Virus record (IMG/VR): IMGVR_UViG_3300037502_002252
Coordinates: 1 to 30,334 of that record
Length of the DNA stretch: 30,334 nt
Strand: one strand, 5' to 3'
From: a virus
Below the pieces are notes generated by a model, which was given only the letters and a program-made list of their open reading frames with translations, did not search any database and was not told where the DNA came from. Shown one piece after another: positions 1 through 30,334 of this stretch. Numbering within the stretch: the first letter of the stretch is position 1; every line of letters begins with the position of its first letter. The translations under genes were made by a program, and so were the position numbers.

Positions 1-127
1 GGCCAACCAAAAAAACGACACTGCCAACGACTTGCTCAATGGCTTCCTTCATTTCTTTGCCCCCTTCGTTGCTGAAAAGCGCGGTGTTTGCGTTTTGACT
101 GCGCATGTATCTACACGGGCGTTTAAG
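1..127. repeat. Left copy of 127-bp terminal direct repeat
   Basis: These bases are identical to the last 127 bases of the window. The repeat lies inside coding sequence (the end of the exonuclease gene and the start of the 30-aa miniprotein), not in a non-coding terminus. The length of 127 equals a common largest assembly k-mer. I therefore read it as the overlap of a circular assembly; a true direct terminal repeat is the alternative. Confidence 0.95.
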
Positions 128-1188
128 TCCGTCAATTTTTCAGGCGTCAGGCTTGGTTCAATTTCCTTCAACACATTTTCCAAAAGTCGCTTGTCAACGG
201 TTGCAATGCGGTTGGTGAGGTTTTGCCCCGTGGCGTCATAAAGGGCTTCCGCAATAACGTCCAATGGGTAGGAAACGCTTGTGGACGTGGTGAAACGGTA
301 TTTCATGCCTGCCGCTTCAATGACGTCCGTTTCCTCCAACGCCTTTCGAATGACTTCCTCCACTTCGTCCTTGCGCGTCGAAATAATTTTGACAAGCCCC
401 GCCAAGCGTTCCCGTTCCTTTGCCACTTCCTCAAAGTCGCCCAATTCAACCTGCGTCACTTCGTGCTTCTGAGTCACTGCTTTGGCGTATGCCGGACAAA
501 TGCGCCGAAATTCACACGTTGCGCAGTTGGCTGACACGGTTGCGGGAAATTCATCGGCCGCGGTTATTTGGTCACCCACCGCTTGCACATAGGCCATTGC
601 CTCACCCAACGCAGCCACGCCGCGTGTCGACTTTTGGCGTATGCCGTGGCGCACCATTTCAAAAGCCACGGGAAACACTTCCTGTTTTGTCTTAAAGCCT
701 TGGCGCACTGCCTCCGCATAAATGGAAAGTTGAAGGTGGGAGTGTAATTCTTCAGACGTAAACAAGGCGTGGTTGGTTTTATAGTCCAACACCTCCAAGC
801 CTTCCGGCCCTTCGTCAATGCGGTCAATAAAGCCCGTCAACGAATGCCTGCCAACGTCAAAGTCAAAATGGTATTCAACGGCCGCAACCTTGGGAAGTGA
901 TTGCATTCCTTCAACATACCGCTGCACAATGCCCAGGCCGTCACCATAGGCAGACAAGCCCACCGCCTTGCCTTCCGCAAATGCCTTTTTGTATTCATCA
1001 GCAACGACTTGCGCAGGCGTTGGCTTGCCTTGCTTCCATTGGTTGCCCAAAACCTCCAACGTGGCATGGACGACGTTGCCCAAAGCCATTGGCTGCGTTG
1101 TCTCTGCGCCAACTTTGTCCAAGTAATAATACTTGTACGCCAACCGACACGTTTCCCAACGATTGATACGACTAAATGAAAGATTCAT
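49..1188 (-). CDS. RecB/Cas4-like PD-(D/E)XK exonuclease with probable Fe-S cluster
   Basis: 379-residue nuclease of the PD-(D/E)XK_1 type found in RecB, AddB and Cas4 relatives. Visible motifs are His41 in GNVVHATLE, Asp122 in GFIDRID, Asp135 and Lys137 in VLDYKTN, and Gln153 in QLSIYAEA. Cys14 together with Cys222, Cys225 and Cys231 (CATCEFRRIC) matches the split four-cysteine iron-sulphur site of this family. An ATG 14 codons upstream exists, but the chosen start has AGGGG seven bases before it. By family it should resect double-stranded DNA ends, supplying single strands to the Erf-type protein encoded just upstream. It has its own promoter and its stop overlaps the start of a 30-aa gene (ATGA). 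Exact polarity and whether a helicase partner is needed cannot be seen. Confidence 0.85.
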   Translation of the reverse strand: MNLSFSRINRWETCRLAYKYYYLDKVGAETTQPMALGNVVHATLEVLGNQWKQGKPTPAQVVADEYKKAFAEGKAVGLSAYGDGLGIVQRYVEGMQSLPKVAAVEYHFDFDVGRHSLTGFIDRIDEGPEGLEVLDYKTNHALFTSEELHSHLQLSIYAEAVRQGFKTKQEVFPVAFEMVRHGIRQKSTRGVAALGEAMAYVQAVGDQITAADEFPATVSANCATCEFRRICPAYAKAVTQKHEVTQVELGDFEEVAKERERLAGLVKIISTRKDEVEEVIRKALEETDVIEAAGMKYRFTTSTSVSYPLDVIAEALYDATGQNLTNRIATVDKRLLENVLKEIEPSLTPEKLTDLNARVDTCAVKTQTPRFSATKGAKK

Positions 1189-1238
1189 TGTTTTGCCCCT
1201 GTTGCTTGTCAACGGCCCACCCGTCGTCAAGTGAAAAC

Positions 1239-1267
1239 ACTATACGTCAAAGTTTACAACACGTCAA
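1239..1267 (-). promoter_or_regulatory. Sigma70-type promoter of the exonuclease gene
   Basis: On the minus strand TTGACG (1267-1262) and TATAGT (1244-1239) are separated by exactly 17 bases, each one mismatch from consensus. A start near 1231 would give a leader of about 43 bases with AGGGG ahead of the ATG. It lies directly behind the terminator of the upstream leftward genes, so the exonuclease can be expressed separately. Confidence 0.65.
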
Positions 1268-1270
1268 GAA

Positions 1271-1315
1271 ACAAAAAAACAAGGCCTCCAATCATGGGGT
1301 ATGACTGGAAGCCTT
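1271..1315 (-). terminator. Rho-independent terminator after the erf-type gene
   Basis: On the minus strand a ten-base stem with one wobble (AAGGCTTCCA with TGGAGGCCTT, 1315-1306 and 1290-1281) and a 15-base loop is followed at once by G and seven T residues. It ends the leftward transcript of the Erf-type gene; the exonuclease promoter follows within a few bases. Confidence 0.8.
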
Positions 1316-1387
1316 GCGAGGCCGTCAACAGGGGGCTGAAAGCGGCCTACATTTTAAGGTTACAAGCCTGCCCCCAGGCATTCAAGT

Positions 1388-2077
1388 TTAAGAGCGTGAA
1401 GCAATTTCCTTTTTGACGGCTTCCACCCATGCGGTGTTTCGGTCAAGGAAGCGTTGCTTGGCGGGGTCTTCTAAGTCTTCAAGGCCTGCCTTCAAATACC
1501 ACTGAAGGCTTTGAACGCTTAATTCCGTCAAGGACTTGCCTTTGTTTTTGCCGTAGGGCACGACGGGGCCAGAAGCCTTTTGTGCGGCGTCAGCAACGTG
1601 GTCAACGTCAGGCGGCGGGTTGAATACCTGCGCAGGTGTCGGCAACGGCCTTGGGGCCGGTGGTGCAAAGGCAGGCGCAGAAGCGGCATTTCCGTCATCA
1701 TCTTCACCGTCAATACCGGTGACGCCCGCCAGTGCGGAAAGTCCATACCTGCGCCCGTAAGAAATTGCACTGCCATAGGCCTGGGCAGTCTTTTGTTGTA
1801 CCGGAAGCCAACACCTATCTGAAATCCATTCACCGGAGGAATGCAGCAACGTCGTTGAAACCGCAACGCCCGTTTCATCGTTTTCAACGCGTTGCACGAT
1901 TGCAATGCCGTTGGCATTCAATGCACCGCGGCAGGCCTCAAACACCGCAGCCAAGTCGGCATAACGGCTTTTGAAATGCGGGTTGACGCTTCCCTTCAAC
2001 GCGCCAGTCATTTCACTTTGTGCCTTGGAAAGTGCCTTTGCCAATTCGCCAATTTTCTCACTTTGGTTCGGATTCAT
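1388..2077 (-). CDS. erf: Erf-family single-strand annealing protein
   Basis: 229-residue recombinase of the ERF superfamily (P22 Erf type). The ERF domain spans about residues 8-130, with characteristic stretches SKAQSEM, NPHFKSRYADL, EACRGALNANGIAI and YGSAISYGRRYGLSALAG, ending in an acidic GIDGEDDD. A Pro/Ala-rich linker (about 135-165) leads to a small C-terminal domain with YGKNKGKSLTEL, a module often attached to such proteins. The start preceded by AAGGAAG was preferred to an extension of 25 codons that would run deep into the preceding gene. The preceding gene overlaps by 20 bases. Expected role: annealing of ssDNA made by the nearby exonuclease, for recombination and concatemer formation. 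Confidence 0.88.
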   Translation of the reverse strand: MNPNQSEKIGELAKALSKAQSEMTGALKGSVNPHFKSRYADLAAVFEACRGALNANGIAIVQRVENDETGVAVSTTLLHSSGEWISDRCWLPVQQKTAQAYGSAISYGRRYGLSALAGVTGIDGEDDDGNAASAPAFAPPAPRPLPTPAQVFNPPPDVDHVADAAQKASGPVVPYGKNKGKSLTELSVQSLQWYLKAGLEDLEDPAKQRFLDRNTAWVEAVKKEIASRS

Positions 2078-2273
2078 TGTGTGCTTCCTTTTTTTTGTTT
2101 TCTGCAACTGCCATATCGCCAACAACACGACGCGCCTTTTCAATGGCGTCAATCATGGTGTAAACGTCATTATTGTCCATGTACGAAATGAGCGTGAAGG
2201 CAGTTGCCTTCACTGCGTCAAGGTGTTCCATCATTCCCAACATCACCACTCGGTTTAAGTCACGCTTGGTCAT
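2058..2273 (-). CDS. Small protein of unknown function (71 aa)
   Basis: Not recognised. The sequence is mostly helical-looking with no transmembrane segment and ends in a charged, Lys/Glu-rich tail (NKKKEAHNE). Its start overlaps the stop of the preceding gene (ATGA) and its end overlaps the Erf-type gene by 20 bases, so it is translated as part of the leftward recombination operon. GGAG lies about seven bases before the ATG. An accessory to the annealing protein is possible by position only. Confidence 0.65.
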   Translation of the reverse strand: MTKRDLNRVVMLGMMEHLDAVKATAFTLISYMDNNDVYTMIDAIEKARRVVGDMAVAENKKKEAHNESEPK

Positions 2274-2560
2274 ACGCGCTCCGCATTTCTGTCAAAGTTG
2301 AAATGGCAGGCATGACAAAACGGCTCATCGTTTGAAACGTCAACAGCACGATGACCGCAGGTTACACACCAACGCAACTGGTCTGCGCTTAATTGATACT
2401 CGGCGACTTCCTTTGCGTTTGCTTCAATGGCGTCATGCAACTGTTGCATAAGCCGCCCCAATTCACTACCACTGCCTGCCTGCCGCCGAATACTGGACGA
2501 CAATGCAAGTGCTTCAAACAAAACGTCTGCAAGTGTTTCAACGTCGTTGTCTACAGTCAT
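2270..2560 (-). CDS. Small Cys-rich (zinc-ribbon-like) protein, first gene of leftward operon
   Basis: 96 residues. The N-terminal two thirds look helical (DVETLADVLFEALALSSSIR). The C-terminal part holds WCVTCGHRAVDV and PFCHACHFNF, that is two CxxC pairs 15 residues apart, a typical structural zinc site. No family recognised. The start lies behind AGGGGCC, inside a leader nearly identical to that of the exonuclease gene. As the first gene after the divergent control region it is probably made early; a nucleic-acid or protein-binding role is inference from the zinc ribbon. Confidence 0.7.
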   Translation of the reverse strand: MTVDNDVETLADVLFEALALSSSIRRQAGSGSELGRLMQQLHDAIEANAKEVAEYQLSADQLRWCVTCGHRAVDVSNDEPFCHACHFNFDRNAERV

Positions 2561-2591
2561 GTTTTGGCCCCTGTTGAGTGCTACGCGTCAA

Positions 2592-2620
2592 GGTGTAACA
2601 CAACGCTTGGCGGTTGGCAA
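2592..2620 (-). promoter_or_regulatory. Leftward early promoter
   Basis: On the minus strand TTGCCA (2620-2615) and an extended TGT-TACACC (-10 hexamer 2597-2592) are separated by 17 bases. It would start transcription near 2585, just ahead of the leader of the Cys-rich protein gene. The -10 lies within a perfect GTGTNACAC palindrome. Confidence 0.5.
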
Positions 2621-2635
2621 TGTTTTGTGTTACAT
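2593..2635. promoter_or_regulatory. Paired palindromic operator in the divergent control region
   Basis: TGTAACACAA at 2594-2603 and its exact inverted copy TTGTGTTACA at 2625-2634 have centres 31 bp apart, about three helical turns. Each arm contains the nine-base palindrome GTGTNACAC (one mismatch in the right arm) and covers the -10 of one divergent promoter. A regulator binding both arms could control both operons; the RHH protein encoded next door is the obvious candidate, by inference. Confidence 0.55.
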
Positions 2636-2636
2636 C
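2607..2636 (+). promoter_or_regulatory. Rightward early promoter
   Basis: TTGGCG (2607-2612), 18 bases, then an extended TGT-TACATC (hexamer 2631-2636). It interleaves with the leftward promoter. A start about seven bases downstream would fall at 2643-2644, on the ATG of the RHH gene. Confidence 0.45.
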
Positions 2637-2643
2637 GTCAAAA

Positions 2644-2802
2644 ATGACGCAAGAAACCAAACAAAAACACCTGACGTTTCGCGTGGCTGCAAGTTTTCTG
2701 CAACGCTTGGACGAGGCAGCGCAGAAGGAAGGCGGCACCCGTACAGAATACGTTTTGAAGGTTTTGGCCGAACGCCTGAAGAAAAAGGACGTGAAGCCAT
2801 GA
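2644..2802 (+). CDS. Ribbon-helix-helix DNA-binding protein, likely early regulator
   Basis: 52 residues with an Arc/CopG-like pattern: a short beta strand (HLTFRVA), a helix (FLQRLDEAAQKEG), a turn and a second helix (TRTEYVLKVLAERLKKK). Such proteins bind short palindromes as dimers through the strand. It is the first gene of the rightward operon and directly abuts the GTGTNACAC palindrome pair, so autoregulation and control of the divergent operon are plausible. No Shine-Dalgarno sequence precedes this ATG; the promoter -10 sits so close that the mRNA may be leaderless. An in-frame ATG ten codons upstream would lie within the promoter and was rejected. The stop overlaps the next start (ATGA). 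Confidence 0.75.
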   Translation: MTQETKQKHLTFRVAASFLQRLDEAAQKEGGTRTEYVLKVLAERLKKKDVKP

Positions 2803-2987
2803 GGGGTGAAAATTTGGACACAGCCTTGGAGGCCGTGCGCCAACACAGGCTTCAAGAGCGTGCCGACTTGCGGGAACGCGTCGTGCGTTGCATGCGGCAA
2901 AACCCTGACATGACGTTGACTGACGTGCGGCGGCGTTTCGGCATTTCGTTAAGCCTTATCAAGGCCTTGATTGCGGAGGCCGAATGA
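2799..2987 (+). CDS. Small helix-turn-helix protein (62 aa)
   Basis: Charged helical N-terminus (EAVRQHRLQERADLRERVVR) followed by a C-terminal helix-turn-helix-like segment, MTLTDVRRRFGISLSLIKAL, resembling a compact transcriptional or packaging HTH. The start is ATGA-coupled to the RHH gene. A much longer open frame runs upstream through the control region, but it covers promoter and RHH gene and was rejected. Family not identified; a DNA-binding early protein is the best reading. Confidence 0.6.
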   Translation: MRGENLDTALEAVRQHRLQERADLRERVVRCMRQNPDMTLTDVRRRFGISLSLIKALIAEAE

Positions 2988-3148
2988 GAAGAATTACCAA
3001 AGAACAGGCAGTGGCTTTGGACGCTGCGTCAACTTGGTTGCGCAACAAAGAAGAGTTCGAGGCGGGCCAACGCGTTGGTTTGTTTCGTGGCTTTTGGTTT
3101 GGCGTTGGCTTGGCGTTGTTTATTTGGCTGGTTTGGAGTGTTTGGTGA
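2984..3148 (+). CDS. Small single-span membrane protein (54 aa)
   Basis: The hydrophilic N-terminal half (residues 1-32) is followed by one strongly hydrophobic, Trp/Phe-rich segment (about residues 33-54, including GFWFGVGLALFIWLVW) that ends at the stop. GGAGG lies six bases before the ATG, and the gene is coupled at both ends: ATGA with the HTH gene before it and GTGA with the gene after it. The frame is open only over this short stretch and fits the chain exactly, which supports it. Function unknown; early single-span phage proteins often act on the host envelope, but nothing here shows that. Confidence 0.6.
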   Translation: MRRITKEQAVALDAASTWLRNKEEFEAGQRVGLFRGFWFGVGLALFIWLVWSVW

Positions 3149-3327
3149 CGCCGCAAGAAATTGAAAAGGCCGTTTTACGGTGGGAGGACTGGCGGCGGGC
3201 CTTGTATGAGGAACGCGCAGCCATCATGCAATTTCATGGAAACCTGCCGAAGGACGAAGCGGAACGCATGGCGTTCGAGGCGTACAAGCCGCAGCCCAAA
3301 CAAACGCAGGGCCGTTTTGACCTATGA
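3145..3327 (+). CDS. Small charged protein of unknown function (60 aa)
   Basis: Starts at a GTG that overlaps the stop of the membrane protein gene (GTGA), with GGAG six bases ahead. The product is helical and charged (EIEKAVLRWEDWRRALYEE), without recognisable domain; the segment KDEAERMAFEAY suggests a second helix. Its stop overlaps the ATG of the LexA-like gene. No function can be assigned. Confidence 0.55.
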   Translation: MTPQEIEKAVLRWEDWRRALYEERAAIMQFHGNLPKDEAERMAFEAYKPQPKQTQGRFDL

Positions 3328-3560
3328 GTCAAAAAGCACCCACCCAACACCAACTGAAGGTATTGCGTGAAATTGCCGCCCTTACGGTGCGGTGGGGTTA
3401 CCCTCCAACCATTCGGGAGTTGTGTGACGCCTTTGCGGTGTCTTCAACCAATGCAATGGCAGAAACCGTTGGTTACTTAATTGCCAAGGGCCTATTGCGT
3501 CGACGCAGCAAGTTGGCCAGGAGCCTAACATTAACGGACGAAGGCAAAACATTTCTTTGA
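3324..3560 (+). CDS. LexA-like winged-helix protein without peptidase domain
   Basis: 78 residues equal to the N-terminal DNA-binding domain of LexA: QHQLKVLREIAA, GYPPTIRELCDAF, SSTNAMAETVGYLIAKGLL and a wing (ARSLTLTDEG). The S24 self-cleavage domain is absent and the stop follows directly, so the protein cannot undergo RecA-stimulated autocleavage. It may act as a phage repressor or compete with host LexA for SOS operators; the latter is speculation. Last gene of the early regulator chain, ATGA-coupled, with a 152-base gap after it. Confidence 0.75.
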   Translation: MSQKAPTQHQLKVLREIAALTVRWGYPPTIRELCDAFAVSSTNAMAETVGYLIAKGLLRRRSKLARSLTLTDEGKTFL

Positions 3561-3594
3561 CTTTTGGCTTGCCATTCGATGGTTGTCCGGTAGG

Positions 3595-3625
3595 TTGACT
3601 GCCAGCCATGTGGAAGTGGCACAAT
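3595..3625 (+). promoter_or_regulatory. Weak candidate promoter before the replication genes
   Basis: TTGACT followed, at a long 19-base spacing, by CACAAT. The -35 is good and the -10 and spacing are poor. It lies in the only long gap between early genes and the initiator gene. Confidence 0.25.
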
Positions 3626-3673
3626 ACACAAACCGCGCAGTATGGCGTGCCGCCCCAGGTTGAAGCCTTCCAC
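3610..3673 (+). other. Nested inverted repeat in the leader of the initiator gene
   Basis: GTGGAAG (3610-3616) pairs with CTTCCAC (3667-3673), and inside it GGCAC (3618-3622) pairs with GTGCC (3647-3651). There is no T-run, so it is not a simple terminator. It may fold as a structured leader ahead of the replication operon. The rest of the 3561-3712 gap holds only the ribosome site GGAG before the ATG. Confidence 0.3.
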
Positions 3674-3712
3674 CTTTGACCTGCGTGGCGGCCTTTTCCC
3701 TTGGAGTCAAGA

Positions 3713-4609
3713 ATGAGAATACGGACAGTCAAACCGGAGTTTTGGTCTGACGAGAAAACCGGCACGCTTTCAACGGAAGCTGCGCTTTTGTTTCTGGCAA
3801 TGTTCAACTTTGCCGACGACAAAGGCCGCTTAAGGGGTGCCGCCTCACTTTTGAAAGCCCAGGCCTTCCCTTACAAGCCTGAAATTGACGTTGAAACGGC
3901 CTTGAAGGAACTTTTGGCGTCGAAATTGGTGCAAGCCTACAAAACGGCCGGACAGTCGTATTTGGAAATTACCAATTTCTTAAAACATCAGAAAATCAAC
4001 CGTCCAAGCAATCACAACTTAATGCCAGAGCCGGAAGTGTACGAAACCATTCAAGAAAATGAGGACTCATTAGACACTCATGGAGTCCTCAGTGAGTCCT
4101 CAGTGAGTCCTCACGACACACTCATTGAGCCCTCAGTGAGCCCTCACTGCCGGAAGGGAAGGGAAGGGAAGGGAAAGGAAGGGAGTGGAAAGGAAAGGAA
4201 AGGAAAGGAAAAGAAAACTACTTTGTCGCCAAAAAAACCGGCGACCGTGCAAAAAGGCTTTGAAGACAAAAAAACAGAAGACACGCAGACGGCGTCAACC
4301 TTCCAATCGCTTAAAACGGCCCTGGAAGCCTCATACAAGCAAAAACGAGGTGAACCCTACCTATTCGCACACGGTAAGGACGGAAGTGCCTTAAAACGCC
4401 TTATAGGCCTTTATACGCCAAACGTCATTTTGGAGCGTTGGGAGGTGGGTTTGGACGCCGTTGGTTACCGGCAAGTCAATAACGTTGCCCAACTTGCACA
4501 GAAGTGGAACGACCTGGCCGCACCGTCCACACCTGCCAAGCCCACAAGTGTTTACGCAGGCCGCAACATTCCGAACGAATTTTGGCAAACCGTGGAGGAC
4601 GTCCCTTGA
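3713..4609 (+). CDS. Phage replication initiator (O-like), carries the origin in its gene
   Basis: 298 residues. The N-terminus is a winged-helix replisome-organiser domain: IRTVKPEFWSDEKTG, LLFLAMFNFADDKGRLRG, AFPYKP and a later YLEITNFLKHQKINRPS (residues 1-105). A low-complexity linker follows (about 115-180), first Ser-rich with SVSPH twice, then Lys/Glu/Gly-rich; it is encoded by the iterons and homopurine tract. The C-terminus (about 190-298) should contact the loader or helicase. ATG with GGAG ten bases ahead is preferred to an in-frame TTG four codons upstream. The loader gene overlaps the stop (TTGA). Architecture and internal origin parallel lambda gene O, though sequence kinship is not claimed. 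Confidence 0.78.
   Translation: MRIRTVKPEFWSDEKTGTLSTEAALLFLAMFNFADDKGRLRGAASLLKAQAFPYKPEIDVETALKELLASKLVQAYKTAGQSYLEITNFLKHQKINRPSNHNLMPEPEVYETIQENEDSLDTHGVLSESSVSPHDTLIEPSVSPHCRKGREGKGKEGSGKERKGKEKKTTLSPKKPATVQKGFEDKKTEDTQTASTFQSLKTALEASYKQKRGEPYLFAHGKDGSALKRLIGLYTPNVILERWEVGLDAVGYRQVNNVAQLAQKWNDLAAPSTPAKPTSVYAGRNIPNEFWQTVEDVP
4060..4147 (+). repeat. Eight tandem 11-bp iterons, putative replication origin
   Basis: Units begin at 4060, 4071, 4082, 4093, 4104, 4115, 4126 and 4137. The best copies read TGAGTCCTCA or TGAGCCCTCA plus one base; all eight keep CTCA at unit positions 7-10. Units 2 and 6 are the most degenerate. Each good unit is nearly palindromic (TGAG and CTCA flanking two bases). 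The 11-bp pitch places sites on one face of the helix, as expected for initiator binding. Confidence 0.75.
4152..4216 (+). other. Homopurine tract with G-quadruplex motif beside the iterons
   Basis: 65 bases with a single pyrimidine (T at 4186). The first part is GGGAA repeated, giving four GGG runs two bases apart (4156-4173), a canonical quadruplex motif; the second part is GGAAA repeated. The strand asymmetry could favour triplex or unwound DNA and act as the melting element of the origin. Confidence 0.7.
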
Positions 4610-5400
4610 AATTATCAAAAGTCGAGAAATTGGAAGCGTTGGAGCAAGAATTGGCGACATTGTCGAAGTTTACTTTTGACGTGTCACCTTATGAGTATTT
4701 GTCATTTACGCAGAAGCAGGCACTTCGTGAGGACGCAAGGCGCAAGTGGCAGACAGAAAACCCGCAGGAATATGCCCGCCTTCGTGAATTGGAGGCGCAG
4801 GCGGCTTATTTGAAGGCTGAAATTGACGCCGACGACAGAAGGGGCCGTAAGGTAGGTGAAGCAATGGAGTCTTCAGGCGCAAGTGCCCGCGACCTAAAAG
4901 CCTTGAATGCTCTCCACACAACGCCCGCCATTCTTGGCGTCACGGAATGGAACGACAGCAACAAAACGTTTTTGGTGCTGACAGGCGTTCACAACAGTGG
5001 AAAGTCGGTTGCGGCCGCTTATGCCATGTTGGCCCACGTCAAAAGCCTTGAAGAAGCATACCGTGGCGCAGTGCGTTCCATTCGCACCGTCGACATTGCG
5101 CGTTGGTTGTTATTTCGAGGTGATGACGTCACGGAGCGTATTTCAAACTTGCGCCAAGTACCGTTTCTGGTATTGGACGGCCTGGGGTCAGAATTTACAA
5201 ACGACGGAATGCGCCAAACCATGTTCGACATTGTCGACAGTCGGTATGGCGCAAACCGTCCAACGGTGTTGACGTCGACGTTGCCGTTGACGGCTCCAAA
5301 GGGTGTTGACTCTTTGGAATCCGTTTACGGGAATGGGGTTGTTAGTCGACTTCGACGCGAAGGCAAAGTTGTCGTATTGCGGGAGGAAATTGACTTTTAG
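4606..5400 (+). CDS. DnaC-like helicase loader (AAA+ ATPase)
   Basis: 264 residues. The N-terminal 100 residues are helical and should bind the helicase. The ATPase core shows Walker A GVHNSGKS (127-134), Walker B LVLDGLG (188-194), a sensor-like TVLTSTLP and a C-terminal VVSRLRREG with arginines in the DnaC position. The start is a TTG overlapping the initiator stop (TTGA), with GGAGG seven bases before it; an upstream ATG would overlap the initiator gene by about 100 bases. It should load the DnaB-like helicase encoded next onto the origin marked by the initiator. Confidence 0.82.
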   Translation: MKLSKVEKLEALEQELATLSKFTFDVSPYEYLSFTQKQALREDARRKWQTENPQEYARLRELEAQAAYLKAEIDADDRRGRKVGEAMESSGASARDLKALNALHTTPAILGVTEWNDSNKTFLVLTGVHNSGKSVAAAYAMLAHVKSLEEAYRGAVRSIRTVDIARWLLFRGDDVTERISNLRQVPFLVLDGLGSEFTNDGMRQTMFDIVDSRYGANRPTVLTSTLPLTAPKGVDSLESVYGNGVVSRLRREGKVVVLREEIDF

Positions 5401-5412
5401 GGGGCTTCAAAC

Positions 5413-6732
5413 ATGGCAATAGAAAACAAACAGGCAGAAGCCTGGGTGTTGGGTGCTTTACTTGACGGCAACGACGGCGCAACCGGCAAAGCCACCGCTG
5501 ACTTAATTGCGGCCAGTGGCTTGAAGGCCAATGACTTTCACTTCAAGGCCCCGCGGCTTTGCTTTGAAGTCATGGAAAAGTGCCTGAAACAAGGCATTGC
5601 GCCCACCATCAAAAACCTACTGACGCACGCAAACAATGACTTGGGTGGGTTGACGCTTGAACGCCTGTTGTCATTGAAAAACACCAACGCACTGACGTTT
5701 GACGAATTCATGACGCAAACGCAGGAGTTGCGGCGGCTTGCGCAACTGCGTGACGCGGCCAAATTTTTGACAGAAGAAAAAGTCAGTAAGGCGACCAAAC
5801 GGGAGGAATTGGCCACCAAATTTGGCACCTACGCTGAAAGCCTGGCAGTCACCAACGAAGTGGACGAAGTTGGAAGTGTTGACTTGCACGAATTGTGCGA
5901 CACCTGGCAACAAAACATTGTTAACGGTGCGTCACCTTTCATTGCCACTGGCGTCAAAGTGTTGGACGAAGCAATCAACGGTTTTGTGCCCAACTTAAAC
6001 GTTATTGGCGGGTTGCCGTCCGTGGGTAAGTCGGCATTGGTGGCTGAAATTGTTTACAACGTCCTTTCCAGGGGTGTGCCTTGTGGTTTTTTCGGCCTTG
6101 AAGACGCGACCGCCTGGATTGCCAAACGGCACATGGCAAGACAAATGAAGTTGAAAGTGTGGGAAGTTGGCTTTCGGCGACTGAACGAAATGCAAATGGA
6201 GGCAATGCAAACCGTTGCCGGTGAGTTGGACGAAAAATTGCGCCTGATGACGGTGTTTCGACGTGCCGGAATTTCCGCTGACGAATTAATCAGCAGGGCA
6301 CGAAGTTGGATTGTCAACCGTGGCGTCAAGTGCGTCTTTATTGACCACGGCGGTGAAGTTAACCACGGCACCAACATGCGTGACAGGTATGACTTGGCAG
6401 TTGCCAACACCTACAGGGCACTTCGTGACTTGGCAATCAACTACAAGGTGCCGGTGGTTGTATTGGCGCACTTCAACCGGCAGACAGGTGACGGCATGCC
6501 AACCATGCGGAGTTTTGCGGAGTCAGAATACATTGCACGCATGGCCCGCTTGGCGTTGGGTTTGTGGAGGCACCCAACGACACAAAAGTTGGAATGCACC
6601 ATTTTGAAGCAAACCGAAGGCCGCAAGGGCGACACAGTGGAATTGGAAATGGACGTTGACGCTGCGCTTGTGAAGAGTGAAGGCGGCAGGCTTATGGAGT
6701 ACAGGGACTTGGAAGTGACTTATGGAAATTGA
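5413..6732 (+). CDS. dnaB: DnaB-like replicative helicase
   Basis: 439 residues. The N-terminal domain (about 1-110) resembles DnaB-N (AWVLGALLDG). The RecA-like core begins at FIATGVKVLDEAINGF and contains Walker A GGLPSVGKS (199-207), Walker B VKCVFIDHGG (306-314) and the motif VVVLAHFNRQ with its arginine and glutamine. The phage thus brings its own replicative motor; a polymerase or separate primase is not encoded, so those come from the host. A GGGGG ribosome site lies before the ATG, twelve bases after the loader stop, and the next gene overlaps by eleven bases. Confidence 0.9.
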   Translation: MAIENKQAEAWVLGALLDGNDGATGKATADLIAASGLKANDFHFKAPRLCFEVMEKCLKQGIAPTIKNLLTHANNDLGGLTLERLLSLKNTNALTFDEFMTQTQELRRLAQLRDAAKFLTEEKVSKATKREELATKFGTYAESLAVTNEVDEVGSVDLHELCDTWQQNIVNGASPFIATGVKVLDEAINGFVPNLNVIGGLPSVGKSALVAEIVYNVLSRGVPCGFFGLEDATAWIAKRHMARQMKLKVWEVGFRRLNEMQMEAMQTVAGELDEKLRLMTVFRRAGISADELISRARSWIVNRGVKCVFIDHGGEVNHGTNMRDRYDLAVANTYRALRDLAINYKVPVVVLAHFNRQTGDGMPTMRSFAESEYIARMARLALGLWRHPTTQKLECTILKQTEGRKGDTVELEMDVDAALVKSEGGRLMEYRDLEVTYGN

Positions 6733-7108
6733 AATGCAAAGCGTTGTTGACTGCCTGCGCGGTGCGCGGCAATTACTGGCCAAAGGCTTCTGCCCACATT
6801 TCACCAAGGCAGTGGAAAGGGTGGGTGGCGAAGTGCGACACGTCGTTTATGCGGGGCCAAAATTCCACCGCGAAATTTACGAATGGGCACCTGACGACGC
6901 CTTGTACGAAGGCGCAGGCCGAAACGGTGACGTTGCGCTTGCGGTTGAAGAGTTTTTGCGGCCCATGACGGCACCTGTGTTTTCAATCATGCAATACAGC
7001 AGAAAGGAGGGCGTCACCAAGGCGCATGTGTTGGCCGTGTTTGACGCAGCCATTGCCAGGGCGCAGGCAAAGTTGAAGGCAGGAAGTTTGACTTACAAGG
7101 TAGAATAA
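6722..7108 (+). CDS. Unknown early protein (128 aa)
   Basis: Not recognised. It starts within the end of the helicase gene, with GGAAG ahead of the ATG. A soluble alpha/beta-looking protein: VVDCLRGARQLLAKGFC, then RHVVYAGPKFHREIYEWAPDD and a C-terminal helix with FDAAIARAQAKLKAG. No signal peptide or membrane segment. Position between helicase and RusA suggests a replication-period role, without direct evidence. Confidence 0.7.
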   Translation: MEIEMQSVVDCLRGARQLLAKGFCPHFTKAVERVGGEVRHVVYAGPKFHREIYEWAPDDALYEGAGRNGDVALAVEEFLRPMTAPVFSIMQYSRKEGVTKAHVLAVFDAAIARAQAKLKAGSLTYKVE

Positions 7109-7113
7109 GGGGC

Positions 7114-7416
7114 ATGTATTGCCATGCGAAAAATTGCCGCGACCTGATTACTTCCAACGGCAACGGCCCGTTTTGCTTTATGCACCAACAGGAAAACATT
7201 GTGTTGGCGCAGAAGGAAACCGTTTATTTGCACGGCAACGGTTACGGACATGCAACCTGCCACGTTTGTTTTTTGCCGCAGGAATTTCGGCACGGCAAAT
7301 TCTCAAAACATGAGGACGAAGATGGGCCATGCCAAGGCAGCAACCAAGAAATTGCAGTTTTGCGCGTTACAAAGGTGCGCAAGGCTGAAAAAACCAAAGG
7401 AAACAAACGATGTTAA
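7114..7416 (+). CDS. Cys/His-rich small protein, probable zinc binder
   Basis: 100 residues with Cys3, Cys8, Cys21 and His24 (CHAKNC ... FCFMH), a plausible zinc site, followed by HATCHVCF with another CxxC. The C-terminal third is basic. AGGGG sits immediately before the ATG, unusually close. Its stop overlaps the next start. No family recognised; a small nucleic-acid-binding or host-takeover protein is possible. Confidence 0.65.
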   Translation: MYCHAKNCRDLITSNGNGPFCFMHQQENIVLAQKETVYLHGNGYGHATCHVCFLPQEFRHGKFSKHEDEDGPCQGSNQEIAVLRVTKVRKAEKTKGNKRC

Positions 7417-8036
7417 ATGCGTCACTTCCGTTTCATTTCTACGCGTATGTTTATTCTGAATTTCTGCGCAACCATGAGGAAGGCCAGGGCACGAAGGAAA
7501 GGTGTCTGGTATTTGGACTTTCAAGCCATGCCTCCAGAAGCCTTGGTTGGCATGTGTTGACGGAAGCTGGCGCAACGTTTTGGAACATTCCCACGCACGG
7601 CCTTGCACACAAAGAAGACGCTACGAAGCAAGACTTGACGTTATTGCAACCGTGGGACTGTTTTTCTGAAAACGTGGCGGTGACGGAATTTAAGGCACTT
7701 CGACACATGCGCGTGGAAGCCTTGCTTGCGGGCGTGCCGCGCATGTTGGGCACCTACCTTTTCACGGTTGACTGGTTTGACAATGGTTACAGTCGGGAGC
7801 CAGAGCAAGCCAAGTGTGCGCACATTGTCGCCTTGGACGACGGCAACATTGCGGCACTGCCCAACAACCGCGTCATTTGGTTTGATTCCAGTTTCACAAC
7901 GTCCAAGCCCAACGCAGAAAAACCCAATTACCGCGTCAACACCCACCAATGGCGTTGTGAAGTGGAGCCCCGCAGCGGAAAGGAAGGAAGCAATGGAGCC
8001 AATGAAAGTGACGTTGCCTTACCCGCCCAGCGTTAA
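7410..8036 (+). CDS. Unknown early protein (208 aa)
   Basis: No family recognised. A soluble protein with mixed content, Trp and His rich in the centre (GWHVLTEAGATFWNIPTHG, LTLLQPWDCFSEN) and ending in a Ser/Asn-rich low-complexity tail that overlaps the RusA gene by 44 bases. AAAGGAAA precedes the ATG. It could be an enzyme, but I see no catalytic motif. The tail may exist only because of the overlap. Confidence 0.7.
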   Translation: MLNASLPFHFYAYVYSEFLRNHEEGQGTKERCLVFGLSSHASRSLGWHVLTEAGATFWNIPTHGLAHKEDATKQDLTLLQPWDCFSENVAVTEFKALRHMRVEALLAGVPRMLGTYLFTVDWFDNGYSREPEQAKCAHIVALDDGNIAALPNNRVIWFDSSFTTSKPNAEKPNYRVNTHQWRCEVEPRSGKEGSNGANESDVALPAQR

Positions 8037-8451
8037 CCATTATGTGCGCTTCACCACGAGGGGCTTTGCCTACCAGTCAAAAGAAGCCAAGGCCTACAAA
8101 CAAGGCGCGAAGTTGCGGGCATTGACGCAAGGCATGCGGCCCATACTGGAAGGCGAAGTGTGTTTGTTGGTTACAGTGTACCGGCCCGCCAAACGCGGCG
8201 ACTTGGACAACCACTTGAAGGTGTTGTTGGACTCACTCAACGGCGTTGCATACGCTGACGACAAACAGGTTGGTGAATTGTTTGTGAGTCGGTTTGAGGA
8301 CGCAGCCAACCCCCGCGTCGTTGTGTCTGTGTGGCCGCGTGACGTCAAAACCGCGACAAAGCCAACCAAACGTGTTACACTGAAAAAGACAGCTTCCAAG
8401 GTGACGAAGGGTGAAAATGAAACAAAGCAAAATGACAATTCAGGACGTTGA
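7993..8451 (+). CDS. rusA: RusA-like Holliday junction resolvase
   Basis: 152 residues. The N-terminal LPYPPSVNHYVR and the catalytic stretch KRGDLDNHLKVLLDSLNG followed by YADDKQV carry the conserved aspartates of RusA that bind magnesium and cut four-way junctions. The extra C-terminal tail (TLKKTASKVTKGENETKQ) is basic and overlaps the next gene by 35 bases. AAGGAAG precedes the ATG; a second ATG three codons on is possible. It should resolve branches formed by the Erf-type pathway before packaging. Confidence 0.87.
   Translation: MEPMKVTLPYPPSVNHYVRFTTRGFAYQSKEAKAYKQGAKLRALTQGMRPILEGEVCLLVTVYRPAKRGDLDNHLKVLLDSLNGVAYADDKQVGELFVSRFEDAANPRVVVSVWPRDVKTATKPTKRVTLKKTASKVTKGENETKQNDNSGR
8353..8381 (+). 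promoter_or_regulatory. Candidate promoter/operator inside the end of rusA
   Basis: GCGACA, 17 bases, then extended TGT-TACACT. The -10 contains a perfect GTGTTACAC palindrome identical in form to the sites in the divergent control region. It would drive the 77-aa protein gene and the packaging genes behind it. Confidence 0.45.
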
Positions 8452-8650
8452 AACAAAGGCGCCTGAAACAAAGGCCACGTTTGCACGCATCGTACGCACA
8501 GGCGCGGCTTGGCAGGTGTTGTCAGTGGACTTGCCTGAAAGTGTCGTTGCCAAATACGTCAGGCACGGCAGTGAGCCGGATTTATACCCAAACATTGAAA
8601 GAAAATTGTTGGTGGAAGCAAGAAAAACGGATTTTGACTCATGGAAATAA
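8417..8650 (+). CDS. Small protein of unknown function (77 aa)
   Basis: Not recognised. The C-terminal half (VLSVDLPESVVAKYVRHGSE) could form a strand-helix unit. The start follows GAAGGG; a later ATG five codons on lacks a good ribosome site. It overlaps rusA by 35 bases and the following gene by ten. Preceded by a candidate promoter. Confidence 0.6.
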   Translation: MKQSKMTIQDVETKAPETKATFARIVRTGAAWQVLSVDLPESVVAKYVRHGSEPDLYPNIERKLLVEARKTDFDSWK

Positions 8651-8859
8651 TCGCAACGGTTGGCATTTTGGCTTCCTTTGGCGTGTATCTTGTGGAACGG
8701 TTGCTTGCTTCCAAGCGCGTGGAGGCACGGCTTGCCTATGAGTTGGAAAGGCAGTTGGAGGCGCAGAAGCAGGAAATGAAGGCTGAAATGTTGGTGTGGG
8801 GCGAACGCATAGAAAACATTCAAACCCGTTTGAATAAAATGGAATTAAGGGGCCGCTAA
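8641..8859 (+). CDS. Small membrane-anchored coiled-coil protein (72 aa)
   Basis: An N-terminal hydrophobic segment (residues 2-22, IIATVGILASFGVYLVERLLA) is followed by a long charged helix with heptad spacing (about 25-70, ending in IENIQTRLNKMEL). Shape resembles inner-membrane spanins or small holin partners, but it sits far from the lysis block, just ahead of terminase. Start overlaps the preceding stop. Function not assigned. Confidence 0.6.
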   Translation: MEIIATVGILASFGVYLVERLLASKRVEARLAYELERQLEAQKQEMKAEMLVWGERIENIQTRLNKMELRGR

Positions 8860-9180
8860 ATGGACTCGAAACCGCTTCCAGTAGGTTTACGCCCGTTTCA
8901 TAAGGGTGACCCGCGTGCAAGGGCCGCAGGGCAAATGAACGGCGTCTCCCAGCGCGCTAAACTTATTAAGAAGTTGAAGACGTTTGACGACAAAGCATGG
9001 GCCACCTTGGGCAACTTGTTTGAATCCAATGACCCGCACCTTGCCCTTGAGGCCTTGCGCATTTGGGCCAAATACCGCCTTCACTGCCTCACCACCGACA
9101 AGTCACTGGAAACCCGTGAATCCGTGCCGCGTATGTCGCCCGAATTTGCCAAACGCATTTTGGAGGCCCTGGACTCGTGA
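8860..9180 (+). CDS. Putative terminase small subunit
   Basis: 106 residues, basic N-terminus (FHKGDPRARAAGQMNGVSQRAKLIKKLK) and a helical centre (DDKAWATLGNLFESNDPHLALEALRIWAKY), as in many small terminase proteins of the type that begin with a basic PGDPR-like segment. Two genes before the large terminase and the only good candidate for the DNA-recognition subunit. A classic HTH is not obvious, so the call rests mostly on size, charge and place. GGGGCC precedes the ATG, which directly follows the previous stop. Confidence 0.5.
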   Translation: MDSKPLPVGLRPFHKGDPRARAAGQMNGVSQRAKLIKKLKTFDDKAWATLGNLFESNDPHLALEALRIWAKYRLHCLTTDKSLETRESVPRMSPEFAKRILEALDS

Positions 9181-9377
9181 GTGAATGGCAAAGCCGTCAA
9201 TACTCAAAAATGAAGTGGAAGGAAGTGCCAGACCCAACCAAGCGCATGCGCTACGAAAAAAGCCATGCGTGGCACTTCACGTTTGAAGGCCGTGACGTTG
9301 ACGCCAATGAAGCGTATGCGAAGAATTACGACGCCATTGATTGGAGTGACGACGGTACAAAGTCAAATGACGAATGA
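9177..9377 (+). CDS. Small protein between terminase genes (66 aa)
   Basis: A GTG start overlaps the preceding stop (GTGA) with GGAGG eight bases ahead; its own end overlaps the large terminase start (ATGA). The product is Trp/Tyr-rich at first (MSEWQSRQYSKMKWKEV) and strongly acidic at the end (DAIDWSDDGTKSNDE). No domain recognised; may assist packaging by position. Confidence 0.6.
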   Translation: MSEWQSRQYSKMKWKEVPDPTKRMRYEKSHAWHFTFEGRDVDANEAYAKNYDAIDWSDDGTKSNDE

Positions 9378-10900
9378 CAGACATACAAGCCATACTGACG
9401 CAGGCCACCAAAGAAGACTTGGAGGCCATACAACGTGAGGCCCGCGAGGCCCTTTGGTTGTCAGGTGACTTGACGTTTCTGCTACACGCAGGCCAAAAAG
9501 AAGCTTGGGAGGCCATACAAGCCAGCGGCCTTTCCCGCTACGTCCTTGAAATTGCCCGCAAGTGGGGCAAGACTTGGTTTTTGGTTGTCGTTGCGGCAAT
9601 GCAATGCCTTAAGAAGCCAGGAAGCCGCGTTGTTTACGGTGCGCCAAGCCTGAAACACTTAACGGAATTTGTCCTTCCAGTCATGTCAGAAATTACGAAG
9701 GACGCGCCTGACGCAGTGCGACCTGAATTTTCCGTACAGTCAGGACACTGGACGTTCCCAAATGGCAGTTGGGTGCATTTGTTTGGTGCTGACGACAAAC
9801 GCAAGGCAGACAGAGGCCGCGGCCCGAAGGCTGAATTGGCCATATTCGATGAATGCGGATTTTCGCCCGTCCTTCAATATGTGCTGACGTCCATTTTCCG
9901 GCCTTCGTTACTTCATGGCGGTGGCCTGACGTTGTTGGCGTCGACGCCCGCAGAGGAGCCGGAACACGACTTCACGCGCATTTGTGAAGTTGCGGAGGCC
10001 AACGGCAGTCACATGCGCAAAACCATTTTTGACAACCCGCTACTGACGAAAGGCCAAGTGCAACGTTTCATTGAGGAGGACGCCCGCGACAATGGCTTCA
10101 CCGTCGAAGAATACATGCGCACGTCTGAATTTCGGCGGGAGTATTTAGCAGAAAGGGTGACGGACAAAACGTTGTCAGTGGTTGGTGACGACTGGGAAAA
10201 TGTCCGTGACGCCTGCTTCGTGGAGGTGCCGCGGCCGGAATTTTTCGACGGTTACGTTGCTTTGGACTTTGGAGGCGTTGACCCACATGCCGCCTTGTTT
10301 GGCTTTTGGGACTTCAAGGCGTCATGCCTTGTCATTGAAGACGAAGTTTTGCTTCGTGACGGTGAAAACACGGCACAACTTGCGGAGGCCATAAAGGCAA
10401 AGGAAACGGCCTTGTGGGGCGCGTCAGGGTGGAACGGCACGTTACGGGGCACGAAGGAAGTGCAGGCCTTGCCTGACTGGATTCAAACCGGCATTGAGGC
10501 CCCTGCGCAGCCATACCTGCGCGTTTGCGACACAGACGTTGCGTTGGCCCGTGACTTGGCGCAGCTTCACGGCGTTGGCTTTCTACCCACCGCAAAGGAC
10601 GAGAAGGTTTTGCAGGTGAATGAATTGCGCGTTTTATTCCGTCAGGGACGGGTCAAAATACACCCACGGTGCCGCAATTTGGACAGACACCTACGTCAAA
10701 CCCTTTGGGCCTCCCACCGGCAGACGGACTACAAGCGCAAGAACGGCGAACATGGCGACTTACTGGACGCCTTGGTTTACATGGTGCGCAATGTGCGAAA
10801 AAGTCGCAACCCGTGGCCAGAAAGTTGGGGCCGTGACACTGACAACACCTGGAAGCGGCCGGAACCGGCTTCAAGCCTGCGCAAGTTGGTGCGGCGTTAA
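9374..10900 (+). CDS. terL: Terminase large subunit
   Basis: 508 residues, the packaging motor and nuclease. ATPase: adenine/Walker A region ARKWGKTW (61-68), Walker B ELAIFDE (154-160), coupling motif LLASTPAE (187-194). Nuclease of RNase H fold: Asp297 in VALDFGG, acidic EDE at 322-324, Asp386 in VCDTD and the final HGDLLDALVY with Asp462 and Asp465. ATGA-coupled to the small gene before it, with no clear ribosome site of its own. The packaging type (cos, pac or direct repeats) cannot be told from the protein alone. Confidence 0.92.
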   Translation: MTDIQAILTQATKEDLEAIQREAREALWLSGDLTFLLHAGQKEAWEAIQASGLSRYVLEIARKWGKTWFLVVVAAMQCLKKPGSRVVYGAPSLKHLTEFVLPVMSEITKDAPDAVRPEFSVQSGHWTFPNGSWVHLFGADDKRKADRGRGPKAELAIFDECGFSPVLQYVLTSIFRPSLLHGGGLTLLASTPAEEPEHDFTRICEVAEANGSHMRKTIFDNPLLTKGQVQRFIEEDARDNGFTVEEYMRTSEFRREYLAERVTDKTLSVVGDDWENVRDACFVEVPRPEFFDGYVALDFGGVDPHAALFGFWDFKASCLVIEDEVLLRDGENTAQLAEAIKAKETALWGASGWNGTLRGTKEVQALPDWIQTGIEAPAQPYLRVCDTDVALARDLAQLHGVGFLPTAKDEKVLQVNELRVLFRQGRVKIHPRCRNLDRHLRQTLWASHRQTDYKRKNGEHGDLLDALVYMVRNVRKSRNPWPESWGRDTDNTWKRPEPASSLRKLVRR

Positions 10901-10903
10901 AAG

Positions 10904-10932
10904 TTGACTTTCTTAAACGTCAAGAGTCTAAT
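10904..10932 (+). promoter_or_regulatory. Late promoter ahead of the capsid gene
   Basis: TTGACT and TCTAAT with exactly 17 bases between them, each one mismatch from consensus, starting four bases after the terL stop. It would give a leader of about 185 bases before the major capsid gene. Confidence 0.55.
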
Positions 10933-10958
10933 CAAGTCAAATAGGCTTCAAAGGCCCC

Positions 10959-11114
10959 GACGTTTCAAGTGCTTTGTTTTCGGCGCAAGCCCTGACAACG
11001 CATGCCAAACGCGGCCCCTTCGACGCTTCGCTTTGTTTCTTTCGGCGCAGGCCCTCAGAGACACCCAAAACACTTTTGACGTTTCAAACACTTAACGCGC
11101 TTCACTGCGCAGAG
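10959..11114 (+). repeat. Degenerate repeats in the capsid-gene leader
   Basis: Three related units start at 10959, 11022 and 11078. The first and third share GACGTTTCAA and CTT; the first and second share GCTTTGTTT and CGGCGCANGCCCT. They look like an old duplication within the 224-base non-coding leader, which otherwise holds only the promoter at its left end and GAGGT before the ATG at its right. Confidence 0.45.
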
Positions 11115-11124
11115 GTATGCCCAC

Positions 11125-12387
11125 ATGGCTGACGCACCTAATACGATTACGACACTGGCAGGCTTGCACAAGGAAGTTTACGGCTCGGAAAATGACATTG
11201 ACAAGGTTTTGCCGGCTTCTGCCGTTTTGCAAGACGTCATTCCGTTTGCCACTGAAAACAAAATTGGCGACAGCTATCACCAAGCGGTGACGCTGGCTCA
11301 TGAAAACGGCTTTACCTACAATGGCACCGGCGGCAGCGTCGTGACGTTGAAGGAAACCGTTGCCGGAATCACCCGTGACGCCACAATCACTTCCGCTGAA
11401 ATGATTGGCCGTGCCCAGTTGTCCTACACTGCGGCGTCCCGCGCTACCGCAGGAGGCCCCCAGGCCTTCCGCAAGGCCATGACGCAGGTGCTGATGAACC
11501 TCCGCAAGTCGGCAGCGAAGCGCGTTGAATTGTCCTTGCTTTACGGACAGGAAGGCCTTGGCGTCGTTGAGTCACGAAGCAATGATGACATTGTTGTGAA
11601 GGCTTCTGACTGGTCACCTGCCACTTTCTCAGGACTCAATAATTCCATCATGGAGTTTTGGGAAAACACGACGGAACACGGTGCAACGGCCGGTTCAACC
11701 CTTAACACTGTGACCTATTCAACCCGCACCTTGGGCTTTGCTTCGTCCGGCCCCTCGGGCGGCACCGCGGTTGACGCTGATGACGTCATTTTCTTCCTGG
11801 GAGCCCAGGACGGCGCAACTTACAACGAAATGGTTGGCCTGATGAAGATTGCCGCATCGTCAACCACGTTGTTTGGTATCAACCCCGCCACCGCTGGCCA
11901 GTCCGATTGGAAAGGCAACGCCGTGACGTCGTTTGGTGCCCCGACGATGGCCCGCTATCTGAATGCGTTGACTGTTGCAGTGGAGCGCGGCTTGGAAGGC
12001 AAGGTTTTCTTGCTTGTACCTCCCAAGGCGTTTGAAGTGCTTAACAGTGACATGGCTGGCCAGCGTATGTTTGACGGCAGCTACTCGAAGTCGATTGCCA
12101 CCAACGGAAGTCAGGCAATCCGTTTTTACGGACAGAATGGTGAAGTTGAAGTGCGCGTCCACCCGTACCTTCGCAACGGACACTCGGTCTTCTTTGACCC
12201 CGAGTGCCTCAAGCGCATTGGCTCGGCGGAATTGGGCATGGGCGTGCCTGGAAGCGGCGATGAACGCCAAATCTACTTCCACCTTGAAAGCAAGAACGCC
12301 TTCGAGTTGCGCACCTACACTGACCAGGCACTCTTCTGCGTTGCGCCGAACAAGTTGGTTCACATTTCTGGCCTGACCTACCCGTAA
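11125..12387 (+). CDS. Major capsid protein
   Basis: 420 residues without the usual leader peptide. Features fitting an HK97-fold coat protein of the P22/N4-like type are ITTLAGLHKEVYG at the start, a helical stretch with AFRKAMTQVLMNLRKSAAKRVELSLLYGQEGLG (about 117-150), SVFFDPECLKR, and a C-terminal FELRTYTDQALFCVAPNKLVHISG. It stands alone between a promoter leader and a large hairpin, and its codon use includes more CTC and CTG than neighbouring genes, as expected for the most abundant product. A separate scaffold gene lies far downstream. Call based on size, sequence style and context. Confidence 0.78.
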   Translation: MADAPNTITTLAGLHKEVYGSENDIDKVLPASAVLQDVIPFATENKIGDSYHQAVTLAHENGFTYNGTGGSVVTLKETVAGITRDATITSAEMIGRAQLSYTAASRATAGGPQAFRKAMTQVLMNLRKSAAKRVELSLLYGQEGLGVVESRSNDDIVVKASDWSPATFSGLNNSIMEFWENTTEHGATAGSTLNTVTYSTRTLGFASSGPSGGTAVDADDVIFFLGAQDGATYNEMVGLMKIAASSTTLFGINPATAGQSDWKGNAVTSFGAPTMARYLNALTVAVERGLEGKVFLLVPPKAFEVLNSDMAGQRMFDGSYSKSIATNGSQAIRFYGQNGEVEVRVHPYLRNGHSVFFDPECLKRIGSAELGMGVPGSGDERQIYFHLESKNAFELRTYTDQALFCVAPNKLVHISGLTYP

Positions 12388-12396
12388 CAAGTTGTT

Positions 12397-12452
12397 TGGG
12401 CTCAATGACTCCACAAGGCGACTTGTGGGGTTGTTTGAGCCCATAACCTTTT
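12397..12452 (+). terminator. Large two-part hairpin after the capsid gene
   Basis: Outer arms TGGGCTCAA (12397-12405) and TTGAGCCCA (12435-12443) enclose an inner stem CCACAAG/CTTGTGG closed by a GCGA loop. The T-run after it is short (CTTTT), so it is probably a partial terminator or an mRNA 3'-end stabiliser allowing high capsid expression with reduced read-through. Confidence 0.6.
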
Positions 12453-12467
12453 CCTTCGAGGTATTTT

Positions 12468-12968
12468 ATGGCTGACACGGCTTCAATTTTAGTTATTGAC
12501 CAGACAAGTCCCTTGGACATCGGGACGCGCAACAGCAAAGACGCATTGGAAATCATTCGGAATTACATGAACGGCGCACTTGGCGGCAACAAACGCGTCA
12601 ACAGCATTCGCGTGTTTCCAGACGGCACGGACAACGTTTATGCGTCCGGCACCGTCACAATTGCGTCCGGCTCTGGCACAGTGTCAATTACCATTAACGG
12701 TGTTGCAATCAGTCGCACATGGGCAACTTCAGACACTGCAACCGCCACGGCCTTTGTGAGTGACATTAACGGCAGCACCAACGCATTGGTGAAAAACCAC
12801 GTTGCAGCCACGTCGGCGGCAGGCGTTGTCACTATTACCGCCAAGGCACCTGGCCAATGGGGCAATGCGGTGACGCTGGCAGCGGCTGGCACGGGCATGA
12901 CCGCTTCCGGTGCCCGATTGACAAGCGGCGCAGGCGCAGACACTGCGGCCGTCACCATTTCACTTTAA
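12468..12968 (+). CDS. Virion structural protein, possible head decoration
   Basis: 166 residues, the first half with an N-terminal helix (DALEIIRNYMNGALGG), the second rich in beta strands and Ala/Thr/Ser: GTVTIASGSGTVSITINGV, then DTATATAFVSDING and APGQWGNAVTLAA. This repeat style is known in tail-sheath-like and other virion beta domains. Place directly behind the capsid gene suggests a decoration or head-surface protein. GAGGT lies before the ATG. Function is inferred. Confidence 0.6.
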   Translation: MADTASILVIDQTSPLDIGTRNSKDALEIIRNYMNGALGGNKRVNSIRVFPDGTDNVYASGTVTIASGSGTVSITINGVAISRTWATSDTATATAFVSDINGSTNALVKNHVAATSAAGVVTITAKAPGQWGNAVTLAAAGTGMTASGARLTSGAGADTAAVTISL

Positions 12969-12977
12969 GGGGCCATC

Positions 12978-13250
12978 ATGGACGGAATGAAAAAAGCCGC
13001 AAAGTTGGAAGCCTTGAAGGAAATTCTTACCATGATTGGCGACATGGAAGCGGAGCCATTCAGCCCCAAACCAGAAATTAAAGCCATGAAGGTGGGCATT
13101 TTGGCAAAGAAGCCTTTGGGGCAGGAAATGGACATGCCCGAAGGCATGGGTGAAGGCGACAAAGAAGAAAAAGAGCCAGCGGTTGAGTTGGAAGCAAGCG
13201 GCGGCGACATTGAAGAAATCAAGCGCAAGCTTATGGCCCTATTGAAGTAA
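12978..13250 (+). CDS. Small acidic Met/Lys-rich protein (90 aa)
   Basis: No family recognised. Helical N-terminus (AAKLEALKEILTMIGDME), a central Met/Gly/Glu-rich segment (QEMDMPEGMGEGDKEEKE) and a C-terminal helix (IEEIKRKLMALLK). AAGGGG precedes the start. Flexible, charged and placed among head genes; a small structural or assembly factor is plausible. Confidence 0.65.
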   Translation: MDGMKKAAKLEALKEILTMIGDMEAEPFSPKPEIKAMKVGILAKKPLGQEMDMPEGMGEGDKEEKEPAVELEASGGDIEEIKRKLMALLK

Positions 13251-13265
13251 CCAGGAGGCGCGGCA

Positions 13266-14198
13266 ATGGCTGATTACACCACAGTTGGCCTTTTGGCCTC
13301 TATACGTCGCCGCGCTTCCATTCCAACCACGTCCGTCACCGGCAGTGATGACACGTCGTTGCTTGCTTATTTAAATGAAGAATTACAGTTGCACATGGCC
13401 GCGCAGTTGGTGGCAGTCCGTGAGGAGTATTACTTACGACACCAGGACACCACGTTGTCCGGCACGACATACCGCATTCCAACCCGCGCAATGGGTGGAA
13501 GCCTGCGCAATGTGCAATTACTAGACGGCAACGCCAAGCCAGTGGCGCAGTTGTCCAGGCTGTCACAGGAAAAGTTGCCCAATTACGGCAACCAAGTTCA
13601 AACCGTTGGTTACTTGGTGGAAGGCAACAACATAAGGCTTTACCCAACGGCCAGTTGGGGCGGGGCGTCGACGCTGCGCATTTCGTATTTTGAAAGGCCT
13701 TCCGAAGTTGTCGTCATTGGCAACGGCACGCGTGCAATTCAAGCAATCAACACAGGCACAAACCAAATCACCATTTCGTCCGTGACAGGCTTCACGACGT
13801 CAACGCCTGTTGACTTCATTAAGGGCAACGCCAACTTTGAGTGTTTGAGTATTGACGTTTTGCCCACCAATGCCGCTTCCACGGTGCTGACGTTTTCGTC
13901 GTTGCCGTCAGGCTTGGCGGTGGGTGATTATGTGTCGTTGGCGCAGACGTCACCCGTAGCGCAGTTGCCTGCGGAGTTTGTGCCGGTGCTTTGCCAGCGC
14001 GTTGCGGTGCGCTTTTTGGCAGCAATTAACGACACGGTACAGTTGGAGGTTGCACAGACGGAATTGGCCCGCATGCAAGCGTCCATTGGTATTTTGACGA
14101 CGCCACGAGTGGAGGGAGGCCCGCGCAAAATCTTTCAGGCAAATGGCACCTTGGCGGGAAACCGATGGCGTGTACGAAATGGCATTGGCGTGTTGTAG
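13266..14198 (+). CDS. Putative head-tail connector (adaptor) protein
   Basis: 310 residues. The N-terminal part is helical (LLASIRRRASIPTT, LLAYLNEELQLHMAAQLVAVREEYYLRHQD), the centre is beta-rich with YRIPTRAMGGSLRNVQLL, and the C-terminus is helical again. Proteins of this build between the coat gene and a large tail nozzle gene in podoviruses serve as connectors below the portal. AGGAGG lies nine bases before the ATG. I cannot name the family, and another structural role is possible. Confidence 0.5.
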   Translation: MADYTTVGLLASIRRRASIPTTSVTGSDDTSLLAYLNEELQLHMAAQLVAVREEYYLRHQDTTLSGTTYRIPTRAMGGSLRNVQLLDGNAKPVAQLSRLSQEKLPNYGNQVQTVGYLVEGNNIRLYPTASWGGASTLRISYFERPSEVVVIGNGTRAIQAINTGTNQITISSVTGFTTSTPVDFIKGNANFECLSIDVLPTNAASTVLTFSSLPSGLAVGDYVSLAQTSPVAQLPAEFVPVLCQRVAVRFLAAINDTVQLEVAQTELARMQASIGILTTPRVEGGPRKIFQANGTLAGNRWRVRNGIGVL

Positions 14199-14221
14199 AA
14201 TTTTTTCGGAGGCTGTTCGGA

Positions 14222-17188
14222 ATGGCGCAAGAAACAAAATTGCAGGCCGCAGGCTTGCACACAAACCCTTCCGACTTGCAACGCCCAGAGGGTGCGCTGA
14301 CTGTTGCTGACAACGTCATTATTAAGCGGGAAGGCGTTATTGAGCCCCGCAAAGGCTTCCGAAAATTTGCCGACAGCACAGGCCCATCGTCGACAGACCC
14401 GTTTTACTTGGCTGCGTCTTACGGAAACACAATCGTCACGGCCAACAACGACGGTTATATTGGGTATTTGACAGGAAGCCTTAACGACAACAGTGCCACG
14501 TTGACGACAGAAGCTGTCAACTGGACGGACATGGCAGTGACTTGGAGTGTTGCCAACGGCAACCTTTACATGCCCACGGACTACGGCCTTTACAAAAAAA
14601 CGGCCTACAACACGACGCCAGATAAGGCAGGTTCACCGCAAGGCCCTGGCCTTGACTTGGACGGCCGCGTTGCCACCGCAGCCATTGGCGCAATGTCATT
14701 GACGTCCAACGTGGTAACAGTCAACACGTCTGCGGCGCATGGCTTTTACCCTGGCCAAATTATTGCCCAAACCAGTGCCACGGAAGCCCCATACGCCAAA
14801 GGCAATTACGTCGTCAGGACGGTGCCATCGTCAACCAGCTTCACTTATTCTTTGGTGGCAGGTAATGACGCAGGCAACGCCAACGCGCACACATTTCAAC
14901 CCGCGCAGTTGGACACAAATAACGGTTGGTTGAATGACGGTTACCAGGTGGCTTACAGGTATGTTTTTAACTGCCCTGACGCCAACTACTCAGAAATTGT
15001 TTCTGCGCCGTCACCACGTTGTGCCGCAGTTAATGCAAGTGCGTCCATTGGTTACGTTGCCGCGACGAAGGCCAACCCCATTTTGCGATTTTTTATTCCT
15101 TCGTGGTTTACGGCCGCGCAGCAATTAACGGTGACGGTGCGTATTTACCGCAGCAAACAAACGTTGGTTGGTGTGGAGCCTTCCGACGAAATGGGCCTTG
15201 TGGCTGAAAGAATTTTGACGGCCGCAGAATATAGCCGCGGCACTTTTGATTTTATTGACATCACGGCAGACTCCCTGCGTGGTGAAGCCCTTTACACAAA
15301 CCCTTCACAGGAAGGCATTGAGCAAAGCAACGACTTGGCACCTGAAATTGAAAGCCCTGCCTGTTCAGTATTTGACGGCCAGCGTTTGCTAATTTCAGGA
15401 ACAACGCGCCAACGTCACCGCTTGGTTGTTTCATTGTTGGCCGTTGGTGGCACAAACGGCATTCAAGACGGTGACACAATCAACCTTGGTGTTTCTGGAA
15501 TTAAGGGCGTCACTGGCACGCCTGCGGCTTCAAACGAGTTCAAAATTGACACGTCAGGAAGTGACGCCCAAAACATAAGAAACACGGCGTTGAATTTGTG
15601 CGCAGCTATCAACCGCGACCAATCGGACGCTTATGCTTTTTATGTTTCCAGTGCCACGGAAGCCCCTGGAAAAATTTTGGTTGTCAGCAACCTTCCGGCA
15701 GGCGCAGGCAACTTCAGAGCTGAAACGACAGGCAAACGTGACGCGTGGTACCCGATGTTTGGCGCAGCGGCAAAAACGTTTAGCCTTACGCGCACCGGCT
15801 CTACCGTCACAGCAACCGTCGGTTCCGGCACGCACAATTTCAAAGTTGGTGACTCAATTACAATCACCAATCCAAGCGCAAATTTCCTTGAAGGCCCGTA
15901 CACAGTGCTGACGGTGACTTCAACGACGCTGACGTTTACTAGCAGCGGAAGTGCTGTCACTGAAAACAAAAACATTAAAAGCACGGACGCGCCAGCGTCA
16001 GGCGACGATGCACAGTCGGCGCGTGTTTATGAAAGCAAACCGTTTCAGCCTGACGCATTCCCGCTTCTGAATTACGCAGACATCGGCGACACCACGAAAC
16101 CCGTTTGGGCAATGGCGGTTGTGCGCAACGCCGTGTTTGCATTCAAAGATGACGGCTTATTTATTCGGACTGCGCCGTTAACGTGGGAATTGTTTGATAG
16201 CACCGTCAAGTTGGTGTCATACCGCAGCGTTGCAACGCTTTTAAATAACATTTACGCTTGGACAACCCAAGGCGTGGTTTCCATTAACGACACGGGCGTT
16301 GAAATTATTTCAAGGCCCATTGAAAAGACGTTGACGGAAGCCTTTACCAGTTACCCAAGCGCAGCCAAAGAGCAAGGCTTTGGTGTCGCCAACGAAGTCG
16401 AACGCACATACCATTTATATGTGCCGAGTGGCAGTCAGTACATTAACCAATCCTACACATACAACACAATTACACGGGCTTGGACGCGTGAAACGATTGG
16501 TGCGTTGGAGTTTGCAAATAGCATCGTTGCAACGGACGAATATGGAAAGTTACACCGCGCTATTTTTACTATCGACGGTAAATTACTTATTCAACGCAAC
16601 AAAAACGTAAAAGGTGATTACCAAGACGTCAGCGGCACTTTTTACACACCAAACAGCAAAGTGGCGACTTATTTGACATACAACACGCCCCCAGGCTTTG
16701 CCGTAGGTGACTTCATTGTTTCCGACACAGGAAACATTCACCAAATAACGCTTGTTTCCAATACGCTTTATTATGTGACGCCCAACGTGGTGTTAACGGA
16801 CACGTCGTACGCACTTTGCACGGCCATTCCGACTTCATGGCAGTACGCGCCAATTACGGCCGGAAACCCTGACTTGCTAAAAATGTTTCGTCAGGCCAAC
16901 GTTTTATTTCAAAACGCCCATGCGCAAACGATGGCATTGGAGTTTTCAACCGAGTTACGCACAACACCAGAGTCACAAACCATTGATTTGCAAACCATCG
17001 TTGGCCAGTGGGGCGTGACATGGGACGGAATTGAAAGGCCCTTCAACCTTTCAACGCTTATTCCGCAGGAAATGCGAAGGGCAACGCGGCTTAATGTCAA
17101 GGCAACAATTAACAGGCCTCTTCAAGTTTTTGCTGTCAACGGTTTGTCCCTGCGCTTCACCGCCTCCGGTGACAAGGTGTCCAAATGA
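14222..17188 (+). CDS. Putative tail nozzle / tail tubular protein
   Basis: 988 residues, by far the largest gene. The N-terminus (GLHTNPSDLQRPEGALTVADN then IKREGVIEPRKGF) is typical of podoviral nozzle proteins of the T7 gp12 and P22 gp10 kind; the rest is beta-rich with many Thr/Ser/Asn, consistent with a propeller. An insertion at about 415-610 contains bacterial-Ig-like strand repeats (TVTATVGSGTHNFKVGD). The ATG with GGAGG ahead was chosen over one 19 codons upstream inside the preceding gene. The next gene overlaps by four bases. Confidence 0.55.
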   Translation: MAQETKLQAAGLHTNPSDLQRPEGALTVADNVIIKREGVIEPRKGFRKFADSTGPSSTDPFYLAASYGNTIVTANNDGYIGYLTGSLNDNSATLTTEAVNWTDMAVTWSVANGNLYMPTDYGLYKKTAYNTTPDKAGSPQGPGLDLDGRVATAAIGAMSLTSNVVTVNTSAAHGFYPGQIIAQTSATEAPYAKGNYVVRTVPSSTSFTYSLVAGNDAGNANAHTFQPAQLDTNNGWLNDGYQVAYRYVFNCPDANYSEIVSAPSPRCAAVNASASIGYVAATKANPILRFFIPSWFTAAQQLTVTVRIYRSKQTLVGVEPSDEMGLVAERILTAAEYSRGTFDFIDITADSLRGEALYTNPSQEGIEQSNDLAPEIESPACSVFDGQRLLISGTTRQRHRLVVSLLAVGGTNGIQDGDTINLGVSGIKGVTGTPAASNEFKIDTSGSDAQNIRNTALNLCAAINRDQSDAYAFYVSSATEAPGKILVVSNLPAGAGNFRAETTGKRDAWYPMFGAAAKTFSLTRTGSTVTATVGSGTHNFKVGDSITITNPSANFLEGPYTVLTVTSTTLTFTSSGSAVTENKNIKSTDAPASGDDAQSARVYESKPFQPDAFPLLNYADIGDTTKPVWAMAVVRNAVFAFKDDGLFIRTAPLTWELFDSTVKLVSYRSVATLLNNIYAWTTQGVVSINDTGVEIISRPIEKTLTEAFTSYPSAAKEQGFGVANEVERTYHLYVPSGSQYINQSYTYNTITRAWTRETIGALEFANSIVATDEYGKLHRAIFTIDGKLLIQRNKNVKGDYQDVSGTFYTPNSKVATYLTYNTPPGFAVGDFIVSDTGNIHQITLVSNTLYYVTPNVVLTDTSYALCTAIPTSWQYAPITAGNPDLLKMFRQANVLFQNAHAQTMALEFSTELRTTPESQTIDLQTIVGQWGVTWDGIERPFNLSTLIPQEMRRATRLNVKATINRPLQVFAVNGLSLRFTASGDKVSK

Positions 17189-17940
17189 GCCTTATTACTG
17201 GATTCAAACTGCAAGTGGAGGAATACGCCAGTCAAGCCAGTTGGATTGAAAAACTACTGCGTCCACTTAACAATTTCTCGCAAAGCACCGTCAATGCCGT
17301 CAACGGCGGCTTAATTCTCGGCAAAAACGTCATGGCCACTTACAAAACGGTGCGCGTGACGGTGCCGCCCGTGCCGTGGGTAAATTTGACGCCAGAAAAC
17401 AGCACTCAAGTGGCAGGCGAGCCAACGCTTGGGTATGTTGTGGACGCTTCCGGCATGGTGTACCTGCGCGGGGCCGTTTCACCTACGACGAAGGCAGACG
17501 GCACAGTAATGTTTACGTTGTCGGACGCAAGCCTTTACCCTGAATTTACGCAAACACTTCTGTTAAACCATGACCACGGCAGCAGCCACGCCTATTGCAC
17601 GTTATCGTCCACAGACGGCAAATTGCGCATTTACAATTTAAGCAGCAGCGCAACCAAAGTTTTTTTCAATTCACTTTTCTTTTTTGCGAAAACACCGCCT
17701 GCGCCCAAGCAATACGAAAATCAGGATTGGCCCATTAAAGTGGCCACGGACATGCCGGTGCCAGTAAAAGCAGCATTTGTCGCGGCCATTAACGACGTCA
17801 ACAGCCAACCCAATGAATCGGTCAATTTTGCCGGTTTGGACTGGGAGCCAACGTCTGCGTCAGAAATTCAAATAAAACGCATTGGAGGCCTGACGCCTTC
17901 AAGGCAATACGACATTACCGTGCTTATGATTGGAGGCTAA
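17185..17940 (+). CDS. Tail structural protein (251 aa)
   Basis: Coupled to the nozzle-like gene by ATGA. The N-terminal 60 residues are helical (VEEYASQASWIEKLLRPLNNF), then Pro-rich VTVPPVPWVNLTPEN opens a beta domain with GYVVDASGMVYLRGAVSP, as seen in short-tail fibre or tail-tip proteins that use a trimeric beta module. The C-terminal 75 residues (PVPVKAAFVAAINDVNSQ) form another small domain. Likely a tail accessory or fibre attached to the nozzle; the family is not identified. Confidence 0.55.
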   Translation: MSLITGFKLQVEEYASQASWIEKLLRPLNNFSQSTVNAVNGGLILGKNVMATYKTVRVTVPPVPWVNLTPENSTQVAGEPTLGYVVDASGMVYLRGAVSPTTKADGTVMFTLSDASLYPEFTQTLLLNHDHGSSHAYCTLSSTDGKLRIYNLSSSATKVFFNSLFFFAKTPPAPKQYENQDWPIKVATDMPVPVKAAFVAAINDVNSQPNESVNFAGLDWEPTSASEIQIKRIGGLTPSRQYDITVLMIGG

Positions 17941-17943
17941 CCA

Positions 17944-18762
17944 ATGGCTTTTATTCGGGACTTGGAGGACATACGGGCGAAACAACAGGAGTTGTCAGGG
18001 CAAGCCCCTGCGGCCATTCAGCAACGCCTTAGCGGTGGCGGCGGCGGCGGCGTGTTTGCGGCCAAAACAGGCGGTGGAAGTGCCGGTGGTAGGGCACCGC
18101 TTTTGGCTGATTACCTGCGTGCGGCGCAGGGCAGCAAAATGTCGGAAAACCTTGTGGGTGATCTCCAAAAAGAAGGCGGCATTTTGTCAACCGGCAGGGT
18201 GACGCAGCAGTTAGACTACGGCGGCAAACCAAGTGAAACGTTGGGCCTGACAATTAAGACGCCAACGGAATCAAAACAGTTTGGCGGCAGCGTCAAAGAA
18301 ACGTTGTCTGAACAACAGGCCAAACAAAGGGCAGAGTCATTGCAAACACAGGCACGGACGGCAGGCCAGGAAGGCGGCGCACAAAGCCTGTTGCAACAAC
18401 GCTATGGTGACCAAGCGTACACACAGGGCGAGCAAATGTTGGACGCAGCCCTTTTGGGCGCAACGGCCGGTGACAGGCTTGCAGACTTTGCCAAACGCTA
18501 TAGTGACTTGTACGGCGTCCTTTCTGGCGGCTTCCAATCAACCCGTGAAAACATTGAAACGCAGAAAGAAGACGAACGCCTATTGAATGCTGAAAGGGAA
18601 AGGCGTGCAAGGGAAGCGGCCGCAAACATTGGCAAGACTGCGGCAACTACAACAAAGCCCAAAAACCCGTTTTCACAAGTCAAAACCACGTCTGACAAGG
18701 ACGAAGAAGAAGACCCACTTGAAGAATTGCGCAGGCAGGCCCGTGGCGGCGCATTGCCTTAA
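17944..18762 (+). CDS. Internal virion / ejection-type protein A
   Basis: 272 residues. Starts with a charged helix, then a Gly tract (SGGGGGGVF), Gln/Ala-rich helices (EQQAKQRAESLQTQARTAG) and an acidic tail (TSDKDEEEDPLEELRRQARG). Such low-complexity, helical, Ala/Gln-rich proteins between tail and portal genes in podoviruses are usually carried inside the head and ejected. No enzymatic domain. GGAGG lies seven bases before the ATG. Confidence 0.5.
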   Translation: MAFIRDLEDIRAKQQELSGQAPAAIQQRLSGGGGGGVFAAKTGGGSAGGRAPLLADYLRAAQGSKMSENLVGDLQKEGGILSTGRVTQQLDYGGKPSETLGLTIKTPTESKQFGGSVKETLSEQQAKQRAESLQTQARTAGQEGGAQSLLQQRYGDQAYTQGEQMLDAALLGATAGDRLADFAKRYSDLYGVLSGGFQSTRENIETQKEDERLLNAERERRAREAAANIGKTAATTTKPKNPFSQVKTTSDKDEEEDPLEELRRQARGGALP

Positions 18763-18779
18763 TTGAAAGGACGTGACGT

Positions 18780-19616
18780 ATGGAACCAATGACGATGATG
18801 GCCATTGCCGCAGGAATTGGGGCAATCACGCCATTGATTGGCCAGTTGTTTGCTTCGGGCGATAGGGCCGCGGCAGAGGAATTGCGCCAACGCGCAATGA
18901 AAGAATACAACATCAACCTACCTCCCATTGAAGCTATTGCCATTGAAAGCCAGGCAGCACAGGCGCAGGGAGACAAAGAAGCCCGCGCGGCCCGTATGGA
19001 GGCCTTGCGGGGCCTTTCCCAACGCGCCCGTGAAGGCTATACGGCGGAAGACATTGCCGCCATCAATACAGCTATGGGTGACGTTGCCGCACAGGAAAGG
19101 GGCGCAAGGGAGGCCATTATGCGCCGCTTGCCACCCAAAAGCGGGGCACAAACGGCCGCGCTGTTGTCAAATCAGCAAGCCGCTGCGCAACAGGCCAACA
19201 AAATGGGCCTTGAAATTGCCGCAGGCAGTCGACGTGCCGCACTTCAAGGTATTGCGGCCGCAGGGCAGTTGGGTGGGCAAATCGAACAAGACGCCTTTCA
19301 ACAGTCATTAACGCGCGGGCAGGCCGCTGACGCCATTCGACGCTTTAACGAAGAAAACCGCATGCGGGGCCGTCAACTTACCAACCAACAAATGTATGAC
19401 TTGGCGCAAGGCCGTGCCAATGCATTGGCGGGACAGGCAAACATGCGCCAAGCGCAGGCGCAGCAAATCATTTCGGGCGTTGGAGGGACTGGGCAGGCCG
19501 TTTCAAGCGGCTTGGGGCAGTTGGCCATGTACCAGGCAGAGCAACAAAACCCTGTTAACGTCCTACGCAGAAAAAAGGCACAGGAAGAATTGGACTTCTA
19601 TGGGAGCGACATATGA
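18780..19616 (+). CDS. Internal virion / ejection-type protein B
   Basis: 278 residues. Begins with a hydrophobic glycine-rich segment (MTMMAIAAGIGAITPLIGQLF), then becomes a long Ala/Gln/Arg helix-rich protein (AAALSNQQAAAQQANKMGL-like stretches), ending in a charged tail. The N-terminal membrane-active segment fits proteins that form the DNA-translocation channel during ejection, as in T7 or P22. AAGGACGTGA precedes the ATG. Stop overlaps the next start (ATGA). Confidence 0.55.
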   Translation: MEPMTMMAIAAGIGAITPLIGQLFASGDRAAAEELRQRAMKEYNINLPPIEAIAIESQAAQAQGDKEARAARMEALRGLSQRAREGYTAEDIAAINTAMGDVAAQERGAREAIMRRLPPKSGAQTAALLSNQQAAAQQANKMGLEIAAGSRRAALQGIAAAGQLGGQIEQDAFQQSLTRGQAADAIRRFNEENRMRGRQLTNQQMYDLAQGRANALAGQANMRQAQAQQIISGVGGTGQAVSSGLGQLAMYQAEQQNPVNVLRRKKAQEELDFYGSDI

Positions 19617-20854
19617 CGCCCGAAGAATTGGAGGCCATGCAGCAACAGGCGGCACTTGACGAGCAAGACAGGCTTTTGTTGACGCCGCGTGCGTCGACGA
19701 TGAAACGCCAGAAAGTCGGCTTGCTTTCGCCTGAAGAAAGGCTTCAAGTGTTGGAAGTTGCTCGGCAGCGCGTTGAAGTCCCGCCACCGACACCTACCGG
19801 CCTTGGCATGGCAACGCCCGAAGAAAGGCAAGCCTTTGCGGAAATGCAAGCAAGCCAAGTCGCGGCCCGTGACGCTGAAAGGTTTTTGCCTTTGTTGCGT
19901 GCGGGGCAAATGATTAACCAAGCCTGGACGGGCGCACCCGTCGACGTCCAAGGCATTGAAGCAATGGCCGCAACGGCACGCAGGCCCGAAGCGGAGGCCG
20001 CGCAACGCTTGGCTTTGGCCCGTGAATTTGCCAAACGCCGAATGGAAGGCGAACAAATCGAAAAACAGTTGGCACAGCGTCAGACATTTGCCGACATGGA
20101 AGCGCAGCAAACTGCGGAACGCTTGCAGTTGGAACGTGAGCGTATGCAACAGGCCGCAGACGTTGAACGTGAGCAAATGGACTTGCGTCGACAAATTGAG
20201 GCACGTCAGGCAGAAGCGGAACGCCGCAGGGCATTGGTGAAGCCAAAGGCCACGGACGCATTGGCACAACGAAAAAAGGAGTTGGAAGTTGCCAAATTAG
20301 AGCGAGAACTTGCGGGGGGGCCTGACAATGTGGGGGCATTGGAAAGGCAAGTCAAAACTGAACGCGCAAAGGCTGAATTGACGGGCCAACCCACGCCAGC
20401 GGAAAAAAAGAAGCAACGTGAACAAATGGTTGAAATTCGAGATAGGTCAGCAAACATCCAACGCAACCTTGCTGAATTGGAAAAGCTTATTGAAGAGGAG
20501 GGCACCTACAACGCAATTGGAGCTCACAACAAAAAGCTTTCTTCAAAAATCTACCAAATTGCCGTTGACACAGCGAAACTTGTGGACCCAACGTCTGTCG
20601 CACGCGAGGGCGAAGTCGCTTCTGCGCAAAGGTATATGTTGTTTGAGCCATCGCCCTTTATTCGAGACAGCACCGCAAAGGAAATTATTGAAGAGTTTAA
20701 GCGCAGCGCAGCCGAACGTTTAAAATCAGCTTATGACGTGCGCGGCATTCGGCCGTTTGAAGAAACCGAAACTGCCGAACCAAGCGTGTGGACAACTGAA
20801 AAACAAAAACGGCTTGAAGAGTTACGCGCAAAGCAAGCAAAGGCCGGTGAATAA
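19613..20854 (+). CDS. Internal virion / ejection-type protein C (coiled coil)
   Basis: 413 residues, nearly all helix. The centre (about 120-215) is a charged coiled coil with EAEAAQRLALAREFAKRRM and ERLQLERERMQQAADVEREQ. A more globular C-terminal part (about 285-380) carries LVDPTSVAREGEVASAQRYM, a motif style shared with several phage virion helical proteins. No hydrophobic segment. GGAG before the ATG; stop shares one base with the next start (TAATG). Confidence 0.55.
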   Translation: MTPEELEAMQQQAALDEQDRLLLTPRASTMKRQKVGLLSPEERLQVLEVARQRVEVPPPTPTGLGMATPEERQAFAEMQASQVAARDAERFLPLLRAGQMINQAWTGAPVDVQGIEAMAATARRPEAEAAQRLALAREFAKRRMEGEQIEKQLAQRQTFADMEAQQTAERLQLERERMQQAADVEREQMDLRRQIEARQAEAERRRALVKPKATDALAQRKKELEVAKLERELAGGPDNVGALERQVKTERAKAELTGQPTPAEKKKQREQMVEIRDRSANIQRNLAELEKLIEEEGTYNAIGAHNKKLSSKIYQIAVDTAKLVDPTSVAREGEVASAQRYMLFEPSPFIRDSTAKEIIEEFKRSAAERLKSAYDVRGIRPFEETETAEPSVWTTEKQKRLEELRAKQAKAGE

Positions 20855-22707
20855 TGGCACTCACAGAAAAAGAAGAGTTAGAGCTTTTGGAATTGGAACG
20901 TCAAGAGGCAATAGCACGCATGTTGCCTGCGCAAGAAACGGGCCTTTTGGTGGCACGGGAAGCACCGTTGCCGGTAGCCCCTCCGCAACCTACGCGCCTG
21001 CCTGGCCAGGTGTCGGAGTTGGAAGCCTTTGGCCGTGGCACCTTGGCAGGCGTTACCAGTGACTTCGATGAAGAATTGGGCGCAGCCTTTCAGGCAGGCT
21101 TGGAGGCCGCACGCAGGCGCATTGAAAAGTCACAAGCGGGACGCGCAACCTTAGAGGCCCTTGGCTTTGGTGTGACTCCAACGCAAACGATGGCCGGTGG
21201 GCAAGTCTATAAGCCTGAAGATGAGGACTTGACGCAGTTTTACCGTGAAGGCCGTGAAATGGGCCGCATGGAAAAGGCAAGGGCGCAGGCCTCTGCCCCG
21301 AAATCCTACCTTGGCGGGCAGGTTGTCGGGGCAGTTGGCCAGGCCGCTTTATTGAGTGCGGCAGGCGTGCCAGTTGCAAACCTTGGAGGTGCCGCGGGCA
21401 TGGGTGCCGTGCAAGGCCTTGGCGCGTCAGAAGCTGACCTTACCAAGGGTGAATTGGGCAAGGCGGCATTAGACACCGCTGGCGGTGCCGCATTCGGTGC
21501 GGTTGGTTATGGACTTGGAAAAGGCCTTGAAAGGGCTGCGCCAGTTGTAGTCCGACAACTACAAAAAGCCGCACAAAGGTTGGGCCTTGACGAGGCCGTT
21601 GACGCCGCATCAAACCAAATCAATGAAGCCTTGCGCCGTTTTGCTGCATTAAGGGCAGTCAAAGCAACTGGCGCAATTCAAAAAGACATAAACAAGGAAG
21701 GCAGAGGAACAGCTATTCGCAAGGGGCAAGTGTTGTTGCGTGAAGGCTTAATTCCTTGGAGTGGAAACAAGGAAGTTATTGCGCAAAACGTGCAAGCCGC
21801 CAGGGAGTTGGCAGGTGATGCAATGGAAACAATTTTAACAAACGCTGATGAGTCTTTAACGTTGGCAGGTCAAGGCTTTGATTGGTCGGCTGTTTTGGGC
21901 CGAATCAACCGCATTCGCGAAAGCCTTGGCGTCACTGGCAGACGTTTGGCCGGTGGCTCCCTTGCTTCAAGGGTGGGAGGTTATGCGCCGTCCTATTTTG
22001 ACGACATTGCCCAAACGGCAGCGGAAGGCGGCGGCTTTGCCGTTGCAAATAGGCTGAAAAGTGAAATTGCCAATGACGCATATGGGACGCTTTCAACAAA
22101 ACTGTCAAAGAAAATTGCCAAACGAGTTGAGCGCACCCTAAACGATGAAATCGAGCGTCAATTAAGGGAAGTTGCCGGCAATCGAGCTGCCCGCGAATTT
22201 ACCAGGGCCAAAAACATTTATGGCGCAACAATGTTGGCTGAAAAAGGCTTGAAAACAGCTCAAGACCAAGGCGGAAACAATTTATTTGGGTTGGGCGCAA
22301 CCATTTTGGGCTCTGCGTCTTCTGCTACGTCTGCGGCCCTTGGAGGCGGTGCGCCTGAAGTGGCATTGTCGGGCCTTGGTGCAGCGTTGGCCACTAAATT
22401 GGCCACGGAACGCGGCAGCGCAGTGTTGGCCCGTGGCGCACAGGCCCTGACGAGGGTACCGCAAGCCACAAGGCAGGCAACGGCGGCAGCAACGCAGGCT
22501 GCGCAGGCATTCGGCCGCACCGCGCCAGGACAGGCCATTAAAAAGGTTTTGGAGCAACAGCCCGCCATGTTGGGCCGTTATGCACAAATGCTACAGCAAG
22601 CGGCGCAACGCAGTGACAAGGATTTGGCCGTTATGGATTACACCTTGTCAAACCAAGACGCTGAATATCGCAAAATGCGTGAAGAATTACTTAAGGCAAA
22701 CCAATAA
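20854..22707 (+). CDS. Internal virion / ejection-type protein D (membrane-active)
   Basis: 617 residues. A charged N-terminal helix is followed at about 150-225 by Gly/Ala-rich hydrophobic segments (GQVVGAVGQAALLSAAGVPV, GGAAFGAVGYGLG), resembling P22 gp16-type ejection proteins that enter the host membrane. Later parts are helical and a second Ala/Gly-rich stretch lies near 475-570. The largest of the four putative ejection proteins and the last before the portal gene. Confidence 0.55.
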   Translation: MALTEKEELELLELERQEAIARMLPAQETGLLVAREAPLPVAPPQPTRLPGQVSELEAFGRGTLAGVTSDFDEELGAAFQAGLEAARRRIEKSQAGRATLEALGFGVTPTQTMAGGQVYKPEDEDLTQFYREGREMGRMEKARAQASAPKSYLGGQVVGAVGQAALLSAAGVPVANLGGAAGMGAVQGLGASEADLTKGELGKAALDTAGGAAFGAVGYGLGKGLERAAPVVVRQLQKAAQRLGLDEAVDAASNQINEALRRFAALRAVKATGAIQKDINKEGRGTAIRKGQVLLREGLIPWSGNKEVIAQNVQAARELAGDAMETILTNADESLTLAGQGFDWSAVLGRINRIRESLGVTGRRLAGGSLASRVGGYAPSYFDDIAQTAAEGGGFAVANRLKSEIANDAYGTLSTKLSKKIAKRVERTLNDEIERQLREVAGNRAAREFTRAKNIYGATMLAEKGLKTAQDQGGNNLFGLGATILGSASSATSAALGGGAPEVALSGLGAALATKLATERGSAVLARGAQALTRVPQATRQATAAATQAAQAFGRTAPGQAIKKVLEQQPAMLGRYAQMLQQAAQRSDKDLAVMDYTLSNQDAEYRKMREELLKANQ

Positions 22708-22708
22708 C

Positions 22709-22718
22709 GTGTTACGCT
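22709..22718 (+). promoter_or_regulatory. GTGTTACGC motif before the portal gene
   Basis: In the only gap of this region, TGT-TACGCT (an extended -10 form) overlaps GTGTTACGC, one mismatch from the GTGTNACAC palindrome. No good -35 is seen upstream (CTTAAG at 17 bases). It may boost portal and scaffold expression. Confidence 0.35.
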
Positions 22719-22729
22719 AAAGGCACTCC

Positions 22730-24820
22730 ATGAAACCACAGGACTATTGGGCACTTGCCCCAAAGGACGAAATTGGTGGTCGCATTTTCGACAAGGTGCG
22801 CCAATATCACGATTTCCTGCGCCATTCTGGACGCCTGGAAAAAATTCGAAAAAGCTTTGCCATTATGTCCGGCGGCAGCGTCGACGGCACTGGAAAAGTG
22901 TCTTGGGAAGTCTCACGCAGTGGTGAGCAAGGCGAGTTGCTTGTTACCGCTGAAAACCATTATCGAAACATTGGCAACAACTTGGTAACGCTCATCACCG
23001 CCCAGCGTCCAACCATTCAAGTGAAGGCAGCAAACACGGACGCCAAAAGCCTTAGTCAAACGCTTGTGGCTGACGGATTGCTTGACCAGTATTTGACGGA
23101 AAGAAAACTGGAAACACACCTGAAGAAAGCCGCCAAAAACGCGGTGTTTTTGTCTGAAGGCTTTGTTGCCATTTTTTGGGACGCTCAAGGCGGTGAAGAC
23201 ATGGGCCCCGCGCCAGAGTCATTGGACGCGTTGTTGGCCGGTGAAAGTGTGCCGACACTTAAAAGCGGTGACATTGTTTCCGTGCCTTTGGGGCCTTTGG
23301 ACGTTATACGCGACACTTGCGGCACTTCGTGGGACGCCTTGGAATGGGTGGTTTTGCGCACCTTTGAAAACCGTTTTGAATTGGCTGCGCGTTACCCTGA
23401 CATGGCTGAAAGCATTCTGGCAAAGTCAGACAGAAGTGAAACCGAAGGCCTTGGTTATTTTGGACGCAAGAATGCTACGGACTTGGTGGCACATTACACG
23501 TTTGTGCATAAGAAGACGCGGGCGGTGCCACAGGGGCGGCTTGTTCAACTCTTAGGCGAAGACTGTGTGTTGTTTGACGGTGGAAGCCCTTATTCGGACT
23601 TGCCAGTGTACCGTGTTGTTCCTGACGACATTGAAGGCACAGCCTTTGGCGACACCCAAATGTGGGACTTAATGGGGCCACAGGACGCAATCAACGCCAT
23701 TGATTCAACAATTATCACCAACGAATTGGGCCGCGGCATTGGAAACATTTTGGTGCCGCGCACTGCCAACATTTCGGTTGAAGCCCTTTCTTCGTCAATG
23801 AATGAAGTCAAATATGACGGCCAACAAAAGCCAGAGCCACTTATGTGGCCTTCAACGCCGCCTGAATTTTTCGCCTACAAGCGTGAAAAAATTAGCGCAA
23901 TGGAAGTGTTGTCAGGCGTCAACAGCGTTGTCCGTGGCGCACCTTCCCAGGCGGTGGGTGCTGACGCGTCAGGCGCAAAGTTAACCTTTATTCAAGCGCA
24001 GGCCATTCAAAGCAATAGCAACCTGGAAAAGTCTTATGCCGACTTGGTGCGGGACGTATGTTTGGCCATTTTGCACCGCTTCCGTGACTTTGGAGGCCAA
24101 TTCCCGCGCATGGCCCGCATGGTTGGCAAGGCTTCCAGTTTCATGGTGAAGGAATTTACCGCAGACGACTTGCAGAGTATTGAGCGCGTCAAAGTGGACG
24201 TTGGAAGTCCCGTCATGCGCACCGTGTCCGGCCGCATGGCCATTGCAGACAAGTTGGTTGAAATGGGTGTCATTAACCCCAACGTGCCAGGCGCGGCAGA
24301 ACAATACCTTATGTTGGTGAAGGCAGGCACGTACGAGCCGTTGGTTGAAAACAGCCAAACCCAACAAATGCGCATTCGCATGGAAAACGAACGCCTTATG
24401 GAGGGCGGTGACGTGACGGCCTTGGTGTCTGACCCACACTGGCTTGAAATCAGCCAACACTTGTCATTGTTGGACAACCCGTCCCTTCGTGAGCCAACGC
24501 CCGAAAACGAAGCAATCCAGGCGGCGGTGTTGTCTCACGTCCAAACGCACATTGAGTTTATGCGCACCGCAGACCCGTTGCTTGTGGCCCTTCGAGGTGG
24601 CCCGCAGGCCATGCAACTGTTGCAACTTGCGCAAAACCCGCAGCCTACGCCGTCGTTGGCGCAAGGTGCCGCCCCAATGTCGCCTGACACGGGCGGCGGT
24701 GAAGCAATCAACCCCGAAGCGTCACGGCCCAACATGCCCGGCATGCCTTCCATGCCCCGCAGGCCTGACACTGGTGAAGTCGCCGAATTACCCGCAGCCC
24801 CACCCCAAGGAATAGCATGA
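22730..24820 (+). CDS. Portal protein
   Basis: 696 residues, the ring at the head vertex through which DNA passes. Typical podoviral portal features: ENHYRNIGNNLVTLITAQRP near the start, AVFLSEGFVAIFWDAQ, VPLGPLDVIRD, a long central helix region with MGPQDAINAIDSTIITNELG, and the tunnel-loop area ASGAKLTFIQAQAIQSNSNLEKSYADLVRD. The C-terminal 70 residues are Pro/Gly/Ala-rich and disordered. Start with AAAGG ahead. The scaffold gene overlaps its stop (ATGA). Its place behind the ejection genes, far from terminase, is unusual. Confidence 0.85.
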   Translation: MKPQDYWALAPKDEIGGRIFDKVRQYHDFLRHSGRLEKIRKSFAIMSGGSVDGTGKVSWEVSRSGEQGELLVTAENHYRNIGNNLVTLITAQRPTIQVKAANTDAKSLSQTLVADGLLDQYLTERKLETHLKKAAKNAVFLSEGFVAIFWDAQGGEDMGPAPESLDALLAGESVPTLKSGDIVSVPLGPLDVIRDTCGTSWDALEWVVLRTFENRFELAARYPDMAESILAKSDRSETEGLGYFGRKNATDLVAHYTFVHKKTRAVPQGRLVQLLGEDCVLFDGGSPYSDLPVYRVVPDDIEGTAFGDTQMWDLMGPQDAINAIDSTIITNELGRGIGNILVPRTANISVEALSSSMNEVKYDGQQKPEPLMWPSTPPEFFAYKREKISAMEVLSGVNSVVRGAPSQAVGADASGAKLTFIQAQAIQSNSNLEKSYADLVRDVCLAILHRFRDFGGQFPRMARMVGKASSFMVKEFTADDLQSIERVKVDVGSPVMRTVSGRMAIADKLVEMGVINPNVPGAAEQYLMLVKAGTYEPLVENSQTQQMRIRMENERLMEGGDVTALVSDPHWLEISQHLSLLDNPSLREPTPENEAIQAAVLSHVQTHIEFMRTADPLLVALRGGPQAMQLLQLAQNPQPTPSLAQGAAPMSPDTGGGEAINPEASRPNMPGMPSMPRRPDTGEVAELPAAPPQGIA

Positions 24821-25731
24821 CAGACACGACAACGACACCGGCCGCACCTTCCGTCAACACTGGAACCGCAGCCCCTGTTACGCAGCAAGCCAACGCCAAG
24901 GACGCCAAAGGCACGCCCGAAGGCACTGCGGAGGCCAAGGCCAAAGCAGAAGCCAAAAAACTGAAAATTAAGGACTTGGAGTTGGACGAAGATGCGGCAT
25001 ACCGCGAAATTCAACGTGCGCGGCAAACCAACAAATTACTTTCAGAAGCCCAACGCCGTGCCGAATTGGCCGACGAAAAAGAAAAAGCAATGGCTGCGAA
25101 AACGTCCAAATACAAGCAAGACTTGGGCGCATTGTTTGAGGACTTAGGCCTTGACGATGACACCGCGGCCGACTTGGCGGCGCAATACATTTACCGCAAG
25201 CAAGTCCTTCCTTCGCAAATGTCGCCAGAGGAAAAGCGCGTTGCCGAATTGGAAGCCAGGCTTGCGCAGTATGAAGAGGAAAAGAAAACCTTTGCCCAAC
25301 GCCAAGAGGAAGCCCAACGCGCTGAAATTGTGCGCCAAGAGTCGGAAAAGCTACAAGCGGAGTTGGTGGAAGCCGCCAAGGCAGGCCGCATTCCTTCGAC
25401 GCAATACGGCATGAAGCGCATTGCTGCCAAGTTGCTTGAATTGGAGGAAAGGGGCTTGTCTGCGCCTTTGGAGCAAGTCGCCGCGGCAGTCCGTGAGGAG
25501 TCGGGCCGCGAGTTTGGCGAAATTGCATCTTCTGCTACAGTTGCCGACTTGCGGGAATGGCTCGGTGACTCGGCATTCAAAGCCTTTTCCAAAAAAGTTT
25601 TGGACTACTTCCTTGGACAGGTACAATCAACCAAAAGCCAGACGAGGCCCCCGCAGACAAGCGTCACTTCGTCCACAAGTGAAAAACTGACACCTAGTGA
25701 ATTTTTGAAACGAATGGAGGGACGAAAATGA
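24817..25731 (+). CDS. Putative scaffolding protein
   Basis: 304 residues, highly charged and helical. N-terminal 45 residues are Thr/Ala/Pro-rich and disordered, then a long coiled coil (about 60-195, with EEKRVAELEARLAQYEEEKK and AEIVRQESEKLQAELVEAAK), and a C-terminal basic tail (SEFLKRMEGRK), which in P22-type scaffolds binds coat protein. Direct coupling to the portal gene (ATGA) supports this. No protease domain, so maturation proteolysis is not indicated. Confidence 0.68.
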   Translation: MTDTTTTPAAPSVNTGTAAPVTQQANAKDAKGTPEGTAEAKAKAEAKKLKIKDLELDEDAAYREIQRARQTNKLLSEAQRRAELADEKEKAMAAKTSKYKQDLGALFEDLGLDDDTAADLAAQYIYRKQVLPSQMSPEEKRVAELEARLAQYEEEKKTFAQRQEEAQRAEIVRQESEKLQAELVEAAKAGRIPSTQYGMKRIAAKLLELEERGLSAPLEQVAAAVREESGREFGEIASSATVADLREWLGDSAFKAFSKKVLDYFLGQVQSTKSQTRPPQTSVTSSTSEKLTPSEFLKRMEGRK

Positions 25732-26168
25732 AACCGGCACCCCTGGCAGTCTTAACAATCCTTTTCACGTCCGTGGTGTACGCGGCCGTTAACGTATGGA
25801 CAGGCACCTTTCCTTCAACTTCAACCACTGCGCCAACGTCGTCCTCTGACGGCGTTTCCTTGGTGAAGTCGGAAGGCCTGCGCGTCATGGTGTGTGCCCC
25901 CGCTGGCAACAGCGTCGACGGTGGCACCTTACAAAGTTGGTACTACGACAACCCTTTTGGTGGGTGGGTGCGCACTCCTGAATTGGATATTCCCGTGCCG
26001 ACTTCGACGGGGCAGCGTTGCATCAATTTTGGCGACTTGCAGCCATTGGTGAAGGAAGGCCGCGCATTATGGAAGCCCAACGGTGTTGTCCATTTGCTTC
26101 CTGACGCTGGCGTTGCAACGGACGGCGGCAACATTGAAGTCCGTGTTTCTACGGGAGTGTTTCAATGA
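25728..26168 (+). CDS. Secreted protein of unknown function (146 aa)
   Basis: A clear Sec signal: MKPAP, hydrophobic LAVLTILFTSVV, and cleavage site VYA before A20. The mature part is beta-rich (VNVWTGTFPSTSTTAPTSSS, LRVMVCAPAGNSVDGG, GGWVRTPELDIPVP) with two Cys. No family recognised. ATGA-coupled to the scaffold gene and to the following fibre-like gene, so the pair is co-translated. A signal peptide on a virion protein would be odd; a secreted or envelope-displayed product is the alternative. Confidence 0.7.
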   Translation: MKPAPLAVLTILFTSVVYAAVNVWTGTFPSTSTTAPTSSSDGVSLVKSEGLRVMVCAPAGNSVDGGTLQSWYYDNPFGGWVRTPELDIPVPTSTGQRCINFGDLQPLVKEGRALWKPNGVVHLLPDAGVATDGGNIEVRVSTGVFQ

Positions 26169-27226
26169 AAATTCACAAGTTATCAGCCTACGGGTTGGGG
26201 GCTTTTGTCCTGACTTTTGGCGCAACGCTGGCCTTCGGACAAGCGCGGGTGCCGTTTACTCGCCCGCCCTATTTGACGACCTCGGGGCCTATCAGCACTG
26301 AAAGCACAATCACATTGGGGCCTGATGACAAATTGTGTCTCAATGGGCCTGTATGCTCTTCGAATATTGAAGGCTCTGCTGATGGTTGGGTCAGAATGAG
26401 GCGGAACAACCAAGATTATTTTAGGTTTTCGCCGAGTGGCTTAATTCTTTCTGACTTTCCGCATTATTTTGGAAGCAATATTCAATCCACTGTTGCCTCT
26501 GGAAGCCAAGCATTTGTGTGTAGCAATGTCGGTTGTCGTCTCAGTCTCGGCAACACGGGCCGCTACCTTGTCGACGATGGTACAAACCTTGAGTTTGTCG
26601 CACCCGTGCAAGCGACAAGTTTTGAGGCTACAAACACGACAGCCAACGCAGCCTTGTTTTCTGGTGGCAGCGCGACGAATGCGATGTATTTTCAAAGCAA
26701 CGCAACGGACGCATTTACAGGCTCTGCGACTGGTTACGATAGCGCATTTGTTTTTAAGATAAATGAGAACGTTTCAGATACTGATATTGTTTTTTCCGTT
26801 CTTGCTCAAAACAACACGATCCCATTGTATTTGCAAGAAAACGGAAATCTTAACGCTCGAGGTAACATTAATGCTGGTCAGTCTGGAGAATTTTCGAGTA
26901 CAGCAGCCGTTCCGATTGTTATAGCAGGTCGACAGGCAGACGGAGCCTCGTCTGTTGGTGTTGCTTTGAGAACAAACTCAAACCTGACAACTTCAGGTGC
27001 AAAAATTGTTTCAGTGAGAAATAATGTTAGCACCGAAGTAGCTTCAATCGATAAGGACGGTCTGTTGCGAGTTAATGCAGCCAATGCCGCAAAGCCTACC
27101 TGTAACGCCACAAACCGAGGTCGTGTGTTTTACTTGGACGGCGCGGCAGGCGTGGCGGATACATACGAAATTTGCATGAAAGACGCTTCTGACGTTTACG
27201 CATGGGAAACCATCGTTACACCATAA
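26165..27226 (+). CDS. Fibre-like secreted protein, possible host-range or decoy protein
   Basis: 353 residues. N-terminal signal peptide (MKIHKLSAYGLGAFVLTFG, cleavage likely after GQA). The mature protein is strand-rich, Ser/Thr/Asn/Gly-rich, with fibre-like pattern (LNARGNINAGQSGEFSS, VASIDKDGLLRVNAANA) and ends in a compact domain with RGRVFYLDGAAGVADTYEIC and KDASDVYAWETI, a C-terminal style of phage fibre tips. Base composition and codons are visibly more AT-rich and varied than neighbouring genes and one of the two GATC sites lies here, suggesting recent acquisition. Either a tail fibre with an unneeded leader or a protein exported to the envelope. Confidence 0.6.
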   Translation: MKIHKLSAYGLGAFVLTFGATLAFGQARVPFTRPPYLTTSGPISTESTITLGPDDKLCLNGPVCSSNIEGSADGWVRMRRNNQDYFRFSPSGLILSDFPHYFGSNIQSTVASGSQAFVCSNVGCRLSLGNTGRYLVDDGTNLEFVAPVQATSFEATNTTANAALFSGGSATNAMYFQSNATDAFTGSATGYDSAFVFKINENVSDTDIVFSVLAQNNTIPLYLQENGNLNARGNINAGQSGEFSSTAAVPIVIAGRQADGASSVGVALRTNSNLTTSGAKIVSVRNNVSTEVASIDKDGLLRVNAANAAKPTCNATNRGRVFYLDGAAGVADTYEICMKDASDVYAWETIVTP

Positions 27227-27237
27227 GGATTCAACTA

Positions 27238-27540
27238 ATGGCCTCGCAATTTCTCAACGCTTCCATTCTCTCAGCCGGTATTGCCATTGGGGCAGGCGGC
27301 ACAGTGGCGACTCAGCAAGCCTCTGCTGACAAGATTCTCTATGTCAAAAAAGAGAACACCAAACTTAAGGTTGCCAACTTCACTCAACAGGACTCTGGCT
27401 GGGTCATGGTTGTGTGCGGCATCATGCACGACAACGACGGCAAAGCTCTGCCTGAAACCTGCCACCAATGTGAAGCCAAATTTCCTGCGTCAGAAGCTGA
27501 TTTTCTGGCGTGCCACTCAAAGGGCGAAGGCCTGCAATAA
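27238..27540 (+). CDS. Small Cys-rich protein with hydrophobic N-terminus (100 aa)
   Basis: The first 30 residues are hydrophobic and Gly/Ala-rich (LNASILSAGIAIGAGGTVA), possibly a signal or anchor. The C-terminal half has Cys-x2-Cys (ETCHQCEAKF) and further Cys and His (FLACH), a possible zinc site or disulphides. AAGGA lies before the chosen ATG; an ATG 12 codons upstream is inside the previous gene. Not recognised. Confidence 0.6.
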   Translation: MASQFLNASILSAGIAIGAGGTVATQQASADKILYVKKENTKLKVANFTQQDSGWVMVVCGIMHDNDGKALPETCHQCEAKFPASEADFLACHSKGEGLQ

Positions 27541-27767
27541 TGGCGTTTGACGACTCCAAAACTGCGGAAATTGCCGACGAAGTTGCGCGGCTTTACCAGT
27601 TAGTTGGAGTCTTTGAGAATGAATTGGTGGCACGGCTTGAAGCCATAGAAAGCCAGTTGCGTGAATATAGGTTGTTACTTCAATCGCTGAGGGACTTGCA
27701 AGAAAGGCACATTGCGCAGACAGAAGCGCACCTTGTGGCAATTCGGTTGAAAATTGGGAGGGTTTAA
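27540..27767 (+). CDS. Small coiled-coil protein (75 aa)
   Basis: Shares one base with the preceding stop (TAATG). Entirely helical with heptad-like spacing (DEVARLYQLVGVFENELVAR, LEAIESQLREYRLLLQSL). No membrane segment. May oligomerise or pair with the next membrane coiled-coil protein; function unknown. Confidence 0.65.
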   Translation: MAFDDSKTAEIADEVARLYQLVGVFENELVARLEAIESQLREYRLLLQSLRDLQERHIAQTEAHLVAIRLKIGRV

Positions 27768-27769
27768 CC

Positions 27770-28033
27770 GTGAATTTTGAAAACGTGCCTTCGTGGCTTA
27801 TTCCCTTCCTTGGCAATGTGTCCGTGGCTTTGACAATGTTGCAAGTGCTTTCCAGGCGGTTGGAGGAAATCAAAAAGGAGTTGCACGAATTAAACCGCGA
27901 CTTCAGAAACACACGGGAGGAAGTTGCGGCACTTCAAAAGTCAGACGGCTTTCAGTCGGCACAAATTGCCAAGTTGGACGAACGAATTAACAAATTGGCA
28001 GACTACTGGCAAAACAGGGGCCATCATGGCTGA
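27770..28033 (+). CDS. Membrane-anchored coiled-coil protein, spanin- or holin-like
   Basis: GTG start with GGAGGG ahead. Hydrophobic segment at about residues 8-28 (SWLIPFLGNVSVALTMLQVL) followed by a charged coiled coil (RRLEEIKKELHELNRD, then IAKLDERINKLADYW). This build equals an inner-membrane spanin, and the gene overlaps the endolysin start by eight bases. A small pinholin-type protein is the alternative. Confidence 0.6.
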   Translation: MNFENVPSWLIPFLGNVSVALTMLQVLSRRLEEIKKELHELNRDFRNTREEVAALQKSDGFQSAQIAKLDERINKLADYWQNRGHHG

Positions 28034-28460
28034 CCCTATTGAAAGCCTTAAAAAAACAAAACGTCAGGCTTTCCTTAATTGGTGCTACTCCCAGAAAGGC
28101 AAGCCCTACATTTGGGCAGCAAAGGGGCCTGACGCATACGACTGTTCCGGCCTTGTCACTGCGGGCTTGCTTGCCATTGGTGGCCCCGACTGGCGGGCCA
28201 TGTGGAACAGCCAGCGTTTGTTTGGAAGCCTCAAAAACATTGAAGGACGTGCCGCAAAGGCCGGTGACTTGGTTTTCTACGGCCCACCGCACCGCATAAC
28301 GCACGTTATGGTTTTATGGGACGACGGCCGCGTGTTTGGTGCCACGGGCGGTGGAAGTCAGACAAAAACGCCAACAAAAGGCGCAGAAGTGCAATTTCGC
28401 AGTAAAGTGAAGTATCGGCCCGACGTCAGGGGCTTCCGTGCTTTTCCTTTGGAGGAATAA
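28026..28460 (+). CDS. NlpC/P60-family peptidase, likely endolysin
   Basis: 144 residues. KPYIWAAKGPDAYDCSGLV contains catalytic Cys40; GDLVFYG and ITHVMVLWDDG contain His93; this is the NlpC/P60 cysteine peptidase fold that cleaves cell-wall peptides. No signal peptide, so release would need the holin-like protein encoded next. The chosen ATG has AGGGG close ahead; an upstream frame extension of 34 codons lies within the previous gene. A role in tail-tip wall penetration is the alternative but the lysis neighbours favour endolysin. Confidence 0.8.
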   Translation: MADPIESLKKTKRQAFLNWCYSQKGKPYIWAAKGPDAYDCSGLVTAGLLAIGGPDWRAMWNSQRLFGSLKNIEGRAAKAGDLVFYGPPHRITHVMVLWDDGRVFGATGGGSQTKTPTKGAEVQFRSKVKYRPDVRGFRAFPLEE

Positions 28461-28463
28461 ACA

Positions 28464-28964
28464 ATGTTGTTACTTGCCCAAGCAGAAGCGTCCTTTGACT
28501 TTGCGGCCATTTTCAAAACCCTATTGGAAGCCGTCAAAAGCGGTGATTGGGTGGCGGTTGCCGCTGCGGTGTTGGTGTTGGTGGTTGCCGCCATTCGAGT
28601 GTACGGCCAAAAAGTCCGTGGCGAGTTGCCGGACAACACCTTGGTTGACAAGGCCTTGACGTGGCTTTTGGAGTCCAAGCCAGGCGGTTGGGTGCTTAAC
28701 ATTTTGACAGCGTTGGCCGGTGCCTTTGCCACTGCGTTGTTGGCAGGTGCGCCCATAACCTTTGGACTTGTCAAAGCCGCCCTGTTGACGGCGTTGTCAG
28801 GTGCCGCCCTTTGGGAGTTGGTGAAGGACGTTTTGGCTTGGTGGGCTTCCAGGCAGGCTTTGGAGGCAGGCGCAAAGGCTGCGGCGGGCATTGGCGACAG
28901 CAAAGCCGCGGTGGTTGCCATTAACGAGCGCACCAAAACGCAGCCAGAAAACAAGGCCCCGTGA
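28464..28964 (+). CDS. Putative holin
   Basis: 166 residues with about three membrane spans: near 30-47 (WVAVAAAVLVLVVAAIRV) and two in 76-118 (VLNILTALAGAFATALLAG, FGLVKAALLTALSGAALW). A hydrophilic charged C-terminal tail (KAAVVAINERTKTQ) fits cytoplasmic regulation. GGAGG eight bases before the ATG and immediate position after the endolysin gene support the call. Charged residues between spans are few. Confidence 0.65.
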   Translation: MLLLAQAEASFDFAAIFKTLLEAVKSGDWVAVAAAVLVLVVAAIRVYGQKVRGELPDNTLVDKALTWLLESKPGGWVLNILTALAGAFATALLAGAPITFGLVKAALLTALSGAALWELVKDVLAWWASRQALEAGAKAAAGIGDSKAAVVAINERTKTQPENKAP

Positions 28965-29275
28965 CGCACTGGCTTTTGTTGGTGACATTGGCGCAGGCAC
29001 CTGACGCCCCAACCATACAACCCCCCGCCCGCGAAATTCAGGGCGGCGTTGCCATCGTCGACGGTGGGGAGGCTGTCAACCTACAGCTTGGGGATTGTTA
29101 TGTGCCAAAAGCACGGTGCGTGGCTTATGTCAAAGAAGCGGAAGCCTGTTTTGCTGAAAGGCAGGTGTTGCAACAGGCCCCCGCACCTGGCCCAATTCAT
29201 TGGTGGGTGGTTGCTGTCATTGGCGTGGCTTCCTTTGGCGCAGGCGTGGCACTTGCCCAGTCGTTAAGCCCATGA
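28961..29275 (+). CDS. Small envelope protein with two hydrophobic ends, spanin-like
   Basis: 104 residues, GTG start overlapping the holin stop (GTGA). Short hydrophobic N-terminus (HWLLLVTLAQA, possible signal), periplasmic-looking Pro-rich middle with two Cys pairs (GDCYVPKARC, EACFAE), and a clear C-terminal span (WWVVAVIGVASFGAGVALA). Placed between holin and lipoprotein genes, where an inner-membrane spanin is expected; but the reversed topology (C-terminal anchor) makes that uncertain. Confidence 0.55.
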   Translation: MTHWLLLVTLAQAPDAPTIQPPAREIQGGVAIVDGGEAVNLQLGDCYVPKARCVAYVKEAEACFAERQVLQQAPAPGPIHWWVVAVIGVASFGAGVALAQSLSP

Positions 29276-29748
29276 GAAAGGCCGCGTTGGCCATGTTGTT
29301 AAGTGGCTGCGTTGTGCCTCCAAACGACTGCGTGACGGCCTGCGGCATGGGCGTCAGGGGCTTTTCTGACTGCAACGAATTAAACGCTTATGAAGCGGTG
29401 GGTGTCGAAACGTTTTCTTACCTGTACGACGCCCTTTGCCAGCGGTTGGACTCGGTTGTGCTTCAAGTCAAAAATACGCCTGACGGCTCATGGATTGACG
29501 AATTTGGCCGCAAAGTCGACGGCCTGACGTGGTGTGACTTGGCTTTTGTCGAAGTCGGCAACAGCAACTGGCAAACCAACGCCTATTTTCATGAGTTGGC
29601 GCACGTTGCCCAATGCCCGTTTCAGGACTCAAAACACGAAACATGGGAAGGCCTTGGCATTTGGGCGCACCTGGACGCCTTGAAGGCTTCATTTGTAGAA
29701 AATAACCAAGCGGCCCCTGATGACCTCACCAACACTAACGGCCCGTGA
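29272..29748 (+). CDS. Lipoprotein with HELAH zinc-metalloprotease motif
   Basis: 158 residues. Lipobox LLSGC with the lipidated Cys13, so the mature protein is envelope-anchored. The motif AYFHELAHVAQCP gives His107, Glu108 and His111 of a zincin; third-ligand candidates His122, Glu123, Glu126 and His133 follow. Six further Cys (20, 24, 34, 56, 88, 115) suit periplasmic disulphides. ATGA-coupled as last gene of the lysis block, the usual place of an outer-membrane spanin lipoprotein. Functions to consider: a peptidase attacking envelope proteins, a variant spanin, or an exclusion factor. Its last 60 bases overlap, antisense, the end of a leftward gene. The short leader (12 residues) is normal for phage lipoproteins. 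Confidence 0.68.
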   Translation: MRKAALAMLLSGCVVPPNDCVTACGMGVRGFSDCNELNAYEAVGVETFSYLYDALCQRLDSVVLQVKNTPDGSWIDEFGRKVDGLTWCDLAFVEVGNSNWQTNAYFHELAHVAQCPFQDSKHETWEGLGIWAHLDALKASFVENNQAAPDDLTNTNGP

Positions 29749-29922
29749 CTTGGCTTCCTTCCTCAATTTCAGCACCATTTTCTTTGGCAACCGCACCGCA
29801 ACTGGAATACCGGCCACTTCTGCCTTGGGTTGAATGCCTGCCGCCCTGCGCCGCCCCTTTTGGTAGCAGGCAGCGCAAAGGCTTCGGGCAACGGTAGGTG
29901 ACTTTCCGCATGCGCATTTCAC
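29689..29922 (-). CDS. Zinc-ribbon plus ribbon-helix-helix protein, paralogue 1
   Basis: 77 residues. Start KCACGKSPTVARSLCAACYQ has Cys3, Cys5, Cys16 and Cys19, a small zinc site, then basic GRRRAAG. The C-terminal part (IPVAVRLPKKMVLKLRKEAK, then VGEVIRGRLV) follows the strand-helix-helix pattern of RHH proteins. Last gene of the leftward operon; start overlaps the paralogue's stop (ATGA). Likely a DNA-binding regulator. Its end runs 60 bases antisense into the lipoprotein gene. Confidence 0.65.
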   Translation of the reverse strand: MKCACGKSPTVARSLCAACYQKGRRRAAGIQPKAEVAGIPVAVRLPKKMVLKLRKEAKSRAVSVGEVIRGRLVIFYK

Positions 29923-30170
29923 TGGACGTCACCAAAAATGCAAGCCATGTATTTGCGCACGACGTCGGCAACATTGACGCCCTGCGCCCGCGCTTCGTGC
30001 CGAATGGCCTCCGCAATAGGCACCGGCAGGCGTGCCGCAACCATACTGCCGTGAATGACTTTGCGCGGTGGTATGCCCCTGTTACGACGGGCCTGCCACT
30101 GCCAACACGTCTTACAAAGCCTGCGGCCCCTGGCGTTTCGCCCGCACCGCTTGCAAATGTAATACTTCAC
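29919..30170 (-). CDS. Zinc-ribbon plus ribbon-helix-helix protein, paralogue 2
   Basis: 83 residues from a GTG. Cys6, Cys9, Cys19 and Cys22 (CKRCGRNARGRRLCKTC) form the zinc ribbon; ARRNRGIPP is the basic link; VAARLPVPIAEAIRHEARAQ and VNVADVVRKYM form the RHH part. It aligns domain by domain with its neighbour. The GTG start was preferred to an ATG 12 codons upstream because the paralogue begins just before the ribbon, GGTGGGG precedes it, and it overlaps the stop of the 30-aa gene (GTGA). Confidence 0.68.
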   Translation of the reverse strand: MKYYICKRCGRNARGRRLCKTCWQWQARRNRGIPPRKVIHGSMVAARLPVPIAEAIRHEARAQGVNVADVVRKYMACIFGDVQ

Positions 30171-30259
30171 GGCGTGCCCCACCAAACCAAGGCCATAAGC
30201 ACCCATAGGCCAACCAAAAAAACGACACTGCCAACGACTTGCTCAATGGCTTCCTTCAT
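30167..30259 (-). CDS. 30-aa single-span membrane miniprotein across the circle junction
   Basis: Translation gives MKEAIEQVVG, then a hydrophobic segment (SVVFLVGLWVLMALVWW) and GTP before the stop. The ATG overlaps the stop of the exonuclease gene (ATGA) and the stop overlaps the GTG of the next gene (GTGA), a tight chain in one direction. It is complete in this window only through the right copy of the terminal repeat. Function unknown. Translational coupling at both ends argues that it is real. Confidence 0.5.
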   Translation of the reverse strand: MKEAIEQVVGSVVFLVGLWVLMALVWWGTP

Positions 30260-30334
30260 TTCTTTGCCCCCTTCGTTGCTGAAAAGCGCGGTGTTTGCGT
30301 TTTGACTGCGCATGTATCTACACGGGCGTTTAAG
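30208..30334. repeat. Right copy of 127-bp terminal direct repeat
   Basis: Exact second copy of the window start. Joining the copies gives a circle of 30,207 bp and makes the leftward operon continuous from the exonuclease gene into the miniprotein and zinc-ribbon genes. Confidence 0.95.
30256..30334 (-). CDS. Duplicate 3' end of the exonuclease gene (assembly overlap)
   Basis: The right terminal repeat contains the last 25 codons and stop of the exonuclease gene, identical to those at the left end. It is the same gene seen twice in the opened circle, not a second locus. Confidence 0.9.
   Translation of the reverse strand, partial: LNARVDTCAVKTQTPRFSATKGAKK

Follow-up and report, generated by a model that had tools for sequence, protein, structure and literature searches.

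We suggest that the virus DNA analysed here, a 30,334-bp record (IMGVR_UViG_3300037502_002252, positions 1 to 30,334; the window), carries a replication origin inside the gene of its own initiator. The segment at 4060-4217, in which an array of phased dyads is followed by a purine tract, very probably has origin activity, and the reading we consider most likely is an in-gene origin that works like that of phage lambda although the initiator is not detectably homologous to lambda O. In this model, the N-terminal domain of the initiator, probably in the form of dimers, would bind the TGA-N4-TCA dyads, with Asn96 reading the outer A-T pair; the association of this residue with this base is observed, and the contact is predicted from it. 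With one unit per helical turn, the bound proteins would share one face of the DNA in a wrapped or bent complex. By analogy to lambda, strain may then open the DNA at or beside the adjoining strand-asymmetric purine tract, and the C-terminal domain would recruit the DnaC-like loader and the DnaB-like helicase encoded just downstream. DNA signals would be tolerated inside the gene because the protein sequence of the linker is free to vary. The features on which the model builds are as follows.

3713-4609, plus strand: initiator gene P0001, 298 aa, ATG start at 3713 (PHROG replication initiation families)
3713-4042, plus strand: N-terminal winged-helix domain of the initiator, codons 1-110 (AlphaFold2 model; conserved in 333 distinct relatives)
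3998-4000, plus strand: codon of Asn96, the residue directly after KHQKI, which predicts the outer base of the dyad (residue-dyad association)
4060-4147, plus strand: eight 11-bp iterons with the dyad TGA-N4-TCA once per helical turn (direct reading, repeat analysis)
4060-4069, plus strand: perfect dyad TGAGGACTCA of unit 1, TGAGGACTCAT, which starts at 4060
From 4071, plus strand: unit 2, TAGACACTCAT
From 4082, plus strand: unit 3, GGAGTCCTCAG
4093-4102, plus strand: perfect dyad TGAGTCCTCA of unit 4, TGAGTCCTCAG, which starts at 4093
4104-4113, plus strand: perfect dyad TGAGTCCTCA of unit 5, TGAGTCCTCAC, which starts at 4104
From 4115, plus strand: unit 6, GACACACTCAT
4126-4135, plus strand: perfect dyad TGAGCCCTCA of unit 7, TGAGCCCTCAG, which starts at 4126
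4137-4146, plus strand: perfect dyad TGAGCCCTCA of unit 8, TGAGCCCTCAC, which starts at 4137
4152-4217, plus strand: coding-strand purine tract, 66 nt, encoding a K/R/E/G-rich linker (composition; position and polarity kept in relatives)
4283-4606, plus strand: C-terminal part of the initiator, codons 191-298 (phrog_8130 match, residues 198-285)
4606-5400, plus strand: DnaC-like helicase loader (phrog_50, E 2.4e-14; IstB_IS21 below cutoff)
5413-6732, plus strand: DnaB-like replicative helicase (DnaB_C, E 3.4e-26; phrog_19, E 1.1e-41)

The original prediction had placed the repeats in an initiator gene followed by DnaC- and DnaB-like genes, and the profile matches agree with this. P0001 consists, in order, of the N-domain, an unstructured-looking linker that is encoded by array and tract and is enriched in P, G, S, T, K and E, and the C-domain. 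By its N-domain (E 8.8e-31, 5.4e-30 and 3.8e-28, respectively), the protein is a member of the PHROG families phrog_16167, phrog_1408 and phrog_2149, which carry annotation only; in open-licence PMC papers, we found no description of an origin or binding site for them. An AlphaFold2 model of residues 1-110 (55 aligned rows; mean pLDDT 90.4, pTM 0.81) is a winged helix with an extra strand at 93-95 (QKI) and an N-terminal strand at 4-6. We infer, without recourse to coordinates, that these two strands form a pair, and the DNA-reading surface may be made up of R2, R4 and KHQKI, all conserved, together with residue 96. Fold matches in the PDB are weak (best E 0.006), with plasmid RepA initiators and centromere-binding proteins among them, and no sequence relatives of the N-domain were found there. 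The C-terminal part, for which no relative was found among the fetched loci, is presumed from the layout of lambda O to contact the helicase or its loader. Just upstream of the initiator, at 3324-3560, the window encodes a LexA-type winged-helix protein, a candidate regulator, and on the minus strand at 49-2152 a recombination pair composed of a PD-(D/E)XK exonuclease and an Erf-like single-strand annealing protein.

Direct reading of the array confirms that CTCA is shared at a constant place in 8/8 units and that six of the eight are near TGAGYCCTCA. The complete units are palindromic 10-bp dyads, TGAG-NN-CTCA (core TGA-N4-TCA), with 1 bp between neighbours; thus, the repeats had been described correctly, while the dyad symmetry of the complete units and the adjoining purine tract had been missed. 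Perfect TGAGNNCTCA dyads occur five times in the whole window, and all five are inside the array. In the best 88-nt stretch, 51 of 77 comparisons at lag 11 are identities, while synonymous recodings that preserve the initiator protein and use the phage's own codon usage have 31.5 on average and 42 at most, so that none of the 2000 reaches the array score. Moreover, the units are distributed over all three reading frames. The recoding and the frames both bear out the claim that selection acts here on DNA and not on protein repetition. Elsewhere in the window, short tandem duplications at 12641-12680, 23726-23778 and 28540-28591 have periods of 21, 24 and 27, respectively, and are probably protein repeats because these periods are multiples of three.

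The arrangement extends to relatives in several phyla. We collected 605 loci from viral contigs, GTDB genomes and one Pseudomonadota sample, 333 of them with distinct linker DNA, and the architecture they have in common is a winged-helix N-domain ending in KHQKI, followed by phased dyads, the purine tract and a C-domain, usually with DnaC, DnaB or lambda-P as the next genes. Once the purine tract was masked, tandem periodicity 3' of the N-domain was significant in 59 of a first set of 98 representatives (reached by at most 2 of 100 synonymous shuffles), the best lag being 11 in 30, 10 in 8, 21-22 in 7, 12 in 5 and 7 in 7. Successive perfect dyads are spaced by 10 bp (105 cases; the dyads abut), 11 bp (109; one base between dyads), 20-22 bp (51) or 30-33 bp (13), and 270 of 291 spacings differ by no more than 1 bp from a multiple of 10.5 bp, for which 24% would be expected if spacings were uniform. 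Altogether, the array regions of the relatives contain 534 dyads, while 107 +/- 8 are expected from synonymous shuffling. Dyads were assignable in 222 of the 333 distinct relatives, and 54 of the other 111 have significant tandem periodicity, mostly of 10-11 bp; relatives in which the initiator is intact but periodic units are lacking, named beforehand as a refuting result, are thus not the usual case. Named relatives include phages of Mycobacterium, Gordonia, Streptomyces, Klebsiella and Marinomonas. In mycobacteriophage Miko, which is absent among the matches listed for the named relatives, the repA region alone is sufficient for replication (PMC7157519). In four loci (L124, L138, L384, L627), an HNH-nuclease-like segment after the N-domain replaces or precedes the array.

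Extra phased dyads are also present inside the part of the gene coding for the N-domain (282 versus 65 +/- 7 expected from synonymous shuffling), specifically in L042 and about 40 other loci at nt 44-75 and 160-220 of the initiator CDS (e.g. L290, L336, L607); the window gene does not have them. Such dyads, some of which are near the gene start, would fit an in-gene operator by which the initiator represses or pauses its own transcription while replication starts elsewhere, and binding of the gene's own product to an in-gene array would lower expression. However, nearly all phased pairs beyond the main region are still within the initiator gene and not in its promoter, some eight units and a purine tract with constant position and polarity are more than an operator needs, and the genes that come next are those for a helicase loader and a helicase. 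We consider an operator without origin function improbable.

Lambda and pSK41-type plasmids are known precedents for an origin within an initiator gene (PMC5043065, PMC5703833). The description of the window origin as lambda-like holds for layout and, probably, for mechanism; it does not extend to homology, of which none was detected between lambda O and either the N half or the C half of P0001. The order shared with lambda gene O is an N-terminal DNA-binding part, dyad iterons in mid-gene, an asymmetric 3' tract, a C-domain and a loader gene (PMC5043065). The iterons themselves differ, with eight 10-bp dyads at an 11-bp period in the window and four 18-bp iterons, about 20-24 bp apart, in lambda. 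In three relatives (L187, L365, L397), a lambda O C-terminal domain follows the window-type N-domain (E 1e-12 to 3e-5), and many loci encode lambda P homologues directly downstream of the initiator. Among the downstream ORFs scanned (n=59), we found 20 DnaB, 9 IstB/DnaC-like ATPases and 4 Toprim proteins. The lambda O C-domain fusions, together with the lambda P and helicase or loader neighbours, are the strongest indirect argument for a replication-initiating role of the family. A pooled skew test for a replication start at the array in relatives was nearly flat; third-position GC skew rises across the initiator gene in 54% of loci, and the rise is minute (0.019, p 0.026).

Two groups of plasmids also resemble the window. 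RepA_N plasmids (pSK41, pTZ2162) have their origin centrally in the rep gene, where the window likewise has its repeats, a winged-helix N-domain that binds semi-palindromic iterons, and a host-specific C-domain (PMC5703833, PMC7145576). The PDB entries 4pt7, 4pql and 5kbj have a weak fold likeness to the window N-domain (E about 0.008 to 0.08); by contrast, the dyads are different, the purine tract is an addition of the window, and the window protein has no Pfam match to RepA_N (PF06970). In Rep_3 iteron plasmids, helically phased direct repeats are beside the region to be opened (PMC5043065), as would be the case in the window, whereas in described cases the iterons are outside the rep gene and bind monomers; the window protein has no Pfam match to Rep_3 either. 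The fold matches to the centromere-binding winged-helix proteins TubR, AspA and a pNOB8 protein, weak as they are, bear on the idea that the array is an initiator-bound partition or incompatibility site, acting like a centromere or by handcuffing, and that the strands open elsewhere. Centromeres typically have tandem phased sites, too. Nevertheless, the N-domains of plasmid RepA initiators give matches that are no weaker, the scanned ORFs of the window include no recognisable par genes, and the lambda O C-domain is present in some relatives, a lambda P gene in others, all of which makes a partition site very improbable.

That the initiator itself binds the dyads is in our judgement close to certain, and the residue directly after KHQKI gives indirect support for it. 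In the first set, residue 96 fully separates TCA-type from TCG-type iterons (29/29 with Asn, 28/28 with Asp/Glu). Among all initiators with an assignable dyad, the 56 with Asn96 have TGA in 54 cases, CGA in one and GGA in one; the 146 with Asp96 have CGA in 144, AGA in one and GGA in one; and Glu96 goes with CGA in 13/13, so that Asp and Glu together go with CGA/TCG in 157 of 159. Ser96 is found with GGA/TCC in 5/5. Shuffled regions contain 0.04-0.12 dyads each as background. Of the entropy of the TGA/CGA class, 96% is accounted for by residue 96, compared to 68% for the next-best columns, 13 and 15. Contacts between Asn and adenine and between Asp or Glu and cytosine are chemically ordinary. 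On a tree built without column 96, the residue changes 12 times, and of 12 path-independent pairs 11-12 are concordant and none is opposite. Because the N-domain is short, well-supported branches carry only 2-3 of these independent pairs, so that shared descent becomes a less likely but not a negligible explanation of the association. The closest contrast is between L005 (Asn, TGA) and L290 (Asp, CGA), which are 70% identical.

The residue rule also held out of sample, where the sequences of all 11 assignable named phages fit it. Asn occurs with TGA-type arrays in Kp4865-4, Austintatious, Alderaan, P12026, Gsput1, pMLP1 and PSonyx, the class of Gsput1 and pMLP1 being taken from the array itself because CGA/TCG words outside it tie the simple count, and Asp occurs with CGA-type arrays in Phrann, Bernal13, PFR1 and SOVA965. 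Tyrion, phi13.3 and Vibrio 1.176 have Asn with other units. Exceptions to the rule are L134, L372, L455, the HNH fusion L384, and L114/L115 (Asp with TCA-type units). A separate subfamily with His for residue 96 (HQxPH), comprising L614 (JBD44), L620 (Louie, which infects E. coli) and L624 (IFTN1), has GTGCAAG/GCACCATGC-type units, with a spacing of about 11 bp in IFTN1. Binding of the dyads by another protein, i.e. a host or phage repressor for which the location in the initiator gene would be incidental, could draw on the LexA-like protein encoded nearby at 3324-3560; however, the dyad sequence tracks the initiator's own residue 96 across the 333 distinct relatives, and we regard this explanation as highly unlikely.

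The second element of the proposed origin, the purine tract, begins in the window 4 nt past the last unit, as GGAAGGGAAGGGAAGGG..., and contains a single T as its sole pyrimidine. Its two purine runs measure 34 and 31 nt, and the longest such run elsewhere in the window has 16. The first 40 nt are 97.5% purine but only 45% A+T, and the duplex is only moderately weak (90th percentile of the window). In the 50 periodic representatives, the median distance from array to tract is 5 nt, and in 39 of them it does not exceed 20 nt. Across 222 initiators, the 40 nt just 3' of the last dyad rank in the gene's top 5% by purine content in 78% of cases, by duplex weakness in 23% and by A+T in 8%, and 55% of these segments are under half A+T. 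We therefore reject low duplex stability as the conserved property of the tract; this property is strand asymmetry, not A+T richness. The asymmetry has a fixed polarity. Past the N-domain, the longest asymmetric stretch is coding-strand purine in 306 relatives and pyrimidine in 20, while within the N-domain part the numbers are 110 and 161, respectively. The lambda tract is described, in the part of PMC5043065 that cites Schnos 1988, as both A+T rich and strand asymmetric, and it has 77.5% A+T versus the 45% of the window tract; thus, only the asymmetry is general in the window family. By analogy to lambda, we lean slightly towards the tract being the segment at which the strands open or the helicase is loaded. 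Repetition or low complexity of the protein alone, in a disordered linker without any DNA function, to which the linker composition and the K/R/E/G runs encoded by the tract might point, has a negligible probability and is rejected as the cause of the array, because neither 10 nor 11, the periods concerned, is divisible by three, the dyads occupy all three frames, the signal is lost on synonymous recoding, and the N-domain part is without purine polarity.

Taking the dyads and the tract together, we tentatively speculate that they define a phylum-spanning class of in-gene origins, in which the residue after KHQKI sets the outer base of the dyad by way of the KHQKI strand and the N-terminal arm instead of a canonical recognition helix; purine asymmetry beside the dyads, and not A+T richness, would mark the element that opens, perhaps as a co-transcriptional RNA-DNA hybrid. 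On balance, we would sooner doubt this generalisation than rely on it. In open-licence PMC papers, we found no literature on the origin of this family, the residue-base rule or a general purine tract. As far as the searched papers go, three points are new: the arrays of 10-bp dyads, phased at one turn, across phyla in this initiator family; the residue-base rule; and the distinction drawn between strand asymmetry and A+T content. For hundreds of phages and prophages whose replication is uncharacterised, an origin is thereby predicted at the base-pair level. The rule, which links one initiator residue to one origin base, is testable and could predict cross-talk and incompatibility between phages. 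Finally, the question of origin melting is reopened, since A+T richness and asymmetry coincide in the lambda tract, while our survey separates them and finds the asymmetry to be conserved.

The tract region also varies. In the Bacteroidota loci L138 and L148, long 12-bp tandem arrays (ATTCTACGATTG; CTCGACGAACGA) precede the purine tract, and protein repetition could contribute to these because their period is a multiple of three. In one group of the CGA class (L127, L154, L159, L162, L179, L192, L205 and L232), 7-bp repeats such as GGACCTA or GGATCAA are present in the linker region in place of the purine tract.

Follow-up and report, generated by a model that had tools for sequence, protein, structure and literature searches.

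The viral DNA analysed here, called the window throughout, comprises the 30,334 bases of one virus record; it carries an exact direct terminal repeat of 127 bases (1-127 and 30208-30334) and is therefore probably a complete phage genome. PHROGs recognised in the window an exonuclease, an Erf-like annealing protein, DnaC- and DnaB-like proteins, a RusA-like protein, a terminase and a portal protein. The gene under study encodes a predicted lipoprotein and stands last in a block that runs from an NlpC/P60 endolysin candidate through a protein with three hydrophobic segments (3TM) to a 104-aa membrane protein. The genes and features of this region are as follows, G001 and G002 being two records that hold relatives of the lipoprotein:

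27770..28033, + strand: 87-aa protein with an N-terminal hydrophobic segment and a coiled coil, possible i-spanin or XhlA-like protein
28026..28460, + strand: NlpC/P60 enzyme, endolysin candidate (Pfam NLPC_P60, E 5e-12)
28464..28964, + strand: holin candidate of 166 aa, three hydrophobic segments; no family match, equivalents in G001 and G002
28961..29275, + strand: 104-aa protein containing cysteines and one hydrophobic segment towards the C-terminus (81-99); 49% and 39% identity in G001 and G002, respectively
29272..29748, + strand: zincin-like lipoprotein gene, 158 aa; open frame, 14 relatives aligned
29308..29310, + strand: Cys13 codon, predicted lipidation site in the lipobox L-S-G-C; Cys in 14/14 members with N-terminus
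29341..29439, + strand: stretch bounded by the codons of C24 and C56, which are predicted to pair in a disulfide; C24 in 13/14, C56 in 13/15
29533..29616, + strand: stretch bounded by the codons of C88 and C115, which are predicted to pair in a disulfide; both in 11/15, neither in 4/15
29590..29604, + strand: HELAH 107-111 codons, predicted zinc ligands H107 and H111 and catalytic E108; 15/15, modelled helix 104-114
29635..29646, + strand: H122 to W125 codons, H122 being the candidate third zinc ligand; both residues in 15/15

The start of the 104-aa gene overlaps the stop of the 166-aa gene (GTGA), and the lipoprotein ATG in turn overlaps the stop of the 104-aa gene (ATGA). The best PHROG for 28026..28460 is a tail protein sharing the NlpC/P60 domain (E 5e-14), and the holin label of the 166-aa protein was judged by eye. 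Matches of 27770-28033 to spanin and hemolysin PHROGs reached E values of about 1e-3, which coiled coils can give by chance. A preliminary description of the sequence had placed the lipoprotein gene at the o-spanin position, which is fair considering the NlpC/P60 enzyme and the three-segment and one-segment membrane proteins encoded upstream. No classical i-spanin gene lies directly upstream of it: the sole N-terminal-TM coiled-coil gene precedes the endolysin gene, and the neighbouring 104-aa protein carries its TM segment at the C-terminus. A crude lipobox scan of both strands yielded one other candidate, which is antisense to a 617-aa gene.

Several further features of this and related genomes were recorded. 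The product of 28961-29275 resembles that of L066 13267-13569 in being a small protein that contains cysteines, begins with a hydrophobic or signal-like stretch and carries a TM segment at the C-terminus; such proteins adjoin holin-like genes in four phages, are devoid of a family match and constitute a possible unrecognised lysis component. Moreover, signal-peptide-like starts were noted in late genes that precede the lysis block, by a crude heuristic in the window (25728-26168, 26165-27226 and 27202-27540) and by eye in L066 (7326-9046) and L001 (8194-8532 and 12117-13861). Fibre-like proteins are among these late genes, whose starts suggest that these phages export a group of late proteins. 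Two adjoining genes on the minus strand of the window (29689-29922 and 29919-30206) combine a CxxC zinc-ribbon-like start with a ribbon-helix-helix-like end, as read from weak Pfam matches, and two genes similar to them come after the lipoprotein gene in G001.

Translation of 29272-29748 yields 158 aa with the N-terminus MRKAALAMLLSGC and bears out what the preliminary description had listed for a protein of this length: a lipobox with Cys13, HELAH at 107-111 and six more cysteines (Cys20, 24, 34, 56, 88 and 115). The protein has no hydrophobic segment at the threshold used and hence no C-terminal TM domain; assignment as a unimolecular spanin (u-spanin), which would require such a domain besides the lipobox, was rejected. 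HExxH occurred in 862 of 200,000 shuffles of the protein (0.43%), so the motif by itself is only moderately unusual and it is conservation across the family that carries weight.

Among phages, plain tblastn returned a single distinct relative: P0002, encoded in MW202637 (26% identity, E 2e-3), which features a lipobox-like start, HELFHVAQ and D-x2-H-x2-W, and single-protein and two-sequence scans returned none. Beyond tblastn, short-pattern searches were required, which either contained the motif or were free of it. Motif-containing patterns gave L017/G001 and L044/G002, both about 50% identical to the window protein, as well as L050/G003, L018/G004, L010/G005, L016/G006, L087/G007, L183/G789 and L196/G788. 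Since the motif was the search criterion, its conservation among these finds alone would be circular. Motif-free patterns, built solely on the W-x-D...R-x-V-x-G region, gave seven distinct members, namely L017, L044, L050, L183, L196, L122 (identical to L124; G008/G009) and L286, of which L122 and L286 had been missed by the first motif patterns; all seven display HExxH and the following H-x2-W. Profile search disclosed two more paralogues in the record that holds L196, so that G788 contains three copies. With G008/G009, which apparently carry the same protein, and MW202637/MW202789 counted once each, 14 distinct relatives reside in other phage records, giving 15 distinct proteins including that of the window.

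Candidates beyond this set were scored and set aside. Other phage HExxH proteins found by motif patterns (such as HEMVHVEQY, HEMVHIDQM, HEMVHAEQY and HEKVHVDQI) were excluded on near-background scores (best E 0.0014). Three of the eight loci of the first motif-free scan proved unrelated (L121, L123 and L125); the first profile scored L125 at E 0.003, solely through the stretch that the pattern had imposed, and a later profile at 0.19, and the L125 frame stops soon after that stretch without the motif. In the second motif-free scan, 6 of 12 loci were unrelated (L281-L285 and L287; best E 0.56).

A motif pattern scan of genome contigs gave 53 loci, of which the profile identified one, L087, as a family member. 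A bacterial chromosomal family was rejected, as this sole profile-confirmed contig locus has phage-like neighbours, and the contig is probably a phage contig. L087 (also L129; CALMSM010000281.1) thus represents a family member on a phage-like contig inside a metagenome-assembled genome binned as Saccharibacteria. Saccharibacteria are a lineage not known to possess an outer membrane, and the assignment of this contig to them is likely a binning error. Profile search of 377 genomes from the phylum of a Myxococcota record gave four matches, all weak (E 9e-5 to 4e-4). The open frames concerned are 480-644 aa long and contain HELFHAIQDQ or HEIFHAIQDQ as well as an EGDA segment. These matches end before the H122-W125 region and may be read, by sequence, as superfamily-level similarity. 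In the phylum of a Hydrogenophaga record, 398 genomes gave none. Because about ten first-look candidates were scored per genome in both searches, absence of family members there is weak evidence; the same profile does recover those in G788 and G789.

In the alignment of all members, W74, G84, H107, E108, H111, H122 and W125 are identical in 15/15, Q114 is kept in 14/15 and D119 in 12/14. The preliminary description had made its protease reading depend on conservation of the motif among homologues, and with HExxH and H122 present throughout, this test did not refute it. Eight of the 15 members were found without recourse to the motif, seven by motif-free scans and one by plain tblastn, and HExxH is kept in all eight. 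Judged by this conservation, the family would qualify as zincin-type metallopeptidases. C88 occurs in 11 members, and the same 11 have a cysteine beside Q114 (C115), the remaining four having neither; this joint presence or absence in 15/15 suggests a C88-C115 disulfide. C24 and C56, kept as frequently as listed above, likely form a second one.

Cys13 is kept in every member with a readable N-terminus, and 13 of these 14 have a lipobox-like start; the exception is a G788 paralogue (31979-32497) with an N-terminal TM-like segment and no convincing lipobox. By their signal peptide with a lipobox Cys, these 13 members are predicted to be lipoproteins. Asp is absent from position +2 in all of them, and under the E. 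coli rule for lipoproteins this predicts outer-membrane sorting; the lipobox would thus provide the outer-membrane lipoprotein signal that is expected of an o-spanin.

AlphaFold2 gave a pLDDT of 75.6 and a pTM of 0.73 for the window protein (9 sequences), with five models that differ and range in mean pLDDT from 75.6 down to 45.0, and a pLDDT of 89.1 and a pTM of 0.83 for the G003 member (11 sequences). Foldseek returned no match at E 0.001 or below for either model and nothing below E 0.5 against viral models; its weak PDB list for the G003 model consists mostly of metallopeptidases, with an M61 peptidase at rank 1 (E 0.08). In VIA-align, the matches listed for each model (50/50 in both cases) belong to zincin-type metallopeptidases or to YbeY-type proteins (the structures 1tvi and 1oz9 being presumably YbeY), with top Z values of 6.6 for the window model and 7.3 for the G003 model, although values below 8 may reflect only a common arrangement. 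The consistency of these comparisons together with the HExxH helix gives good but not final support for the modelled zincin fold, and bears indirectly on the other condition of the preliminary description, a zinc site in the model. Metzincins were rejected as a class, for HExxHxxGxxH/D does not fit the window protein, which reads HELAHVAQCPF, and G and H/D occur at the metzincin motif positions in 0/15 members.

The window protein has no credible match in Pfam or PHROGs, and neither has any of nine members searched singly against Pfam, NCBIfam and PHROGs (best E 0.014, 0.024 and 0.007, respectively, each reached in one or two members). Solved-structure sequences yielded no match at E up to 1 to a profile of the larger alignment, and noise only to that of the two-sequence alignment. 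Hence, the family is outside every library searched (Pfam, NCBIfam, PHROG and solved structures), and the open-access literature searched yielded no description of such a phage protein. Taken together, the family is best read as new membrane-tethered, disulfide-stabilised zincin-like peptidases of phages, as far as alignment and models can indicate, and the product of the window gene is very probably a membrane-tethered peptidase of the zincin type.

The genomic surroundings of the relatives vary. G001 and G002 show the same order of NlpC, 3TM, C-terminal TM and zincin-like lipoprotein genes, and the ATGA overlap with the 104-aa gene is kept in G001. In G003, a gene for a 111-aa membrane protein lies directly upstream and a glucosaminidase endolysin gene 4.2 kb downstream; in G008, a TM-coiled-coil gene, a two-TM gene (both without family match) and a short lipoprotein gene are found directly upstream. 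The G789 gene adjoins, in convergent orientation, a GH19 endolysin gene and has another lipoprotein gene alongside, and L286 is convergent with the gene of an M15 peptidase, a probable endolysin. The Manatee Spring phage has an NlpC-like gene, weakly recognised by its match to a PHROG endolysin (E 0.06), at a distance of about 0.7 kb on the downstream side. The G004 gene is surrounded by fibre-like and exported-looking genes; about 2.7 kb further downstream lie genes that were taken by eye for putative lysis genes and have no family match. That of G006 sits between primase-like and sigma-like genes, as judged by eye. In G005 and G007 the family gene is near contig ends. In G788, a gene for a papain-family protease begins within 16 bases downstream; this gene (L298 7537-8310; Pfam Peptidase_C1, E 7e-32), whose product has a signal-peptide-like start, directly follows one of the zincin-like lipoprotein genes. 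The link to lysis is thus firm in the window's own lineage and frequent but not universal elsewhere.

From these observations a course of events can be proposed. The lipoprotein would be exported and lipidated at Cys13, as its lipobox implies, and, being devoid of Asp at +2, would then reach the outer membrane, where about ten residues would separate its compact domain from the lipid. The modelled fold and the strictness of conservation suggest that zinc would be bound by H107, H111 and H122 and water activated by E108, and the co-occurrence of cysteines suggests that the domain would be held by the C24-C56 and C88-C115 disulfides. Since its gene shares a block with those of the endolysin and the preceding membrane proteins, the lipoprotein is probably made late. 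It is proposed to cleave a host envelope protein near the outer membrane, or else the co-encoded 104-aa membrane protein, whereupon the outer membrane would give way when the endolysin acts. We assign a probability of roughly 0.43 to this overall reading of a lipid-anchored zincin-type metallopeptidase that acts as a late, lysis-assisting envelope protease. A late, lysis-linked role is favoured by the gene context in the window, G001 and G002. The lysis-assisting reading draws on the shared block in G001 and G002 and on the adjacent endolysin genes of G789 and L286, and has a precedent in the lysis-raising Listeria protease Mtz (PMC8235301); a universal lysis role is contradicted by the differing contexts of G006, G004 and G788 and by the convergent orientation of the G789 and L286 genes relative to the lysis genes. 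Provided that the product is indeed a membrane-tethered zincin-type peptidase, the odds of a lysis-assisting role are even. A more specific form, namely an enzymatic o-spanin that cuts the protein links holding the outer membrane instead of fusing membranes, and whose activity the co-translated 104-aa inner-membrane protein possibly restrains before lysis, is doubtful.

Alternatively, the predicted peptidase could clip a receptor in the outer membrane, or some different protein on the surface of the infected cell, and thereby serve superinfection exclusion or surface remodelling. The T5 lipoprotein Llp masks a receptor, and the exclusion reading would represent its catalytic counterpart. A lipid anchor predicted in 13/14 members with N-terminus suits such a role, as do the non-lysis contexts of G006 and G788, the opposition of the G789 and L286 genes to late genes and, in G789, the company of another lipoprotein gene, as is often the case for 'moron' genes. 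On the other hand, the gene is the last of the lysis block in the window, G001 and G002, and the translational overlap in the window and G001 suggests expression too late for exclusion; this alternative is rather unlikely. The same ATGA overlap with the 104-aa gene speaks for a protease that processes co-exported phage proteins, cutting either the 104-aa membrane protein or upstream fibre-like proteins with signal-peptide-like starts, in analogy to the cleavage of Tim by Mtz, for which PMC8235301 provides the precedent. Processing agrees with starts of this kind at 25728, 26165 and 27202, as picked out by a crude heuristic, and with the presence of neighbours that look exported in G004, G008 and the Manatee Spring phage. 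It is nevertheless unlikely: the 104-aa protein is not seen beside most of the distant members, and a similar protein in G004 (24% identity) is encoded 3.7 kb from the peptidase gene.

It is quite improbable that the protein is a non-catalytic, o-spanin-like factor with a purely structural zinc-bound fold that acts by contact with an inner-membrane partner. Its position after the endolysin and membrane proteins, as the sole credible lipobox gene of the window, would fit, and in T4-type o-spanins, too, two conserved cysteines belong to a folded domain (PMC6139136). Yet E108, which would be dispensable for zinc binding, is identical in 15/15, only a short linker would join the domain to the lipid, and the contexts of G006 and G788 are not spanin-like. 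Finally, a chance HExxH in an unrelated lipoprotein, to which its occurrence in 0.43% of shuffles might point, was rejected on conservation in 15/15 members, motif-free finds included, as well as on the fold comparisons, and is exceedingly improbable.

With regard to the favoured lysis-assisting reading, a conserved, catalytic-looking lipoprotein in or near the lysis blocks of diverse uncultivated phages offers a testable alternative to spanin fusion. The available text of the spanin survey PMC6139136 does not describe outer-membrane lysis steps of phages as proteolytic, and sequence conservation in this family suggests that some phages may cut host envelope proteins late in infection. Even if the role should be exclusion or processing, a family of small proteins of this kind, zincin-like, disulfide-bonded and lipid-anchored, would merit classifying.

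Comparison with known systems further delimits the family. TIGR04549, a zinc metallohydrolase lipoprotein of TonB-linked import systems, is likewise a lipoprotein with HExxH, though just one of nine members matches it, at E 0.2 and below a meaningful level. With zincin-type metallopeptidases (M1, M9, M61, PPEP, MMP and Wss1) the family shares, in the models, the HExxH helix and the overall arrangement. It differs from zincins at large in being small and, by prediction, lipid-anchored and disulfide-rich, has no significant sequence or Foldseek match to them, and presents as third candidate ligand the His of a D-x2-H-x2-W segment that follows a loop of variable length. In Listeria, the phage-derived HExxH metzincin Mtz cleaves the adjacent lipoprotein Tim and raises phage-mediated lysis, as described in PMC8235301. 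Both systems thus comprise a phage-derived, exported HExxH protein beside a membrane-anchored protein with a link to lysis. According to the same paper, however, Mtz is a secreted metzincin with HEXXHXXGXXH/D and a Met-turn, and its partner is the lipoprotein, whereas here the predicted protease itself bears the lipobox, is devoid of the metzincin motif and belongs to a different envelope type. Spanins are described as acting by membrane fusion in PMC6139136, in keeping with the view in the preliminary description that they act without catalysis. Like two-component o-spanins of lambda (Rz1) and of the T4 family, the present protein is a phage lipobox lipoprotein with conserved cysteines that is encoded together with an endolysin and membrane proteins. 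Classical o-spanin features are thus found only partly, since the gene is without an adjacent N-terminal-TM i-spanin and its product carries, instead of a short linker or a proline-rich domain, a predicted globular zincin-like domain with a conserved HExxH.
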